Assembly (NCBI RefSeq): GCF_014145675.1
Contig: NZ_JACGZW010000001.1
Location: 310,001-374,000 of the forward strand
Source of the DNA: Amycolatopsis dendrobii
Lineage (GTDB): Bacteria; Actinomycetota; Actinomycetes; Mycobacteriales; Pseudonocardiaceae
Reading direction: 5' to 3'
DNA: 64,000 nt
Shown here one piece after another: positions 1-64,000 of this stretch. The notes under the pieces were generated by a model. That model was not told the origin of the DNA. It did not search any database and saw only the letters and a list, made by a program, of their open reading frames with translations. Position 1 is the stretch's first letter. Each line of letters starts with the position of its first letter. The translations under genes were made by a program, and so were the position numbers.

Positions 1-350
1 TTCGTCCCCGGCGGTCCGCACCGTTGCCGCCGCGGACCGAGGTCGAGCAGACCGTGCTGCGGGTGTGGCAGGAAGTCCTCGCCGACCCCTGGGTCGACGT
101 CGGGAGCAATTTCTTCGATGCCGGCGGGACGTCGTTCCTGCTGCTGGACGTCGCCGTGCGGCTGGAGGCAGAGCTCGGCGTCGAGGTCCCGGTGCTGACC
201 TTGCTGGAGCATCCCACGGTCGCCGCGGCCGCCCAGCAGCTCACCGCCTCCGGCGAGGACGACTCCGCGCCGGCCGAGGACCGCGTCGCGAAACAGCGGG
301 CGGCGATGGCGAGGATGCGGCAGCGGCGCGTCGGACAGGACGGCGCGTGA
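1..350 (+). CDS. C-terminal carrier-protein domain of an NRPS/PKS protein (5' truncated by window edge)
   Basis: The reading frame is open from base 3, so the gene starts upstream of the window. About 115 residues are visible and form one phosphopantetheine carrier domain. The attachment serine lies in FFDAGGTSFLLL, where the usual GG(D/H)S reads GGTS. The tail after the domain is short, charged and rich in Arg/Met, as is common at C-terminal docking ends of modular synthases. The stop codon TGA overlaps the ATG of the PKS gene (TGATG), so the two are translationally coupled. It presumably delivers the starter or first aminoacyl/acyl unit to the following KS domain; that is inference from gene order. 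Whether the missing upstream part is an adenylation, ligase or PKS module cannot be told. Confidence 0.85.
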   Translation, partial: RPRRSAPLPPRTEVEQTVLRVWQEVLADPWVDVGSNFFDAGGTSFLLLDVAVRLEAELGVEVPVLTLLEHPTVAAAAQQLTASGEDDSAPAEDRVAKQRAAMARMRQRRVGQDGA

Positions 351-3300
351 TGCAGGACGCCATCGCGATAACCGGCATGGCCGGGCGCTTCCCCGGTGCT
401 GGGGACGTCGACCAGTACTGGCGCAACATCCGGACCTCGACCGAGTCGATCTCCTTCTACACCAAAGACGAACTGCGTGCGGAGGGGTTCGACGAGGAGA
501 CCCTCGCGAATCCGGATTTCGTGGCGGCCGGTGGCGAACTCGCCGGCAGTTCGCTCTTCGACGCGGCCTATTTCGGCTACTCGCCGCGCGAGGCCGAGCT
601 GATCGACCCGCAGCAGCGCGTGTTCCTCGAATGCGCGAGCGCCGCGCTGGAGCGGGCCAACGTGGTGCCGAATCCGCGGCTGCGCGTCGGCGTGCTCGGC
701 GGCGCAGGGATGAACACCTACCTGGTGCAAAACGTACTGGCGCATCCCGAGCTGATCGACCCGGCACTCGCGCCGCAGGTCATCATCAGCAACGACAAGG
801 ACTACCTGGCCCTGCGCGTGGCGTACAAGCTCGGCCTGCAAGGTCCTGCGCTGACGGTCCAGACCAGCTGTTCGTCCTCGCTGGCGGCGGTTCACCTGGG
901 TTGTCGGATGCTGCTGACCTACGACTGCGACGTCGTTCTAGCGGGTGGTGCCACCGTCTCGTCGCCGCAGCGGCGCGGGTACGTCTACCAGCGAGGCGGC
1001 GTAGCGTCGCCGGACGGGCACTGCCGGGCCTTCGACGCTCGCGCCGATGGGCTCGCCCCCGGCTCAGGCGTCGGCGTCGTCGTGCTGAAACGCTTGGAGG
1101 AGGCGCTCGAGAACCGGGATGTGATCCACGCCGTGATCCGCGGCTCGGCGCTCAACAACGACGGATCGGCCAAGGTCGGGTTCACTGCGCCGAGCGTGGC
1201 TCTGCAGGCCGAAGCGGTCGCCGAAGCCCTCGCCTCGGCCGGGGTTGACGCGGCGTCGATCGGCTACGTCGAGGCACACGGCACCGCGACGCGGCTCGGC
1301 GACCCGATCGAGGTCGCCGCGCTCACCCGCGCGTTCCGCCGCACCAGCACGGCGACCGGATTCTGTGCGCTCGGCTCGGTGAAGACGAACATCGGACACC
1401 TCGACGCCGCCGCCGGCGTGGCCGGGCTGATCAAGACCGCGATGGCGCTGCGCCACCGGGAACTCCCGCCGAGCCTCAACTTCGAGCAGCCCAATCCGCA
1501 CATCGACTTCGCCGGCAGCCCGTTCTTCGTCAACGTCGCCGCTCGTCCCTGGGAGGCGGACGGACCGCGCCGGGCGGGGGTCAGCGCGTTCGGGCTCGGC
1601 GGTACGAATGTCCATGTGGTTCTGGAGGAAGCGCCCCCGCGTCCGGAACCCGAGCCGTCGCCCTGGCCCCAGCTGCTGCTCAGCTCGGCCCGCTCGCCCG
1701 CCGCGCTGAGCGCGGCGCGCACCGAACTCGCCGATCATCTGGCCGCGCGTCCCGGCGTCGCGTTGGCGGACGTCGCGCATACCCTGCTCCGCGGGCGGCA
1801 GCCGCATCCACACCGGCTCGCGACCGTCGCCGCGGACGCGGCGGAAGCAATCGATCTGCTGCGGGACCCCGCTGCGGGAGTCGAGGCGGGCACTGCGGAC
1901 CTGATCTTTCTGTTCCCCGGCGTGACGGAAGTGCCCAGGGGAGCCGGGAGCGAGCTGTATCGCCGGTACGGGGTGTTCCGTGAGGCGATCGACGAGTGCC
2001 GGCCGCAGGCGGACGTGCTGTTCACCGGGCCGTCCCGGCCGAGGGACGCGGCGGTCGCCACGTTCGCGTCGAGCTACGCACTTGCCCGGTTGCTGCTGTC
2101 GTGGGGGCTGGCGCCGCGTGCGATGGTCGGCCACAGCATGGGGGAGTACGTTGCCGCGGTCCTGGCCGGCGTGCTTCCGACGGCCGACGCGCTCCGGCTG
2201 GTCTTGCTGCGGTACGAGCTGCTCGAGCGGATTCCGTCCGGTGCGATGCTCAGCGTGCCGTTGTCCGAAAAGGACATTCGTCCGCTGCTGCGCGAGGATC
2301 TCGACGTCGCTGCGGTGAACACTGCCGGATCCACCGTGGTGTCCGGGCCGGTGGCCGCGATCGAGCGACTGGAATTCGAAGCGAAGGAACGCGGTGCGGA
2401 CCCGGTCCGGCTGCGCGTGCCGGTCGCGACGCATTCCGCTCTGCTCGAACCGGTTCTCGGCGAGTTCGCGGCCGCGGTCGCCTCGACACCCTTCGCCGAA
2501 CCACGCCTGCCTTACGTTTCGTCGTTGACCGGCACCTGGGCCGACGCGGCCGAGGTGTGCCGCGACGAGTACTGGGTGCGGCAGTTCCGCGAAACCGTGC
2601 GATTCGCCGACGCACTCGACACCTTGCCTCCCGACGCCGTCGCCGTCGAGGTCGGGCCCGGCCGTGCGCTCGCTTCGCTCGCCCGGGCACACGGCCGGTT
2701 TCCGTGCTGGCCGCTGCTGCCGACTCGCCGCGCCCGCTCGGAAATGACCGAGTTTCTCGGCGCGGTCGGCCAGCTCTGGCAGTCCGGTGCCGACCTCTCC
2801 GCCGCGGAGATCGCCGCAGACGAGACCCGCGCTTACGCCGAGCTGCCGACATACCCGTTCGAACGGCAGTCCTACTGGCTCGGCGCCGGCCGTGCAGCGG
2901 CCGCCGAAGAGGGGATCCGCTACGCGTCGCCGCTTTGGCGCCGGGCGCCGTTGCAGCCGACGGCTCGCGAAGACACGACCTACCTCGTGCTCGCCGACGG
3001 AGCCGCGGGCACCGAGGTCGCTCGTATGCTGCCCGGCCGGGTCGAATTGGTCACCGCGGGCGTGGACTTCGCGCGTGGCGACGTCGAGGACTACGTCAAG
3101 GTGCTGAAGTCGCTCGACGTCCCGCCGACCGACATTGTGCACGCCTGGCACGACGACGGCGGCTTGCTCGGCCAGGCGTACGACGCTTTGCGGTTGCCCG
3201 GGCCCGACCGGACCTGGCGGCTCGTCGACCGCGTCCACGACGTCACCGGCACCGAGGCCTTGCTGCCCGGCCCCGACGGAGCCGTCGACCACACCGTCGA

Positions 3301-4252
3301 TGTCGACCCCGCCGACCCCGCGGCGGCAGTCCGGGAAATCGGCGGCGGCAACGACCCGGTCGTGGCGTACCGCGGCGTGTATCGCTGGACTCGTTCTGTC
3401 GAGCCGGTCGCCCTCACCGTGCCTGGCGAGAGTGCACTGCGTTCCGGCGGGCTGTACGTGCTGTCCCGCGACAGCGCAGTGTTCGGCGAACACCTCGCCG
3501 ACCGCTGCGGAGCGAAGGTGGTGATCCTCGACGCCGGCACCGAGACGGCGATGCTGCGGAGCATCCGGGACGTCAGGGCGCGGCACGGCGCGATCGACGG
3601 CGTGATCCTACCTGCGCGATTGCTCGATCCGTACGCGCTCGCCGAAGCGCTCGGCGGCGGCGATCCGTTGTGCATACTGCATTCCGGCCCCGAGATCCCC
3701 GCGCCGATCGAGACCGCCGTCCGCGCGCTCAACCGGGAGGGCGGCCGCTGGCTCGTGGTGAGCTGGGACGGCAGCGTGGGGCCGGACGACGTCGGCGACG
3801 TCCTGGAGCGGGTCGCGGCAGTCCCGGAGCACGGGGTGCTCTTCGTGTCCCGCCCCGGCGGCCGGCAACGAGAAAACGCCGCCGGGTCCCCGGAAGAGCA
3901 CAGCTCGCGGCACGGCCGCCCGTCGTTGCCGACCCCGTACCTGGCCGCTCGCAACGACATCGAGGCCGAGCTGGTCGGCATCTGGGAGGAGGTCACCGGG
4001 ATCGCCCCTCTCGGCGTGCACGACGACTTCTTCGCCCTGGGCGGCCATTCGCTGATGGGAACTCAGGTCGTCGCCCGTCTGCGTGCCGCGTTCGGCGTCG
4101 ACTTCCCGCTGGCCCGGCTGTTCGACTCGCCGACGATCGCCGAGATGGCCCAGGTCGTCGTGCGGCTCGCGGCCGAAGCGGACGACACCGGCCTGGAAGC
4201 GCTGCTGGCTGAGATCGAACTGTCCTCCGACGACCCTGCTGCTGATGGGTGA
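350..4252 (+). CDS. type I polyketide synthase, KS-AT-(degenerate KR-like)-ACP
   Basis: A single PKS extension module of 1300 aa. The ketosynthase spans about residues 1-425, with catalytic Cys174 in TSCSSS, His310 in HGTATRLGD and His350 in KTNIGH. The KS resembles those of NRPS/PKS hybrids (FDAAYFGYSPREAELIDPQ). The acyltransferase spans about 500-860 with nucleophile Ser596 in GHSMGEY; malonyl use is likely but not certain. Residues about 890-1190 look like a ketoreductase structural plus Rossmann region, but no GxGGxG dinucleotide motif or catalytic Tyr is recognisable. This part is probably inactive, leaving a beta-keto product. The ACP near the C-terminus has Ser1234 in LGGHSLMG. The ATG at 350 overlaps the upstream stop. 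The NRPS gene follows after 7 bp, so the two proteins should act consecutively. Confidence 0.93.
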   Translation: MQDAIAITGMAGRFPGAGDVDQYWRNIRTSTESISFYTKDELRAEGFDEETLANPDFVAAGGELAGSSLFDAAYFGYSPREAELIDPQQRVFLECASAALERANVVPNPRLRVGVLGGAGMNTYLVQNVLAHPELIDPALAPQVIISNDKDYLALRVAYKLGLQGPALTVQTSCSSSLAAVHLGCRMLLTYDCDVVLAGGATVSSPQRRGYVYQRGGVASPDGHCRAFDARADGLAPGSGVGVVVLKRLEEALENRDVIHAVIRGSALNNDGSAKVGFTAPSVALQAEAVAEALASAGVDAASIGYVEAHGTATRLGDPIEVAALTRAFRRTSTATGFCALGSVKTNIGHLDAAAGVAGLIKTAMALRHRELPPSLNFEQPNPHIDFAGSPFFVNVAARPWEADGPRRAGVSAFGLGGTNVHVVLEEAPPRPEPEPSPWPQLLLSSARSPAALSAARTELADHLAARPGVALADVAHTLLRGRQPHPHRLATVAADAAEAIDLLRDPAAGVEAGTADLIFLFPGVTEVPRGAGSELYRRYGVFREAIDECRPQADVLFTGPSRPRDAAVATFASSYALARLLLSWGLAPRAMVGHSMGEYVAAVLAGVLPTADALRLVLLRYELLERIPSGAMLSVPLSEKDIRPLLREDLDVAAVNTAGSTVVSGPVAAIERLEFEAKERGADPVRLRVPVATHSALLEPVLGEFAAAVASTPFAEPRLPYVSSLTGTWADAAEVCRDEYWVRQFRETVRFADALDTLPPDAVAVEVGPGRALASLARAHGRFPCWPLLPTRRARSEMTEFLGAVGQLWQSGADLSAAEIAADETRAYAELPTYPFERQSYWLGAGRAAAAEEGIRYASPLWRRAPLQPTAREDTTYLVLADGAAGTEVARMLPGRVELVTAGVDFARGDVEDYVKVLKSLDVPPTDIVHAWHDDGGLLGQAYDALRLPGPDRTWRLVDRVHDVTGTEALLPGPDGAVDHTVDVDPADPAAAVREIGGGNDPVVAYRGVYRWTRSVEPVALTVPGESALRSGGLYVLSRDSAVFGEHLADRCGAKVVILDAGTETAMLRSIRDVRARHGAIDGVILPARLLDPYALAEALGGGDPLCILHSGPEIPAPIETAVRALNREGGRWLVVSWDGSVGPDDVGDVLERVAAVPEHGVLFVSRPGGRQRENAAGSPEEHSSRHGRPSLPTPYLAARNDIEAELVGIWEEVTGIAPLGVHDDFFALGGHSLMGTQVVARLRAAFGVDFPLARLFDSPTIAEMAQVVVRLAAEADDTGLEALLAEIELSSDDPAADG

Positions 4253-4259
4253 ACCCGAC

Positions 4260-7200
4260 ATGACGACAACGCCCCGCGACCCCGAGCTCGACCGGCGGAT
4301 CGCCGCGCTTTCCCCTCGTCAGCAGGAACTGCTGATGCGACGGTTGCGCGAGCACCGCGCGACTGCGCCGGACGAACCGCCGATTGTGCGGCGTCCGGTG
4401 ACCCGCGCGCCGCTGTCGTACGCGCAGCACCGGCTTTGGTTCGTCGACCAGCTTGACCCGGGCACGCCGCATTACAACGTCGCAATCGCCGTGCCGGTCC
4501 GCGGCGCTGTCGACACCGATGTGCTGCAGCAGGCCGTCGACGACCTGGTCCGCCGCCACGAAGCGCTGCGTACCACGTTCGAACTCGACGACGAGACACC
4601 GGTTCAGGTGGTCCACGAGCACGTCGCCGTGCCGTTGGCCGTCCGGGACCTCCACCGCGAGGACGACGTCCAGGAAGCGGTGGGCGAGTTCTCCCGGCAG
4701 CCCTACGACCTCGCCGCCGGGCCGCTGGTCCGGTTCCTCGTGCTGCGGCTCGGCGAGCGGGAGCACGTGCTGGGCATCGCGATGCACCACATCGTCTCCG
4801 ACGCGCGGTCGATCGAGATCGTGCTGCGCGAGCTCGGTGCGGCCTACGAGGCGTTGCGCCGCGGAATCGTCGGGGCGTTGCCCGAACCCGACCTGCAGTA
4901 CGCGGATTTCGCCCTCTGGCAACGGGAAAAGCTGCAGGGGGAGGTTCTCGAACGCCAGACCGGGTACTGGCGGCTGCAACTGGCCGGGGAACTGCCGCCG
5001 CTGCAGCTGCCGGCCGACCGTGCCCGGCCCGCCGAACCGCTGTTCACCGGCAAGCAGCGGCTGCACGAGCTGCCCGCTGAGGTCAGCGCACGGCTGCATG
5101 CCCTGACAGCCGAAGAGCGCACCACGCCGTTCGCGCTGTTCTTCACCGCGATCGCTGCGCTGCTGCATCGCTACACCGGGCAGGACGACCTGGTCGTCGG
5201 CGCGCCCATCTCGAATCGCTCGCGCACCGAGCTCGAAGGCACTGTCGGGTATCTCGGGAACACCCTTGGGCTGCGCGCCGACCTCAGCGGCGAGCCGACG
5301 TTCCGGGACGCCCTGCGCCGCAACCACAAGGTCGTCTTCGACGCCCTCGCGAATCAGGATCTGCCGTTCGACAAGGTTGTCGAGCTCGCTCAGCCTGAGC
5401 GCGACTTGAACCGCACTCCGCTGGTACAGGTCATGTTCGTGTACCACACCGACGAGAACCGCGCGGACGAGGCGGCAGGACGGGAACTGAGCATCGGTGC
5501 GCCGTTGGTGATCGACAACGGCACGGCCAAGTTCGACCTCACGTTCAGCGTGCGCCATCGAGACGGCGCGACCCTCCTGGCGCTCGAATACTCCACCGAG
5601 TTGTTCGATCCGGCGACGATCGACCGGCTCGTCGGGCACTGGGAAACGCTGCTGGGCGCGGCAGCCGCCGATCCGGACACTCCGATCGGACGGCTGCCGC
5701 TGCTCGCCGAGGCTGAACGACGCACCATCATCGAGAGCTGGAACGCGACGGCTGCGCCGTTTCCCGAGCAGTCCTGTCTGCATGAGCTGATCGAGGAGAA
5801 CGCCGCGGCGAGCCCCGGCGCTGTCGCCGCCGCCGACGGGTCCCGCACCCTGACCTATCGCGAACTGGACGAGCGGGCGAACCGGCTCGCCCGCCACCTG
5901 CGCACGTTGGGCGCCCGACCGGACGTCCCGGTCGCCGTGCGCCTGGACAAGTCGGTGGACGTGGCGGTAGCGCTGCTCGGCATCCTGAAGTCCGGCAGCC
6001 CTTACCTGCCGCTGGATCCGGCAGGCCCGGCGGCCCGGACCGAGCACATGCTCGCCGAAGCGGAAGTGCCGGTGCTGCTCACGCGCGCCGGACTGCCCGG
6101 CCGTGGCGTCCCTGAGACGTTGACGACGGTGTTGATCGACGAGGACTGGCCGGTGATCGAGCAGCGGTCCGCTGCCAAGCCCGATGTGGCGGTGACCGCC
6201 GGGGATCTCGCATACGTCATCTATACCTCGGGGTCGACTGGGACGCCGAAGGGCGTGATGGTCGACCACCGCGGGCGTGTCAACAACTTCCACGACTTCA
6301 ATACGCGGTTCGCCGTCGGAGCCGGCGACGCCGTGCTTGCGCTCGCCTCCTTGACGTTCGACATGTCCGCCTACGACGTCCTCGGCACGCTCATGGCGGG
6401 TGCCCGGATTGTTTTTCCGGCCCCGGGGGCTGACCGGGACCCGGCGGACTGGCTGGAGCGGATGCGGGCCGAGCGGGTGACGGTATGGCATTCCGTGCCC
6501 GCGCTGCTGGAGATGCTCGTCGAGTATCTGGAGGCCGAAGGCGCCACCCTGCCCGATCTCCGGCTGGTGCTGCTCGGCGGCGATTGGGTCCCGCGCACGC
6601 TCCCAGCGCGGATTCGCGCGGCCGCGCCCGGAGCGCGGGTCGTCGTCATGGGCGGTGCCACCGAGGTGTCGATGGACTCGACTATCCACGAGTTGCGCCC
6701 GGACGACGAAACCATCCCGTACGGCAGGCCGATGGCCAATCAGCGCGCCTACGTTCTCGATTCGCGTCTCCAACCCGTCCCGGTCGGCGTCGCCGGCGAT
6801 CTCTACCTCGCCGGGGTCGGCGTCGGCCGCGGGTACCTCGCGAATCCCGAACTCACTGCCCAGAAGTTCCTCGAAAGCCCGCTGCCGGAGGAACCCGGCC
6901 GGATCTATCGGACCGGCGATCTGGCCCGCTACCGCGCGGACGGCAACCTCGAACTTCTCGGCCGCTCCGACTTCCAGATCAAGATCCGCGGCTGGCGCAT
7001 CGAACCCGGAGAGATAGAGGCCGTCGTGCGGGAGCACGCCGCGGTCAAGGACTGCCTGGTCGTCGCGCAGACCGTCGGCAACGGGACGAAACGGCTCGTC
7101 GGCTACCTGCTGCCGAGGGGCCCGCTCGACCTCGCAGACGTGCGGGACTGGACGGAGGCGCGACTGCCGGATTACCTGGTGCCCTCGGCGTTCGTCGTCC

Positions 7201-8900
7201 TCGACCGGCTTCCGCTGACCGCCAACGGCAAAGTGGACCTGCGGAACCTGCCGAGCCCCGCCGCGGCCCAGGACGCGCCGCCGGTCGAGCCGCGGAGCGG
7301 CGCGGAGCGGACGCTCGCGGAAATCTGGCAGGAGTTGCTCGGCGGCGTCCAGATCGGGATCGACGACAACTTTTTCGCGTTGGGCGGCGACTCGATCAAG
7401 ACCATCCAGACCATCGCCCGGGCGAAGAAACGCGGGTTGCGGCTGACCCCGCGCCAACTGTTCCAGCACCAGACGATCCGGGATCTGGCCGCCGTCGCGG
7501 AGACCGTCGAACCGCAGCCGGCGGCGGCAGCAGCGCTTCTGCCCGCTGAAACGCTCGCGAGACTCCGTGCCGAGCACGAGGATTTCGAGGACGCGTACCC
7601 GCTTCCGCCGATGCAGCGCGTGATGTACGAGCAGGCGGTGCACGAGCCGCCGGAAGGGCTCTACATCATCCACGCCGACTATTTCTTCACCCCTGGCGGA
7701 CTTGACACCGGACTGCTTGTCCAGGCGTGGCAAGCGGTGATTGACCGTTATCCCGTGCTGCGCAGCACTTTCCACGCAGACGGTCTCGACGAGCCGGTCC
7801 AGGTGGTGCACCGCACGGCGAGCGTCGTGGTCGAACGGCACGACCTGCGCGGCATGACGACCGAAGAGCAGTTGCGGCGGCAGGACGAAATCGTCTCCGA
7901 CGACCGCCGCCGCGGGTATGACTTGACCCGCGCGCCCCTCGTGCGGCTGCTTCTGCTGCGGCTAGACGACGATGCTTGCAAGTACATCAGCTCGAACCAC
8001 CACATCGTGCTCGACGGCTGGTCGCGGGCGATCGTGCAGCAGGAAGTCTTCGCCGTCTACGAAGCGCTTCGCCGTGGCGAGCGGGCCGCCTTGCCGCCGT
8101 TCCGGCCTTTCCGCGACTACATCTCCTGGGTGCGCGCACAAGACACCGCTGGCGCCCGCGAAACCTGGGCGCGCTACCTGGCTGGTTTCACCGAGCCGAC
8201 GCCGTTGGTCGCGGCACGCGGCGTCCCCGACCCTGCCCGGACCGGACCGTTCGCCAAACAGAGCATCGCGCTCGACGCGGATGCCGCCGCGCGTCTCGAC
8301 CGGTTCACGCGTACGCACCAGATCACGCAGAACACCGTGATGCAGGCGGCGTGGTCGCTGCTGATGTGCCGCTACACCGGCCGTCGCGACGTCGTGCTCG
8401 GCGTGGTGTCGTCCGGACGCACCACCGAACTCGACGAGATCGACACGGTCGTCGGCCTGTGCGTCAACGCGCTGCCGGTGCGGACCGTGGCCGATCCGGA
8501 AGAGCCCCTGCTGCCGTTCCTCATCCGCCAGCAGCAGGAACAGGTCGAGCTGCGCGAACTCGACCACACTCCGCTGGCGGAGATCAGCGGCGTGCTCGGG
8601 TTCGCCGGCGCGCCGTTCGAGACGATCATGGTCTACGAGAACTATCCGTGGGACGGTTCGCTGGTCGCGCTGGCCGACCGGGTGTCGTTCGACCATCCGT
8701 TGTGCCGGCCGGACTATCAGCTCGCGCAGTTCGAATACCCGCTGAGGGTCGAGGTCGCACCCGGCATCCCGCTGCTGATCATGCATTACTACACCGACTC
8801 GTTCGCCCATGCGGCGATCTCCGAGATGCTTGCCGACTGGGCGGCCGCGATCGACCTGATGGTCCGCGACCCGCGACAGCCGCTCGGGAGTTTGCTGTGA
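4260..8900 (+). CDS. nonribosomal peptide synthetase, C-A-PCP-C
   Basis: A 1546-aa NRPS. The N-terminal 40 residues form a charged helical linker. The first condensation domain (about 40-480) has HH at 176-177 in HHIVSDA, so the Gly after Asp of the usual HHxxxDG is Ala. The adenylation domain (about 490-960) has YTSGSTGTPKG near 655 and a GGATE motif. Its specificity pocket begins Asp701, Met702, Tyr705, which I cannot assign to a substrate. The PCP serine is Ser1045 in LGGDSIK. The protein ends in a second full condensation-type domain (about 1105-1546) with HHIVLDG at 1247, and there is no thioesterase or reductase. The ATG at 4260 follows GGGTGA; an ATG at 4245 in frame is an alternative. 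The last domain may release the product onto a free nucleophile or pass it to a synthetase outside the window. Confidence 0.93.
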   Translation: MTTTPRDPELDRRIAALSPRQQELLMRRLREHRATAPDEPPIVRRPVTRAPLSYAQHRLWFVDQLDPGTPHYNVAIAVPVRGAVDTDVLQQAVDDLVRRHEALRTTFELDDETPVQVVHEHVAVPLAVRDLHREDDVQEAVGEFSRQPYDLAAGPLVRFLVLRLGEREHVLGIAMHHIVSDARSIEIVLRELGAAYEALRRGIVGALPEPDLQYADFALWQREKLQGEVLERQTGYWRLQLAGELPPLQLPADRARPAEPLFTGKQRLHELPAEVSARLHALTAEERTTPFALFFTAIAALLHRYTGQDDLVVGAPISNRSRTELEGTVGYLGNTLGLRADLSGEPTFRDALRRNHKVVFDALANQDLPFDKVVELAQPERDLNRTPLVQVMFVYHTDENRADEAAGRELSIGAPLVIDNGTAKFDLTFSVRHRDGATLLALEYSTELFDPATIDRLVGHWETLLGAAAADPDTPIGRLPLLAEAERRTIIESWNATAAPFPEQSCLHELIEENAAASPGAVAAADGSRTLTYRELDERANRLARHLRTLGARPDVPVAVRLDKSVDVAVALLGILKSGSPYLPLDPAGPAARTEHMLAEAEVPVLLTRAGLPGRGVPETLTTVLIDEDWPVIEQRSAAKPDVAVTAGDLAYVIYTSGSTGTPKGVMVDHRGRVNNFHDFNTRFAVGAGDAVLALASLTFDMSAYDVLGTLMAGARIVFPAPGADRDPADWLERMRAERVTVWHSVPALLEMLVEYLEAEGATLPDLRLVLLGGDWVPRTLPARIRAAAPGARVVVMGGATEVSMDSTIHELRPDDETIPYGRPMANQRAYVLDSRLQPVPVGVAGDLYLAGVGVGRGYLANPELTAQKFLESPLPEEPGRIYRTGDLARYRADGNLELLGRSDFQIKIRGWRIEPGEIEAVVREHAAVKDCLVVAQTVGNGTKRLVGYLLPRGPLDLADVRDWTEARLPDYLVPSAFVVLDRLPLTANGKVDLRNLPSPAAAQDAPPVEPRSGAERTLAEIWQELLGGVQIGIDDNFFALGGDSIKTIQTIARAKKRGLRLTPRQLFQHQTIRDLAAVAETVEPQPAAAAALLPAETLARLRAEHEDFEDAYPLPPMQRVMYEQAVHEPPEGLYIIHADYFFTPGGLDTGLLVQAWQAVIDRYPVLRSTFHADGLDEPVQVVHRTASVVVERHDLRGMTTEEQLRRQDEIVSDDRRRGYDLTRAPLVRLLLLRLDDDACKYISSNHHIVLDGWSRAIVQQEVFAVYEALRRGERAALPPFRPFRDYISWVRAQDTAGARETWARYLAGFTEPTPLVAARGVPDPARTGPFAKQSIALDADAAARLDRFTRTHQITQNTVMQAAWSLLMCRYTGRRDVVLGVVSSGRTTELDEIDTVVGLCVNALPVRTVADPEEPLLPFLIRQQQEQVELRELDHTPLAEISGVLGFAGAPFETIMVYENYPWDGSLVALADRVSFDHPLCRPDYQLAQFEYPLRVEVAPGIPLLIMHYYTDSFAHAAISEMLADWAAAIDLMVRDPRQPLGSLL

Positions 8901-11239
8901 ATGCCGACACGAGCCTCGCCGCCGCGCTGACTGCGGAGCCGGACCCGCCCGGCCGCCGGAGCACGCCGTGGGCAGCGCTCTCGGCCGTGCTGCTGGTCCT
9001 TGCCGCGGTCACCGGGGTCGTGGCGGCGCGCCAGAGCCCGGACCCCGCTCCAGCCGACGCCCCGGCTACGGCCTTCTCAGCTGGCCGGGCAATGGCGCAC
9101 GTCGATGCCGTGGCCGGCGCGCCGCGGCCGACCGGGTCGGCCCGTCTGGAGAAAGCACGGCAGTACCTGGTCGCCGCGCTGCGCGGGCTCGGTCTGAACC
9201 CGCAGACGGTCACCAGGACGGCGTGCCGGGACCAGCCGGACGCCGAGGCGACCTGCGGCCGCGTCACCGATTTGCACGCACTCATCCCGGGCGCCCAGCA
9301 CGGTGGCACTGTCGTCCTTGTGTGCCACTACGACTCCAATCCCGGCGGCCCGGGTGCCGCGGACGACGGGTTCGGCGTCGCCACCCTGCTCGAAACCGCG
9401 CGGGCGCTCCGAGCGGGGCCACCGCAGGAGAACGACGTCATGCTGCTGTTCACCGACGGCGAAGAGGCTGGCCTGCTCGGCTCACGCGCCGCGCTCGACG
9501 CGGGCCTGCTGCCCGACCCGGCGCACAGCGTTGTGCTCAACCTCGAAGCGCGCGGCGTGTCCGGCCCGGCGGTGATGTTCGAAAGCTCGGCGAGCAACTC
9601 GGCTGTGGTCAGCGCCCTGCGGGACGACACCGCGGACGCGGCCTCGTTGTCCTCATTGGTGTACGGACTTCTGGGCAGCGACACGGACTTCAGCGAGTTC
9701 CGCGCGGCGGGACGGTCCGGTATGGGTTTCGCCGTCGTCGGCGGCTCGGCCCGCTACGACACCGCTTTGGACAGCATCGCGAACGCGGACCCGAGCGGCC
9801 TGCAAGACCTGGGGAACGCAATCCTCGCCGCCACCCGGAACCTCGCGGCGGCGAACCTGTCGGCGACAGTCGACGACGGGCCCGCGACGTACTTCCCGGT
9901 CTTCGGCCGCCTGGTGGTCTACCCCGAGTTCGTCGATCTCGTGGCCGCGATCCTGGCATTGGCGGTTCTGGTCACAGCGCTGGCGCTCGGACGCCGGCGG
10001 CGGACGGTGCGGCTGTCCGCCGTACTGGCGGGGGGCGGGGGACTGGCGGCCACGGTCGTCGTCGCGGGCGGGTTGGGACTCGCTCTTTGGGAACTGATCC
10101 TGCTGGTCCGTCCTGACTACGTTGGTTTCCTTTCCGGCAATCCGTTCCGCGCGGATTTGCCGGACGTCGGCGCGGCAGTGATCGCCGTGGCGGTCGCCGT
10201 CGTGTGGTGGCTGGTGGCGCGCCGCCGCGTCGAGCCGCTCGAGACGTCGCTTGCAGTGACTGCGGTGCTGGCGGTGGCGGGCGTCGCCGCGGCGGTCCTC
10301 ATCCCCGGCGCGAGCTACCTCCTGGTGTGGCCTGGGCTAGGGGGCGCGGCCGCAAGCCTGGCCGCGGTCCTGGCGCCCGACACCCGTTGGCATGCACTGT
10401 TCTGGGCACTGCCGGCGGCGGTCGCCGTCGTGCTGGTGCTCCCCGTGGCACTTCTGCTGTTTCCCGTCACGGGGCTCGCCATGGTGGCGGCGCCAATGGT
10501 CCTGCTCGCGCTGCTGGCGGCGGCGGTCGTTGCCGGGCTCGCGGCACCTCGGATGCGTCGCCGCACCGTTGCCGCGACGGCTGCCGTACTGGTACTGGCA
10601 GGCCTCGCGCTGACCGGCACGGGGCTCGCCCGGGACACCGTAGACGCGGCGCACCCCAAGGAACTCTCGATGATTTACGGTCTGGACGCCGACACCGGTC
10701 AAGCGAACTGGCTGAGCCCGTACCCGGCAGCCGAACCGTTCGTCGACCACTACGTGGGCCAGGACAGCCGGGGCTGGACGGACCGGTACCCGTTGCTGCT
10801 GGCCCCCGCCTACCGGTCCGGGAAGGCGGCATTCGTCTCCGTCGCCGCTCCTGCTGTAGACCGGCTCGCCAGCACGCCGCTCGCCGAGGGCCGGGTACTC
10901 CAGCTGCGGTTGCACTCGACCCGCCCGGACGCCACCGCGCTGGCCGTGTACGTCGATACGGCCGCGACGCCGGTGGTCCGCGCGGAGGTCGAGGGACGTC
11001 CGGTCAGGGGCGGAATAAACCACGATGCCTCGTATGGGTGGGGCTGGGGTGCCACCTTCGTGGGCGGCGAGGCGGACCTCCGCCTGACGGTCGCCGGAAA
11101 CCGGCCGGTGCGCCTGCGGGTTCTTGCGCAGACGCCGGGCTTGCCGTCAGCCGCGATGGATCTGCCGATGCCGGACACCGTTGCTGGTGCCAGTTTTCCG
11201 TCGATCCAGACCCTCGCGGCCCGCACCGTGACGTATTGA
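8897..11239 (+). CDS. membrane-anchored M28-family metallopeptidase
   Basis: 780 aa. One transmembrane segment lies near residues 25-42. An M28 zinc-aminopeptidase-like domain follows, and then a C-terminal half with about eight or nine hydrophobic segments and a final extracytoplasmic beta-rich region, as in ERMP1-like proteins. Zinc-site residues seen: His144 (CHYDS), Asp156 (AADDG), Glu189/Glu190 (DGEEAG), Glu217 (LNLEARG). Where the family normally has a late YHT His ligand, this protein reads YDT (Asp288). The GTG start overlaps the NRPS stop (GTGA), so it is made with the synthetase. A role in processing or activating the assembled product at the membrane is plausible by analogy with peptidases in other NRPS clusters, but is inference. 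Confidence 0.85.
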   Translation: MNADTSLAAALTAEPDPPGRRSTPWAALSAVLLVLAAVTGVVAARQSPDPAPADAPATAFSAGRAMAHVDAVAGAPRPTGSARLEKARQYLVAALRGLGLNPQTVTRTACRDQPDAEATCGRVTDLHALIPGAQHGGTVVLVCHYDSNPGGPGAADDGFGVATLLETARALRAGPPQENDVMLLFTDGEEAGLLGSRAALDAGLLPDPAHSVVLNLEARGVSGPAVMFESSASNSAVVSALRDDTADAASLSSLVYGLLGSDTDFSEFRAAGRSGMGFAVVGGSARYDTALDSIANADPSGLQDLGNAILAATRNLAAANLSATVDDGPATYFPVFGRLVVYPEFVDLVAAILALAVLVTALALGRRRRTVRLSAVLAGGGGLAATVVVAGGLGLALWELILLVRPDYVGFLSGNPFRADLPDVGAAVIAVAVAVVWWLVARRRVEPLETSLAVTAVLAVAGVAAAVLIPGASYLLVWPGLGGAAASLAAVLAPDTRWHALFWALPAAVAVVLVLPVALLLFPVTGLAMVAAPMVLLALLAAAVVAGLAAPRMRRRTVAATAAVLVLAGLALTGTGLARDTVDAAHPKELSMIYGLDADTGQANWLSPYPAAEPFVDHYVGQDSRGWTDRYPLLLAPAYRSGKAAFVSVAAPAVDRLASTPLAEGRVLQLRLHSTRPDATALAVYVDTAATPVVRAEVEGRPVRGGINHDASYGWGWGATFVGGEADLRLTVAGNRPVRLRVLAQTPGLPSAAMDLPMPDTVAGASFPSIQTLAARTVTY

Positions 11240-11265
11240 CGGCCCGATCACGAAACGAGGCGCCC

Positions 11266-11925
11266 ATGCTGACCACGGTCGAAGCGATCAACGCCCGCTG
11301 CTCGACACCGCGGCTCGCGGAACCCGGCCCGACCGGTGCCGAACTGCGGTCCCTGTTCCGTGCGGCGGCCGCCGCACCCGATCACGGCAAGTGCAAGCCA
11401 TGGCGTTTCGTCGTGGTCCCGCCCGCATATGCCGACGACTTCGGCGAAGTGCTCGAACAGGCTTATGTTCGACGCTGCGCGCTCGCCGGCGACGATGTCG
11501 ATGCGGAACGTTGCGCACGTGAACGCACCCGCCTGCGCCGCGCGCCGACGTTCGTTGTGGTCGTCTGCCAGCCTCGGACCGACCTGAAGATCCCGCTGCA
11601 CGAACAACAAGCGGCGGTTGCCGCGGCGACCCAGAACTTGCTCCTGGCAGCCACGTCGATGGGCTACGGATCGATGTGGGCCACCGGTGCCGCGGCCACT
11701 GACCCTACAGTGAGGGAAGCGCTGCAACTCGGCCCGAAAGACACCATCGTCGGCTTCGTCTACCTCGGCAGCCTCCCGACGAGCCGGGAACGGCGCGGCC
11801 CACGCCGGGATACGGATGTCTCCGCTGTCGTCCGAACCTGGGCACCCGCGGCGAAAGGGCGTCCCGATCCGGCGCCGGCTACGGCTTCGAAAGCGCGGAG
11901 TGATCGGAGGATGTCTGGCATCTGA
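11266..11925 (+). CDS. nitroreductase-family (YdjA-like) flavoprotein
   Basis: 219 aa, with the short single-domain nitroreductase fold (FMN, NAD(P)H). N-terminal segments APDHGKCKPWRFVVV match the R/H-x-W-R-F flavin-binding region. ATQNLLLAATSMGYGSMWATG is the central helix, and IVGFVYLGS the conserved C-terminal strand. It starts 26 bp after the peptidase gene behind ACGAGG and is very likely part of the same transcript. Such enzymes in biosynthetic clusters dehydrogenate or reduce the scaffold; which one applies here is unknown. The last 30 residues are Pro/Ala/Arg rich and probably disordered. It is the last recognisable gene of the cluster. Confidence 0.85.
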   Translation: MLTTVEAINARCSTPRLAEPGPTGAELRSLFRAAAAAPDHGKCKPWRFVVVPPAYADDFGEVLEQAYVRRCALAGDDVDAERCARERTRLRRAPTFVVVVCQPRTDLKIPLHEQQAAVAAATQNLLLAATSMGYGSMWATGAAATDPTVREALQLGPKDTIVGFVYLGSLPTSRERRGPRRDTDVSAVVRTWAPAAKGRPDPAPATASKARSDRRMSGI

Positions 11926-12006
11926 TCTGGTCGATGGCCGGGCCGGCAGAGGTGATGGGCTGCTGCGAGACAAGACGAAATCTTACGGGGGCTTGGCACC
12001 AGAGGA

Positions 12007-12429
12007 GTGAGTTGCGGGCCGTGCGGCCGGCTCGATTTCGTACCGCGAGTGTCAGCTGCTTTCTGGGTGGTCGCGGGCGAGGACCCGGGCCCGCGGGCGT
12101 TGCCGGGGATCGCCCGGCTCGGGCTGCTGCTGGCCGCGATGCCTGCGGACGTGGTGTTCGGTGCGTTTTTGATCAGCACCGGCCGGGTCGTGGGCAACGG
12201 GCCCTTGTCCGCGAACATGTACCAGGCGCTGGCCTTGCCCTGGGTGCCGGACCTCGCCGCGGACCAGCGGGCAGGCGGACTGATCGCGCTGGTGCTCGGC
12301 GAGGTCGCGCTCGCGGTCGTGCTGGCGGCGTTGCTCGTGCGCTGGAACCGTGACGGGGGAACGGGTTTCGCCGGGTATGACCGGCTCGCGCGCAGCCTGG
12401 GAGAGCGCCGGGAGACTGCCCGGCGTTAG
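12007..12429 (+). pseudogene. C-terminal fragment of a CtaG-like membrane protein
   Basis: The 140-codon frame opens with GTG behind AGAGGA. Only its last about 105 residues resemble anything: the C-terminal membrane part of cytochrome c oxidase assembly (caa3_CtaG) proteins, including a DLAADQRAGG segment, then a last transmembrane helix and an Arg-rich tail. A full protein has about 300 aa and seven or so helices, so two thirds are missing. The first 35 residues look unrelated. It points at the intact CtaG gene, and the two stop codons overlap by 4 bp. The simplest reading is a decayed second copy. A short functional protein cannot be excluded because the remaining frame is intact. Confidence 0.6.
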
Positions 12430-13397
12430 CGCGGGTGGTTCGGCGGCTGCTGTTCGGTGTTCGCCATCCGGGTCAGCATGGCGTTGTAGGCGCGCAGTGC
12501 TTCTTCGTCGTCGTCGAGATCGACGGTGGCGTCGAGCGAGCCGGTGTGCTCGGTCAGTGCCGAGCGCCGTGCTGATTCCAGCCAGGTGCCGAGGTCGGTC
12601 TTGCCGTTCGAGCCCGACACCCACGCGGCGATCACGACGATGGCGAGCAGGGCCATCAGCAGGTCGCCGCCGACCCACATCATCGCGCCGCCCCAGTGCA
12701 GGTCGGTGAGCGCGTCCGGACCCCAGCCCCGGTCCGGGACGACGTAGGCGGCGAACGGCGGATGGACGGTCATCAGCAGGGTGACTCCGACGACGGTGTC
12801 GACCACCATGCCGACCAGCAGCGTCACCATCCGCAGCAACGGCGCCAGCCGTCGCCCAGCGGGTTCGGAGCCGATGATCGGCAGCAGGAACAGGTAGCCG
12901 CTGCTGAGGTAGAGCAGGATTTCCACGCCGTGCAGGCCCGGATTCGTCGCGGCGCTCTGCTGGAAAGGCGTCAGGTGGGTGCCGGCCACCACGACGGCGT
13001 AGTACAGGAACCCGAGCAGCGGATGGGTGAGGACGCGCCCGGCACGCGACCGGTTGGCCCGGCCCAGAGCGCGGCGGAGGCGCCGCGGCCCGGTTCTGCG
13101 CAGCAGCTCCAGCGGGCGGCCGAGCAGGATCAGCGTCGGCACCACCATGATCAGCAGCAAGTGCTGTGCCATGTGGACAGTGAAGAGGGTGGTGCTGTAC
13201 GCGCCGATCCCGCCGCCGACGGCGAGCGCGCAGACGAGCAGACCGGCGTAAAACGAGGCGGCGTCGCGGATTCGCCAGCCTCGGGCCCGCGTCAGGCCCG
13301 CAGCGTAGGCGATCGCGAGCAGCGCGAGCACGACGGCAGCGGCGACCGGCATTTCCCACGCGGTGAAGGGGGTGTGCCACAGGAATGGCGAGCGCAC
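12426..13397 (-). CDS. ctaG: cytochrome c oxidase assembly protein, CtaG/CopD-associated family
   Basis: 323 aa with about seven transmembrane helices. The signature stretches of the caa3_CtaG family are visible: HMAQHLLLI in the third helix, THLTPFQQSA in a loop, and LHWGGAMMWVGGD near the C-terminus, followed by an acidic cytoplasmic tail. The family helps copper delivery to terminal oxidases or copper handling at the membrane. It starts with GTG and is divergent from the P1B ATPase gene, with 135 bp between them, so a shared copper-responsive promoter is possible. I see no clear CsoR or CueR site there. Confidence 0.85.
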   Translation of the reverse strand: MRSPFLWHTPFTAWEMPVAAAVVLALLAIAYAAGLTRARGWRIRDAASFYAGLLVCALAVGGGIGAYSTTLFTVHMAQHLLLIMVVPTLILLGRPLELLRRTGPRRLRRALGRANRSRAGRVLTHPLLGFLYYAVVVAGTHLTPFQQSAATNPGLHGVEILLYLSSGYLFLLPIIGSEPAGRRLAPLLRMVTLLVGMVVDTVVGVTLLMTVHPPFAAYVVPDRGWGPDALTDLHWGGAMMWVGGDLLMALLAIVVIAAWVSGSNGKTDLGTWLESARRSALTEHTGSLDATVDLDDDEEALRAYNAMLTRMANTEQQPPNHPR

Positions 13398-13532
13398 TTT
13401 TCCCTGCCTTTCTTCCGGTCGGCCGGGGCTGCCGGAACTTCATTGTGGCACCGGGTGATACTGGCTTCGACGGCGCTGCCCCGCGCGGCCCGGATTCTCC
13501 GCACACGCACGGAAGAAGAAGTTGATCCGCAG

Positions 13533-15806
13533 ATGACCGATGTGCTGGCGGCCCCCGCCGAACCGGTGGAACTCGCGATCGGCGGGATGACTTGCGCCGC
13601 GTGCGCGGCCCGGGTCGAACGCAAGCTCAACAAGCTCGACGGCGTGACCGCGACGGTGAATTACGCCACCGAACACGCCACTGTCGCGCTTTCCGCGCCG
13701 GTCCCGGTGCAGCGGCTGATCGCCCAGGTCGAAGGCGCGGGCTACCAGGCAAGGGAAATCGCCCGCGACGACCGGGAGGAGGGGCCGGACCGGGTCCGCG
13801 CGCTGTGGCGGCGGCTGGTGGTGGCGCTGCTGGCCGGGGTCCCGCTCGCGGATCTCTCGGTCACCCTCGCTCTGGTGCCGTCGCTGCGGTTTCCTGGCTG
13901 GCAATGGGTTCTGCTCGCGCTGACCGTTCCGGTCGTCACCTGGTGCGCCTGGCCGTTCCACGCGAAGGCACTGCGGGCCGCGCGGCACGGCACGGGATCG
14001 ATGGACATCCTGGTGTCGCTGGGCGTGGTCGCGGCTTCCGGCTGGTCGGTCTACACGATGTTCGGGCAGAGCGCGGACGCGCACGCCGACGGCGTCTGGG
14101 GGCTGATCCTGCAACCGGCGGGCTCGATGTACCTCGACGTCGCGGCGGGCGTGACTATTTTCGTGCTCGCCGGGCGGATGTTCGAGGCGCGCGCGAAACA
14201 CGCCGCGGGCAGCGCGCTGCGGGCGCTGGCGCAGATCGGTGCGCGCGATGTCGTGACGCTGGAAGAAAACGGGGCGGAACGCCGGATTCCGGTCGCTGAA
14301 CTCCGCGTCGGGGACCGGTTCGTGGTGCGGCCGGGGGACACGGTGGCCACCGACGGCGTTGTGGAAACAGGTGCCTGCGCGATCGATGCCAGCGCGATGA
14401 CGGGGGAGTCCCAGCCGGTCGAAGTCACCGCCGGGGACGCTGTCGTCGGCGGCACCGTCGCGCTGGGCGGTCGTCTGGTCGTGCGGACTGAGCGAGTGGG
14501 CGCGGACACCCAGCTGGCTCAGCTGGTGCGGCTGGTCGAGCGGGCGCAGAGCGCAAAAGCCGACGTGCAGCGGCTGGCCGACCGGATCGCGGCGGTGTTC
14601 GTGCCGGTCGTGCTCGCGCTGGCCGCATTGACGTTGGGCGGATGGCTGCTCGGCGGGGCTCCGCTGGAGAAAGCGGTGAGCTGCGCGCTGGCCGTGCTGA
14701 TCATCGCCTGCCCGTGCGCGCTGGGACTGGCCACGCCGACGGCGTTGCTGGTCGCCTCGGGCCGCGGCGCGCAGCTGGGGGTGTTCATCAAGGGACATCA
14801 GGCACTCGAGTCCGCGAAAGCGATCGACACGGTCGTGCTGGACAAAACCGGCACCCTCACTACGGGGACGATGTCGGTGACCGCGCTGGAGGCCGCGGAC
14901 GGCGTCTCCCGCGCGGAGGTGCTGGCCGCCGCGGCAGCGGTCGAGAACGCCAGCGAGCACGGCGTTGGCCGGGCGATCGTCGAGCTCGCCCGGGAAGAAC
15001 TCGGCACAGTGGGTGAGGCCGAGGATTTCCGTGCGCTGTCCGGCCTCGGGGTGTCCGGCCGGGTCGACCGGCACGAGGTGCTGGTAGGCAGCGTGCGGCT
15101 GGTCCGTACTGAGATCGGCACTGTCCCGCCGGGTTTGGACAGCCGCCGTCAGCAGTGGGAGACCGACGGGCACACCGCAGTAGCGGTGGCGATCGACGGC
15201 CGGGTGTGCGCGGTGTTCGCGCTCGCCGACACCGTGCGGCCGAGCGCCGCCGGGGCGGTGGCGGAACTGCGTGCGCTCGGCCTGCGCACGGTGATGCTCA
15301 CCGGGGACAACGAATCCACCGCGCGTGCCGTGGCCGCCGAGGTCGGAATCGACGAGGTCGTCGCGGAAGTGCTGCCCGCCGACAAAGCCTCGGCGATCGC
15401 GCGGTTGCGCGCGGAAGGCCGCGTCGTCGCGATGGTCGGCGACGGAATCAACGACGGCCCCGCGCTGGCCGGAGCGGATCTCGGAATGGCGCTGGTGTCG
15501 GGAACGGACGTCGCGGTCGGCGCGTGCGATCTGATCCTCATGCGCACGGATCTCTCGGTCGTCCCGGCGGCGGTCCGGCTCGCCCGCGCGACGCTGCGGA
15601 CGATCCGGGGCAATTTGCGCTGGGCGTTCGGCTACAACGTCGCTGCGCTCCCGCTCGCCGCGGCGGGGTTGCTCAACCCGCTGATCGCCGGGGCGGCGAT
15701 GGCGCTGTCGTCGTTGTTCGTGGTGTCCAACAGCCTGCGCCTGCGCCGATTCGAGCAGGCGGAAGTGTCCACTGTGGAGCACAGCGCACACTCCGCACAG
15801 TATTAG
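13533..15806 (+). CDS. copA: copper-translocating P1B-type ATPase
   Basis: 757 aa. There is an N-terminal heavy-metal domain with GMTCAAC (Cys21, Cys24), then about eight transmembrane helices. The actuator TGES and the metal-selecting ACPCALG (Cys393-Pro-Cys395) are present, as are the phosphorylated Asp437 in DKTGTLT, GDGIND in the hinge, and the C-terminal N-S-L-R-L-R motif typical of Cu(I) exporters. The nucleotide-domain motif, normally SEHP, reads SEHG (His476 kept, Pro replaced). The ATG at 13533 is preceded by a GGAAGAAGAAG stretch rather far upstream. It probably exports Cu(I) to the periplasmic side. The nearby CtaG, DsbA and VKOR genes fit a copper and envelope-redox theme. Confidence 0.93.
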   Translation: MTDVLAAPAEPVELAIGGMTCAACAARVERKLNKLDGVTATVNYATEHATVALSAPVPVQRLIAQVEGAGYQAREIARDDREEGPDRVRALWRRLVVALLAGVPLADLSVTLALVPSLRFPGWQWVLLALTVPVVTWCAWPFHAKALRAARHGTGSMDILVSLGVVAASGWSVYTMFGQSADAHADGVWGLILQPAGSMYLDVAAGVTIFVLAGRMFEARAKHAAGSALRALAQIGARDVVTLEENGAERRIPVAELRVGDRFVVRPGDTVATDGVVETGACAIDASAMTGESQPVEVTAGDAVVGGTVALGGRLVVRTERVGADTQLAQLVRLVERAQSAKADVQRLADRIAAVFVPVVLALAALTLGGWLLGGAPLEKAVSCALAVLIIACPCALGLATPTALLVASGRGAQLGVFIKGHQALESAKAIDTVVLDKTGTLTTGTMSVTALEAADGVSRAEVLAAAAAVENASEHGVGRAIVELAREELGTVGEAEDFRALSGLGVSGRVDRHEVLVGSVRLVRTEIGTVPPGLDSRRQQWETDGHTAVAVAIDGRVCAVFALADTVRPSAAGAVAELRALGLRTVMLTGDNESTARAVAAEVGIDEVVAEVLPADKASAIARLRAEGRVVAMVGDGINDGPALAGADLGMALVSGTDVAVGACDLILMRTDLSVVPAAVRLARATLRTIRGNLRWAFGYNVAALPLAAAGLLNPLIAGAAMALSSLFVVSNSLRLRRFEQAEVSTVEHSAHSAQY

Positions 15807-15917
15807 TCGGACAGGAAGTCCCGCTGGTTCCCGGGCATTACCCGGCTGGGTGAGCGAAAACCGGGATGTCATCATCGACGCCGCTGGTGCCCTGCTCCGG
15901 GAGAGGACGACGCGGCT

Positions 15918-16664
15918 ATGGCGGCGAAAAAGGCGAACCGCAATCCGGTGACCAAGCGGAAGGGTTTGTCGGCCAATGCCTGGACGACGATCGCGGTCGT
16001 GGTCGTAGCGGTGCTGGTCATCGGCGGGGTCCTGCTGTTCAATCGCAAGGACAACCCGGCTCCCCCTCAGGGCACGGTCGCCGCCGAAATCCTGAATCCG
16101 CCCGGCAGCAACACTCTGACGACCGCGTCCGGCGGCGCGGTCACCGTCGTCGAGTTCATCGACTACCAGTGCCCAGTGTGCGAGGAGTACTACCAGAACG
16201 TCACCAAGAGCATCGAACACGACTACGCCGGGAAAATCACGTTCGTCACCCGGAACTTCCCGTTGCCGATGCACCCGCTTGCGGTGCCCGCGGCCAAAGC
16301 TGCCGAGGCCGCGGCGATGCAAGGCAAGTACCGCGAGATGTACGACAAGCTCTACGGCGACTACCCGACCTGGGCACTCGCCGCGGACGGGAAGAACGTC
16401 AGCGAGGACACCGCGCGGGCGCAGGCCAGGTTCGACGCCTACGCCAAGGAACTGGGCCTCGACCTGGCCAAGTTCCACGCCGACGCCGCGTCACCGGAGG
16501 TGCAGAAACGCATCGACCAAGGAAAAGCGGACGGCGGCAAAGCCGGCGTGACCGGCACCCCGACGATTTTCGTGAACGGGACGAAACTCGAGCCCTCCGG
16601 CAACACCTTCGCCGCGGTCGCCCAGCAATTGCGCGGTCAGCTCGACAAGGCGCTCGCGCAGTGA
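15918..16664 (+). CDS. membrane-anchored DsbA-like thioredoxin-fold oxidase
   Basis: 248 aa. A basic N-terminus is followed by one transmembrane anchor (about residues 25-42) and an extracytoplasmic thioredoxin-fold DsbA_2-type domain. The active site is CPVC in FIDYQCPVCEEYY, and the cis-Pro loop is GVTGTPTIFVNG. It should introduce disulfides into secreted proteins and be re-oxidised by the VKOR encoded immediately downstream. The two genes overlap by GTGA. The start ATG is preceded by GGGAGAGGA. It lies 111 bp after the copper ATPase in the same direction. Confidence 0.92.
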   Translation: MAAKKANRNPVTKRKGLSANAWTTIAVVVVAVLVIGGVLLFNRKDNPAPPQGTVAAEILNPPGSNTLTTASGGAVTVVEFIDYQCPVCEEYYQNVTKSIEHDYAGKITFVTRNFPLPMHPLAVPAAKAAEAAAMQGKYREMYDKLYGDYPTWALAADGKNVSEDTARAQARFDAYAKELGLDLAKFHADAASPEVQKRIDQGKADGGKAGVTGTPTIFVNGTKLEPSGNTFAAVAQQLRGQLDKALAQ

Positions 16665-17227
16665 ACCGCACCGCCTCGCGTGCGCTGGCGTGGCTTTACC
16701 TCGCTGGCGGTGCGCTGGGTCTGGCTGCCTCGATCACGCTCACATTGGAGAAGCTCGCCCGGCTGGCCGACCCGTCTTACGTGCCGAGCTGTTCAATCAA
16801 CCCGGTGCTGTCGTGCGGTTCGGTGATGGACAGCGCGCAGGCGGCGGTGTTCGGGTTCCCCAATCCGCTGCTCGGCGTCGCCGCGTTCCCGGTGGTGGTC
16901 ACGTTCGGGGTCGCGTTGCTGACCGGCTACGAACCGCCGCGATGGGTGTGGACGGGCATACAGGCGGGCGCGCTGCTCGGCGTTGTCTTCGTGCACTGGC
17001 TGATCGGGCAGAGCCTCTACCGCATCCACGCGTTGTGCCCGTACTGCATGGTCGTGTGGGTCGTGACGATCGCGATCTTCTGGTACACCACGCTGCACAC
17101 CCTGACTGGAACCCGGCTTGGCAGCGCATTGCGCCGGGTCCACAGTGGAGTGCTCGCGCTCTGGTACGTCGTGATCGCGGTGCTGATCCTGGTCGAGTTC
17201 TGGTCGTACTGGTCGACGCTGCTCTGA
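16661..17227 (+). CDS. vitamin K epoxide reductase (VKOR) family protein
   Basis: 188 aa, four or five transmembrane helices. Both redox pairs of the family are present: the loop cysteines in CSINPVLSCGSVM, and CPYC near the quinone site. In actinobacteria VKOR passes electrons from DsbA-like proteins to menaquinone, and the coupling to the preceding DsbA gene by a GTGA overlap matches that role. The frame upstream of the GTG is only the shadow of the DsbA gene. No regulator is visible nearby. Confidence 0.93.
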   Translation: MNRTASRALAWLYLAGGALGLAASITLTLEKLARLADPSYVPSCSINPVLSCGSVMDSAQAAVFGFPNPLLGVAAFPVVVTFGVALLTGYEPPRWVWTGIQAGALLGVVFVHWLIGQSLYRIHALCPYCMVVWVVTIAIFWYTTLHTLTGTRLGSALRRVHSGVLALWYVVIAVLILVEFWSYWSTLL

Positions 17228-17406
17228 CCGACAGTTCATGCGGCATGGCAACGGCATTCGCTTGATCCGCTGTGCTGGCAGCCGCATGCGCACCCGGACG
17301 GACAACCGCAGGCAGCGGTGCCGACTGCCCACAGCGGCTGGCCGGAGGGCACGCACCGCAACCGCGAAAGAGGTAACGGGGCTCGACGCGCTGGCATCAT
17401 AGTGCG

Positions 17407-19077
17407 ATGGGGATCGAGAATTTCGAGCCGGTCGTGTCGGCTGCGCTGCCGGACATTGTCGCGCTCGTGCCCAAAGAGCCCGCTGGTCGCCTTGGCCGGT
17501 GGGAGCCGAAGGGGTATTCGCGGCACGGCACGAGGGTCCAAGCGGCACTGGACGAGATCGGCGACGTTCTTGCTGAACGGCTGCTGGGTGCGCTGGAACT
17601 GACTGTCGATCAGTTGGCCGTGGACATCCCGCCCGATCTTGTGTCCGGACTGGCTCAATCGACCGTCACGCGGTACGTCACCGGGTGGATGGGCGATGAG
17701 CAGTGCGCCACGAAGCAGGCAGTGGCCATCGTCGAACAGGTGCACCCCGGCGCGGCTGATCGCGTGGTAGAGCTGTTCGAAGCGTTGCGGGACAAGGCGG
17801 CTGTGCCGGATGCGACCGGTGATGAAGCGGAGATCGCTGCGCAGCACGGTGCCGCGCATTTCGCTCTGGCCGTGATCGTGTCGACCGCGGTGCTGCGCTC
17901 GTTGGGCACTGCTGTGGCCGGTGAGGCGCCCGCGATCGTCGGTGTGGCGCTGGGTGCTACGGCGATCGTGTTGCCGACGGTGCCCAAGCCGCTTGGCTAC
18001 GCGGCGGCGGTGCTGGCGAAGCGGCGCGCTGAATACCTGCTGCCGCAGTCTTCCTCGACGTCGGCGGCGGTAACGGACCACCGGTTCTGGATCACCGAAG
18101 GTTCGGTTCCCGCGAATGCCGATTTCTCCGGCAACGGCCTGGTCGCCGCAGTGGAAGACGGAGTGGTGATCCGGACGGGCGTGGCCGAAGGCCACGTGCC
18201 GATATCGATGCACGTGCTGACCGGTCCGCCCGAGGAACTCGATCTCGTCGGCTGGGACGAGGTCGTCGAGATCAGTTGGACCGCGTCGGAGGGCGGTGCC
18301 GTCTTGTCCGGGATCGAATCCGGATACGGCCGCCGCTGCTGGGAAACGCCGCCGTGGCCGGGCGACTACCGGATCCGCGTGCAGGTGACCGGCCGCGACG
18401 ATGCCGAAGACTCCTGTCATCTGGTCATGTGGCAGGCGCCGGCCACACCCGAGGTAGTGCACAAGAAGACGGACCGGCTCGGTCATCGGCTGCGTGGGGA
18501 ACCTGAACCACCTCTGGTGATCGCACCCGACGCCGAGCACCGCTGGATCGAGAAAAGCTCACTCGGCGAAGCCGCCACGATCACCGTTGTGCGCGGCCTC
18601 ACTCCGGAGGAAGTGATCAGTACCCTCGGCGGCGACCCAGCGGCCCCGGTGTCGATCACGTCGATCGCCGAGCGGCCCGCGTGGCAACGGTTCAGTCTCC
18701 CAGGGCACGGGTACGTGCCGCTGCTGGCCGTGCTTGAGGTGGACGACGTGGTGCTGGCCGTCGAGGACAACGGCTTCCAAGGCGCCGACCGTGACAGACT
18801 GACCGCGCTGTCGCGCAACGGAAAGGCCGCGAGCCTGTACTGGAACGTCAACGCCAACTTCCAACTCGCCCTGGCCGAGCGCGGACAGTTGTCGTACGCG
18901 GGCCATCCGGGTCATGACCCCGGCGCGCCGCACTGTGAAGACCTGGACTTCGACGACTTCCGGCACCGCAACGCGAAGGGCCTGACAGTGATCGCCCGCT
19001 TCGCCGGTCGCGGCATCACCGCGGACAACCTGGCCGCGATCTACGCGGCCGACGAGGCCTACGTCCTGCGGGGATAA
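17407..19077 (+). CDS. large protein of unknown function with a DUF6461-like C-terminal part
   Basis: 556 aa, not assignable to an enzyme. Residues 1-140 look alpha-helical and hydrophilic. Residues about 150-205 are hydrophobic (AHFALAVIVSTAVL, then a small-residue helix), possibly two membrane helices. Residues 220-370 form a beta-rich domain ending in YRIRVQVTGRDDAEDS and MWQAPATPEVVH. Residues 385-556 resemble the DUF6461 family: a TVVRGLTPEEV segment, then VEDNGFQG and a final AIYAADEAYVLRG. It stands alone, with no close upstream partner, at the edge of a decayed region that held mobile DNA. No catalytic motif is visible; a sensor or immunity role would be speculation. Confidence 0.7.
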   Translation: MGIENFEPVVSAALPDIVALVPKEPAGRLGRWEPKGYSRHGTRVQAALDEIGDVLAERLLGALELTVDQLAVDIPPDLVSGLAQSTVTRYVTGWMGDEQCATKQAVAIVEQVHPGAADRVVELFEALRDKAAVPDATGDEAEIAAQHGAAHFALAVIVSTAVLRSLGTAVAGEAPAIVGVALGATAIVLPTVPKPLGYAAAVLAKRRAEYLLPQSSSTSAAVTDHRFWITEGSVPANADFSGNGLVAAVEDGVVIRTGVAEGHVPISMHVLTGPPEELDLVGWDEVVEISWTASEGGAVLSGIESGYGRRCWETPPWPGDYRIRVQVTGRDDAEDSCHLVMWQAPATPEVVHKKTDRLGHRLRGEPEPPLVIAPDAEHRWIEKSSLGEAATITVVRGLTPEEVISTLGGDPAAPVSITSIAERPAWQRFSLPGHGYVPLLAVLEVDDVVLAVEDNGFQGADRDRLTALSRNGKAASLYWNVNANFQLALAERGQLSYAGHPGHDPGAPHCEDLDFDDFRHRNAKGLTVIARFAGRGITADNLAAIYAADEAYVLRG

Positions 19078-19583
19078 CCGCCGAACCCCGTCACCGACGC
19101 CACCGAGTCTGCCCGCGGCTTCTCGAGCGGAAAGGGTTCGGGGTGGTCGATTCCTTCTCGTGTCGCGCATGGGACACCTACCTTTCCTTCAAGCCGATCG
19201 GCGGCATCAGGAAAGGCCGACTCGACGCCGCCGATCTGGAGGCAGCACGCGTCTTCGCCGAAAGCCTGCGATCTCGGGCCGGCACCACGTCCTGACCGCG
19301 TACCGAGCAGTCGGGCGGCAGTTCCGCTTCGGGTGTTCAGCGTTGTTGTCGCGGTTGGATGCGCCGCCGCGCGCTTCACATCGGGGACTTGGAAACGTTG
19401 TACGTACAACGATTTCTGACAGTCTACTCAGGACCGAGGAGGGTGTTGCGCGGCCGAGGGCGTCGGGCGAGCCGGTTGATCAAGCCGACGGCGGACGGTT
19501 CTCGCTGTCCGGCAGGGGACCGTGTAGTTACGGCGCGGCACTGCGGCCTGGTCCCGTCGACACTTTCCGAGCACGGGACGCGT
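19078..19583 (+). other. gene-poor decayed stretch
   Basis: About 500 bases without a convincing gene. Frames on both strands are short, Arg-rich and lack family features. One 50-codon frame (19143-19295) is listed separately. The right end runs into the IS110 fragment. It looks like the left part of the graveyard that extends to the tRNA gene. Confidence 0.5.
19143..19295 (+). CDS. possible 50-codon ORF or gene fragment
   Basis: A GTG-initiated frame encodes VVDSFSCRAWDTYLSFKPIG and then an amphipathic ADLEAARVFAESLRSRAG helix before TGA. Residue composition is protein-like and the frame stays open some way upstream without a start. There is no ribosome binding site near the GTG, so it may be the end of a broken gene rather than a working one. 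Function unknown. Confidence 0.2.
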   Translation: MVDSFSCRAWDTYLSFKPIGGIRKGRLDAADLEAARVFAESLRSRAGTTS

Positions 19584-19850
19584 GACTCGCTATTGGCTGG
19601 CATCGACGGGTCCGAGAATCTCAATGACGTCGCGGTGGTCGATGCGAGCGGCACGTTAGTGCGGCGCGCGCGGATACCGGAGACGCCCGAGGGAGTGGAA
19701 GAGCTGCTGCAGCTTCTGCACGGGCTGAGTACCAGCCACCGTCACAGCCGCCGCGCGGTCCCGGTCGCGATCGAGACCACCGTCAGCCTGCTGGTGGAGA
19801 AACTCTGGTCCGTGCGGCAACCGGTGCACGTGATCCATCCGGTCTTCGGA
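19584..19850 (+). mobile_element. IS110-family transposase N-terminal fragment
   Basis: The frame reads LLAGIDGSENLNDVAVVD and then VPVAIETTVSLLVEKL, ending near VHVIHP. These are the first and second acidic motifs of the RuvC-like DEDD domain of IS110 transposases; the family usually reads GIDWAxxxH here. Roughly 90 residues are left of about 400. The only nearby start is TTG at 19593, with no clear ribosome site. Similarity stops abruptly near 19850, where minus-strand phage-like coding begins, so the fragment ends at a recombination junction. Non-functional. Confidence 0.7.
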
Positions 19851-19854
19851 CTGA

Positions 19855-20164
19855 GCAGGCACGTCACCTGCACGAGCGGGAGCGCCTGCTCGAACTTCGC
19901 GGGCAACTCGGCCACCACGCGGATTCCGCCGAGACGCCCGGCCAGCCACGACACGACCAGCGCCTCGGCATCGATCACCCGGTCGGCGGTCTTGGCCGTG
20001 ATCTTACGCGACGCGACTGATGTCTTGGCCGGTTCGTCGCCCGGCTGGTCCGCGTAGCGGGCGCGGCCCTCATTGACCATGATCGCTGCTTCGGCGTCGC
20101 CGACGTCGACGGTCTTGCCGACCTGCGTGTCGTCGCGGTGGAACGCGACAATCACCTTGGCCAT
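19855..20164 (-). pseudogene. fused phage structural-protein remnant
   Basis: An ATG at 20164 follows a near-perfect AAGGAGG. The first 45 residues (MAKVIVAFHRDDTQVGKTVD, then EAAIMVNEGRARYAD) resemble the small head-associated proteins of actinophages. About 65 residues in, without a stop, the sequence becomes VIDAEALVVSWLAGRL and VVAELPAKFEQALPLVQV. That looks like the start of a tail-terminator/minor-tail protein, normally encoded separately and further downstream in phages. An internal deletion has therefore joined a head gene to a tail gene. Similarity ends near 19865 at the IS110 fragment. The frame runs on into that fragment without meaning. Both family assignments are from memory and need a search. 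Confidence 0.5.
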
Positions 20165-20401
20165 GAGCCTCCTTATTCCACAATACCCTTTTGCCTTGTA
20201 TGCCCGTATTGATGTCATGAGATCTTAGCGGCGAATTTGACCGATTCCGGAACTTGCGGCGAAATAAAGCCGCTCTTCCCAGTAATCTTGTCCATCAGCG
20301 GCTTCACTCGAACGGATCATGCTTTCCCTGATGTGCTCGGTTAGCGTTCGAGGAACGGAGGCCAAAGTCGTCGCGTGTGTCGACAGCCCGAGGGGGGGAC
20401 T

Positions 20402-20749
20402 GTGGATCCGAGCGCTGTTCGTTCGCTCCCTGCGGCAGCGCTTCGCGATGCGCCGCGCCTGGATTGCCTTCAGGAAACTACGGACCTCGTACCGCTGACG
20501 TGGCGATTGGCAGCACGTTCCAGCGACGGCCGGACACTGGTCTTCCTGGTGAACCTGGGAGAACAGAAAGTCGAAAAGGTCGTCGGCGCCCGCGTGGCCG
20601 AGACCGCCGCATCGGTATCCGTGATCATCTACGGGAAATTGTATGGATCGACCATGGATCACGCTGCCCATTCGCTGATCGGACAGTTCATGGTTGATCT
20701 CGAATCGCCGATCGGCGGACGCGGCGTATCTGGCTCTCCTGAAAAGTAG
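20402..20749 (+). CDS. small hypothetical protein upstream of secreted protein
   Basis: 115 aa, GTG start behind a run of seven G (AGGGGGGGAC). The protein has a short helical N-terminus, then beta-rich stretches (SSDGRTLVFLVNLG, SVSVIIYGKLYGS, QFMVDLESPIG) and no signal peptide. I do not recognise a family. It ends 23 bp before the secreted protease-like gene, so the two probably share a transcript. Base composition is lower in G+C than the surroundings, as in the following gene, which suggests they were acquired together. Confidence 0.55.
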   Translation: MDPSAVRSLPAAALRDAPRLDCLQETTDLVPLTWRLAARSSDGRTLVFLVNLGEQKVEKVVGARVAETAASVSVIIYGKLYGSTMDHAAHSLIGQFMVDLESPIGGRGVSGSPEK

Positions 20750-20772
20750 GGAACTGCTGCACGAGGGGAATA

Positions 20773-22044
20773 ATGAAACGGCGAAGATTCATCCCTGTCC
20801 TCAGTGCTGTCCTAACGATCGCCGGGTTGACGGCATCGTATTCGACCGCAAACGCCAGTGATAATGCAACCGTCTCCTATACTGCCCAAGGGATCCAGGA
20901 CTCAATCGTCCACAATCCGGACGATTACGCAGGCGTTTACTGCACGCGCGACACCAACACTCTTCACGTGACAGTGACACGTGAGGCGTTGTCAAAAATC
21001 TCCGCGCTCTACAGCCGTGTTCGATCCGTGAAATTTCAGGACGCCGCATCGCCTGCGCAGCCTGCTGCCGCGGTCAAGATCGAACCGGTGCGCTACAGCC
21101 GGTCCGACCTTGCCCGGGTCATGGCCTTTGTCCGCTCGGCCGAGCCGTGGGCTACGGTCACCCGCGACACCCTTGCAACATGGGGCATCGACTCGGCTGC
21201 AGACAAGGTCCAGATCGGCGTCACGAAGATCACGGCCGAGACCAGGGACGCTGCGGCTAAAGCATTCGGCGACAAGGTCGAACTGGTCCAGTAGGCACGC
21301 GACTCCTCGGCCATCAAGCTCACTCGCGTTCCGAGCAAGCCGCAGACGATTCTCGCGGCAGGGAAACCGAAACCCGGGAAGACCGTTTCCGGGGACAGCG
21401 CCGCCGTCGCGGCAACGGCCGGGCCGCCGCTTTTGGATTCCGAGCCCTATATCGGAGGCGACCGGATTTGGCGGGAGGTGGACCCGGGCGGGCAGCAGTT
21501 CATCGAGGAATGCACTGTGGCCGGCGTCTGGGACACGGGTGCCCAGGCCATGGCGTCGGCTGGCCATTGCCAAAGCCTCAACCACTCGTGGCAGCAGGGT
21601 TACTACGACGTAGACGCGAACAAGTTGTACTACACCGGCGGAATGGGAACCGTCTTCGTGAATGCCTTCACCGAGGGCGGTTCCGACTCGCAACTGCTTG
21701 ACGCCGGAAACTATCAGAAAGACGTGTGGTCCACCACCTCCGGCACTCTTCACGGAGAGCCCGTCGGCGGGGTCGCGAATGCAATCCAAGGCCGGCAAGT
21801 ATGCCTCGGCGGATCCTTCTCCGGAACTCAGTGCTCCGGCGTGGTGGCGATCGCGGACCAGTGCTCCAACGTCGAGGGACCGAACCCGGACACCGTGGGT
21901 TCGCTTGGATGTGGACGCGTCGTTTCGATAGGCGGGTTCGTGGGCTTGTTTGAGTTGCTTGAGAATACCCCCGAGGGCGCATGGCAAAAAATTTCCAGCC
22001 GTCCAGTATTCCCGTGTGGAGAAATCGCCTGTCCTGCACTGTAG
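20773..22044 (+). pseudogene. secreted trypsin-like (S1) protein interrupted by in-frame TAG
   Basis: The ATG follows GAGGGG. A basic N-terminus and hydrophobic stretch ending ANA give a signal peptide (about 1-28). Residues 30-173 resemble the propeptide of actinomycete S1 proteases (KVQIGVTKITAETRDAAAKA). At 21292-21294 a TAG ends translation, yet the same frame continues for 249 codons with protease-like sequence. It contains SAGHC (catalytic His region), GGSDSQLLD (likely Asp region) and a disulfide loop QVCLGGSFSGTQC. The GDSGGP serine motif that should follow is absent in all three frames, and the C-terminus is unfamiliar. So the protein lacks its nucleophile and is split by an amber codon: most likely a pseudogene, unless the TAG is a sequencing error. 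Confidence 0.65.
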
Positions 22045-22459
22045 GTTGGCGGGTCGCCTGGCGGTCGCATGCGCGTGGCGGTGAGCGTGAACAGTTTCGT
22101 GTGAACCGATACAGGCCAGCGGTGGGCGAGCTGCAGTCCGGGGTGTCCCGCGCCATTAGACCGTCGGCCTGTTCGACGGTTGCGATCATGGTCGCAGTCG
22201 GCCTGAGTCCTTCGCGCACCAGGGCGTCGGGTCGAATCCGGCGATGCCGTGTAGGTCGGTGCAGGCGTCCATGGCGGACGACTCGATCTCGGCGACCAGC
22301 TGCGCGCTTGAAGGCGTCGATCCCACCTAGGTCAAGCAGTTGGATGACCGCCGCCGACAGAGCCTCCTGCGTCCGCTCATCCCACGTCCGGACGTGGCCC
22401 CCATGTGGTCCCCAAGCGTGCTAGACGATCCGACTGAAGGCTTGTCCATGCTTAAGACA
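22045..22459. other. non-coding or decayed stretch
   Basis: No intact gene is seen. On the minus strand around 22220-22400 two frames, joined by one frameshift near 22310, give plausible protein: ALSAAVIQLLDLGGIDAFK, then RAQLVAEIESSAMDACTDLH. This suggests a dead gene whose family I cannot name. Confidence 0.4.
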
Positions 22460-22497
22460 AAAAAGCCGCCCGACCTGGGCTTTCACCCAAGTCAAGC
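22460..22497 (-). terminator. intrinsic terminator of tRNA-Pro
   Basis: On the minus strand a 12-bp stem (GCTTGACTTGGG with CCCAGGTCGGGC, including G-U pairs) and a 6-base loop are followed by GGCTTTTTT. It lies 16 bases beyond the 3' end of the tRNA. Confidence 0.8.
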
Positions 22498-22512
22498 CGC
22501 TCTCTCGTCCGG

Positions 22513-22586
<74 letters not shown>

Positions 22587-22812
22587 GACTCCTCACTCCC
22601 CGAGGAACCCCTCGTGAAGTGCGATGCGACTACTCTAGCGGGTCCTCAAACGGCCCCTGCAACGAGGTCTCCTTTACCTTCTGACCTGCGCAAACCAACA
22701 GATCAAGGTCAACAGTGCCGCGGCGGGGACAGCACCGCCGTGATCAACCGACGCCCGCATGCAAAACAGCCCCGGTCCCACGCGAGGGACCGGGGCTGGA
22801 CAGCAAACCCCG

Positions 22813-23583
22813 TCAGCGGCCGGTGAACCGGGCCTTCCCGGGACCCTCGGCCAGGAACGACTTCACCGCACTCCGCAAGTCCTCGGTGTCGTACAGGTCT
22901 GCCGCGATGGCCGTCACGTGCGCGTTCGCCTCCGGGACCCCGCCGTGTTCGAAGTGCTCCAGGATCCGCTTCGTAGCGGCATGCGCCTGGGTAGGTCCCT
23001 CGGCGAGCTGGCGGGTGAATTCCCGGGCAGCGGCGTCGAAACCCTCGTCCGGCAGCACCCGGTTGACGACGTTCCACCGCTCCAGTGTGGCCGCGTCAAA
23101 GGGAGAGCCGGTGAAGACGAACTCCTTCGCGCGGGCGACCCCGGCCCGGGCGGCGAGGCGTTGGGTGCCGCCCATTGTGGGGGTCAGTCCGACGACCTTT
23201 TCGACCAAGCCGAACTTCGCGCGGGAGGAAGCCAGCAGCAGATCGCAGGCCATCGCTACCTCGAAAGCCCACGTCAGGCACAGGCCGTGGGCGGCGAACA
23301 CCGTCGGGAACGGCAGTGCGGCGAGGCGGTCGGGCACGGTCAGCAACTCGTCGAAGAGAACCTTGGCTTCTTCGGCGGAGGACTGCGCGTCGAAGAGAGC
23401 CACATCGACACCGCCGCTCACGACGCGGCCTTCGGCGCGGATCAGGAGGGCTCGGGCGGGGGTTTCCTCCAGTGAGCCGATCGCGTCGAGAAGCGCGTCC
23501 TGGAGCGGCTTCGTGTACAGGTTGAGCGGCGGCTCGTCGATGGTGAGCACGGCGAGCCCGCCGTCGCGTTCCAGTTTTGTCAT
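22813..23583 (-). CDS. enoyl-CoA hydratase/isomerase (crotonase) family protein
   Basis: 256 aa, the usual length for the family. Crotonase features are seen in order: an N-terminal beta strand LAVLTIDEPPLNLYT, a first oxyanion-hole region around GRVVSGGVDVALF, and a second around AAHGLCLTWAFEVAMACD. The active-site segment AKFGLVEKVVGLTPTMGGTQRL has Glu in place typical of hydratases. Its start codon overlaps the stop of the PaaX-type regulator (ATGA), so the pair is one operon. Likely a step in beta-oxidation of an aromatic or fatty acyl-CoA; the substrate is unknown. Confidence 0.88.
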   Translation of the reverse strand: MTKLERDGGLAVLTIDEPPLNLYTKPLQDALLDAIGSLEETPARALLIRAEGRVVSGGVDVALFDAQSSAEEAKVLFDELLTVPDRLAALPFPTVFAAHGLCLTWAFEVAMACDLLLASSRAKFGLVEKVVGLTPTMGGTQRLAARAGVARAKEFVFTGSPFDAATLERWNVVNRVLPDEGFDAAAREFTRQLAEGPTQAHAATKRILEHFEHGGVPEANAHVTAIAADLYDTEDLRSAVKSFLAEGPGKARFTGR

Positions 23584-24470
23584 GCTTGGTCCTCGTTCGC
23601 GGTGAGTTGGTCCCAGTACGCCTGTGCGGCCGGCCGCCATTCCACGTGTTTGCGGTGGAACAGTTCGGCTGCCTTGGCTCCGCTCCAGCTCGCGGGCAGC
23701 AGTTCCGCGGGCAGTTGCGGGTCGAGGAACGGGAAACGCCGCCACTCGTGCACGAGTTCGGTCTGCGCGCGCAGCACCGCTTGCGCGCCGGACGGCGAGA
23801 CGCCGGTGAAGCGGTCGATGAAGTCCTCGTACCGGTCGGTCAGCTCGGACAGGTCCCACGACCGCGCGACCATGCTTTCCTGGTCGCCGATCGCGCCGTA
23901 CTCCGCGGTGAAGGACATCGCCTGCGCTTCGAGGCCCAGTTCGGCGACGATCTTCTGCGCCTCGGGCTCGCGGCTGGGATCGGGGCTCACCCAGACGCCC
24001 GCTACCGGCGAACCGAAGCCGGCCCAGGTGAGCCGCGTGCGGAGGCGGTGCCGCAGGTCGCGTTTCGCCTCCGGCACCGAGACGATCAGCATCAGCCAGC
24101 GGTTCTCCCAGGCGCGCGCGTCGCGGCCGAAGGCGTATATGCGTTCGGCGCCTTCGGTGAGCAGCCGGCGCCCCGGCGGGGTCAGCGACCACCGGACGCG
24201 GCGGCCGATGCGCTCCGACACCAGCCAGCCCTCGCCCGCGGACCGGGCGAGCGCCTGCCGCGCGGACTTCTCCTCGATGTCGAGCATGCCGAGGGATTCG
24301 ACCAGCATCGACGTCCACACCGGACGGTCGCGGGGCAGCACGTACTCGCCCAGCACGGTCATCAGCAGCGACCGCGCGCTCGCGTGGCTCACCTCGCGCC
24401 GTCTGCTGACGGTCGGCCGGGGAGCCCGCTGCTTCCCCCGTCCGAACGGGACCGGGGCGGGTTCCGCCAT
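23580..24470 (-). CDS. PaaX-family transcriptional regulator
   Basis: 296 aa. An N-terminal winged helix (LLMTVLGEYVLPRDRPVW, then SARQALARSAGEGWL) is followed by the PaaX-type central domain (RRLLTEGAERIYAFG, WLMLIVSVPEAKRDLRHRLR, WAGFGSPVAGVWVSP) and the C-terminal PaaX_C helices. PaaX proteins repress acyl-CoA catabolic operons and respond to CoA thioesters such as phenylacetyl-CoA. Being first in an operon with a crotonase suggests control of that enzyme and of itself. The promoter must lie in the 121 bp shared with the divergent ABC-F gene; no operator is obvious there. Confidence 0.88.
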   Translation of the reverse strand: MAEPAPVPFGRGKQRAPRPTVSRRREVSHASARSLLMTVLGEYVLPRDRPVWTSMLVESLGMLDIEEKSARQALARSAGEGWLVSERIGRRVRWSLTPPGRRLLTEGAERIYAFGRDARAWENRWLMLIVSVPEAKRDLRHRLRTRLTWAGFGSPVAGVWVSPDPSREPEAQKIVAELGLEAQAMSFTAEYGAIGDQESMVARSWDLSELTDRYEDFIDRFTGVSPSGAQAVLRAQTELVHEWRRFPFLDPQLPAELLPASWSGAKAAELFHRKHVEWRPAAQAYWDQLTANEDQA

Positions 24471-24591
24471 CGCTTTTCACCGACCTCACTGCTCTTGTTG
24501 GACCCGGCAACCCGCCCAGAGTACCCACTCGGAGTGACTGAGCCGACACGCGGCACGCGGCGCGAGGGCGCCCCGTAAACTCGGCTCCGAT

Positions 24592-26229
24592 ATGAGCGCC
24601 ACACTCGTCGCGAAGGACCTGGCCGCGGGCCACGGTGACCGCGTTCTCTTCTCCGGTCTCGATCTCGTCGTCGCCCCTGGCGAGGTGATCGGGCTGGTCG
24701 GCGTCAACGGCGCCGGGAAGTCCACCCTGCTCCGCACGCTCGCCGGGCTGGCCCGCCCCGAATCTGGGGAGGTCCGGCTGAACCCGCCGACCGCCACTGT
24801 CGGGCATCTGCCCCAGGAACCGGAGCGGCGCGAGGGGGAGTCGGTGCGCGCATTCCTCGCGCGGCGCACCGGAGTCGCGGCCGCGCAAACCGCACTCGAC
24901 GCGGCGACGGATGCGCTTGCCGCGGGTGCGGACGGCGCCGACGACGCATACGGCGCCGCGCTGGACCGCTGGCTCGCGCTCGGCGGCGCCGACCTGGACG
25001 ACCGGGCCGGCGAGGTCGCGGCGGACCTCGGGCTGGCCGTCGACCTCGATCAGCCGATGGTCTCGCTGTCGGGCGGGCAGGCCGCGCGCGCCGGGCTGGC
25101 GTCGCTGCTGCTCAGCCGCTACGACGTCTTCCTGCTCGACGAGCCGACGAACGACCTCGACCTCGACGGGCTCGCCCGGCTGGAGCGGTTCGTCGCCGGG
25201 CTGCGCGCGGGCACCGTGCTGGTGAGCCACGACCGCGAGTTCCTCGCCCGCACCGTCGACCGCGTGGTGGAACTGGACCTCGCGCAGCGCCAGGTGAAGG
25301 CGTACGGCGGCGGGTACGAGTCCTATTTGGAGGAACGGGCGCTCGCGCGGCGGCACGCGCGCGAGGACTACGAGGAATATGCCAATACCCGTGCGGCGCT
25401 GGAGGCCCGGGCGGGCATGCAGCGCGCGTGGATGGAGAAGGGCGTCAAAAACGCGCGCCGCAAGGCGACCGACAACGACAAGGCCGGGCGCAAATTCCGC
25501 AGCGAGGCCACCGAGAAACAGGCCTCGAAGGCGCGCCAGACGGACCGGATGATCGAGCGGCTCGAGGTCGTCGAGGAGCCCCGCAAGGAGTGGGAGCTGC
25601 GGATGGAGATCGCGGCCGCGCCGCGCGCGGGCGCGGTGGTCGCGACGCTGCGGGGCGCGGTCGTGCGGCGCGGCGAGTTCACGCTCGGACCGGTGGACCT
25701 GCAGATCGACTGGGCGGACAAGGTCGCCATCACCGGCGCGAACGGCGCGGGAAAGTCCACCTTGCTGGCGGCGCTGCTCGGCCGGCTGCCGCTGGACGAG
25801 GGCGACGCCGCGCTCGGCCCGGGCGTGGTGGTCGGCGAGGTCGACCAGGCCCGCAGGCTGTTCCTCGGCGACCTCCCGCTGGCGGACGCGTTCGCGCAGG
25901 AGGTCCCGTCGCTCGCCGACGCGGAAGTCCGTACCCTGCTGGCGAAATTCGGGCTCAAGGCCGCGCACGTGCTGCGCCCGGCCGCGACGCTCTCGCCCGG
26001 CGAGCGCACCCGCGCGGCGCTGGCGCTGCTGCAGGCGCGCGGCGTCAACCTGCTGGTGCTGGACGAGCCGACCAACCACCTGGACCTGCCCGCGATCGAG
26101 CAGCTCGAATCCGCATTGGACAATTACCCGGGCACGCTGCTGCTGGTGACGCACGACCGCCGGATGCTGGACGCGGTTTCGGTGACGCGCCGGCTGGAAG
26201 TCGGCGGGGGCAAGGTTTCCGAGCGTTGA
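24592..26229 (+). CDS. ABC-F family ATPase (ribosome-associated type)
   Basis: 545 aa, two ATP-binding cassettes in one chain and no membrane segments. NBD1 has GVNGAGKST, signature LSGGQAARAGL and DEPTNDLDLDGL. NBD2 has GANGAGKST, a signature-like LSPGERTRAAL and DEPTNHLDLPAIEQL. The roughly 80-residue charged inter-domain linker (ARKATDNDKAGRKF and neighbours) is the arm that reaches the ribosomal E/P site in ABC-F proteins. Family members relieve stalled ribosomes or protect against antibiotics. Which applies here cannot be told, although the nearby NRPS/PKS cluster makes resistance thinkable. It converges on the formyltransferase gene across a hairpin. Confidence 0.9.
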   Translation: MSATLVAKDLAAGHGDRVLFSGLDLVVAPGEVIGLVGVNGAGKSTLLRTLAGLARPESGEVRLNPPTATVGHLPQEPERREGESVRAFLARRTGVAAAQTALDAATDALAAGADGADDAYGAALDRWLALGGADLDDRAGEVAADLGLAVDLDQPMVSLSGGQAARAGLASLLLSRYDVFLLDEPTNDLDLDGLARLERFVAGLRAGTVLVSHDREFLARTVDRVVELDLAQRQVKAYGGGYESYLEERALARRHAREDYEEYANTRAALEARAGMQRAWMEKGVKNARRKATDNDKAGRKFRSEATEKQASKARQTDRMIERLEVVEEPRKEWELRMEIAAAPRAGAVVATLRGAVVRRGEFTLGPVDLQIDWADKVAITGANGAGKSTLLAALLGRLPLDEGDAALGPGVVVGEVDQARRLFLGDLPLADAFAQEVPSLADAEVRTLLAKFGLKAAHVLRPAATLSPGERTRAALALLQARGVNLLVLDEPTNHLDLPAIEQLESALDNYPGTLLLVTHDRRMLDAVSVTRRLEVGGGKVSER

Positions 26230-26237
26230 CCAAAGCC

Positions 26238-26283
26238 TCGTGAGTTCCGGCGCCGGTGAGAGAACCGGCACCGGAACTCACGA
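26238..26283. terminator. bidirectional hairpin between convergent genes
   Basis: A 20-bp stem with one mismatch (TCGTGAGTTCCGG.GCCGGT) and a 6-base loop GAGAGA. It lies between the stops of the ABC-F gene and the formyltransferase gene. There is no T-run, as is common in high-GC actinomycetes. It belongs to the TCGTGAGT-type palindromes also found at 39114 and 39211. Confidence 0.75.
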
Positions 26284-26288
26284 ACTGC

Positions 26289-27236
26289 CTAGGGACGGTC
26301 GGTGAGATACCCGCCCATGGTCGTGAAGTATTCCGCCGCCGACAGCTCCCGGTCGTCGGCCGTCCGGACGCGTTCGATCCGCAGCCCCGGCGACTGGCCG
26401 CGCCGCGCGTCCCGGCCCGCGACGATCACCACGCCCTCGCCTTCGCGGATGAAGATGCGGCCCGGAGTTCCGCCGTAGCGGCCGTCCGAAACCGAGGCGC
26501 GCACGATGCGCAGCTGCTCGCCGCGGTGGTAGGCGAAGGCGTTGGGGTACGGGTCGGATTGGGCGCGCACCAGGCGGTCCAGTTCCTCGGCGGACCACGT
26601 CCAGTCGATGAGACTGTCGCGCGGGGCGCGTTTGTGGAAGAAGCTCGCCTTCGTCCGGTCCTGCGCGATCGGGACCACCGTGCCGGATTCGATGAGGCCC
26701 AGTGCTTCGGTCACGAGCGGTTCGATGAGATCCACGGTGCGGTGGAACAGATCCGTGGCGGTGTCGCGCGGGCCGACCGCGACCGCGCGCTGGGCCACGA
26801 TGTCGCCCGCGTCGAGTTCGTCGTTCATCATGTGCGCGGTGACGCCGACTTCCGGCTCGCCGTTGATCAGCGCCCAGATGATGGGGGAGAAGCCGGCGTA
26901 GGCGGGCAGCAGCGAGTCGTGCACGTTGAGCGTGCCGTGGCGCGGCAGGGTGAAGATCTCCGGCGGCAGCCAGGTGCGCCAGTTGTTCGCGACGATCAGG
27001 TCGAGGTCCGCGGCCTTCAGCTCGTCGAGCAGTTCCGCGTCGTCCGGGCGGGTGCGCAGCAGGGTGCGGATTTCGTGCTCTCCGGCCAGTGCGGCGACCG
27101 AATCGCTCCAGATCCGTTCGTAGGCGTGGTCGCTCGGCGGGTGGGTGACCACCAGTCGCACGTCCTGGCCTGCGTCGAGGAGGGCCTTCAGGGTGCGGTG
27201 TCCCCAGGTCTGGTAGCCGAACATGGCCACGCGCAT
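26289..27236 (-). CDS. N10-formyl-THF-dependent formyltransferase, siderophore type
   Basis: 315 aa. The Fmt-like catalytic domain shows the substrate-binding NVHDSLLPAYAGFSPIIWALING and the general catalytic triad region (Asn in VANNW, His in NVHDS, Asp in NDELDAGDIV). A shortened C-terminal OB-like domain follows. Similar enzymes formylate N5-hydroxyornithine in coelichelin-type hydroxamate siderophores. The divergent neighbour is an ornithine N-oxygenase, and the shared promoter carries iron-box-like sequence, which supports that role over tRNA formylation. The start at 27236 is preferred over the upstream ATG at 27272 because AAAGG lies about 10 bases before it. Confidence 0.85.
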   Translation of the reverse strand: MRVAMFGYQTWGHRTLKALLDAGQDVRLVVTHPPSDHAYERIWSDSVAALAGEHEIRTLLRTRPDDAELLDELKAADLDLIVANNWRTWLPPEIFTLPRHGTLNVHDSLLPAYAGFSPIIWALINGEPEVGVTAHMMNDELDAGDIVAQRAVAVGPRDTATDLFHRTVDLIEPLVTEALGLIESGTVVPIAQDRTKASFFHKRAPRDSLIDWTWSAEELDRLVRAQSDPYPNAFAYHRGEQLRIVRASVSDGRYGGTPGRIFIREGEGVVIVAGRDARRGQSPGLRIERVRTADDRELSAAEYFTTMGGYLTDRP

Positions 27237-27282
27237 CGGCGGTGCACCTTTCGTGGTCGGGACGAACATCACCCAGACAGTA

Positions 27283-27301
27283 CTAGTTGAGGCTTACCTA
27301 A
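27283..27301 (-). promoter_or_regulatory. candidate IdeR/DmdR iron box
   Basis: Read on the minus strand, TTAGGTAAGCCTCAACTAG matches the actinobacterial iron-box consensus TTAGGTTAGGCTAACCTAA at about 13 of 19 positions. It sits in the divergent promoter between the formyltransferase and N-oxygenase genes. Confidence 0.6.
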
Positions 27302-27302
27302 G

Positions 27303-27321
27303 TTAGGTTAGGGTTTCTTGA
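27303..27321 (+). promoter_or_regulatory. second candidate iron box
   Basis: TTAGGTTAGGGTTTCTTGA matches the iron-box consensus perfectly over its left ten bases and about 14 of 19 overall. It lies directly beside the previous box, 53 bases before the N-oxygenase start. Paired or overlapping boxes are usual for dimeric IdeR pairs. Confidence 0.6.
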
Positions 27322-27373
27322 GCATTGGTCAGTCGGGAACGGTGATGCGGCAGTGCCGCGCTAGGGGACTTTC

Positions 27374-28711
27374 ATGTCACGAGCAGGGGCCGAGGACAGC
27401 CAGGTGCCGGTGTACGACGTGGTCGGAGTCGGGTTCGGGCCGTCCAACCTCGCGCTCGCGATCGCCCTCGCCGAGCACAACGCGGGCTCGGGGGAGACGG
27501 TCACGGCGCACTTCCTGGAGCGCCAGCCCCGCTTCGGCTGGCATCGCGGGATGCTGATCGACACCGCGACCATGCAGGTGTCGTTCCTCAAGGACCTGGT
27601 GACGATGCGGAACCCGGCGAGCGCGTACACCTTCCTGAACTATCTGCACGAGAAGGGGCGGCTGGTCGATTTCATCAACCACAAGACCCTGTTCCCGCTG
27701 CGCGTCGAGTTCCACGACTACTTCGAATGGGCCGCGGCGAAGGTCGACGACCTGGTGTCCTATGGCAGCGAAGTCGTCTCGGTCGAACCGGTCCGCGACG
27801 GCGACGAGATCGCGTTCTTCGACGTGCGCGCCGAGGCGGACGGCGAAATCACCGAACTGCGGGCGCGGAATCTCGTGCTGGGCACGGGATTGCGCGCGAA
27901 GCTGCCGGACGGGGTCGTCGCCGGAGAGCGGATCTGGCACAACAGCGAACTGCTGCGCCGCGTCGAGTCGTTGCGCGGCACGGACGCGCGGCGGTTCGTG
28001 GTGATCGGCGCCGGCCAGAGCGCGGCCGAGGTCGCCGCTTTGCTGCACGACGAATTCCCGCGTGCCGAGGTGTGCGCGGTGTTCGCGCGCTATGGCTACA
28101 GCCCCGCGGACGACAGTGCGTTCGCCAACCGGATTTTCGACCCGGAGGCGGTCGATTCCTTCTACGCGGCAAGCGAACCGGTCAAGGAACGCCTCATGCG
28201 CTACCACGGCGCGACGAACTATTCCGCGGTCGATCTCGACCTCATCGACGAGCTGTACCGGCGGCGCTACCAGGAAAAGGTGCTCGGCGTGGAACGGTTG
28301 CGGCTGTTCAACGTTTCGCGGCCGATCGAGGTCGCCGACCAGGGCACGCACGTGCGCGCGACGGTCGAATCGCTGGCGACCGGCGAACGTTCGGTGCTGG
28401 ACGCCGACGCCGTCGTCTACGCGACCGGCTACCACCCCGCCGACCCGGTGCCGCTGCTCGGCGGCCTGGCCGGCGAATGCCGCCGGGACGGCCAGGGCCG
28501 GTTGAAGATCGAACGCGACTACCGGATCACCACCGGTCCGGCCGTGCGCGGCGGGCTCTACCTGCAGGGCGGCACCGAGCACACGCACGGGATCACGTCG
28601 TCGCTGCTGTCGAACACCGCGGTGCGGGTGGGCGAGATCCTGAAGTCCATTGTGGACCGGCGGGCGGTCGGATCCGATCCGGTCGAGTACGCGGTCAGCG
28701 GGATCCGCTGA
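27374..28711 (+). CDS. L-ornithine N5-monooxygenase (SidA/IucD/PvdA family)
   Basis: 445 aa. FAD motif GVGFGPSNLALAIAL is near the N-terminus, then FLERQPRFGWHRGMLID and the substrate segment MQVSFLKDLVTMRNP. The NADPH motif is VIGAGQSAAEVA, followed by ATGYHP, and the C-terminal GLYLQGGTEHTHGITSSLLS. These identify an N-hydroxylating monooxygenase acting on ornithine or lysine. The adjacent formyltransferase suggests that N5-formyl-N5-hydroxyornithine is the product. The ATG at 27374 follows GGGGACTTTC. It is first in an operon with the MbtH gene and lies behind two candidate iron boxes, so it should be induced by iron limitation. Confidence 0.92.
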   Translation: MSRAGAEDSQVPVYDVVGVGFGPSNLALAIALAEHNAGSGETVTAHFLERQPRFGWHRGMLIDTATMQVSFLKDLVTMRNPASAYTFLNYLHEKGRLVDFINHKTLFPLRVEFHDYFEWAAAKVDDLVSYGSEVVSVEPVRDGDEIAFFDVRAEADGEITELRARNLVLGTGLRAKLPDGVVAGERIWHNSELLRRVESLRGTDARRFVVIGAGQSAAEVAALLHDEFPRAEVCAVFARYGYSPADDSAFANRIFDPEAVDSFYAASEPVKERLMRYHGATNYSAVDLDLIDELYRRRYQEKVLGVERLRLFNVSRPIEVADQGTHVRATVESLATGERSVLDADAVVYATGYHPADPVPLLGGLAGECRRDGQGRLKIERDYRITTGPAVRGGLYLQGGTEHTHGITSSLLSNTAVRVGEILKSIVDRRAVGSDPVEYAVSGIR

Positions 28712-28731
28712 GGCGGGGAAGGGACTGAGCC

Positions 28732-28935
28732 ATGACGAATCCGTTCGAAAACCCGGACGGCGTTTACCGGGTCCTCGTGAACGACGAGGGCCAGCACAGC
28801 CTGTGGCCGGACTTCGTGGCCGTGCCGGACGGATGGCGGACCACCTTCGGGCCGGACGCGCGGCAAGCCTGCCTGGACCACATCGAGCGGACCTGGACCG
28901 ATCTGCGCCCGCTTTCGCTGCGCCGGACTTCCTGA
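28732..28935 (+). CDS. MbtH-like protein
   Basis: 67 aa, full length for the family. It shows the MbtH signature: [24 protein letters not shown], then the conserved Trp and Pro residues in VPDGW and the C-terminal [14 protein letters not shown]. MbtH proteins bind and activate NRPS adenylation domains. It lies 20 bp after the N-oxygenase gene behind GAAGGGA. No NRPS is present in this locus; the nearest one in the window is 20 kb away, so its partner may be encoded elsewhere. Confidence 0.95.
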
Positions 28936-28942
28936 AGGCCGG

Positions 28943-28969
28943 GAGGGGAACTCAAGCAGGGTTCCCCTC
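28943..28969. terminator. hairpin between mbtH-like and ABC transporter genes
   Basis: A 9-bp perfect stem GAGGGGAAC/GTTCCCCTC with a 9-base loop lies at the convergence of the two transcripts. It has no T-run. Confidence 0.6.
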
Positions 28970-30731
28970 ACCGGCGGTGGCTGCGCAGGCCGGACCAAGC
29001 GGTCCAGAGCGTGGCGTACCGGCCGCCGGCAGCGACCAGTTCGTCGTGCGTCCCGGATTCCACGACCGCCCCGGCGTCCAGCACGACAATGCGGTCCGAG
29101 GCCGCTGCCTGGGTCAACCGGTGGGCCACGATCAGGCCGGTGCGGCCTTCGAGCGCCGCGGCCGCGGCGGCTTCCAGAGTTTTCGCTCCCGCGCTGCCGG
29201 CCTCAGCGGTGGCCTCGTCGAGGATCGCGACCGGTGGCTCGGCGAGCACCAACCGCACGAGCGCGAGTTGCTGAGCCTGCGTGACGGTCAGCCGATGCCC
29301 GGCTTCGCCGACGACCGTCGCGAGCCCGTCCGGCAATGCCTCGACCCACTCGGCCGCACCGGCTTTGGCCAGCGCGGTGCGGAGATCCTCGTCGCTGGCC
29401 CCGGGAGCGGCGAGGCGGAGGTCGTCGGCCAGCGGTCCGCTGAAGACGTGCACTTCCTGGCTGATCAACGCGACCGCGCGCCGGGTGGCGGCCGGGCCGA
29501 GCTGGTCGAGCGGAACGCCGCCGAGGGAAACCGTGCCGCTGGTGGCCTGGTGGATCCCGGCGATCAGCTTGGCCAGCGTCGTCTTCCCGGCCCCGCTCGC
29601 CCCGACCAGCGCGACGCGCTCGCCCGGCGCGACCTCGAGGTCTACGTCGCGCAGCACTGGGTGGCCGTCCACATAGGAGTGGCCGAGGCCGACGGCTTTT
29701 ACCGAGGCGTCGACCGGACGGCCCGCGCGGGTCGGTTCGGCCGGCGACGGCAGATCCGCGACGCCGATGAGCCGGGACAGGCTCGCGCTCGCTGCCTGCG
29801 CGTCGTCGACCAGCGCGAGTGCGGTGTTGATCGGCCCGAAGAGGCTGTGGAAGTACAAGGCGGCCGCCGTCGCGACCCCGACCGTCGCGAGATTCGCGCC
29901 TACCAAGAGGAAACCGGCCGCCAGTACTGCGGAAAGGCCGACGAACTCGGCGAGATTCAGCCGGCCGTAGAAGCGGGTGGCGAGGCGAACCCCGCGCAAT
30001 GCCAGCTCTACCGCGCCGCTCGACCGTTCGCGGACCCGGTCGACGTGTGCCTCCGCGAGACGGAACGCGCGGACGGTCTTGGCGCCGCCGATGGTGTCGA
30101 GAAGCTGTTGCTGCTGCGCGCCGACGGCGGCTCGCTGGGCGGCGTACAACGGGGTCGCGCGGCGGACATACCAGCGGACGGTGTGCAGCTGGATCGGAAC
30201 CGCTAGCAGGGCCGCGGCGAGGAAACGCCAGTCGAGGACCGCCATCGCGACCAGGGTCAGCACGATCGTCAGCACTGAACGGGCGAGCGCGGGCAGCGCT
30301 TGCCGGACCGCGTCGGCGACGACCGAGACGTCGTTGGTGACCCGGGCGGTCAGGTCGCCGGAACCGGCCTGTTCGACCTGCTCCAGCGGCAGGCCGAGAG
30401 CGCGGTCGATGAACCGTTCGCGCAGGTCGGCGAGCATGGTTTCGCCGAGCCGGGCGAGCATCGAGACGCCGATCGCGGTGGCGGTCGCGGACGTCGCGGC
30501 GACGAGGACCAGCCCCGCGACGGGGTAGCCGAGCGCGGACGCGGGCTGCCGGGTGGCGACGAGGTCGACGACGCGGCCGAGCAGGGGAGCGGTCAGCAGG
30601 CCGATCGCGGTGGCTCCGACGACGAAGGCGAAGGACCCGATCGCGCGGCCTTTGGCTCTCCGCAGCAGGTCGAGCAGGACGGCCCGGATGCGTGGGCCGG
30701 TGGCGACGGGGAGGAGCTGGCGGTTGGTCAT
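28968..30731 (-). CDS. siderophore-type ABC transporter half, TMD-NBD, with degenerate signature
   Basis: 587 aa: six transmembrane helices (about 30-300) then one ATPase domain. Walker A GASGAGKTT, Q-loop region ALISQEVHVF, Walker B VAILDEAT and the switch His in VAHRL are intact. The ABC signature, normally LSGGQ, reads LTVTQ. It forms an operon with the upstream half-transporter, which has the opposite defects, so the two should make a heterodimer with one working ATP site. Its position beside ornithine hydroxylation genes suggests siderophore export, or IrtAB-like ferric-siderophore import. Its ATG overlaps the stop of the small duplicated ORF. Confidence 0.88.
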   Translation of the reverse strand: MTNRQLLPVATGPRIRAVLLDLLRRAKGRAIGSFAFVVGATAIGLLTAPLLGRVVDLVATRQPASALGYPVAGLVLVAATSATATAIGVSMLARLGETMLADLRERFIDRALGLPLEQVEQAGSGDLTARVTNDVSVVADAVRQALPALARSVLTIVLTLVAMAVLDWRFLAAALLAVPIQLHTVRWYVRRATPLYAAQRAAVGAQQQQLLDTIGGAKTVRAFRLAEAHVDRVRERSSGAVELALRGVRLATRFYGRLNLAEFVGLSAVLAAGFLLVGANLATVGVATAAALYFHSLFGPINTALALVDDAQAASASLSRLIGVADLPSPAEPTRAGRPVDASVKAVGLGHSYVDGHPVLRDVDLEVAPGERVALVGASGAGKTTLAKLIAGIHQATSGTVSLGGVPLDQLGPAATRRAVALISQEVHVFSGPLADDLRLAAPGASDEDLRTALAKAGAAEWVEALPDGLATVVGEAGHRLTVTQAQQLALVRLVLAEPPVAILDEATAEAGSAGAKTLEAAAAAALEGRTGLIVAHRLTQAAASDRIVVLDAGAVVESGTHDELVAAGGRYATLWTAWSGLRSHRR

Positions 30732-31012
30732 GAGAGGACCGCCGTGCGGTAGGTGGCTTCGGTGCGGACGAGTTCGGCGTGGGTGCCTTCGGCGGCGACC
30801 TGGCCGTGTTCGATCGGCACGACGCGTTCGGTCACGGGGAGCCCGGCCCCTTGAGCGCGGGCGAGTTCGGCGGTGACTCGGCCGTGTTCGAGCAGCACGA
30901 CGCGGTCGGTCACGGTGAGCAGTGCGGGGCTGGTGGTGATCACGGTCGTCATGTGGTTGCGGTGGAGTTTCGTGACTCCGGTGGCGGCAGTGGGGAGTTG
31001 GCGTTCGGTCAC
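30728..31012 (-). CDS. 94-codon ORF made by tandem duplication of the ABC gene end
   Basis: A GTG overlaps the ABC stop (GTGA), and the frame ends at a TGA overlapping the next gene start (ATGA). The first 12 residues (MTERQLPTAATG) resemble the start of the downstream transporter (MTNRQLLPVATG). The rest is two copies of the C-terminal end of the upstream ABC protein (TVTDRVVLLE, then THAELVRTEATYRTAVLS). It lacks Walker motifs and cannot be a transporter by itself. It may simply preserve translational coupling between the two halves. Confidence 0.4.
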   Translation of the reverse strand: MTERQLPTAATGVTKLHRNHMTTVITTSPALLTVTDRVVLLEHGRVTAELARAQGAGLPVTERVVPIEHGQVAAEGTHAELVRTEATYRTAVLS

Positions 31013-31147
31013 GAGAGGACCGCCGTGCGGTAGGTGGCTTCGGTGCGGACGAGTTCGGCGTGGGTGCCTTCGGCGGCGACCTGGCCGTCTTCGAGCAGCA
31101 CGACGCGGTCGGTCACGGTGAGCAGTGCGGGGCTGGTGGTGATCACG
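30728..31147. repeat. partial tandem duplication at the ABC gene junction
   Basis: 30732-30809 is identical to 31013-31090 over 78 bases (offset 281). A second block, 30887-30944, is identical to 31090-31147 over 58 bases (offset 203). The unit covers the end of the upstream ABC gene and the start of its neighbour. Confidence 0.85.
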
Positions 31148-32685
31148 ATCGTCGTGCGGGCGCGGCGGAGTTTCGCGACTCCGGCGGCGATGCGGGCTTC
31201 GGTGACGGTGTCGACGGCGGTGGTCGGGTCGTGCAGCACGAGGACCGGCGCTTCGGTGGCGAGGGCGCGTGCGAGGGCGACCCGTTGTCGTTGTCCGCCG
31301 GACAGTGATCGGCCGCGTTCGGTGACGGTGGTTGCGGTGCCGGACGGGAGCGTCGCGGCTACCTCGTCGGCGGCTGAGGCGGTGAGCACGCCGTCGGGGA
31401 CGGCGGGCATTCCGCCGCGGACGTTTTCTTCGACTGTGCCCTCGAACAGATCTGTGTCGTGCGCGGCGACGAGGACGACGTCGCGGACCCGGTCGGGATC
31501 CACAGTGGACAGATCTACGGCGTCGACGTGGACGGTGCCGGCGCGGGGATCGGCGAACCGGCCCAGGCAGTCGAGGAGATCGGTGGCCGTGGCGGGGTCG
31601 GTGGTGACGATGCCGAGCAGTTCGCCGGGCGGGACGGTGAGGTCGAGTTCGCGGAGGTTTCCGTGCGATACGGCGGAAAGCTCCACGCTGCCGGCGGCTG
31701 GGGAGGGCAGCTCGCCGGTGCCGTGAGGGACCGCTGGCGGTGCGCTGAGAACTGCGGCGACTCGACCGGCGGAGGCGCGGCCCTGGGCGAACTGTGCGTT
31801 GACCCAGGCGAAGATGGTGAACGGCGTCTGCAGGAACTGCGCGAGCCCGACCGCGGCGACGAGGTTGCCGACGGAGATCTCGCCGTTCGCGGCCAGCGAG
31901 CCGCCGACGAGCGCGACGATCGCGATGAAGATCCCGGTGAGCGCGAGCAGCGCGCCGTTGTGCCATGCCTGCGCGCGAGCCGCGCGGACGGTCGCTTGCA
32001 GGGAATCCCGGCTGGTGCGTCGATAGCGCGCGGTCGCGGCCGGTTCCGCGCCGATGCCCTTCAGCACCCGCAGTCCGCTGACGAGGTCAGCTGCGACGCC
32101 GGAGGCGTGCGCGGCGCGTTCCTGCTCCAGTCCGCTGCGCTTCTCCAGCGGTTTCCCGATGAGGTGGGCGAGGAACAGCAGCGGCGGGGTGCCGAGGAGG
32201 ACGAGCAGCCCGAGCGGCACGGACATCCGCAGGAGCACGACCGCGCTCACGACCAGCCCGGCGAGCGCGGCGATGCCGAACGGAAGCACCGCGTTGATCA
32301 TCCCGACCCGGCGGGCGTCCGAGGTCCCGACGCTCACCAGTTCCCCGGCGAGCGCACCGTTCTCCGCGCCGCCGCGAGGATGCAGGACGCGACGGCTGAC
32401 CGCGAGCCGGATCTCGTGCGCGGCGCGCTCGGACGCGCTTTCGGCCGCCCGCGCGCCGAAGCGGTAGCTGGTGGAGAGCACGAGGAAGACGACCGCCAGT
32501 ACGGCCAGCCAGCCGAGGAGCGTCAGTGCTGAGCTGTCGGCGACGGCCCGGTCCAGCACGACGCCGATCACTGCCGGGACGAGCGCCTCGCCGCCTTGGT
32601 GCCCAGCGGCGAGGACAGCCGCGGCGACGACCGATTTCCGTTGTCCGGCGATGGCTCCGCGCAGGACGTCCCGGCCGGTGGTCAT
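31009..32685 (-). CDS. siderophore-type ABC transporter half, TMD-NBD, with degenerate Walker A
   Basis: 558 aa: six transmembrane helices, then an ATPase domain. The signature LSGGQRQRVALARAL is intact. The P-loop position reads TTDPATATDL, without the Gly-Lys-Thr/Ser, Walker B is LVLHDPTTA, and the switch His is missing (VITTSPALL). It should pair with the downstream half-transporter. The ATG at 32685 has GGAGG at the right distance and is preferred to the GTG at 32745, which would lie almost on an iron-box-like sequence. It is predicted to be iron-repressed and involved in siderophore traffic. Confidence 0.88.
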   Translation of the reverse strand: MTTGRDVLRGAIAGQRKSVVAAAVLAAGHQGGEALVPAVIGVVLDRAVADSSALTLLGWLAVLAVVFLVLSTSYRFGARAAESASERAAHEIRLAVSRRVLHPRGGAENGALAGELVSVGTSDARRVGMINAVLPFGIAALAGLVVSAVVLLRMSVPLGLLVLLGTPPLLFLAHLIGKPLEKRSGLEQERAAHASGVAADLVSGLRVLKGIGAEPAATARYRRTSRDSLQATVRAARAQAWHNGALLALTGIFIAIVALVGGSLAANGEISVGNLVAAVGLAQFLQTPFTIFAWVNAQFAQGRASAGRVAAVLSAPPAVPHGTGELPSPAAGSVELSAVSHGNLRELDLTVPPGELLGIVTTDPATATDLLDCLGRFADPRAGTVHVDAVDLSTVDPDRVRDVVLVAAHDTDLFEGTVEENVRGGMPAVPDGVLTASAADEVAATLPSGTATTVTERGRSLSGGQRQRVALARALATEAPVLVLHDPTTAVDTVTEARIAAGVAKLRRARTTIVITTSPALLTVTDRVVLLEDGQVAAEGTHAELVRTEATYRTAVLS

Positions 32686-32749
32686 CGGCGCCTCCGTTCG
32701 TGCGGACGAGGCCGGTCCGGTCGCCGGTTCCTCCCTTTCGTCCACTGGA

Positions 32750-32768
32750 GAAGGCTAGCCTAACCTTT
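32750..32768 (-). promoter_or_regulatory. candidate iron box before the ABC transporter operon
   Basis: On the minus strand AAAGGTTAGGCTAGCCTTC matches TTAGGTTAGGCTAACCTAA at 14 of 19 positions, including the whole central AGGTTAGGCTA. It lies 65 bases upstream of the preferred ABC start, where an IdeR-type repressor would block transcription. Confidence 0.7.
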
Positions 32769-32808
32769 GGTCGGAGCGGTGCCGGGACGAGTCAGGTGCG
32801 GGGACGAG

Positions 32809-33699
32809 TCACCGGTGGGCGTCGCGTCCCGCGGGTTCTGTTTCCGGCGGTTGCTCTCCGGCTGCGGCGACTGCCGGTTCGGGTTCGCCGAAGCGGGCGA
32901 GTGCGAGGGCGGCGGCTACGGCGAGGACGAACCCGATCAGGGCGACGACAGCGAACCCGGGCCGGGTCCGGTCGCCCAGCAGCAGGACGCCGATCAGCGA
33001 CGGCATGACCGTTTCGCCGAGCACCATCATCGCGGTGGCGGTGGTGACGCTGCCGCGTTGCAGTGCGGTGGCGAAGAACAGCATGGCCAGCGCGCCCGCG
33101 ACGGCGACGACGTACAGCGCGGGGTCGCGCAGCAGGTCCAGCGGCGCGAGGCTCGGGATCACCCGGCCCGCCACGGCGACCAGTCCGAAGCACAGTCCGG
33201 CGACCAGCCCGAGCCCGGCGGTGCGGACCCGGTCGCCCGCGCGCCCGACGAGGAGGCCCGCGATTCCGAGGACCACGGCGGCACCGGCGAGCGTCAGGCG
33301 GAAACCGAGGCCGACTTCGCTGGAACCCTCGCTTTCCGCGGACGAACCGAGCAGTGCGAGCCCGGCGACCACGACTCCCACCGCGGTCCATTCCCGTGCC
33401 CCGAGCCGGACGCCGAACACCCGCACCGCGACGGCCGTCACCGCGAGGCTCGCGGCTTGCGTGGCCTGCACGAGAAACAGCGGCAGGACGTGCAGGGCGG
33501 CGATCTGGGCAATGAAGCCGACGCCGTCGAGGAGAAGCCCGACGACGAACTTCCACTGCTTCAGCACCCGGAGCAGCAAGCGCGGGTCGACCCCGGCGCC
33601 GCCCTCGTCGGGCGCTGCCTTCGCGGCCACTGCCTGCATCACCGAAGCGACGCCGTAGGCCACCGCGGACAGCAGCGCGCACAGAAATCCCCACACCAT
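32809..33699 (-). CDS. DMT-superfamily (EamA-like) multi-helix membrane protein
   Basis: 296 aa, nine or ten hydrophobic helices in two similar halves, as in drug/metabolite transporters. The protein begins MVWGFLCALLSAVAYGVASVMQ with positive charges on inner loops and ends in a Pro/Glu-rich cytoplasmic tail. No substrate motif is seen. It is the only gene in its transcript; the iron box at 32750 lies beyond its 3' end. Starting at 33699 removes a long upstream Arg/Ser-rich shadow. Confidence 0.75.
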   Translation of the reverse strand: MVWGFLCALLSAVAYGVASVMQAVAAKAAPDEGGAGVDPRLLLRVLKQWKFVVGLLLDGVGFIAQIAALHVLPLFLVQATQAASLAVTAVAVRVFGVRLGAREWTAVGVVVAGLALLGSSAESEGSSEVGLGFRLTLAGAAVVLGIAGLLVGRAGDRVRTAGLGLVAGLCFGLVAVAGRVIPSLAPLDLLRDPALYVVAVAGALAMLFFATALQRGSVTTATAMMVLGETVMPSLIGVLLLGDRTRPGFAVVALIGFVLAVAAALALARFGEPEPAVAAAGEQPPETEPAGRDAHR

Positions 33700-33742
33700 G
33701 ACGCCGAGAGTATTCCTGCCCGGCGGCGGTAGGCTCGGGGCC

Positions 33743-34243
33743 ATGGCGGAGGTGGAGCGCGTCTGGCCGGATCCGCTCGACGGCGACGAGATGACCGTGC
33801 AGACGCGCTTCCTGGACTTCCTCCGGGCGACCGCGCTGCAGAAGATCACCGGGCTGACCCGGGAGCAAGCGGCCGCGGCGCCGCTGCCGAGTTCGCCGCG
33901 GACCAGTGCGCTGGGCGTGCTCAAGCATCTGACCGCGGTCGAGCGGTGGTGGCTGGTGATCGAGGCGGGCGGTTCCGATGAGCCTTCGCTGTGGCCGGGC
34001 TCGCCGGACCCGAGCTGGGAGCTGACGCCGGAAGACGACGTCGCGCCGGTCGTCGCGGCTTATCGCGCCGAATGGGAACGGGCGGCAGCGGCGCTGGCCG
34101 GGCTCGCGCCCGACGACCGGACGCGCCGGTCGGGGGAGTTCACCGTCCGCTGGGTGCTGGCGCACGTCGTGCAGGAGACCGCTCGGCACGTCGGGCACCT
34201 CGACGCGCTGCGGGAACTGGCCGACGGCTCCGTGGGGGAGTGA
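33743..34243 (+). CDS. DinB/DUF664 (mini-circle protein) family
   Basis: 166 aa, four-helix bundle. DUF664 features are TSALGVLKHLTAVERWWL near residue 60 and the C-terminal FTVRWVLAHVVQETARHVGHLDALREL. Three conserved His (LKH, AHV, RHVGH) are placed to bind a metal. DinB-like proteins include mycothiol-dependent transferases and detoxification enzymes; the exact reaction is not predictable. The start ATG at 33743 fits the family length. It precedes the metallo-beta-lactamase-fold gene by 15 bp, and the two probably form a transcript. Confidence 0.8.
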   Translation: MAEVERVWPDPLDGDEMTVQTRFLDFLRATALQKITGLTREQAAAAPLPSSPRTSALGVLKHLTAVERWWLVIEAGGSDEPSLWPGSPDPSWELTPEDDVAPVVAAYRAEWERAAAALAGLAPDDRTRRSGEFTVRWVLAHVVQETARHVGHLDALRELADGSVGE

Positions 34244-34258
34244 CGTTACGCTGCGGGC

Positions 34259-34969
34259 ATGGCAGACCAGCTCTACTTCCGCCAACTGCTCGCCGGCCGC
34301 GATTTCGCCGTCGGGGACCCCGTCGCGACCCAGATGGTGAACTTCGCCTATCTGATCGGGGACCGCGAATCGGGCGAAGCGGTGCTGGTCGACCCGGCGT
34401 ACGCGGTCGGCGACCTGGTCGAGACGCTGGAAGCCGACGGGATGCGGCTGACCGGCGTGCTCGCGACGCATCACCACCCCGACCACGTCGGCGGCGACAT
34501 GATGGGCTTCTCGCTGCCGGGGATCGCGGAACTGCTCGCGCTGCGTCCGGTGCCGATCCACGTCAACGCGCAGGAAACCGAGTGGGTGCGCCGGGTGACC
34601 GGGGTGTCGGGCACCGACCTGCGCGCGCACGAGCACGACGACGTCGTGACGGTCGGCTCGATCGGCATCCGGCTGCTCCACACGCCCGGGCACACGCCGG
34701 GCAGCCAGTGCTTCCTGGTCGGCGACCGGCTGGTCTCCGGGGACACGCTGTTCCTGGAGGGCTGCGGCCGGACCGATTTCCCCGGCGGCGACGCGGACGC
34801 GATTTTCCGCAGCCTGCAATGGCTGGCGACGCTGCCGGGCGATCCGGTGGTGTATCCGGGACACCAGTACTCGCCCGAGTCTTCGGCGTCTTTGTCGCGG
34901 GTGAAGAGCTCGAATTTCGTGTTCCGGCCCCGGTCTCTCGAGGAATGGCGGATGATGTTCGGCGGCTGA
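34259..34969 (+). CDS. metallo-beta-lactamase-fold hydrolase (glyoxalase II-like)
   Basis: 236 aa. Zinc motifs THHHPDHVGG, LHTPGHTPGS, SGDTLF and YPGHQYS are all present, matching hydroxyacylglutathione-hydrolase-like enzymes. Actinomycete homologues probably use mycothiol thioesters or persulfides rather than glutathione. Its pairing with a DinB-like gene is compatible with a thiol detoxification unit, which is inference. Confidence 0.9.
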   Translation: MADQLYFRQLLAGRDFAVGDPVATQMVNFAYLIGDRESGEAVLVDPAYAVGDLVETLEADGMRLTGVLATHHHPDHVGGDMMGFSLPGIAELLALRPVPIHVNAQETEWVRRVTGVSGTDLRAHEHDDVVTVGSIGIRLLHTPGHTPGSQCFLVGDRLVSGDTLFLEGCGRTDFPGGDADAIFRSLQWLATLPGDPVVYPGHQYSPESSASLSRVKSSNFVFRPRSLEEWRMMFGG

Positions 34970-35332
34970 GCCGGGTTCGGACGGCCGGAGCGGGTTGCGG
35001 GCGAAGAGCGCTTGCAGCGCCTGGAAAATGACCATAGTGATCTTGTACCGCACAGCACCGACAATTCCGGGCTGAGCGCGGGCCGCCGGTGCTCGACGCC
35101 GACCGGTGATGCGGAGACGGGATCGGTCAGTCGCCGCGGCGGCTCGGGGCGGCCGCGCAACCGCCTGGCACGCCCGATGTTCGGCAGCGCACCGGGAAAC
35201 CCGTTCCGCATCCCGGGCATCCGGGTGCCCGCCCGGCGAACAAACCCCGTACACCGCCGCGCGGATTCCAGTGCGTGAGAGCCGTCCGGCACGACATTGA
35301 CTTCACCCGTCCGGGGATCGAAGCTCGGGGAC
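34970..35332. other. intergenic region before the sulfonate leader
   Basis: 363 bases. Open frames on both strands are short and have no family features. I assume it contains the promoter of the leader/ssu transcript toward its right end; no clear -35/-10 is assignable. Confidence 0.4.
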
Positions 35333-35416
35333 ATGAAGCGCGGCGTCCTCCTCGTGTGCCGCCTGCACGTCGACCTCCGGCAGCAGGCGAGCGCGGTCTG
35401 TCTGTCCCGCCGCTGA
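35333..35416 (+). CDS. 27-aa cysteine-containing leader peptide of the ssu operon
   Basis: MKRGVLLVCRLHVDLRQQAS, then AVCLSRR. It matches the short leader peptides found before sulfur-assimilation operons in actinobacteria, recognised by an HVDL core, a following R-Q-x-S-A and a Cys near the end. The idea is that slow translation of the Cys codons when cysteine is scarce changes expression of the downstream genes. It ends 41 bp before ssuC. No clear terminator hairpin is visible between them, so control may act on translation instead. Too short for normal gene finding. Confidence 0.8.
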   Translation: MKRGVLLVCRLHVDLRQQASAVCLSRR

Positions 35417-35457
35417 TTTCCTTTCCCTGAACCGAAAACTCCACCCGGGAGAAATCC

Positions 35458-36270
35458 GTGTCGATTTCCACCACGGGCGTGCTGCCGCGCGCCGAAACGG
35501 CCGCGCCGAAGCGCGCGCAGCGGCGGCTGCCGTCGCTGCGCCGCTGGATCAGCCCGGTCGTGCTGGTCGCGGCGTGGCAGATCGCCAGCTCGACCGGCGC
35601 GCTGCCGCCCGACAAGCTCAGCTCGCCCTGGACCGTTCTGCAAGCCGGTGCCGACGTCGCCCGCAGCGGCGAACTCGGCAGCGCCTTCGCGGTTTCGCTG
35701 GGCCGCGTCGGCGCGGGGTTCGCGCTCGGGGCGCTCGCCGGCCTGCTGCTCGGGGCGGTCGCCGGGTTGTCGCGCTGGGGCGAGGCGCTGGTCGATCCGC
35801 CGGTGCAGATGCTGCGGACCTTGCCGTTCCTCGGGTTGATCCCGTTGTTCATCCTGTGGTTCGGGATCGGCGAAGAGACCAAGATCTTCCTGGTGGCGCT
35901 GGGCGTGGCGTTCCCGCTGTATCTGAATGTCCACTCGGGAATCCGGACCGCCGATCCGCAGCTCGAGGAAGCCGCTCGGGCGCTGGGATTCACCCGCGCC
36001 GAACGGCTGTGGCACGTCGTCCTGCCGGGTGCCTTGCCGCAGGCACTGGTCGGGCTGCGGCAGTCGCTCGGGGTCGCGTGGCTGGCGCTGATCGTCGGCG
36101 AGACGGTCAACGCGGACGCCGGGATCGGTTACCTCATCAACAATGCCCGCGAATTCCTGCGCACCGACGTCGTGGTGGTCGGACTCGTGGTCTACGCCGT
36201 GCTGGGCCTCGTCACCGACGCGCTCGTCCGGCTGCTCGAAAGGAGGGCCTTGCGATGGCGAGCCCGGTAG
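35458..36270 (+). CDS. ssuC: aliphatic sulfonate ABC transporter permease
   Basis: 270 aa, six transmembrane helices. The permease EAA loop is read as EEAARALGFTRAERLWHVVLPGALP, and the segment TLPFLGLIPLFILWFGIGEETK is typical of SsuC/TauC. GTG start behind GGGAGAA. It is first in a four-gene overlapping operon (C-B-A-D) for uptake and desulfonation of alkanesulfonates. Confidence 0.92.
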   Translation: MSISTTGVLPRAETAAPKRAQRRLPSLRRWISPVVLVAAWQIASSTGALPPDKLSSPWTVLQAGADVARSGELGSAFAVSLGRVGAGFALGALAGLLLGAVAGLSRWGEALVDPPVQMLRTLPFLGLIPLFILWFGIGEETKIFLVALGVAFPLYLNVHSGIRTADPQLEEAARALGFTRAERLWHVVLPGALPQALVGLRQSLGVAWLALIVGETVNADAGIGYLINNAREFLRTDVVVVGLVVYAVLGLVTDALVRLLERRALRWRAR

Positions 36271-36959
36271 CCGAGGTCCGTGACCTCGCGAAGAAGTTCG
36301 ATGACCGAACTGTCCTTAATGGACTTGACCTGGAGATCGGCCGCGGCGAGTTCGTCGCGTTGCTCGGGCGGAGCGGGTCCGGGAAGTCGACGCTGCTGAA
36401 GGTGCTGGCCGGACTGGACCAGGAGATCGAGGGCACGGCCAGCGTCCGCGGGACGGTTTCCGTCGCGTTCCAGCAGCCCCGGTTGCTGCCGTGGCGCAAG
36501 GTCTGGCGCAACATCGTGCTCGGCCTGCGCCAGGACAACGACCGCTCCGTCGCGGAGAAAGCGCTCGCCGAGGTGCGGCTGGCCGAGCACGCCGACAAGT
36601 GGCCGCTCACGCTGTCCGGCGGTGAGGCGCAACGGGTTTCGCTCGCCCGGGCCTTGGTCCGCGAGCCGGATCTGCTGCTGCTGGACGAACCGTTCGGCGC
36701 GCTCGACGCGCTGACCCGGCTCGCGATGCACCGGCTCGTCGAGGACTTGTGGCGCACGCATGAGCCCGCCGTGCTGCTGGTGACCCACGACGTCGACGAA
36801 GCACTCGTGCTCGCCGACCGGGTCCTCGTTCTCGGCGACGGCCGCATCGTCGCCGAACACGTTCTCGGCCAGCCGCGTCCGCGGAAGGCCGCCGACAATG
36901 CCGAGGTGCGCAGCCGCGTCCTGGCCGATCTGGGAGTGACCGAAGGTGCACCTGCGTAA
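36255..36959 (+). CDS. ssuB: aliphatic sulfonate ABC transporter ATPase
   Basis: 234 aa. Walker A GRSGSGKST, Q-loop FQQPRLLPW, signature LSGGEAQRVSLARAL, Walker B LLLLDEPFGALD and the switch His in VTHDVDEA are all intact. It overlaps the permease gene by 16 bp with AAAGGAGG inside that gene, so its translation is coupled. It energises sulfonate import. Confidence 0.93.
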   Translation: MASPVAEVRDLAKKFDDRTVLNGLDLEIGRGEFVALLGRSGSGKSTLLKVLAGLDQEIEGTASVRGTVSVAFQQPRLLPWRKVWRNIVLGLRQDNDRSVAEKALAEVRLAEHADKWPLTLSGGEAQRVSLARALVREPDLLLLDEPFGALDALTRLAMHRLVEDLWRTHEPAVLLVTHDVDEALVLADRVLVLGDGRIVAEHVLGQPRPRKAADNAEVRSRVLADLGVTEGAPA

Positions 36960-37956
36960 CGTCCTGGCCGCAGCGCTTCTGCTGACCGGGCTCGCCGCCT
37001 GCTCGTCGTCCGCTTCGGACGGTCGTGCGCCGGTGCCCGCCGCGGTTTCGCCCGCGGAGCTGAAGAAGGTCACGCTGCGCGTCGGCGATCAGAAAGGCGG
37101 GGTGAAATCCCTGCTCACGGCGGCGAACCAGCTGAACGGCACACCCTACCGGATCGAATGGTCCACGTTCACTTCCGGGCCTCCGCTGCTGGAGGCGGCT
37201 TCTGCGGGGGCGATCGACGTCGGCCGAGTCGGCAATACGCCGCCGATTTTCGCGGCCGCGTCGAAGGCGAAGATTTCCGTGGTGAGCGTGGCGAAGAGCA
37301 ATGTGGAGCGGGAAACCGTTCTGGTGCCGCCGGATTCGCCGTTGACGGATGTCGCGTCCCTGCGGGGCAAGACGGTCGGGGTCGCGAAGGGGAGTTCGGC
37401 GCACGGGCAGCTGCTCAACACGCTGAAGAAGGCCGGTCTCTCCACAAAGGACATCAAGATCTCGTTCCTGCAGCCGTCCGAGGCCTTCGCGGCGTTCACC
37501 CAGCACCAGATCGACGCCTGGGCGATCTGGGACCCCTACACCGCACAAGCCCAGCTCGAGGCGCACGCCCGGGTGCTCGCCGACGGTCGCGGCGCGTCCA
37601 ACGGGCTCGCCTTCGAGACCGCCAGCACGACCGCGCTGGCCGACCCCGGCAAGAACTCGGCGATCAAGGATTTCGTGCAGCGCGTGGTGAAAGCCCAGCT
37701 CTGGTCCAACTCGCACCCCGACGAATGGGCGCGCGCGTGGGCGGCGGAAACCGGGTTGAAGCCGGAAGTGGCGAAGAAGGCCGTCTCCGCTGGACGGGAC
37801 CGGCCGATTCCGCTGGACGACGCCGTGGTCGCGTCCGAACAACAGCTCTCCGACGCGTTCACGAACGAGGGCACGCTGCCCGGGAAGGTCGACTTCGCGG
37901 CGTTTGTCGACCGCCGTTACGGGCCCGACATCGAAGCCGCGAGGAGGAACGGATGA
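36946..37956 (+). CDS. ssuA: sulfonate-binding lipoprotein
   Basis: 336 aa. The lipobox is LAACSSS with Cys19 as the lipidated residue. The mature part is a periplasmic-binding fold of the SsuA/NrtA family (LRVGDQKGG, a GRVGNTPPIFAAAS loop, then RGKTVGVAKGSSAHG and AWAIWDPYTAQAQ). GTG start inside the ssuB gene, 14-bp overlap. It captures sulfonates outside the membrane for SsuBC. Confidence 0.93.
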   Translation: MHLRNVLAAALLLTGLAACSSSASDGRAPVPAAVSPAELKKVTLRVGDQKGGVKSLLTAANQLNGTPYRIEWSTFTSGPPLLEAASAGAIDVGRVGNTPPIFAAASKAKISVVSVAKSNVERETVLVPPDSPLTDVASLRGKTVGVAKGSSAHGQLLNTLKKAGLSTKDIKISFLQPSEAFAAFTQHQIDAWAIWDPYTAQAQLEAHARVLADGRGASNGLAFETASTTALADPGKNSAIKDFVQRVVKAQLWSNSHPDEWARAWAAETGLKPEVAKKAVSAGRDRPIPLDDAVVASEQQLSDAFTNEGTLPGKVDFAAFVDRRYGPDIEAARRNG

Positions 37957-39107
37957 GCGTGAAACTGCACTGGTTCCTGCCGACCACGGGGGACGGCCGG
38001 ACGATCGTGGAACGCTTCCACGCCAACAAATCCCAGGGCCCGAGCGCACAGCGGCCCGCGGACCTGGACTACCTCGCGCAGGTCGCCCGCGCGGCCGAGC
38101 GGCTGGGCTTCGAGGGCGTGCTGACCCCGACCGGGACCTGGTGCGAGGACGCCTGGCTGACGACCGCCGCGCTGATCCGCGAGACGAGCAGGCTGAAGTT
38201 CCTGGTCGCGTTCCGGCCGGGCGTCATCTCGCCGACGCTCGCCGCGCAGATGGCCGGCACGTTCCAGCGGCTGTCCGGCGGCCGGGTTCTGCTGAACATC
38301 GTGACCGGCGGCGACGCGATCGAACAGCGCCGGTTCGGCGACTGGCACGACCACGACGCCCGCTACGCCCGGACCGACGAGTTCCTGTCGATCGTGCGCG
38401 GCGTGTGGTCCGGCAAGCCGTTCGACTTCGCCGGCGACCACCTGCGCGTCGAAGGAGCCACGACGCTCGCCGCGCCGGATCCGGTGCCGCCGCTGTACTT
38501 CGGCGGTTCCTCGGCGGCAGCGCTCCCGGTCGCCGCGCGGCACGCCGACGTCTACCTGACCTGGGGCGAACCGCCCGCGCAGGTCGCGGAGAAAATCGGC
38601 AAGGTGCGGGAACTGGCCGAGCGGGCCGGTCGCACGGTCCGGTTCGGCGTCCGGCTGCACACGATCGCGCGCGACACCTCGGCGGAGGCTTGGGCGGAGG
38701 CGCAGAAGCTGCTCGACGCGTTGAGCCCGGAGCAGATCGCCAAGGCCCAGTCGCAGCTGGCGGCGAGCGAGTCGGTGGGGCAGCAGCGGATGGTCGCGCT
38801 GCACGGCGGCAAGGCCGGCACGACTGCGCGGGATCTGGAGATCCATCCGCATCTGTGGGCCGGGATCGGACTGGTCCGCGGCGGGGCGGGGACGGCGCTC
38901 GTGGGCAGTTACGCGGAGATCGCGGATCTGATCGAGGAGTATCACGACGCCGGGGTGTCGGAGTTCGTGCTGTCCGGGTATCCGCATTTGGAGGAGGCGT
39001 ACTGGTTCGGCGAGGGAGTGCGGCCGGAGCTGGGGCGGCGCGGGTTGCTGGACGAGGCGCCGGTGTTGCGGGCGGTGCCGGGGGAGAGCGCGGTGGCTGC
39101 GCAGTAG
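37953..39107 (+). CDS. ssuD: FMNH2-dependent alkanesulfonate monooxygenase
   Basis: 384 aa, a bacterial luciferase-like TIM barrel. Typical SsuD stretches: MSVKLHWFLPTTGDGR, PTGTWCEDAWLTTAAL, FLVAFRPGVISPTLAAQMAGT, LLNIVTGGD, and FVLSGYPHLEEAYWFGEGVRP. It releases sulfite from alkanesulfonates with an aldehyde as co-product and needs reduced FMN. No SsuE-like reductase is in the operon, so the flavin reductase must come from elsewhere. GAGGAGGA precedes the ATG, which overlaps the ssuA stop. Confidence 0.94.
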   Translation: MSVKLHWFLPTTGDGRTIVERFHANKSQGPSAQRPADLDYLAQVARAAERLGFEGVLTPTGTWCEDAWLTTAALIRETSRLKFLVAFRPGVISPTLAAQMAGTFQRLSGGRVLLNIVTGGDAIEQRRFGDWHDHDARYARTDEFLSIVRGVWSGKPFDFAGDHLRVEGATTLAAPDPVPPLYFGGSSAAALPVAARHADVYLTWGEPPAQVAEKIGKVRELAERAGRTVRFGVRLHTIARDTSAEAWAEAQKLLDALSPEQIAKAQSQLAASESVGQQRMVALHGGKAGTTARDLEIHPHLWAGIGLVRGGAGTALVGSYAEIADLIEEYHDAGVSEFVLSGYPHLEEAYWFGEGVRPELGRRGLLDEAPVLRAVPGESAVAAQ

Positions 39108-39113
39108 GGATGG

Positions 39114-39157
39114 TCGTGAGTGTTTATCCCGGTTCTAACCGGGATAAACACTCACGA
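39114..39157. terminator. perfect 20-bp hairpin after ssuD
   Basis: TCGTGAGTGTTTATCCCGGT and its exact complement enclose a 4-base loop TCTA, starting 6 bases after the ssuD stop. There is no T-run. Same arm start as the hairpins at 26238 and 39211. Confidence 0.8.
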
Positions 39158-39210
39158 GTTCCCGCACGCTCGGGCTCGCGCTGACGGATGTGACGGCGTC
39201 GGTGGTGCGA

Positions 39211-39254
39211 TCGTGAGTGGTGATGCCGGTTCTCACCGGCACAGACACTCACGA
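39211..39254. terminator. hairpin at the end of the GntR gene
   Basis: Arms TCGTGAGTG and TGCCGGT pair with their complements around a 4-base internal mismatch block and loop TCTC. The right arm includes the TGA of the minus-strand regulator gene. It is a degenerate sister of the hairpin at 39114. Confidence 0.7.
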
Positions 39255-39944
39255 GAGCAGGTGGGGCGCCTCGCTCCGGCGGCGCAGTGCGAGGTGCATC
39301 ATCGCGCGGCCGCCGAGTTCCAGGTCGTCGTCGAGCGCCTTCAAAGCCGACTCGCCGCCAGCGCGGAGCTGGCCGACGAGGTGCCGGTGGGTTGTCGCCA
39401 GGTGCTCGGCGGAGGACTCGGCGCGGATGGTCGCGAGCATGCAGTTCAGTTCGTTCGCGCAGGCCCGGTGCGCCGCCAGCACGCGAGGGTTTCCGCTGGC
39501 CGTCACGATTTCCGTGTGCACCGCGCTGTGCGCTTCGATCACGTGCCGCCACGGCGTTTCGGCGGTCATCGACTCCAGGCGCCGCACTGCCTCGTCGACG
39601 GCGTCGAAGTTCGCGTTCTGGAGCAGAGCGAGCCGGAGCGCGCCGAGTTCCAGGATGGAGCGGTACGAGCACATCGCGTCGATGCGTTCGGTCGTCACCG
39701 CGGGGACGACGATCCCCTTGTTGCGCTGGTGTTCGAGGAGGCCCTCGGACACCAGCGTCTGCAGGCCGGAGCGCACCGAATGCCGTCCGGCTCCGAAGCG
39801 GGCGCTCAGCGATTCCTCGGTGAGCCGCGTCCCGGGTTCGAGGAGGCCGTCCAGGAGATCGTCGCGGAGGGCTTGCGCGATGCTTCCCGGCGTACTGCCC
39901 GCCTGTTCGCGCACTTCGCCACTCGTTTCAGCAGAACTTCCCAC
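39249..39944 (-). CDS. GntR-family regulator, FCD (FadR) subfamily
   Basis: 231 aa. N-terminal winged helix (IAQALRDDLLDGLLEPGTRL, SLSARFGAGRHSVRSGLQTL) then an all-helical FCD ligand domain with the metal-binding His pattern (HSAVHTEI, THRHLVGQL). It follows the hydroxyacid oxidase gene by 30 bp on the same strand. FCD regulators next to such oxidases usually sense lactate or a related 2-hydroxy acid. A palindrome matching the TNGTNNNACNA FadR-type consensus lies before the oxidase (41361), suggesting self-regulation of the operon. GTG start. Confidence 0.87.
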   Translation of the reverse strand: MGSSAETSGEVREQAGSTPGSIAQALRDDLLDGLLEPGTRLTEESLSARFGAGRHSVRSGLQTLVSEGLLEHQRNKGIVVPAVTTERIDAMCSYRSILELGALRLALLQNANFDAVDEAVRRLESMTAETPWRHVIEAHSAVHTEIVTASGNPRVLAAHRACANELNCMLATIRAESSAEHLATTHRHLVGQLRAGGESALKALDDDLELGGRAMMHLALRRRSEAPHLLS

Positions 39945-39974
39945 AGCGACTGCCGATCTTAGCCGAGCCCGCCG

Positions 39975-41237
39975 TCACAGCCGGGCGGGCAGCCGCAGGG
40001 AGGCGTGTTCCGCGGTGATCTCGTCGGTGCGCGTGACGCCGAGAAGCCGCAACGTCCGCACGTACTCCGCGCGGAGGATCTCGATCGAGCGCTCGACGCC
40101 TTGCTCGCCGGCCGCCATCAGGCCGTACAGGTAAGCCCGGCCGACCATCGCCGCCGACGCGCCCATGGCCCGCGCGGCGACCAGGTCGGCGCCGGTCCGG
40201 ACGCCGGTGTCGAGGATGACCTCGCAGTCGTCCCCGACGGCGTCCACGACGCGCGGCAGCAGTTCGAGCGGGGTCGGCGCGCGGTCGAGCTGGCGGCCGC
40301 CGTGGTTCGAGAGCACGAGGGCGTCGACGCCGGAAGCGGCCATCTCCTTGGCGTCCGCGACGCTCTGGATCCCTTTGACGATCAGCTTTCCCGGCCACAA
40401 TCCGCGCAGCCACCGCAGGTCCTCGACGGTCAGCGACGGGTCGAACATCGTGCCGATCAGTTCCTCGACCGTGCCGTCGAAGTTGTTCAGCGCGGCGAAC
40501 TGCAACGGTTCGGTGGTCAGCAGGTTCAGCCACCAGGACGGCCGGACCGCGATCCCGGCCAGCGTGCGGATGGTCAGCGTCGGCGGGATCGTCAGTCCAT
40601 TCCGGACATCGCGCATCCGCGCCCCGCCGATCGGGGTGTCGACGGTCAGGACGAGCGCTTCGTACCCGGCTCGAGCCGCGCGTTCGACCAGTGCTTCGCT
40701 CGCGGCGCGATCCTTCCAGAGGTAGAGCTGGAACCACTGCCGTGCGGAAGGCGCGCAGGCCCGGACTTCTTCGAGATCGGTGGTGCCCATCGTCGAGAGC
40801 ACGTACGGGATCCCGGCGCGGGCGGCCGCGCGGGCGACGGCGATCTCGCCCTCGTGGTGCATCATGCGCGTGAAACCAGTTGGCGCCAGCACCAGCGGCA
40901 GCGCGGACTGTCCACCGAGGACTGACGTCGACGCGTCCACCTCGGTGACGTCCTGGAGCACGCGCGGACGCAACTCGACGTTCTCGAAGGCCCGCCGCGC
41001 CCGGCCGAGGCTGATTTCCTGCTCCGCCGCGCCGTCGACGTAGTCGAAAACCGGCCGGGGCGTGCGGCGGCGGGCGATGGTGCGCAGGTCGTCGATCGTG
41101 TGCGCGGTGGCGAGGCGGCGCTCGCGGGCGTCGAACCGGGGCTGCCGGAACTTGAGCAGCGGCCGGATCTCCGACGGCCGGGGCATCCGCCGCTTGATCG
41201 CCCGCCGGGGCAGGTGCTCGGGTTCGAACGTGGTCAT
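39975..41237 (-). CDS. FMN-dependent alpha-hydroxy acid oxidase/dehydrogenase (LldD-like)
   Basis: 420 aa, FMN_dh TIM barrel. Recognisable: VFDYVDGAAEQEISLGRAR, LAPTGFTRMMHHEGEIAVAR, FQLYLWKDR, and the active-site SNHGGRQLD followed by EVILDTGVRTGADLVAARAMGA. It oxidises an L-2-hydroxy acid such as lactate or mandelate; the substrate is not fixed by the sequence. ATG at 41237 has AGGAGG at ideal spacing, whereas upstream frame extension has none. It is the first gene of a two-gene operon with the GntR regulator. Confidence 0.9.
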   Translation of the reverse strand: MTTFEPEHLPRRAIKRRMPRPSEIRPLLKFRQPRFDARERRLATAHTIDDLRTIARRRTPRPVFDYVDGAAEQEISLGRARRAFENVELRPRVLQDVTEVDASTSVLGGQSALPLVLAPTGFTRMMHHEGEIAVARAAARAGIPYVLSTMGTTDLEEVRACAPSARQWFQLYLWKDRAASEALVERAARAGYEALVLTVDTPIGGARMRDVRNGLTIPPTLTIRTLAGIAVRPSWWLNLLTTEPLQFAALNNFDGTVEELIGTMFDPSLTVEDLRWLRGLWPGKLIVKGIQSVADAKEMAASGVDALVLSNHGGRQLDRAPTPLELLPRVVDAVGDDCEVILDTGVRTGADLVAARAMGASAAMVGRAYLYGLMAAGEQGVERSIEILRAEYVRTLRLLGVTRTDEITAEHASLRLPARL

Positions 41238-41262
41238 CCACTGCCTCCTGGCCGCCGAGAAA

Positions 41263-41273
41263 TCGGTACACAA
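41263..41273. promoter_or_regulatory. possible weak GntR half-operator
   Basis: TCGGTACACAA keeps one arm (ACAA) of the TNGTNNNACNA pattern seen at 41361 and has one mismatch in the other. It lies 26 bases before the oxidase start. Confidence 0.35.
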
Positions 41274-41360
41274 TCGCGAGCCGGTGAACTGCGTGCTGCA
41301 CCGGCGTTTGGGGAACTCTTGGGCAGGAGGAGTGAAACACGCACCCATCCCGAGCGCAAG

Positions 41361-41375
41361 GATTGTGACACAATC
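41361..41375. promoter_or_regulatory. candidate operator for the FCD regulator
   Basis: GATTGTGACACAATC is a 15-base palindrome with one unpaired centre base. Its core TTGTGACACAA fits the FadR/FCD operator consensus TNGTNNNACNA. It sits between the LuxR gene end and the oxidase gene, 124 bases before the oxidase start. Confidence 0.65.
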
Positions 41376-42324
41376 AGCGGTGTGCGGCCTCCGATGCGCT
41401 GAGCGTGTCGAGGTCGTGCTCGAGCGCGTGGCGGGCCAGCGCGGTCCGGTTCGGACAGTCGAGCTTGACCAGGGACGACTCGACATGGCTGCGCACCGTG
41501 CGGACCGCGATGCCGAGCGCCGCCGAGATCCGCTCGTTCGACCATCCGCGCGCGACCAGCCCGACGACGTCCAGTTCCCGCCCGGTCAGCGGCCCGGGAT
41601 CGGGCAGGCGGGAGAGCCGCAGCAGCGCTCCGTCCGGACGGCGCGCCCGCGCCCGCACCTGCCACCAGACGCCGTCCGCGTCCCGGTGGCGGAAGCCGGT
41701 CCGCTCGGCCGCGGCGCACCGCGCGGCGAGCCGGAGCTCGTGCTCGCTCAGCGGCAGCCGCTCCACCACTGCCGAACGCACATCGACCTTGGCCGGCGAA
41801 ACGTGCAGTACGGCGTCGGCCGCCGGATCGCCCGGTTCGGCACCGGGGTCGGCCAGCGCGGCGAGGTCGTGCGACAGCATCGTGAGCGCGAGGAAGGACC
41901 CGTCGTCCAGCGGCCGGTCATGCGTCGAACTCAGCGCCATGAAACTCCGCTCCGGACCGGTGCCCGGCGCGAGCGGCAGCGTCACGCCCTCGCGGAAACC
42001 GTAGGGCTGGATGCCTTCCCGGTACGTCCTGGTCTCGTGGACCTCCGGGATGTCGGCGAAGCGCAGCGGCAGGCCCAAGCGGGCCGCGCGCCGGTGGATC
42101 GGGCACTTCCAGCGGTAGGTGGTGGTCAGATAGCCGAGCATGTCCGCCGGGTAGCCGAGGTTGACCGTCGCGGTGCGCTGCTTGCTGCCGCTCACCAGCG
42201 CGACGCAGGCGAAACCGAGTTTGTCCCGCACCGCGCGGAGCGGGGTTTCGACGGGCAGTTCGCCGCGGCCCGCCGCGCGCACTTCCCGGGCGAGCCGGGC
42301 CCACCACTGCACATCCGCGGTCAT
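41374..42324 (-). CDS. LuxR-type transcriptional regulator with GAF-like sensor domain
   Basis: 316 aa. The C-terminus holds a LuxR helix-turn-helix (LTGRELDVVGLVARGWSNER, ISAALGIAVRTVRSHVESSL). The N-terminal 200 residues look like a GAF-type sensor (GFREGVTLPLAPGTGPERSF) and lack a phosphoacceptor receiver domain. It is divergent from the amidase gene, with 153 bp between them, so it probably controls that gene. Ligand unknown. The start at 42324 follows the end of a Pro/Gly-rich upstream shadow. Confidence 0.8.
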   Translation of the reverse strand: MTADVQWWARLAREVRAAGRGELPVETPLRAVRDKLGFACVALVSGSKQRTATVNLGYPADMLGYLTTTYRWKCPIHRRAARLGLPLRFADIPEVHETRTYREGIQPYGFREGVTLPLAPGTGPERSFMALSSTHDRPLDDGSFLALTMLSHDLAALADPGAEPGDPAADAVLHVSPAKVDVRSAVVERLPLSEHELRLAARCAAAERTGFRHRDADGVWWQVRARARRPDGALLRLSRLPDPGPLTGRELDVVGLVARGWSNERISAALGIAVRTVRSHVESSLVKLDCPNRTALARHALEHDLDTLSASEAAHR

Positions 42325-42477
42325 CTCCGAACCTCCGCTGCCGGACGGAGCATGAACGGCCGCTGTCCGGGATGTCAACGGGGCGCACATCCGCGGCGGA
42401 GGCGGAACGGCTTTTCGGCCGATGCCGCCGCCCGCGCCCGCTCGTAGCGTTCCGGTTCCCCGGCTGAAGGAGACTGG

Positions 42478-43923
42478 ATGAACCTCGACGAATACGCCGC
42501 CCTCGACGCGACCGCGCTGGCCGCGGTCATCGCCTCCGGCGAGGTCGCCGCCGAGGAGGTCGCCGCGCTCGCGGCCGAAGCCATCGGCAAGGTGAACCCG
42601 GAGCTGAACGCGGTCGCGGACGGCCCGTTCGAGCGCCCGCTCGATTACTCGCGCGGCGGCCGGTTCGCCGGGGTCCCGTTCGCGATCAAGGACATCGTGC
42701 TGCACGCCGCCGGAGTGCCGACCCGGATGGGCACGCGGCTGCTCGGCAAGGGCATCGTGCCGCCGGCCGACACCCACCTCATGGAACGCTTCCGCGCGGC
42801 GGGCCTCGCGACGCTGGCCGTCACGACCACGCCGGAGCTGGGGTTCAACGGCAACTCCGAAGCGCTGGCCTACGGTTCGACGCGCAATCCGTGGAACACC
42901 GGGCACAGCGTCGGCGGATCGAGCGGCGGGTCAGCCGCACTGGTCGCGGCCGGGGCGCTCCCGATCGCGCACGCCAACGACGGCGGCGGGTCGATCCGCG
43001 TGCCCGCCGCCTGCAACGGCCTGGTCGGCCTGAAGCCCAGCCGCGGCCGGGTGCCGACCGGCCCGGACTACGCCGATCCGCTGTACGGCATGGGTGTCGA
43101 ACTCGCGGTGTCGCGGACGGTCCGGGACACCGCGGCACTGCTCGACGAGGTCGCAGTGAGCTATCCGGGCGACCCGTACATCCTCGCCCCGCCGGCGCGC
43201 CCGTGGCTCGACGAGGTCGGCGCCGACCCCGGACGGCTGCGCATCGGCCTGCACACCGAATCCTGGTCGGGCAGCTACGTCGACCCGGAGGTCGCGCGGG
43301 CCGTCGAAGCCGTGGCCGAGCTGCTCGAAGCGGCGGGTCACCACGTCGAACGCGCGACGCCGGTCTTCGGCTGGGAAGCGTTCCTGCACGCGAATCACGT
43401 GTTGTGGTCCGGATTCCTGGCCGGTGCGGTCGCCGGGATCGAGGAAATGACCGGGGTCGCCGCGAGTCCGGAGAATCTCGAACGCACCACGTGGGCGTGC
43501 GTCGAGTACGGCCGCTCGGTCAGCGGGACGGAACTGACCGCGGCTCTGGGTGCGATGAACGTCGTTTCCCGGGCGGCTGGCCGGTTTTTCACCGAGTACG
43601 ACCTGCTGCTGACTCCGACGACGAACACCCCGGCCCTGCCGCTGGGCCGGCTCGACGCGAACGCCGATCTGGCTGCGGACGAGTGGACGAGGCAGCTTTT
43701 CGACGCTTGCTCGTTCACGCCGTTGTTCAACCAGACTGGTGCCCCGGCGATCAGCCTTCCGCTGGGAGAGTCCTCGCAGGGATTGCCGATCGGGGTGCAG
43801 CTGGGCGGTCCGGTGTGTTCGGAGTCGTTGCTGCTGCGGGTCGCCGCTTTCCTGGAGGAAGCGCTGCCGTGGGCATCCCGGCGGCCGGCAGTCCACGTCG
43901 CTACTCGGAGCGGCAAGTCCTGA
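42478..43923 (+). CDS. amidase signature family enzyme
   Basis: 481 aa. The Ser-cisSer-Lys triad can be read as Lys71 (FAIKD), Ser148 (GGSSGGS) and Ser172 ([11 protein letters not shown]). The family hydrolyses amides, with specificities from acylamides to carbamates. GAAGGAGA precedes the ATG. The 3' end overlaps the convergent esterase gene by 23 bp. The divergent LuxR gene is the likely regulator. Confidence 0.92.
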
Positions 43924-44749
43924 GATAGCTGAGGAACGAGGCCTGCAACCCGGTCACGTGCGTTTCGCGCAGGACCTCGCTGGTGACAGCACGCGAGGGG
44001 AGGCGGTGCAGGAGCGTGGCCGTGTTCTTCGCGAGGTTCTGGTAGACGGCCAGGTCTCCGAAAAGCTCTCGGTCGTTGACAGTCACGTGCAGCTTGGCGG
44101 CGGGCAGTCTGTCGCCAAGCTCGCGCAGCTGAGCGAAAATCTGGCTGTCTTCCCCGACCACGCCGGGGCTGCCGGCTCCGACGCTTTCGAAGAGCGGGCA
44201 GCCGCTGAGCCAGGCGTAGAGACTGAAAAGCCCGCCGTACGAATACCCGAAGAGGCCGTGCCCGCTCTCGGCCGTGCCGTAGTCGCGTTCGATGCGCGGG
44301 TGCAGTTCGTCGGCGAGAAAGGCCAGGAACACGTCGGCGCGGGTGTCGCGCAATTCGGCGAGGTAGGCGTCGGCCTCTTCGCGGCTCATCCTGCCCGTGC
44401 GGACGCTCATCTCCACGGCATCCACGAACTCCGGGCCGATGGGCTCGCCGGGCGGCACGAGGTCCCGGTTGCGCAGCCGGGTCCAATGCTGGGCTTCCTC
44501 GCCCGCGTAGCCGACGCTGACCTGGAGATACGGCTGGATCTGCTGCATGGGATCCGCCTGGGTGACGATGAGCGGGGCGGTCATGCCGACGGTCCAGTTG
44601 CCGTCGAGCACGTACAAGGCAGGTGCTCGCGTCGTGCCGGGGTCGTAGCCCGGCGGCGTGGTGACCCAGACGGCGTAGTCGTATCCGCTGCCGGAACGCA
44701 TTTCGAAGTAGTCGGTGCCGGCCAGGCAGCCGTGCCACAGGGTGCTCAT
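43901..44749 (-). CDS. alpha/beta-hydrolase esterase (esterase D/IroE-like)
   Basis: 282 aa. A putative esterase of the COG2819 type: LYVLDGNWTVGMTAPLIV, SVGYAGEE, then nucleophile Ser in LFGYSYGGLFSLYAWL and a likely acid/His pair in the last 60 residues (RETHVTG). There is no signal peptide, so it is probably cytoplasmic. Its start overlaps the stop of the amidohydrolase gene by ATGA, so the two act in one pathway. Substrate unknown. Confidence 0.83.
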   Translation of the reverse strand: MSTLWHGCLAGTDYFEMRSGSGYDYAVWVTTPPGYDPGTTRAPALYVLDGNWTVGMTAPLIVTQADPMQQIQPYLQVSVGYAGEEAQHWTRLRNRDLVPPGEPIGPEFVDAVEMSVRTGRMSREEADAYLAELRDTRADVFLAFLADELHPRIERDYGTAESGHGLFGYSYGGLFSLYAWLSGCPLFESVGAGSPGVVGEDSQIFAQLRELGDRLPAAKLHVTVNDRELFGDLAVYQNLAKNTATLLHRLPSRAVTSEVLRETHVTGLQASFLSYLRTCRSE

Positions 44750-45963
44750 CGGAGGTCCTTCACTACGCGGCCGGCCTTGACGACGACGATCGCGTTGGCC
44801 GGGTCGGAGAACAGCTGCGGATTTTCGAGCGGGTTTCCGTTCCAGAGCACGAAATCCGCCTGCGAGCCGGGCGCGATGACTCCCACCTCGCCGGAGAGCC
44901 CGAGGATTTCGGCGTTGGTTTTCGTCGCCGCCACGAGAGCGTCCATCGGGGTCTCCAGGGCAGCGCGCAAGGCGAGTTCTTCGCCGCGGTGGTTCTGGGC
45001 CGGACCGATGAGGTCGGAGCCCAGCCCGATCCGCAGCCCGGCATTCTTGGCGACGGCGAGCGCCTCGGCCATCCGCTCGCGAACACCCAGCACGCGCTCG
45101 CGGATCGACTCGTTGAGGCCGGTGGCCGCGGTGTCGCGCAGCAGTTGCTCGACGACGGCGAACGTGGGCACGAGAGCGACGTCGCGCGCGGCCATGAGGG
45201 CGGCCGTCGGCTCGTCGATGTCGGTGCCGTGCTCGACACACCGCACCCCGGCCTCGACCGCGTTACGGATGCCTTCGTTGTTGTGCGCGTGAACCGTCAC
45301 GTAAGTGCCGCGCGCGGCGGCTTCTTGCACAGCGACCGCGATTTCTTCCCTGGTGAACTGAGTGTCGGTCAGTTGGTCGTGACCGCTGACCACCCCGCCG
45401 GTCACGCACAGCTTCAAGAAAGAGGCTCCGCGGCGGAAGGCCTCGCGCACGTTGCCGCGCAGTTCGTTCGCGTTGCCCGACTGCATGGACAGGGCGCAGA
45501 GGCCAGGAATGTGATGGCTGCTCCACAGTTCCGTGGGCTCCCACTCGGCTCCGTAGTAGCCGTGGCCGCCGGTCTGGCATTGGACCGGTCCGCACGACAG
45601 CACGCGCGGCCCCCGGACCTTGCCCTTGGCGATCGTGGTGACGACGCCGCCGTCGATCCCGCCGGTGTCCCGGACGGTCGTGAAACCGGCGTCGAGCGCC
45701 GCGCCGGCCGTGGCGAAGATGTCCGCCGCGAGCTCGGCAGCGCTCAGCCGAAACGCGAACTGCGGTTCGATCGGGCTCGACAGGCCCAGGTGGACGTGGG
45801 CGTCGATCAGGCCGGGCGTCATCGTCAGGCCGTCGGCGTCGAAGCGCTCGCCGGAAGCGCCGGGTCGCGCGATCAGCCCGTCTTCGACCGGGACGGTGAT
45901 GTCGGCGGGATCGCGCCCCGTCCCGTCGGCGACCGTCGCGCCGACTACCTGGAAACGTTCCAC
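44746..45963 (-). CDS. metal-dependent amidohydrolase (imidazolonepropionase-like)
   Basis: 405 aa. The amidohydrolase barrel ligands are seen in order: HxH in DAHVHLG, Lys in SFLKLCVTGG, His in VTVHAHNNEG, His in CVEHGTDID and Asp in GLGSDLIG. This pattern fits the prolidase/imidazolonepropionase-like cluster of the superfamily. GTG at 45963 with GGAAGGA upstream is the likely start. It forms an operon with the esterase and is divergent from a TetR gene only 52 bp away. Confidence 0.9.
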   Translation of the reverse strand: MERFQVVGATVADGTGRDPADITVPVEDGLIARPGASGERFDADGLTMTPGLIDAHVHLGLSSPIEPQFAFRLSAAELAADIFATAGAALDAGFTTVRDTGGIDGGVVTTIAKGKVRGPRVLSCGPVQCQTGGHGYYGAEWEPTELWSSHHIPGLCALSMQSGNANELRGNVREAFRRGASFLKLCVTGGVVSGHDQLTDTQFTREEIAVAVQEAAARGTYVTVHAHNNEGIRNAVEAGVRCVEHGTDIDEPTAALMAARDVALVPTFAVVEQLLRDTAATGLNESIRERVLGVRERMAEALAVAKNAGLRIGLGSDLIGPAQNHRGEELALRAALETPMDALVAATKTNAEILGLSGEVGVIAPGSQADFVLWNGNPLENPQLFSDPANAIVVVKAGRVVKDLR

Positions 45964-46015
45964 GAGCCGTCCTTCCGCCGTTGCACTGCTCTTTTCCAAT
46001 GGATAAACTGCGGAG

Positions 46016-46582
46016 GTGGCCTTGTCAAGCACGGAACCCCAGGGCGATGCCCGCGAGCGTCTCCTGACGCGGCTCCTCGATGCCTTCGAAGGGACTCTTC
46101 CCGCGCCGGACGTGTCGCTGCGCGAGGTCGCGGCCCGGGCGGACACCAGTCATGCCTTGCTGCGCTACCACTTCGGGTCGCTGCCGGGCGTCCTGGCGGC
46201 GATGCTCAAAGCGCAGCGATCCCGTGACAACGAGGTGCTGTTCGAAACAGCGAAGCAGAGCACCTTCGACGACTTCGTCCTGGCGATCTGGCGGACCTAC
46301 ACCCGCCCGGAGCAGCTGTCACGGGTCCGCGGGTTCTTCCACGTCGCAGGGCTGGCCGCGTACCGGCCGGAGGATTTTCGCGAGTTGGTCGACTCGCTGG
46401 ACGACCTGACCGAAAAGCTGGCCTCGCTCGCGGAACGCGAAGGGCGCGACGCCAAGGAAGCGCGGACCATGGCGACCGTCGCCGTCGCCGCGATCCGCGG
46501 TCTGCTGTTGCAGGAAGTGCTGACCCCGGAGGGGCATTCGGAGGACGCGGTCGCGTTGATCCTGCGGATGAGCAAGGGCTGA
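46016..46582 (+). CDS. TetR-family regulator
   Basis: About 188 aa: a TetR-type N-terminal helix-turn-helix (SLREVAARADTSHALLRYHF) and a helical effector domain. The start is uncertain: GTG at 46016 sits inside CGGAGG, while TTG at 46022 has GGAGG at normal spacing and may be the real start. It is divergent from the amidohydrolase/esterase operon, with a 52-bp gap containing TTTTCCAATGGATAAAC, so it probably represses that operon and itself. Confidence 0.85.
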   Translation: MALSSTEPQGDARERLLTRLLDAFEGTLPAPDVSLREVAARADTSHALLRYHFGSLPGVLAAMLKAQRSRDNEVLFETAKQSTFDDFVLAIWRTYTRPEQLSRVRGFFHVAGLAAYRPEDFRELVDSLDDLTEKLASLAEREGRDAKEARTMATVAVAAIRGLLLQEVLTPEGHSEDAVALILRMSKG

Positions 46583-47338
46583 TCAGGTCTCGGAAACCGT
46601 CCGCGACAACGCCAGCGCCACCGTCCGCACCGCGGGCGCGACCCGTTCGGTCCGCATCCGCGTCGCCCATCCGGAGATCGACACCGCGGCCACCGCGAGC
46701 CCGTTCGCGTCCACCAGCGGGCTCGCCGCGCACACCACGCCGACGCCGGATTCCTCGCGCTCGAAGGCAATCCCGTCCGCGCGGATCCGTGCCAGCTGGC
46801 GGCGCAGCAATCCGGGCGCGGTGATCGTCCGCGGGCTGACCCGGGGCAGTCCGGCGTCGATCACACGCGTCACGACGTCGTCGGGGGAGCAGGACAGAAT
46901 CGCCTTCCCGACGCCAGTCGCGTGCGCGGGGAACCGCCCGCCGGTGCGCGAGGGCAGGTCCGGCGCGTCCGGCCCGCGCAGCACGTCCAGGTACACGACC
47001 TCGGTGCCTTCCAGCACCGCGAGATGGACCGTGTTCCGCGTGGCCTCCCGCAGGTCCGCCAGGTACGGGCGCGCCGCCTCGACCAGGCCGCGGCGGCGCA
47101 CCGCCAGCTGGCCGATCTCGAACAGCCGCAGTCCGAGCCGGACCGAGGCGCCGTCGCGTTCCAGCAGGCCGGTGTCAGCCAGGTGTCCGGCCAGCCGGTG
47201 CACCGTCGTCTTCGCGAGGCCGGTCCGGCGCGCCAGCTCGGACGCGCCGAGCGCGTCGTCGCCGGGGCGGAAGGCTTCCAGCACGGCGGCGACCCGCGCG
47301 GTCACGAGGCCGTCGCCGTTCCGTCCAGTGGTACGCAT
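46583..47338 (-). CDS. IclR-family regulator
   Basis: 251 aa. N-terminal winged helix ([21 protein letters not shown]) then the IclR effector domain ([46 protein letters not shown]). It is divergent from the acylating aldehyde dehydrogenase/aldolase genes with 39 bp between starts, so it should control the meta-cleavage end pathway. It abuts the convergent TetR gene end to end. Confidence 0.9.
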
Positions 47339-47377
47339 GGGTTGAGTGTGCCCCATCCCGGCGAGCACCGTGCAGGC

Positions 47378-48280
47378 ATGGCGGAACGCAAGGTGACGGC
47401 CGCGATCGTCGGCCCGGGCAACATCGGTACGGACTTGCTGGCAAAACTCCAGCGCAGCGAGCACGTGGAAGTGCGCTACATGGTGGGCGTCGACCCGGCA
47501 TCGGACGGGCTCGCCCGCGCCGCGAAGCTGGGGCTCGAGACGTCCGCCGAGGGTGTCGACTGGCTCCTGTCGCGCGCGGAACTGCCGCAGCTGGTGTTCG
47601 AATCGACGTCGGCGAAGGCGCACAAGGCCAACGCGCCGCGGTACGCCGAGGCGGGCATCCGCGCGATCGACCTGACGCCCGCCGCGGTCGGCCCGCTGAC
47701 GTGCCCGGCGGTGAACCCGCCCGACCAGCTGACCGACCGCAACGTCAACATGATCACCTGCGGCGGCCAGGCGACCATCCCGATCGTGCACGCGGTTTCG
47801 CGGGTGACGCCGGTGTCGTACGCGGAGATCGTCGCGTCGGTGTCGTCGCGGTCGGCGGGACCCGGCACGCGCGCGAACATCGACGAGTTCACCGAGACCA
47901 CCGCGCACGCGATCGAGAAGGTCGGCGGCGCGGACAAAGGCCGCGCGATCATCATCATCAACCCGATGGACCCGCCGATGATCATGCGCGACACGGTGTT
48001 CTGCGCGGTCGACCCGGACGCCGATTTCGACGCGATCAGCGAATCCGTGCACCGCATGGTGAAAGACGTCCAGCAGTACGTGCCGGGCTACACGCTCAAG
48101 GCCGACCCGCAGTTCGACCCGCCGCGGCCGGACTGGAGCGGCAAGGCCCGCGTGGGCGTCTTCCTGGAGGTCGCGGGCAACGGCGACTACCTGCCCAAGT
48201 ACGCGGGCAACCTCGACATCATGACCGCCGCCGCCGCACGCGTCGGCGACCTCTTCGCCGCTCAGGAGGTGGCCGCGTGA
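47378..48280 (+). CDS. mhpF: acetaldehyde dehydrogenase (acylating)
   Basis: 300 aa. N-terminal NAD motif [16 protein letters not shown], nucleophile Cys128 in [12 protein letters not shown], then [16 protein letters not shown] and [19 protein letters not shown]. It converts acetaldehyde (or propanal) made by the aldolase to acyl-CoA, with channeling between the two subunits. The aldolase gene follows with a GTGA overlap. Homologues serve phenol, phenylpropionate or steroid catechol pathways. Confidence 0.94.
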
Positions 48281-49302
48281 ACAACACCGACGTCCGGCTG
48301 GTCGACACCACTCTGCGCGACGGCAGTCACGCGATGGCGCACCAGTTCACCGAGAAGCAGGTGCGCGACACCGTCCGCGCGCTCGACGACGCGGGCATCT
48401 CGCTGATCGAGGTGACGCACGGCGACGGCCTCGGCGGCTCGACCTTCAACTACGGTTTTTCCTTGGTGGACGAGCGAAAGCTGATCGCCGCCGCGGTCGA
48501 CGAGGCGAAGCAGGCGAAGATCGCGGTGCTCCTGCTGCCCGGCCTCGGCACGGTCACCGATCTGCGCGCGGCGGCCGACCTCGGCGCGGGCGCGGTGCGG
48601 ATCGCGACGCACTGCACCGAGGCCGACGTGTCCATCCAGCACTTCGGCGCGGCCCGCGATCTGGGGCTGGAAACCGTCGGATTCCTGATGCTGTCGCACA
48701 TGTCGACGCCGGAGGACCTGGCGAAGCAAGCCCGGATCATGGCCGACGCCGGTTGTCAGTGCGTCTACGTCGTGGACTCCGCGGGCGCGCTGATCCTGGA
48801 CGACGCCTCCGACCGCGTCGCCGCGCTCGTCGCGGAACTCGGCGACGACGCCCAGGTCGGCTACCACGGGCACCAGAACCTGAGCTTCGGCGTCGCCAAC
48901 TCGGTGCTCGCGTACCGCGCGGGCGCCCGGCAGATCGACGGTTCGCTCGCCGCCCTCGGCGCCGGCGCGGGCAACTCGCCGACGGAGGTCCTGGCGGCCA
49001 CGTTCGAGCGGCTCGGCATCAAAACCGGTGTGGACAAAGACGTTCTGATGGAAGCGGCGGAGAACGTCGTCAAGAAGTACCTGACCCGGCTGCCGGTGAT
49101 GGACCGGTCGTCGATCATCCAGGGCTACGCCGGCGTGTACTCCAGCTTCCTGCTGCACGCCGAACGCGCGGCCGAGCGCTACGGAGTCCCGGCGCACGAA
49201 ATCCTCTACAAGGTCGGCGAAGAGCGCTACGTCGGCGGCCAAGAGGACATGATCATCGACATCGCGCTGCGGCTGCGCGACGAGCGGGCAGCCGCTCAGT
49301 GA
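48277..49302 (+). CDS. mhpE: 4-hydroxy-2-oxovalerate aldolase
   Basis: 341 aa, HMGL-like TIM barrel: [31 protein letters not shown], the metal pair in GYHGHQNLS and the C-terminal communication domain. It splits 4-hydroxy-2-oxo acids to pyruvate and an aldehyde for MhpF. AGGAGG precedes the GTG inside mhpF. No 2-oxopent-4-dienoate hydratase is adjacent. The end overlaps the convergent TetR gene by 7 bp. Confidence 0.94.
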
Positions 49303-49901
49303 GCGCCCGAGTCGAAAGCGTCCGCGCCGAGCACGAGCTGCACGCAGTGCTCGACGAGACGCTCGCGGCTCACCTTCAGCGTGCCGTCGAGGTAGGCGAT
49401 GAACACGTTGCTGAGCGCGCCGACGAGACCGATCGCCACGAGCTGGCGGCCGGTTTCGTCGCCGCGCGACAACTGTTCGCCGACGAGCGTGGTGAACGCC
49501 GGGAGGAGGTGCAGGCCGCGGCTGGTCAGCGCGGGATCGGTCAGCGGCGCGAGCAGCAGCACCCGGCCCTTGCGCGGGTCGTCCAGCACGAGCTCCACGA
49601 ACGCGGTGACGGCTCGTTCGGCGCGGCGGCTCGGATCGGCTTCGCCGGAAACCGCGTCGGCCAGCGCTTGCCGGGCTTGGTCTCCGACGTCCTCGTAGAC
49701 AGCGGCGACCAGGCTTTCCCGGTCGGCGAAGCTTTCGTAGAAGTACCGCTCGGTCAGCTTCGCCGACCGGCACACCGCGCGGACGCTCACCGCCGCGCTG
49801 CCCTGCGCCCCGAGGAGGTCGAGCCCGGCGGCCAGCAGCTGCGCGCGGCGCTGGGCCTTGCGGTCGTCCAGCGTCGTGCCCGCCCACGTGCGGCCCGGCA
49901 T
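49296..49901 (-). CDS. TetR-family regulator
   Basis: 201 aa. TetR helix-turn-helix reads [20 protein letters not shown], followed by a helical dimer and ligand domain. It is divergent from the MpaB-type oxygenase gene, and the shared 91 bp contain a strong palindrome (49926-49961), so it most likely represses both. The start at 49901 removes a long upstream shadow. Confidence 0.88.
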
Positions 49902-49925
49902 ACCCGCTCCCGTCCCGAGTTGACC

Positions 49926-49961
49926 ACAGATGTTGTCACATCCTAACCTGACAACAGCTGT
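49926..49961. promoter_or_regulatory. candidate TetR operator
   Basis: An inverted repeat with 13-base arms ACAGATGTTGTCA and TGACAACAGCTGT (one mismatch) and a 10-base spacer. It lies in the divergent promoter between the TetR and oxygenase genes. Position and symmetry are typical of TetR operators. Confidence 0.75.
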
Positions 49962-49992
49962 AGTCACTTCGCCGACCCGCCGAGGAGCCGCG

Positions 49993-50919
49993 ATGAGGGA
50001 CACCCCGGAGCCGCTGGGACCGGACTCGCTGACCTGGAAGTACTTCGGCGACTGGCGCGGGCTGCTGATCGCGCTGTGGGCCGGGTCGATGCAGAACATG
50101 CACCCCGGCCTCGGCGCGGGCGTCGAGGAACACTCGAAATTCTTCGAGGAACGCTGGCAGCGGCTGTTCCGTTCGCTGTACCCGATCGGCGGCGTGGTCT
50201 ACGACGGTCCGCTCGCGCACCGCACGGCGCTGGAGGTGCGCGGCTACCACGACCGCATCAAGGGCGTGGACAAGAAGGGCCGCCGCTACCACGCGCTGGA
50301 CCCGGACACGTATTACTGGGCGCATTCGACGTTCTTCGTCAGCACCATCCTGATCGCGGACAATTTCATGGGCGGCATCGGCGAAGAGGAGAAACGCACG
50401 CTGTTCGACGAGCACGTGCGCTGGTGGCGGATGTACGACATGACGATGCGGCCGGTGCCGCAGTCGTGGGAGGACTTCCAGCGGTACTGGAAGCACATGT
50501 GCACTGAGGTGCTGGAGGACAACAAGGCCGCCCGCGACGTCCTCGACCTCCGCGGGATCGCGAAACCGCCGTTCCTGCCGTGGCTGCCGGATCCGTTGTG
50601 GAAACCGGTCGCGAAGATCATCGCGAAACAGTTCGTGTGGCTGACCGTCGGCTTGTACGACCCGGAAGTGCGCGCTCTGCTCGGCTTTCGCTGGTCCGCG
50701 CGCGACGCCCGCCGGCACCGGCGCGTCGGCAAGCTGATCAACGCCGGGTTTTCGCTGCTTCCGCATGATCGCCGCTACCATCCGCGGGCACGGGCGGGCT
50801 GGCGGCGCGCCCGCGGCGAACTGGCCCCGGGGACGCCGCCGGTCGAAACCCCGCGCCGCAATCTTCCCCCGCTCGCCGAGCGCGGGAAACCGGAGCACTA
50901 CTCGCCGGACGTGCCGTGA
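49993..50919 (+). CDS. oxygenase of the MpaB/DUF2236 (latex-clearing-like) family
   Basis: 308 aa, mostly helical. Family features: RLFRSLYPIGGVVYDGPLAH, the conserved basic stretch RGYHDRIKGVD, and TYYWAHSTFFVSTI with the His expected to coordinate a b-type haem. The C-terminus is Arg-rich. Relatives cleave rubber or act on lipophilic side chains. GAGGAG precedes the ATG. Likely regulated by the divergent TetR protein. The substrate is unknown, possibly a terpenoid or steroid. Confidence 0.85.
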   Translation: MRDTPEPLGPDSLTWKYFGDWRGLLIALWAGSMQNMHPGLGAGVEEHSKFFEERWQRLFRSLYPIGGVVYDGPLAHRTALEVRGYHDRIKGVDKKGRRYHALDPDTYYWAHSTFFVSTILIADNFMGGIGEEEKRTLFDEHVRWWRMYDMTMRPVPQSWEDFQRYWKHMCTEVLEDNKAARDVLDLRGIAKPPFLPWLPDPLWKPVAKIIAKQFVWLTVGLYDPEVRALLGFRWSARDARRHRRVGKLINAGFSLLPHDRRYHPRARAGWRRARGELAPGTPPVETPRRNLPPLAERGKPEHYSPDVP

Positions 50920-50976
50920 CCGCCGCGGGAGCTTGATTCCCGCGTCGTGCACGGGCTTCGAGATCAGGAGGGCTTG

Positions 50977-52005
50977 ATGAAGCTGGGCTTTCACCTCGGG
51001 TACTGGGGGAGCGGGCCGATCCCGGGCGCGCAGGAATCCGTGCTCGAAGCGGAACGGCTCGGGTTCGACTCGGTGTGGTCGGCCGAGGCGTACGGGTCGG
51101 ACGCGTTCACGCCGCTGGCCTGGGTCGGCGCGGCGACCAGCCGGATCAAGCTCGGCACGAACATCGTGCAGATGTCCGCGCGCACCCCGGCCGCGACCGC
51201 GATGAGCGCGCTGACCATGGACCACCTGTCCGGCGGCCGGTTCGTGCTCGGGCTGGGCGCGTCCGGGCCGCAGGTGGTGGAGGGCTGGTACGGGCAGCCG
51301 TATCCGAAGCCGCTGGCGCGCACCCGCGAGTACGTCGAGATCGTGCGGAAGGTGCTGGCCCGCGAGGAGCCGGTGACCATCGACGGGCAGTTCTTCCAGT
51401 TGCCGCTCAAGGGCGGGACCGGACTGGGCAAACCGCTCAAGCCGACGGTGCATCCGCTGCGCGCCGACCTGCCGATCTACCTCGCCGCCGAAGGCCCGAA
51501 GAACGTCGCGCTGGCCGCGGAGATCTGCGACGGCTGGCTGCCGTTGTTCTTCTCGCCCAAGTCCGACGGCTTCTACCGGGCCGCGCTGGAGGAGGGGTTC
51601 GCCCGCCCGGGCGCGCGGCGAAGCGGCCTGGACGGTTTCGAGGTCGCCGCGTCGGTGCCGGTGATCGTGCACGACGACGTCGAGGAGGCCGCCGGCTTCA
51701 TCAAGCCCGCGCTGGCGCTGTACATCGGCGGGATGGGCGCGAAGAGCGTGAACTTCCACCACGACGTGTTCGCCCGGCTCGGCTACGCCGACGTCGCGGA
51801 CAAGGTCCAGGAGCTGTACCTGGCGGGGCGGAAGGAAGAGGCGGTCAAGGCGATCCCGACATCGCTGGTCGAGGACACTTCGCTGATCGGGCCCGCGGAC
51901 AAGATCCGGGAAGAGCTGGCGGCGTGGGAAGAGACGGTGGTGACCACGCTGCTGCTGCGCGGGGACGCCGGATCGCTGGCGAAGGCGGCGAAAGCGCTGT
52001 CCTGA
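50977..52005 (+). CDS. LLM-class flavin/F420-dependent oxidoreductase
   Basis: 342 aa, a luciferase-like barrel: [65 protein letters not shown]. Sequence style fits the actinobacterial F420-dependent subgroup. AGGAGGG lies at ideal distance from the ATG. It follows the oxygenase gene by 57 bp in the same direction and may be co-transcribed. Substrate unknown. Confidence 0.87.
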
Positions 52006-52021
52006 AAGCGAAGCGCGGGCA

Positions 52022-52069
52022 CCTCGCGAGCGGCGAATCCGGCGAGAACCGGCTTCGCCGCTCACGAGG
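52022..52069. terminator. hairpin after the LLM oxidoreductase gene
   Basis: 21-base arms beginning CCTCGCGAGCGGCGAA with two mismatches, loop CGAGAA, 16 bases after the stop codon. No T-run. Confidence 0.7.
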
Positions 52070-52157
52070 CCGTAGTCGGCCCGGTACGGCCGGTGCATCA
52101 CGACGGTGGCACGATTCCTCCCGACCACTACCCGGAACCGGCGAAGATCCATTAGGC

Positions 52158-53498
52158 ATGCGTTCGTCGTTCCGCCTTCGAGGAGGACCTTTGGCGTCGC
52201 TGTCCCGCCGCACGAGATTCCGCTACTCGCTCGGCTCCTTCGTCACCGGCGGGTTCGGCACCGTGCCGGGGCTGCTCCTGCTCCCGTACCTCACCGACAC
52301 CATGGCGGTGCCGGCCGCGGCGGCCGGGATCATCGTGTTCGTGCCCAAGGCGTGGGACGTGGTCTTCAACCCGGTCGCCGGGCGGCTGTCCGACGCGGAC
52401 CTCGCGCGCACCGGAAGCAGGCGGCGGTTCCTGCTGCGCGGCGGGATCGGCGTCGCGATCCTGTTCTTCGCCTTGTTCGCGCACCCCGGCTTCGGCACCC
52501 CGCTGTGGGACGCGACCTACGTCGTGGTCATGTTCTTCCTGTGCGCCACCGCGTACGCGTTCTTCCAGGTGCCGTTCAACGCGCTTCCCGCCGAGCTGAC
52601 CGATTCCGCCGAGGAACGCACGAAACTCACCAGCGTCCGGATCGGCGTGCTGGCGGTCGCGGTGCTGGTGTCCGGCGGCGGCGCCCCGGCGATCACCGAC
52701 CTGCTGCCCGGAGTGGCGGGCTACCGGGTGATGGGCCTGGTGATGGCGGTGATCATCCTGGCCGCCACGCTCGGCGTCTACTTCGGCCTGAAGGGCGCGC
52801 CGGTCGGCTCGCTGCGGCCCAACACGGTGCGGCTCAAGGAACTGGCGCGCACTATCGCGCAGTGGCGTTCGTTCCGGTGGCTGCTCGGCGTCTACTTCAT
52901 CCAGGCGCTCGGCATCGGCACCGTGCTGGCCGCGATCCCGTACTTCGCGCAGCACGTGCTCGGCGACCCGAGCTACCGCACCTACCTGTTCGTCGGCTTC
53001 GTCGGGCCCGCGCTCGTCACCATGCCGCTGTGGCCGCGGCTGGGCGCGCGCTGGGGCAAGCTCGCCGGCTTCCGGATCGCCACCGCGTCCTTCTTCCTCG
53101 GCCTGGTGGCGATGTACTTCGCCGACCGGCTCCCGTTCGCCGCGACCCTGGTGTTCGTCGCGCTCGCCGGCGTCGGCTACGCGGGCATTTCGGTGTTCCC
53201 GCTGGCGATCCTGCCCGACCTGATCAGCGCCGAGGAGGAACGGACCGGCGAGACCAGGGCGGGCGTGACGGCAGGCGTGTGGACCGCGTCCGAGACGCTC
53301 GGGCTCGCGCTCGGGCCGGGGCTGTTCGGGCTCGTGCTGCAGGGCGGGAGCTACGTGTCGAGCACCGGCGCCACCGCCGTCCCGCAGCCGCCCTCGGCGA
53401 TCACCGCCATCGTGCTCGGGGCGTCGGTGCTGCCCGCGGTGCTGATCGCGCTCGGCATCCCGCTGCTGCGCCGTTCGGTCCTGGAGAAGCAGGCGTGA
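52158..53498 (+). CDS. MFS/GPH-type transporter
   Basis: 446 aa if started at ATG 52158, with 12 predicted transmembrane helices. The first helix follows SLSRRTRFRYSLGSF; the cytoplasmic loop between helices 2 and 3 has NPVAGRLSDADL, as in glycoside-pentoside-hexuronide symporters and related MFS. A TTG at 52191 has a perfect AGGAGG just upstream (4-base spacer) and may be the true start, giving 435 aa. The decarboxylase gene follows with a GTGA overlap, so transporter and enzyme are produced together. Confidence 0.85.
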   Translation: MRSSFRLRGGPLASLSRRTRFRYSLGSFVTGGFGTVPGLLLLPYLTDTMAVPAAAAGIIVFVPKAWDVVFNPVAGRLSDADLARTGSRRRFLLRGGIGVAILFFALFAHPGFGTPLWDATYVVVMFFLCATAYAFFQVPFNALPAELTDSAEERTKLTSVRIGVLAVAVLVSGGGAPAITDLLPGVAGYRVMGLVMAVIILAATLGVYFGLKGAPVGSLRPNTVRLKELARTIAQWRSFRWLLGVYFIQALGIGTVLAAIPYFAQHVLGDPSYRTYLFVGFVGPALVTMPLWPRLGARWGKLAGFRIATASFFLGLVAMYFADRLPFAATLVFVALAGVGYAGISVFPLAILPDLISAEEERTGETRAGVTAGVWTASETLGLALGPGLFGLVLQGGSYVSSTGATAVPQPPSAITAIVLGASVLPAVLIALGIPLLRRSVLEKQA

Positions 53499-54910
53499 AC
53501 GACATCCTGGCGCGGCTGCGCGAACTGCGCTCCGGCGACCTGCCGACGCACGGCGGGCGCACGCTGGCCTACGTGTACGACAGCGGACTGTCCGAAGTGG
53601 ACGAGATCGCCGCCGCCGCGCACGCGCTGGCCAGCTCCGCCAACGGACTCGACCCCACCGCGTTCCCCAGCCTGCTGCGGATGGAGAACGACCTGGTCGC
53701 CCGCGCGGCCGGACTGCTCGGCGGGACACCGGAGACCGTCGGCACGGTGACGTCCGGCGGCACCGAATCGTGCCTGCTGGCGGTTCTCGCCGCCCGTGAC
53801 GCGCGGCCGGACCTCGCCGCGCCGTCGATCGTGCTCCCGGAAACCGCGCACGCCGCGTTCCACAAGGCCGCGCATCTTTTCGGTGTACGGAAGGTCGTGG
53901 TGCCGGTCGATCCGGACACCTTCCGCGCGGACCCGGCGGCGATGACCGCGGCGATCGACGAGTCCACTGTGCTCGTCGTGGCGAGCGCGCCGTCGTACGC
54001 GCACGGCGTCGTCGACCCGATCACGGAGATCGCCGCCGCCGCTTCGGCACGCGGGGTGCGCATGCACGTCGACGCGTGCATCGGCGGCTGGGTGCTGCCG
54101 TACTTCGCGAAGCTGGGCGCGGACTTGCCGCCGTTCGACTTCCGCGTTCCAGGCGTCACCAGCATTTCGGTGGACCTGCACAAATACGCCTACTGCGCCA
54201 AGGGCGTCTCGGTGCTGCTGCACGCCTCGGCGGAACTGCGGCGGACGCATTTCTTCGCGAGCGCGGCCTGGCCCGGCTACACGATGCTCAACCCGACGCT
54301 GCAGAGCACCCGCTCCGGCGGTCCGCTCGCCGCCGCGTGGGCTGTCGTGCACCATCTCGGCGAGGACGGCTACCTGCAGCTGGCCTCGCGCACGCGGGAA
54401 GCCGTGGGCCGGATTCGCGCCGGCGTGGCTTCGCTTCCGGGCCTGCGCGTACTCGGCGATCCGGTGTCGACGCTGGTCGCGTTCACCGGCTCGGACGGCT
54501 TCGACCTGTTCACCGTCGCCGACGAGATGAAGATGCGGGGCTGGTACGTCCAGCCGCAGTTCGCGCACGGGACTTCGCCGCTGAACCTGCACCTCACCGT
54601 CACCGCCGCGAACCACGGCAGCGAGCCGGAATTCCTCGCCGATCTGGCGGCTTCCGTCGAGGCGGCGCGGGCGGAAGGCCCGGTGCGGGTCGATCCGGAC
54701 GTCGCCGCGTTCGTGGCCGCACTGGACCCGGAAACACTGACGTCCGAACAGTTCGGCGGCTTGCTCGCGGCGGCGGGCCTGACCGGCGGCGACGGCCTGC
54801 CGGAACGGATGGCTCCGATCAACGCGCTGCTGGCCGCCGCGCCGGAACCGTTGCGGGAACGGCTGCTGGTGGAGTTTCTCGGGGCGCTGTACACGCCGAA
54901 CGGTTCGTGA
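53495..54910 (+). CDS. PLP-dependent decarboxylase/lyase (group II, sphingosine-phosphate-lyase-like)
   Basis: 471 aa, fold type I. Seen: GTVTSGGTESCLLAVLAARD (cofactor phosphate site), PETAHAAFHKAA (ring-stacking His), MHVDACIGGWVLPYF (Asp for the pyridine nitrogen) and Lys230 in SVDLHKYAYCAKGVS. The overall layout fits glutamate/tyrosine decarboxylases or sphingosine-1-phosphate lyase-like proteins. Co-translated with the transporter. The substrate cannot be told from sequence. Confidence 0.9.
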   Translation: MNDILARLRELRSGDLPTHGGRTLAYVYDSGLSEVDEIAAAAHALASSANGLDPTAFPSLLRMENDLVARAAGLLGGTPETVGTVTSGGTESCLLAVLAARDARPDLAAPSIVLPETAHAAFHKAAHLFGVRKVVVPVDPDTFRADPAAMTAAIDESTVLVVASAPSYAHGVVDPITEIAAAASARGVRMHVDACIGGWVLPYFAKLGADLPPFDFRVPGVTSISVDLHKYAYCAKGVSVLLHASAELRRTHFFASAAWPGYTMLNPTLQSTRSGGPLAAAWAVVHHLGEDGYLQLASRTREAVGRIRAGVASLPGLRVLGDPVSTLVAFTGSDGFDLFTVADEMKMRGWYVQPQFAHGTSPLNLHLTVTAANHGSEPEFLADLAASVEAARAEGPVRVDPDVAAFVAALDPETLTSEQFGGLLAAAGLTGGDGLPERMAPINALLAAAPEPLRERLLVEFLGALYTPNGS

Positions 54911-54953
54911 GGGGAATCCTGACGGAATAAGATTCCCTCAGGGTTCCCCTCAC
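54907..54953. terminator. bidirectional hairpin
   Basis: 22-base arms GTGAGGGGAATCCTGACGGA.. pairing with two mismatches around a 3-base loop. It overlaps the decarboxylase stop codon and separates it from the convergent hydrolase gene. Confidence 0.8.
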
Positions 54954-54988
54954 GACCAGCCAAGCCGCACTGTTCCCGCCTGATGGCA

Positions 54989-55714
54989 TCAGAGGGTGCG
55001 GCTGAGGAGCGGAAGCAGCCGATCCCAATGCCGCCGCAGGCCTGCGGCGTCGAAGGAATCCGTGTCGGCCATGGTGAATCCGTGGACCGTACCGGGATAG
55101 ATCTCGGACGTGTAGCTGACTCCCGCCGCGTCCAGCGCCCCGTTGAGCTCGCCGAGCGTTTCCGGCGTCAGGTCGGATGCGGCATGCCCGAAGTGCGCCT
55201 GAGCGGCGAGCTGAGCGAAACTCTCGGGTCCGGCCGCACCGACCGGCGCGTGGAATCCGGCGACCGCCGCCACCTGATCCGGATGCGCCGCGGCGGTGCG
55301 GACCGCGTGGAGCCCGCCGATGCAATAGCCGGTGACCCCCACCGGCCCGGTGCTCGCTTCGGGCTGGGCGGTGAGGAACTTGAGATAAGCGGCGGCATCG
55401 CGCCGCACCAGTTCAGGGGTGTGCGCTTCGATCATCGGCAGCACTCGAGCGAAGACGGCGGGACGCTCGTCTTCGCCGATGAACTCCGGAAGGTCGAGCA
55501 CCGGCGCCGGGCCGTGCCGGTAGAAATAGTTGGGCACGAGGACGTAATAGCCGTGCCGCGCCAGTTCGCCGGCGAGGTCTCGGACCACGGGCCGGATGCC
55601 GAAACCGTCGGCGTACATCAGCACGCCGGGATGCTGTCTTCCGTCGCCGGGGAACGCCGCGAAGGCGTCGGAAAGTCCGTCGGCGGCGGGGATCTGCAAA
55701 GTTTTGCCGGGCAT
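54989..55714 (-). CDS. dienelactone hydrolase family protein
   Basis: 241 aa, alpha/beta hydrolase. Nucleophile Cys131 in VTGYCIGGLHAVRTA, acid in the following strand, and His in YPGTVHGFTM, the Cys-Asp-His triad of dienelactone hydrolases. It could act on a lactone in aromatic degradation, although many family members have other ester substrates. AGGAG precedes the ATG at 55714. It is divergent from the zinc-free MDR gene, with 232 bp between them. Confidence 0.87.
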   Translation of the reverse strand: MPGKTLQIPAADGLSDAFAAFPGDGRQHPGVLMYADGFGIRPVVRDLAGELARHGYYVLVPNYFYRHGPAPVLDLPEFIGEDERPAVFARVLPMIEAHTPELVRRDAAAYLKFLTAQPEASTGPVGVTGYCIGGLHAVRTAAAHPDQVAAVAGFHAPVGAAGPESFAQLAAQAHFGHAASDLTPETLGELNGALDAAGVSYTSEIYPGTVHGFTMADTDSFDAAGLRRHWDRLLPLLSRTL

Positions 55715-55946
55715 GAATTCTCCTGTCGTCGTTGAGTTTCCTGTGCTCACGACGAAAGGAGGCGGGGCCCGTGCGGCGCTCAGAAGAGCACCGGGCAGCC
55801 GATCCGTGAGTGGCGCGAAGCCGTCCCGGTAGTCATCGACGGTCAACTTAGCCCATCGCGCGGGACTGGTCGACCCCGAGCCTTGACGTCAAGTCCGCTT
55901 GATGTCGAACACTGGCGGTGATCGACACGAGCGCTGGAGGCAAGGA

Positions 55947-56849
55947 ATGAGCAAGGCGATGGGGTTCCGCGAGCTGGGCGGGCCGGAAGTGCTGCGGCTG
56001 GAGGAGGTGCCGGAGCCCCGTCCCGGGCCGGGGGAGGTCCGGATCCGGACGAAGGCCGCGGGGGTGCAGGCGTTCGACGTCGCGGTGCTCGCGGGGCTCG
56101 TCCCGGTGCCGGAACCGGGCGCGTTCACCGTGCCGGGCAACGAGTTCGCGGGAATCGTCGACGAGGTCGGGGAGGGCGTCGAAGGGTTCGAAGCGGGCGA
56201 CGAGGTGCTCGGCTTCGGCAGGCTGGGCGCGTACCAGGAACTGGTCGTCGCCGGACAGGACCAGGTGGTGGCCAAGCCGCCGGAGATGCCGTGGGAGGTC
56301 GCCGGCGCGTTCACCGCGGCGGCGCAGACCGCGGAGATCGCGATCGAGCGGATCAACGTCGGCCCCGGCGACACAGTGCTGGTGCACGGCGCGGCCGGCT
56401 CCGTCGGAGCGATGGCGGTGCAGCTGTCCCGGCTGCGCGGCGCGAAGGCGCTCGGCGTCGCGCGTCCGGCGTGGCACGAGCAGGTGCGGGCACTCGGGGC
56501 GATTCCCCTTGCCTACAGCGAGGATTTCGTCGAACGGGTCGCGCCCCACGGCGTCACGGCGGCGATCGACGGGGTCGGCGGGACCGCGCTGGAGTACACA
56601 GTGGACCTGATCGAGGACCGGTCCCGGATTCTGACCCTGGTCGAGCACGACCGCGCCGGCGAGCTGGGCATCCGGCTCACGGTGAACGACCGCTCGGCGG
56701 CTCGCCTCGCACGGCTGGCGGGCCGGTACGCGAAAGGCGAGCTGACGCACCGCATCATGGCGACGTTCCCGCTCGCCGAGGCTGCCGAAGCGATGCGGAC
56801 GTATCAGGCAGGGAACATCCACGGCAAGATCGTGCTCACGATGGACTGA
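55947..56849 (+). CDS. NADPH:quinone reductase-like MDR oxidoreductase
   Basis: 300 aa, medium-chain dehydrogenase fold without zinc ligands. Features: MGFRELGGPEVLRLEEVPEP, VPGNEFAGIVDEVGEGVEGF, and the nucleotide motif VLVHGAAGSVGAMAVQL. It probably reduces quinones or enones with NADPH. GGAGGCAAGGA precedes the ATG. Its end overlaps the convergent transporter gene by 14 bp. Confidence 0.9.
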   Translation: MSKAMGFRELGGPEVLRLEEVPEPRPGPGEVRIRTKAAGVQAFDVAVLAGLVPVPEPGAFTVPGNEFAGIVDEVGEGVEGFEAGDEVLGFGRLGAYQELVVAGQDQVVAKPPEMPWEVAGAFTAAAQTAEIAIERINVGPGDTVLVHGAAGSVGAMAVQLSRLRGAKALGVARPAWHEQVRALGAIPLAYSEDFVERVAPHGVTAAIDGVGGTALEYTVDLIEDRSRILTLVEHDRAGELGIRLTVNDRSAARLARLAGRYAKGELTHRIMATFPLAEAAEAMRTYQAGNIHGKIVLTMD

Positions 56850-58539
56850 CCGGGTCCTGGTGGAAGTACCGCTTCCCCCGCGACACCGACGCCAGCGCGG
56901 CGACCAGCGCCATCGCCGCGGCCGCGACGAACACGGTGACCAGTCCGTCGTGGAACGGCCCGGAAATCAGGGTGGGGAAGAACTCCTTGCCGGTCAACGC
57001 GGCGGAATCGGCGGGGGCGAGCTGGCCGAGCACGCCGGGTCCGACCAGATGCTGCACCGGGTTGCTGCCCAGGAACGCGGCGAAGAGGGTGCTCACCGGC
57101 GGCAGCTGGGCGAGGTTCGCGGCGACGTCCGCCGGGACGCCGTGCGCCCGCAGCCCGCCGGTGAGCGTCGTGGGCAGCGATCCGGCCAGCCCGGCGATCA
57201 TGAGGGAGAAGAACACGCCGATGGACAGCGAAGTCCCGGAATTCTGGAACGTCGCGCGCATGCCGGACGCGACGCCGCGCTGGTTGTCCGGCACGCTGCT
57301 CATGATCGCCGAGGTGTTCGGCGCGGAGAACATGCCCTGGCCGATCCCGCTGAGCACGAGCAGCAGCGCGAACGCGGGATAGCTGAAATCCACCGGCAGC
57401 GCGAGCAGGCCGAGGAACGATCCGGCGACCAGCAGCAGCCCGCCGGTGGAGAACAGCCGCGCGCCGAACCGGTCGGAGAGGAAGCCGGACACCGGGCCGG
57501 CGATCAGGAACCCGGCGGTGAGCGGCAGCAGGTAGATCCCGGCCCAGAGCGGGGTCTGCTCGTAGTCGTAGCCGTGCAGCGGCAGCCAGATCCCCTGCAG
57601 CCAGATGATCAGCATGAACTGCATCCCGCCGCGCGCGATCGCGGTGAGCAGCGCGGCGAGGTTCCCCGCGGTGAACGCGCGGATGCGGAACAGCGACAGC
57701 TGGAACATCGGCGACGGCACCCTGGTCTCGATCACGCAGAACCCCGCCAGCAGCGCGATCCCGGCGCCGAGCCCGCCGAGCACCCACGGGTTGCCCCAGC
57801 CGGTCGCCGCGCCGCCGTAGGGCTGGATGCCGTAGGTGATCGAGGCGAGGATGACCGCGGTGCCGAGCGCGAAGGTGACGTTGCCGCCCCAGTCGATCCG
57901 CGACCGTTGCGGCTTGCTGACCTCGCGCAGGCTGCGGATCGACCAGACCGTGCCGAGGATGCCGAACGGCACGCTCACCCAGAACACCGCGCGCCAGTCG
58001 AGTTCGGCCAGCAGCCCGCCCGCGACCAGCCCGAGGAACTGCCCGGCGAGCGCGGTGATCTGGTTGACGCCCAAGGCCGTTCCGCGTTGCTCGCGCGGGA
58101 AGGCGTCAGTGAGGATCGCCGCGGAATTCGCGGTGAGCATCGCGCCGCCGACGGCCTGCACCACGCGCCAGCCGATCAGCCACAGCGCGCCGCCGCCCGC
58201 GCGGAACGGGTCGAACGACAACGCCACCGAGGCGACGCTGAAGATCACGAACCCGACGTTGTACATCCGGACGCGGCCGAACATGTCGCCGAGCCGCCCG
58301 AGCGTCACCACCAGGACCGCGGAAACCAGCAGGTAGCCGAGGATCATCCACAGCAGATAGCCGATGTTGGCCGGGGCCAGCGGGTCCAGTCCGATGCCGC
58401 GGAAGATCGCGGGCAGCGAGATGATCACGATCGACCCGTCCAGCGCCGACATCAGCACGCCGAGCGTCGTGTTGGAGAGCGCGACCCATTTGTAGCGCCC
58501 GCCGTGCCGTGCCTGGGTGTCGATCGTCCGGTCCGCCAC
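56836..58539 (-). CDS. MFS drug exporter, DHA2 (14-helix) family
   Basis: 567 aa, 14 predicted helices. Motif A is present as GRLGDMFGRVRMYNVGF, motif C-like GGAMLTANSAAILTDAFP, and the first helix carries LDGSIVIISLPAI (motif D1 of DHA2). Likely proton-driven multidrug or metabolite export. It is divergent from a dehydrogenase gene with a 132-bp gap; no regulator gene is next to it. Confidence 0.92.
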   Translation of the reverse strand: MADRTIDTQARHGGRYKWVALSNTTLGVLMSALDGSIVIISLPAIFRGIGLDPLAPANIGYLLWMILGYLLVSAVLVVTLGRLGDMFGRVRMYNVGFVIFSVASVALSFDPFRAGGGALWLIGWRVVQAVGGAMLTANSAAILTDAFPREQRGTALGVNQITALAGQFLGLVAGGLLAELDWRAVFWVSVPFGILGTVWSIRSLREVSKPQRSRIDWGGNVTFALGTAVILASITYGIQPYGGAATGWGNPWVLGGLGAGIALLAGFCVIETRVPSPMFQLSLFRIRAFTAGNLAALLTAIARGGMQFMLIIWLQGIWLPLHGYDYEQTPLWAGIYLLPLTAGFLIAGPVSGFLSDRFGARLFSTGGLLLVAGSFLGLLALPVDFSYPAFALLLVLSGIGQGMFSAPNTSAIMSSVPDNQRGVASGMRATFQNSGTSLSIGVFFSLMIAGLAGSLPTTLTGGLRAHGVPADVAANLAQLPPVSTLFAAFLGSNPVQHLVGPGVLGQLAPADSAALTGKEFFPTLISGPFHDGLVTVFVAAAAMALVAALASVSRGKRYFHQDPVSPS

Positions 58540-58671
58540 GATCGACAGCCTAGACTGATAAACCTAGCCTGTTCAACTAGTGCGAAACGGACGAACCATC
58601 CTGGTAGCGACGCACTCCTGGTTGCCTTTCCCTTTCTTGCCGACGATGAGAGCGGGACGAAGGAGGATTCG

Positions 58672-59736
58672 GTGAAGGCTGCTGTGCTCAAGGAATTCGG
58701 GCGTCCGTTGTCGGTCGAGGAGGTGGCGGAGCCGATGCCGGGCACTGGCGAAGTGGTCGTGGACGTCGTCGCCGCGCCGGTGCTGCACTACACCGCCGAG
58801 GTGGTCAGCGGAGCCCGGCGGTATCTGCTCGGCCTGCCCGCGATCCTGGGCGCCGGCGCGGTCGGCCGGGTGCGTTCGGCCGGACCGGACGCGACGAAGC
58901 TCCGGCCGGGTGATTGGGTCCGCTGCGACCCGGCAGTCCGCTCCCGCGACGACGCGGTGACGCCGGACGTCGTCCTGCAAGGCCTCACCGCGCGCGGCGA
59001 CGGGGGATTGGCGTTGCAGCGCCACTTCCGGAACGGCGGGTTCGCCGAGCGGATCATGGTCCCGACGGAGAACGCGGCCCCGCTGGGCGAGATCGACGAG
59101 GCCGACGCGGGCCGGTGGGCCGCGCTCGGAATCTGCCTGGTGCCGTACGGCGGCCTGCTCGACGGCGGATTGCAGCCTGGCGAGACAGTGCTGGTGAGCG
59201 GCGCGACCGGCACGTACGGCGGCGCGGCAGTGGCCGTGGCGCTCGCGATGGGTGCGGGCCGGGTGATCGCGCCGGGCCGGAACCGGGCCGCGCTGGCCGA
59301 TCTGGAGCAGCGTTTCGGCCGCCGCGTCCGGACGGTCGTGTCGGGCGGCAGCGAAGACGAGGACCGTGCGGCCATGCTGTCGGTCGCGGGCCCGGTGGAC
59401 CTGGTACTGGACCTGCTGCCGCCGTCCGCCTCGGCCGCCGCGGCGCGCGCGGCCGCGATGTCGGTCCGGGAGTTCGGCCGTGTGGTGCTGATGGGCGGGG
59501 TCGGAGAGGATATCGCGCTGCCGTACCCGTGGCTGATGCTGAACAGCGTGACGGTGCGCGGCCGGTGGATGTACCCGCGCGACGCGGTGCCGAAGCTCAT
59601 CGCGCTGGCGCGGTGCGGGTTGCTGGACTTGGCACAGTTCGAAGTCGACGAGTTCGCGCTGTCCGCGGTCGGCGAGGCGGTACAGCACGCGGCCGAGGCG
59701 GGTGGCCGGTTCCGGCTCACGGTGGTGCGGCCGTGA
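58672..59736 (+). CDS. MDR-superfamily alcohol dehydrogenase-like protein
   Basis: 354 aa. GroES-like N-terminus with AILGAGAVGRVRSAGPDATKL and Rossmann motif VLVSGATGTYGGAAVAVAL. The catalytic Cys/His zinc ligands of classical alcohol dehydrogenases are not evident, so it may be a zinc-free reductase. AAGGAGG precedes the GTG start at 58672. Substrate unknown. Confidence 0.82.
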   Translation: MKAAVLKEFGRPLSVEEVAEPMPGTGEVVVDVVAAPVLHYTAEVVSGARRYLLGLPAILGAGAVGRVRSAGPDATKLRPGDWVRCDPAVRSRDDAVTPDVVLQGLTARGDGGLALQRHFRNGGFAERIMVPTENAAPLGEIDEADAGRWAALGICLVPYGGLLDGGLQPGETVLVSGATGTYGGAAVAVALAMGAGRVIAPGRNRAALADLEQRFGRRVRTVVSGGSEDEDRAAMLSVAGPVDLVLDLLPPSASAAAARAAAMSVREFGRVVLMGGVGEDIALPYPWLMLNSVTVRGRWMYPRDAVPKLIALARCGLLDLAQFEVDEFALSAVGEAVQHAAEAGGRFRLTVVRP

Positions 59737-59749
59737 GCCGGAACTGTCC

Positions 59750-60844
59750 TTAATGGACGTGGACGGGTTCCCATCCGGGGAACGGGTCGTCGGCGGCGGC
59801 GGCTTCGGACAAGCATCCCTCGAGCGCGTCAAGCAGCGCGGCGTGCTGGAGCCCGACACCGATGAACACCAGCTCCTGCCGCGGCCCTTCGGCAACGCCC
59901 TGCGGTTCGAACCGCGCCACGCTGCCCGCCTGCGACCACAATCCGAGCGTGCCCGGCCGGGTGCTGAGACTGAAGAATCCCTTCGACCGCAGCACGGTGC
60001 CGAACTCGCCGGAGTCCAGCCGCGAGGTCACGAACTCCCACAACCGCGCCGGGTCGAACGCGCGCGGGGAACGGAACACGACGCTGGAAATGCCGTACTC
60101 CTCGGTCTCCGGCACGTGGTCGCCGTTCAGTTCCGCCACCCAGCCCGGCGCTTCCCGCGCGCGTTCGGCGTCGTACCGGCCGGTGCCGAACACTCGTTCC
60201 AACGGCACCCGGCCGAACTCGGCGGACACGACGTCGGCGGCCGGGTTGAGCCGCCGCAGCGAGGCCAGCAGGCGGTCCTGTTCGGACGGTGCGACCAGGT
60301 CAACCTTGTTCAGCAGCAGCACATCCGCGAACTCGACCTGGTCCATCAGCAGGTCGCTGACCGTCCGCTCGTCGCCGTCGTACTGGTCCAGCTGACGCTC
60401 GGCCAGGCTGTCTCCCCGGGCCAGTTCCCTGGCGAAGTTCGCGGCGTCCACCACGGTGACCATCGTGTCCAGCCGGGCCGACGACAGCACCGGAGTGCCG
60501 TCGTCGGCGGGGAAGGAGAACGTCGCGGCCACCGGCATCGGCTCGGAGATCCCGCTGGACTCGATGAGCAGATGGTCGAACCGCCCGTCCTCGCACAGCC
60601 GCGCGACCTCGTCGAGCAGATCCTCCCGCAGGGTGCAGCAAATGCACCCGTTGGTCATCTCGACCAGCCGCTCCTCGGTCCGCGACACGCTGTCCCGCAC
60701 GAGCGCGGCGTCGATGTTGACCTCGCTCATGTCGTTCACGATCACCGCGACGCGCAGGCCCTCGCGGTTGGCCAGGATCCGGTTGAGCAGCGTGGTCTTC
60801 CCCGCACCGAGGAATCCGGAAAGGACAGTGACCGGGACGCTCAC
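59750..60844 (-). CDS. COG0523/CobW-family GTPase, probable zinc metallochaperone
   Basis: 364 aa. P-loop GFLGAGKTT, metal-binding CICC in [13 protein letters not shown], Walker B-like [12 protein letters not shown]-specificity NKVD, and a C-terminal CobW_C domain ending in a His-containing tail. Its place at the end of an operon with zinc-free ribosomal proteins under a Zur-like operator suggests a low-zinc chaperone that delivers zinc to essential enzymes. GTG start overlaps the rpmF stop (GTGA). Confidence 0.9.
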
Positions 60845-60999
60845 CGCTCGAACCGCTGGAAGTGCTTGATCAGCTTGCGCGGCACCAGTTTCCGCTCGCC
60901 GTCCACGACGATCGGCACCAGGTCCGGAACCGCCGCCTTCCACTGCGAGCGCCGGGACCGGGTGTTGCTGCGCGACATCTTCCGCTTCGGGACGGCCAT
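60841..60999 (-). CDS. rpmF: 50S ribosomal protein bL32, zinc-free paralogue
   Basis: 52 aa beginning [20 protein letters not shown], a clear bL32. The four Cys that bind zinc in the usual form are absent (no Cys at all), marking it as a C-minus paralogue made when zinc is short. It is coupled with bL31 upstream (TGATG) and the COG0523 gene downstream (GTGA). Confidence 0.94.
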
Positions 61000-61262
61000 C
61001 AGCGCGCACCCCCGCTGCGGCGCTGCCCGTAGCGGCGGTGGAACTTCTCGACCTGGCCCGCCGAATCGAGGATCCGCTGGGTGCCGGTCCAGAACGGATG
61101 CGACCACGCGCTGATGTCGACCACCACGAGCGGGTAGGTGTTGCCGTCGGACCAGTCGATGGTGCGGTCGGAGGTGGCGGTGGAGCGGGTCAGGAACGCG
61201 TCGCCGGTCGACGAGTCCTTGAAGACCACCGGGTGGTAGTCGGGGTGGATGCCGGGTTTCAC
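60999..61262 (-). CDS. rpmE: 50S ribosomal protein bL31 type B, zinc-free
   Basis: 87 aa: [20 protein letters not shown] then [24 protein letters not shown], typical of type B bL31, longer than the zinc form and without CxxC. The GTG start overlaps the stop of the mrf-like gene. Confidence 0.93.
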
Positions 61263-62500
61263 AGGGTTTCGTCCTTCTGGTTGGCGGCGTTGGCGTGCCG
61301 GTCGGGTTCTTCGGTTTCTTCGCAGGGGTCTTCGTGCCAGTCCCCGAACGGGTCGGGGTACCCGCGCCAGGCCGCTTCGCCCTCGGCCAATTCGGCGTCG
61401 GTGAGCAGAGCTGCCCGCAACGCGCTCTCGATTTCCGCCGGGGCGGCCTGATCGGTGACAATCACCAGTTCCTGCGCGCGGTCGCCGTGCACTGGGTCCC
61501 AGCGCAGCGAGGCGAGCGTGCGGCGTTCGGGGGAGACGTCGGCCCAGTCCGGTCCGTCCGGCGAGGCGAGCCACGGCCCGGCGTGCCCGATGCCGAGTCC
61601 GCCGCCCGCCGATTCGATCCAGAACGCGACGTCCGGCTGGCTCGCGACCCAGGCGCGGCCGCGGGTGCGGACCACGCCGTCGAGCAGCAGGTCGATCGCC
61701 TCGTGCAGGCGCTCCGGATGGAACGGGCGCTGTGCGGTGAACCGCAGCAGTTCGATGCCGCAGTCCGGATGCAGCGGCGGCGCGCCGCGCAGCAACGCGC
61801 CGTGCAGGTCGGTGACCTCGCCGCGGCGGGCGTCGGCGGGGATCGCGGCGAACAGCCCGGCGGCGTCGGTGCGCGCCAGCTCGACTCGCGGGACGGACGG
61901 CGCGACCCGGTCCAGCACCGCGGAGGACTTCGCGGCGCACCAGGCGTCCGGCGCGGCTCCGGCGAGCACGAGCACGTCCGCCGATTCCACTTGGGACAGT
62001 GCGACCTGGGCGACCGTCCGCTCGTCCTCCGGGCTGCCGTGGAGACCGCGCTCGGCGAGCAGGTCGTCTCCGGTGACGTCGGCGAGCCAGGTCGCGCAGT
62101 CCAGCACGGTGAACACCGCTTCGAGCTCGACGTCGTCGCTCACCGGGCGGTCGCCGACCAGGACGTTGCGGATCGCCCAGCTCACCGGTTCCGGCTCCAT
62201 CGCCTCGTCCAGCCGCACGACGATGCGGTCGACCTGCGGCATCCGGGCCAGCCGGCGCAGCAGCGGCAGCAGGTCCTCGCGCAGCGTGCAGTTGACGCAG
62301 CCGTGCGCCAGTTCGAGCGGCGTCAGCTCGTCGCGGCCGCGCAGCAGGATCCGGCGGCGGACGACGCCGGAGCCGATGTCGCGGAGGTCGTGGTGGACGA
62401 CGGCGGTGCCGGGGCTCGCGCGGAGCAGGAGCGCGGCAAGAGCCTCGGTGCGGGCGATCCCGCTGCAGAGCACGAGCGGGACACGCGGACGTGGGGGCAC
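61259..62500 (-). CDS. mrf: MRF-like COG0523 protein (ribosome-hibernation-factor recruiting)
   Basis: 413 aa. It resembles the mycobacterial MRF (MPY recruitment factor) group: [49 protein letters not shown] and [20 protein letters not shown]. The metal motif reads CVNC. The P-loop position ([14 protein letters not shown]) lacks Gly-Lys-Ser/Thr, so GTP binding by the usual loop is doubtful. In mycobacteria MRF brings the hibernation factor to zinc-free ribosomes, and here the gene heads the operon with bL31 and bL32. GTG start behind GGAG, under the Zur-like operator. Confidence 0.8.
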
Positions 62501-62541
62501 TGGATCTCCAGACGACGGGGCGGGGTACGGTGCCGAGCGTA

Positions 62542-62566
62542 GTTGAACATGAATGTCACTATCAAC
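62542..62566. promoter_or_regulatory. candidate Zur operator
   Basis: A 25-base interrupted palindrome, GTTGA..TGA..TCA..TCAAC, lies between the divergent mrf and rpmB genes. Spacing and symmetry fit actinobacterial Zur boxes (TTGAxxxTGAxxxTCAxxxTCAA). It would let one zinc-bound repressor shut both directions. Confidence 0.75.
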
Positions 62567-62578
62567 TTGGGAGGGTCC

Positions 62579-62815
62579 GTGTCAGCCGTGTGCCAGGTCA
62601 CCGGCCGCAAGCCGGGCTACGGCAAGCAGGTCTCGCATTCGCATCGCCGCACGTCGCGACGCTGGGAGCCGAACCTGCAGACGCGCCGCTACTACGTGCC
62701 GAGCCTCGGCCGCACCGTGCGGCTCAGGGTGTCGGCGAAGGGCATGAAGACGATCGACAAACGCGGCATCGACGCCGTCGTCGCCGATCTCGTGGCGAAG
62801 GGAGTGAAGCTCTAG
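62579..62815 (+). CDS. rpmB: 50S ribosomal protein bL28, zinc-free paralogue
   Basis: 78 aa beginning [20 protein letters not shown] and continuing to a Lys-rich C-terminus. It has one Cys only, so the CxxC pairs of the zinc form are missing. GTG at 62579 behind GGGAGGG is preferred; an upstream in-frame ATG would start within the operator. First gene of the right-hand C-minus ribosomal operon. Confidence 0.94.
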
Positions 62816-62983
62816 ATGGCGAGAAGCACCGACATCCGGCCGATCATCAAGCTGCGGTCGACCGCGGGAACCGGCTACACGTACGTGACGAAGAAGAACC
62901 GCCGCAACAATCCGGACCGGATGGTGCTGCGCAAATACGACCCGGTTGCGCGCAAGCACGTCGAATTCAAGGAAGAGCGCTGA
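62816..62983 (+). CDS. rpmG: 50S ribosomal protein bL33, zinc-free paralogue
   Basis: 55 aa: [20 protein letters not shown], then [20 protein letters not shown]. No Cys, whereas the standard bL33 has two CxxC pairs. ATG directly after the rpmB stop and TGATG overlap with rpsN. Confidence 0.94.
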
Positions 62984-63288
62984 TGGCGAAGAAGTCGAAA
63001 ATCGCGAAGAACGAACAGCGGAAGGTGATCGCCGCGCGGTATGTCGAACGGCGGCGCGCGCTCAAGGCGCTGATCGCGTCGCCGTCCGCTTCACCGCAGG
63101 ATAAGGCCGACGCAGCCGTTGCGCTGCAACGCATGCCGCGTGACGCCAGCCGCACGCGCATCCGCAACCGCGACGCCGCCGACGGGCGTCCGCGCGGATA
63201 CCTGCGGAAATTCGGGCTGTCCCGGGTGCGCACGCGGCAGATGGCGCACAACGGGGAACTGCCCGGCGTCTCGAAGTCGAGCTGGTGA
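62983..63288 (+). CDS. rpsN: 30S ribosomal protein uS14, zinc-free paralogue
   Basis: 101 aa, the long zinc-free form: [20 protein letters not shown], then [20 protein letters not shown] and [20 protein letters not shown]. No Cys. Coupled on both sides by start/stop overlaps. Confidence 0.95.
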
Positions 63289-63530
63289 GCGCCATGCCGA
63301 AACCGGACCGGACGCCGCGCCGCCGCCCGAACCCCTTCCACGCCGCCGGAATCACCCGGGTGGACTGGAAAGACGTCGACCTGCTGCGGAAATTCATCTC
63401 CGACCGCGGCAAGATCCGGGCCCGCCGGGTCACCGGATTGACGCCGCAGCAGCAGAAACAGGTGGCGACCGCGATCAAGAACGCGCGGGAGATGGCGCTG
63501 CTGCCGTACCCGACGGCGGCGCGGAGCTGA
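63285..63530 (+). CDS. rpsR: 30S ribosomal protein bS18, zinc-free paralogue
   Basis: 81 aa: [60 protein letters not shown]. The Cys of the standard form are absent. GTG start overlaps the rpsN stop. Last gene of the operon; 94 bases separate it from the AAA ATPase gene. Confidence 0.95.
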
Positions 63531-63624
63531 AAAACCGGATGCGGGCAGCGGGCCGGGCGCGGGACCATAACGGCACGAAACGGGCGTCGCACGAGGATGT
63601 CCCGACACCGGAAAGGTCCGCGTT

Positions 63625-64000
63625 GTGCACGCCCAGCTCACGGTCACGCCTGCCCAGCTGCCCGACATCCTGCTCACGACCGCCGTCGTCCGGCCGGTCT
63701 TCCTCTGGGGCGCGCCCGGAATCGGGAAGTCGTCGCTGGTCCGGGAATTCGCGGCGGCGCTCGGCCTCGAATGCGTCTCGCTGCTCGGCACGCAGCTCGC
63801 GCCCGAGGACCTCATCGGCGTCCCGCAGATTTCCGAGGGCCGCAGCCGGTTCTGCCCGCCCGAGCAGATCGCCCGCGACGAGCCGTACTGCCTGTTCCTC
63901 GACGAGCTCAACGCCGCGTCGCCGGACGTGCAGAAGGCGTTCTATTCGCTGATCCTCGACCGCCGGATCGGCTCCTACGAACTGCCGCCCGGTTCGGTAG
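63625..64000 (+). CDS. MoxR-like AAA+ ATPase, 3' truncated by window edge
   Basis: 125 codons from a GTG start to the edge. Walker A WGAPGIGKSSLVREFA and Walker B YCLFLDELNAASPDVQKAFY are both intact, with GTQLAPEDLIGVP between them, typical of MoxR/RavA-type chaperone ATPases that usually pair with a VWA-domain protein. No partner is visible because the window ends. The distance from rpsR and the lack of overlap suggest a separate transcript. Confidence 0.85.
   Translation, partial: MHAQLTVTPAQLPDILLTTAVVRPVFLWGAPGIGKSSLVREFAAALGLECVSLLGTQLAPEDLIGVPQISEGRSRFCPPEQIARDEPYCLFLDELNAASPDVQKAFYSLILDRRIGSYELPPGSV

Follow-up and report, generated by a model that had tools for sequence, protein, structure and literature searches.

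The window, by which we mean the whole 64,000-nucleotide stretch analysed here, corresponds to C1:310001–374000 of the 9.69 Mb genome of Amycolatopsis dendrobii; a window coordinate is the C1 coordinate minus 310000. Its first part carries a run of closely spaced genes with the following features:

1..350, + strand: 3′ end of NRPS2 (whole gene C1:307246–310350, with a C-like domain without HHxxxD, an A domain and a PCP; domain and motif scan)
350..4252, + strand: 1300-aa PKS module with KS, AT, a shrunken KR-like linker and ACP, in this order (Pfam)
4245..8900, + strand: NRPS3, C-A-PCP-C, starting at ATG 4245 or 4260 (Pfam, for 4260..8900: two Condensation, AMP-binding, PP-binding)
4407..5708, + strand: first C domain of NRPS3, following the PKS, HHIVSDA (residues 55–488 of the 1551-aa reading)
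5781..7238, + strand: A domain of NRPS3, code DMYHLGMMDK, GGATE motif
7305..7493, + strand: PCP of NRPS3 (GGDSI)
7599..8894, + strand: terminal C domain of NRPS3, HHIVLDGWS, DCL group, where the protein ends (motif, tree)
8897..11239, + strand: M28 membrane metallopeptidase, 780 aa, whose GTG start overlaps the NRPS3 stop
9059..9886, + strand: M28 catalytic domain, residues 55–330
9929..10633, + strand: bundle of eight predicted membrane helices, residues 345–579
10658..11233, + strand: C-terminal beta-rich domain of the M28 protein, residues 588–779
11266..11925, + strand: protein of the nitroreductase family, with which the run of genes closes (Pfam Nitroreductase, E 4.7e-21)

The genes for NRPS2 and the PKS overlap by 1 nt, those for the PKS and NRPS3 by 8 nt (taking ATG 4245 as the start of NRPS3), and those for NRPS3 and the peptidase by 4 nt (GTGA); a gap of 26 nt lies between the peptidase and the nitroreductase genes. 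These stop-to-start overlaps, together with the Pfam matches, confirm the sequence-only reading of a hybrid PKS/NRPS line with a coupled M28 peptidase gene; the three proteins are a KS-AT-ACP PKS, a C-A-PCP-C NRPS and the M28 peptidase. The window PKS gave no Pfam match for a KR, and its counterpart in Micromonospora lutea has one. The A-domain code of NRPS2, DMTKVGEVGK, is one that we take from the code tables to be Asn-like.

These genes lie at the 3′ end of a single, divergent NRPS-PKS cluster. Its assembly line begins upstream of the window with a FAAL-NRPS (C1:275223–282815), followed by NRPS1—to the end of which a TauD-type hydroxylase is fused—and NRPS2. These upstream genes rule out a line that starts inside the window, which holds only part of it. 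The FAAL domain is assigned by its nearest solved chains, and a fatty acid is very probably the starter of the line. The cluster also contains two stand-alone thioesterases (C1:270627–271367 and 283036–283812) and a pair of A-PCP-TE proteins that lack a C domain (C1:285216–288236 and 288637–291264); hence, the claim that a thioesterase is missing holds for the last protein of the line only and fails for the cluster. Genes that might complete the line, which the sequence-only reading would have counted against itself, are thus present in part, with the two C-less A-PCP-TE proteins as possible acceptors for the terminal C domain. No C domain was matched at E 10 by the N-terminal 190 aa of the A-PCP-TE protein at 285216. 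Among the A-PCP-TE proteins compared, those of G239/G022 come closest, at 32–34% identity.

That NRPS3 stops after a complete C domain is borne out by domain order and motif: HHIVLDG is kept, and one residue follows the domain before the protein ends. With its motif intact and 54% of its residues shared with the counterpart in M. lutea, the domain is not a decayed or merely truncated copy. The nearest solved chains are McyB, PvdL, BacC, and SrfA-C. In a quick tree, with references labelled as DCL or LCL by the order of domains around them, the terminal C joins the DCL (D-donor) domains—that is, in the usual class names, C domains directly after an epimerisation-type domain. One set of six rows (SH-aLRT 97) comprises four DCL references from the same genome and the two terminal C domains of the window and of M. 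lutea; of the other three DCL references, two are placed in the next set (11 rows, SH-aLRT 94, one LCL-labelled row) and the third elsewhere. The terminal C domains of other M28-linked lines (G110, G214, G066) do not group with that of the window in this tree, and the window domain no longer fell together with the A-PCP-C proteins of G239/G022 once references were added. Hence, the terminal C and the M28 peptidase do not form one conserved package. It is a speculation that NRPS3 loads a D- or α,α-disubstituted residue, perhaps from an SHMT-like enzyme of the cluster.

M. lutea, which belongs to another family, bears a sister cluster that retains both the terminal C and the M28 gene. Its C-A-PCP-C protein is 53.6% identical to NRPS3 over 1562 aligned positions and likewise stops at the C domain (HHIVLDG, eight residues after the domain), which argues that this ending is not due to chance. 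The SHMT-like enzyme is 69% identical between both clusters. In the stretches C18:44000–99726 and C19:1–40000 of M. lutea, where NRPS1 crosses a contig end, no A-PCP-TE protein was found, and the nitroreductase gave no BLAST match at E 1e-10.

The peptidase matches Pfam Peptidase_M28 with 121.8 bits (cut-off 21.3, E 3.7e-35). Its M28 domain has the zinc-aminopeptidase fold and matches aminopeptidases; M28 enzymes of known structure are mostly aminopeptidases. At E ≤ 0.01 the only profiles to match are those of M28, M20, and M42. None is an S12 profile, and on this profile search membership in the S12 family of ClbP was rejected. A predicted helix at residues 24–44 is followed by the soluble M28 domain and then by membrane helices—about nine helices in total—and by prediction the catalytic domain is placed on the outer side. 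A weak fold likeness to the GPI-transamidase chain 8imy_G was seen at Foldseek rank 31. The metal-site residues H144, D156, E189/E190, and E217 are kept; H144, D156, E189, and E190 are invariant across 35 sequences. In the clade of the M28 tree to which the window protein belongs, the first four metal-site positions and the catalytic Glu (H, D, EE, E/D) are identical, or E/D at the fourth, in 21/21 rows. The fifth ligand is Asp in the window (D288) and in 11 of the 21 clade rows, the window included; outside the clade, this position is His in 65 of 66 rows, Arg in one and Asp in none. Asp could still bind the metal, but with Asp as the last ligand the activity of the enzyme is not certain.

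The tree holds 87 rows including the window and was drawn from 100 loci, 80 of them being the best 80 of 328. Eleven loci (L090, L113, L114, L119, L129, L130, L145, L147, L150, L156, and L157) were dropped, since a simple gene caller trained on the high-GC Amycolatopsis genome gave no M28 gene longer than 500 aa there, and three duplicates (L045, L051, L057) were removed; L090 adjoins synthetase genes, and the other ten dropped loci come from other phyla. Within about 10 kb, synthetase genes are found for 19 of the 21 clade members, the window included, whose label was set by hand. Outside the clade, the counts are 5/12 in the sister set, 2/33 in the neighbouring clade, 4/16 and 1/5, giving 12/66. 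A FAAL lies within 40 kb of 15 of the 21 clade members; for four none was found and two were untestable. FAALs also lie near a few M28 genes that do not belong to the clade (L087, L103, L105), and one of six outside loci used as a control was positive. As at most 76 first-look candidates per genome were scored, the four blank results and the five empty outside loci weigh less than full searches would. Two clade members are a single polypeptide with an MFS exporter, and a 4-nt overlap between an M28 and an MFS exporter gene was also found, one of the two MFS queries having been taken from a clade member. The lines that accompany the clade are chemically diverse—of a LysX/transketolase type, a diaminopropionate type (assigned by eye) and a hybrid type—and the first-module A-domain codes differ among the FAAL lines, so that the leader residue is not constant. 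Among plasmid records, 14 had a match and none covered 80% of the query.

Membrane peptidases are known from several assembly-line clusters. Extracts of four papers describe SfmE (saframycin A), NapG (naphthyridinomycin; AGD80614.1), and DinC (dnacin B1) as stripping an NRPS product of its cryptic acyl or leader peptide (PMC11285072, PMC7570522, PMC9854587, PMC9570651); they name no peptidase family for these enzymes. By description rather than by sequence, these systems share with the window cluster a fatty-acyl start, a membrane-bound peptidase within the cluster and actinomycete hosts, and DinC, at 741 aa by the same extracts, is near the size of the window M28 family. As far as described there, however, their lines end in a reductase and make tetrahydroisoquinolines, whereas the window line is an NRPS-PKS hybrid that ends in a C domain. 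The sequence-only reading could not tie its route to a known cluster beyond the likeness to ClbP; going by these extracts, tetrahydroisoquinoline biosynthesis is the closest known logic besides ClbP. ClbP, XcnG, AmiB, and ZmaM (colibactin, xenocoumacin, amicoumacin, zwittermicin) are membrane peptidases with an outside catalytic domain that cut an N-acyl prodrug motif; for the window enzyme, the outside position is predicted and the cleavage proposed. They are S12 serine peptidases acting on an N-acyl-D-Asn motif, with three membrane helices in ClbP; the window enzyme, in contrast, belongs to the M28 metallopeptidases, has roughly nine predicted helices and comes from a clade whose lines vary in their leader codes. 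Longer ZmaM-like forms fused to ABC-transporter parts, mentioned in the extract of PMC9889268, parallel the MFS fusions of the two M28 relatives. A CAAX protease-like protein in didemnin maturation, where according to an extract of PMC10811503 a prodrug of an assembly-line cluster is cleaved as it is exported, is from a different peptidase family than the window M28. For the terminal C, the glidonin putrescine module offers an example of a line-end C domain that couples the chain to a free amine (extract of PMC10587159); there, partial A, T, and TE domains follow, whereas nothing follows in the window. In the literature searched, mostly outside subscription papers, no M28 peptidase was found in a prodrug-maturing role among the papers listed, M28 appearing only in a maggot-enzyme paper, and a FAAL review made no mention of peptidase, prodrug, leader or saframycin.

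Taken together, we consider it rather probable that the cluster makes an N-acyl prodrug, that this is exported and that M28 removes its leader at export, with the terminal C joining a last amine. Because of the FAAL start, the peptide would carry an acyl cap from the outset, together with a leader part at its N-terminus. The chain would then be extended by NRPS1, NRPS2—with the TauD-type hydroxylase on NRPS1—one PKS module and NRPS3, and the terminal C might couple it to a last amine for release or for onward passing. The acylated precursor would leave via an MFS protein, and the M28 metallopeptidase would cut off the acyl leader to free the mature product. Aminopeptidases need a free N-terminus; hence, an N-acylated substrate would require endo- or acylamino-type action. 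Lipopeptides often retain their acyl tail, and a FAAL alone does therefore not imply cleavage. Trimming of a prodrug by the membrane peptidase, as proposed from the first look at the sequence, is thus supported by the FAAL start, the synthetase neighbours of 19/21 and FAALs of 15/21 clade members and the fused or overlapping MFS genes, and falls short of proof. More tentatively, and with slightly more doubt than trust, the clade may be an actinomycete counterpart of ClbP and ZmaM: at export, it would strip the acyl leader off NRPS and NRPS-PKS products that come from many FAAL-initiated lines and are unrelated to each other, sometimes fused to its MFS exporter and in half of the cases with the last ligand changed from His to Asp. 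As it is joined here to a line ending in a D-donor C, both ends of the peptide would receive an unusual finishing.

The ending of the line also permits another route, in which the terminal C condenses the chain in trans with the aminoacyl-PCP of a C-less A-PCP-TE protein whose TE then releases the product. This is a serious possibility towards which we lean somewhat less, and it is compatible with a later prodrug step. The two C-less A-PCP-TE proteins are present in the cluster, and in M. lutea an A-PCP protein lacking a C domain occurs along with a PCP that stands alone; yet, M. lutea retains the terminal C with no A-PCP-TE protein found in the stretches given above. Moreover, the A-PCP-TE protein at 288637 sits in the same run as a SyrB2-like chlorinating enzyme (above the cut-off), and this pair is a usual set-up for producing a modified free amino acid.

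For the peptidase, self-resistance is an unlikely explanation: M28 would degrade returning product or would be a drug-insensitive copy of the target if the product were an aminopeptidase inhibitor. The aminopeptidase matches are in keeping with this, and so are the eight further PF04389 matches in the genome; the exchange of the last His for Asp (11/21 in the clade, 0/66 elsewhere) could mean an altered, insensitive enzyme. However, a search of the own genome with the M28 protein gave one match at E ≤ 1e-20, and among the four of 35 first-look candidates scored none was a second full-length copy of the 780-aa membrane form. A single target would also not explain the chemically different lines beside the clade, and the exporter fusions fit maturation better. 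It is highly improbable that the gene encodes a housekeeping peptidase of the membrane that lies beside the synthetase by coincidence. Members of the wider M28 membrane family are indeed common outside such clusters, occurring in 63 of 249 same-family genomes (four candidates per genome scored), and 12 of 20 contexts gave no match to any synthetase domain query. For the clade of the window enzyme, however, conservation apart from such clusters, which the sequence-only reading had named as refuting it, is not what is seen (19/21 beside synthetases against 2/33 in the neighbouring clade). The 4-nt overlap with NRPS3, this co-occurrence and the conservation of M28 beside the sister cluster in another family speak against a chance neighbour, a reading that was rejected.

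If the clade does mature acyl-capped precursors at export, its genes would flag clusters whose products might be dangerous to their maker until uncapped. They would thus be easy markers in the search for new potent compounds, and chemists would have two products to look for, the capped precursor and its trimmed form. The fusion of MFS and M28 would then be a metallopeptidase version of the known peptidase–transporter fusion—the same logic in another fold. The terminal DCL domain, in turn, offers a clear test of which amine ends such chains. In a search of 79 other genomes of the genus with six candidates scored in each, no NRPS3 match above 45% identity was among the matches listed; one of the same-genus genomes (G297) carries a 1498-aa protein of similar extent, which also stands at the end of its line.

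NRPS3, the C-A-PCP-C synthetase of the window, stops one residue past a complete C domain with the motif HHIVLDG, which confirms the sequence-only reading that the synthetase ends in a condensation domain. In a tree whose references are domains of the same genome—among them seven C domains placed right after epimerisation-type domains—this terminal C, its Micromonospora lutea counterpart and four of the seven form a six-row set (SH-aLRT 97). Owing to this grouping, the terminal C classifies by sequence as DCL-like, i.e., as taking a D-donor, despite NRPS3 having no epimerisation domain. Its acceptor may be a free amine, for which the passages on glidonin (PMC10587159) give a precedent at a C domain, or an aminoacyl-PCP in trans.

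The 9.69-Mb genome, whose contig C1 carries the window at 310001-374000, contains 46 condensation-type matches, several of them just upstream of the window. In the stretch of the window's contig read for the cluster (C1:262000-341999), the genes form two divergent runs.

Leftward run:
P450
PKHD-type oxygenase
Thioesterase
ACT protein
GntD/VioC-like arginine or enduracididine beta-hydroxylase, scoring above the GntD cut-off
Homoserine-dehydrogenase-like protein
C1:273868-275223, SHMT-like protein
C1:275223-282815, FAAL-NRPS
MbtH
Second thioesterase
MFS exporter
A-PCP-TE protein (without C domain)
Rightward run:
C1:288637-291264, A-PCP-TE protein, A code DVQFVAHLVK
C1:291251-292138, upstream of the window, SyrB2-like chlorinating enzyme (TIGR01762, 308 against a cut-off of 226 bits)
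Asp/Arg-hydroxylase-like, haem-oxygenase-like, desaturase-like and PhzF-like proteins
NRPS1, (C-A-PCP)x3-C with a C-terminal TauD part
NRPS2, followed by the window's PKS, NRPS3, M28 (membrane metallopeptidase) and nitroreductase genes

Ten of the 11 joints in the rightward run overlap or leave less than 25 nt; the remaining one measures 26 nt. The chlorinating enzyme adjoins the rightward A-PCP-TE protein, and its presumed iron motif, HQV, bears no carboxylate, as in halogenases.

A sister cluster lies on two contigs of M. lutea, covered at C18:44000-99726 and C19:1-40000. Identities are 46.6% for FAAL-NRPS (2622 positions), 39% for NRPS2, 48.6% for the PKS (878 positions), 53.6% for NRPS3 (1562 positions), 69% for the SHMT-like, 58% each for the homoserine-dehydrogenase-like and GntD-like proteins, 59% for ACT, 50% for the thioesterase, 63% for PKHD, 54% for MFS and 47% for M28. 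The module after the FAAL (fatty-acyl-AMP ligase) bears the code DSAEVAEVWK in both clusters. As M. lutea keeps the terminal C as well as M28, both belong, judged by sequence, to the shared core. The covered stretches showed no A-PCP-TE protein, and BLAST at E 1e-10 found nothing there to match the nitroreductase, the chlorinating enzyme or the haem-oxygenase-like, desaturase-like and PhzF-like proteins.

The nearest solved chains of the FAAL domain are fatty-acyl-AMP ligases; hence, the chain very probably carries an N-acyl group. FAAL-NRPS has a shrunken second A domain. Within NRPS1 and NRPS2 (C1:295643-310350), the former closes with a C domain (HHIVTDA) and the TauD part, and the latter starts with a C-like domain devoid of HHxxxD; M. 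lutea C19:1-5516 shows the same split. The window's PKS carries a shrunken KR-like stretch (window 2750-3960) without a Pfam KR match, unlike its M. lutea counterpart (E 1.8e-16), and may thus leave a keto group in place.

M28 relatives (E <= 1e-20) occur in 63 of 249 same-family genomes, own genome counted. A single scan of named genomes supplied the best 80 of 328 loci. On an 87-row tree, a label for synthetase domains within about 10 kb requires 10 changes, whereas shuffled labels require 25.9 and none of 500 shuffles comes down to 10. Labelled rows number 19 of 21 in the window's clade (window counted), 5 of 12 in its sister set, 2 of 33 in a neighbouring clade, 4 of 16 in a mixed-phylum set and 1 of 5 remaining rows. 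A FAAL lies within 40 kb of M28 in 15 of the 21 clade members, nine directly seen (the window's own counted) and six found by paired searches; it was not found within 40 kb for four, and two more sit on broken contigs. At six outside loci, the same searches found a FAAL 6 kb from M28 once (L087) and none on the M28 contig at the other five. Restricted to the fetched loci, a FAAL is counted at 5/20 clade loci versus 3/66 others.

Two clade proteins, from Kitasatospora mediocidica (1220 aa, L081:8603-12265) and Streptomyces sp. ISL-36 (1301 aa, L082:8354-12259), are natural fusions of an N-terminal MFS exporter to M28, with Pfam matches to both. At L083 and L084, and at L049 outside the clade, an MFS gene and the M28 gene overlap by 4 nt. 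Searches with two query proteins, one taken from a clade member, place an MFS-like gene or gene part at 8/20 clade loci versus 1/66 others.

An AlphaFold2 model of M28 built from 35 sequences (mean pLDDT 91.2, pTM 0.90) comprises one N-terminal helix, the M28 domain, a membrane-helix bundle and a beta-rich end domain. The M28 domain resembles zinc aminopeptidases and retains the metal-site residues except the last His, replaced by Asp at residue 288 (window 9758-9760); this Asp occurs in 11/21 clade rows versus 0/66 others.

The best reading is that a precursor would be made with an acyl cap, would leave the cell by export and would afterwards be trimmed by M28. The earlier proposal of condensation onto a free amine and membrane trimming is partly supported and widened, with a free amine or an aminoacyl-PCP as possible acceptor. 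Precedent exists for each single element. The nearest known cases, compared by description, are SfmE, NapG and DinC of saframycin A, naphthyridinomycin and dnacin B1 (PMC11285072, PMC7570522, PMC9854587, PMC9570651); the passages on related systems hold no description of the overall combination, the MFS–M28 fusions or the Asp site. ClbP and ZmaM would resemble the proposal in logic only; ZmaM-like forms, in the passage on them, bear an ABC-transporter part (PMC9889268). If SfmE and NapG fall inside the 21-row clade, the window's M28 would be a further member of their kind.

Besides the one at C1:273868-275223, SHMT-like enzymes lie near M28 in the fetched flanks of 4/20 clade loci (L080:6719-8101; L083:18351-19733; L084:16788-18170; L086:18814-20154) versus 0/66 others, and also in M. 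lutea and, by eye, G174. Other M28-linked clusters bear a LysX-like ligase together with paired halves of a transketolase, by Pfam at L093:16742-21039 and by eye in G029, G110 and G214 (L045, L049, L062 and neighbours)—the latter three with LysW-like genes and G029 and G110 with sulfate-activation genes, also by eye—which suggests azabicycle-type products. Elsewhere, window 26289-28935 holds a formyl transferase and a Lys/Orn N-monooxygenase (Pfam) near ABC exporters and an MbtH-like gene recognised by eye, perhaps part of a siderophore cluster.
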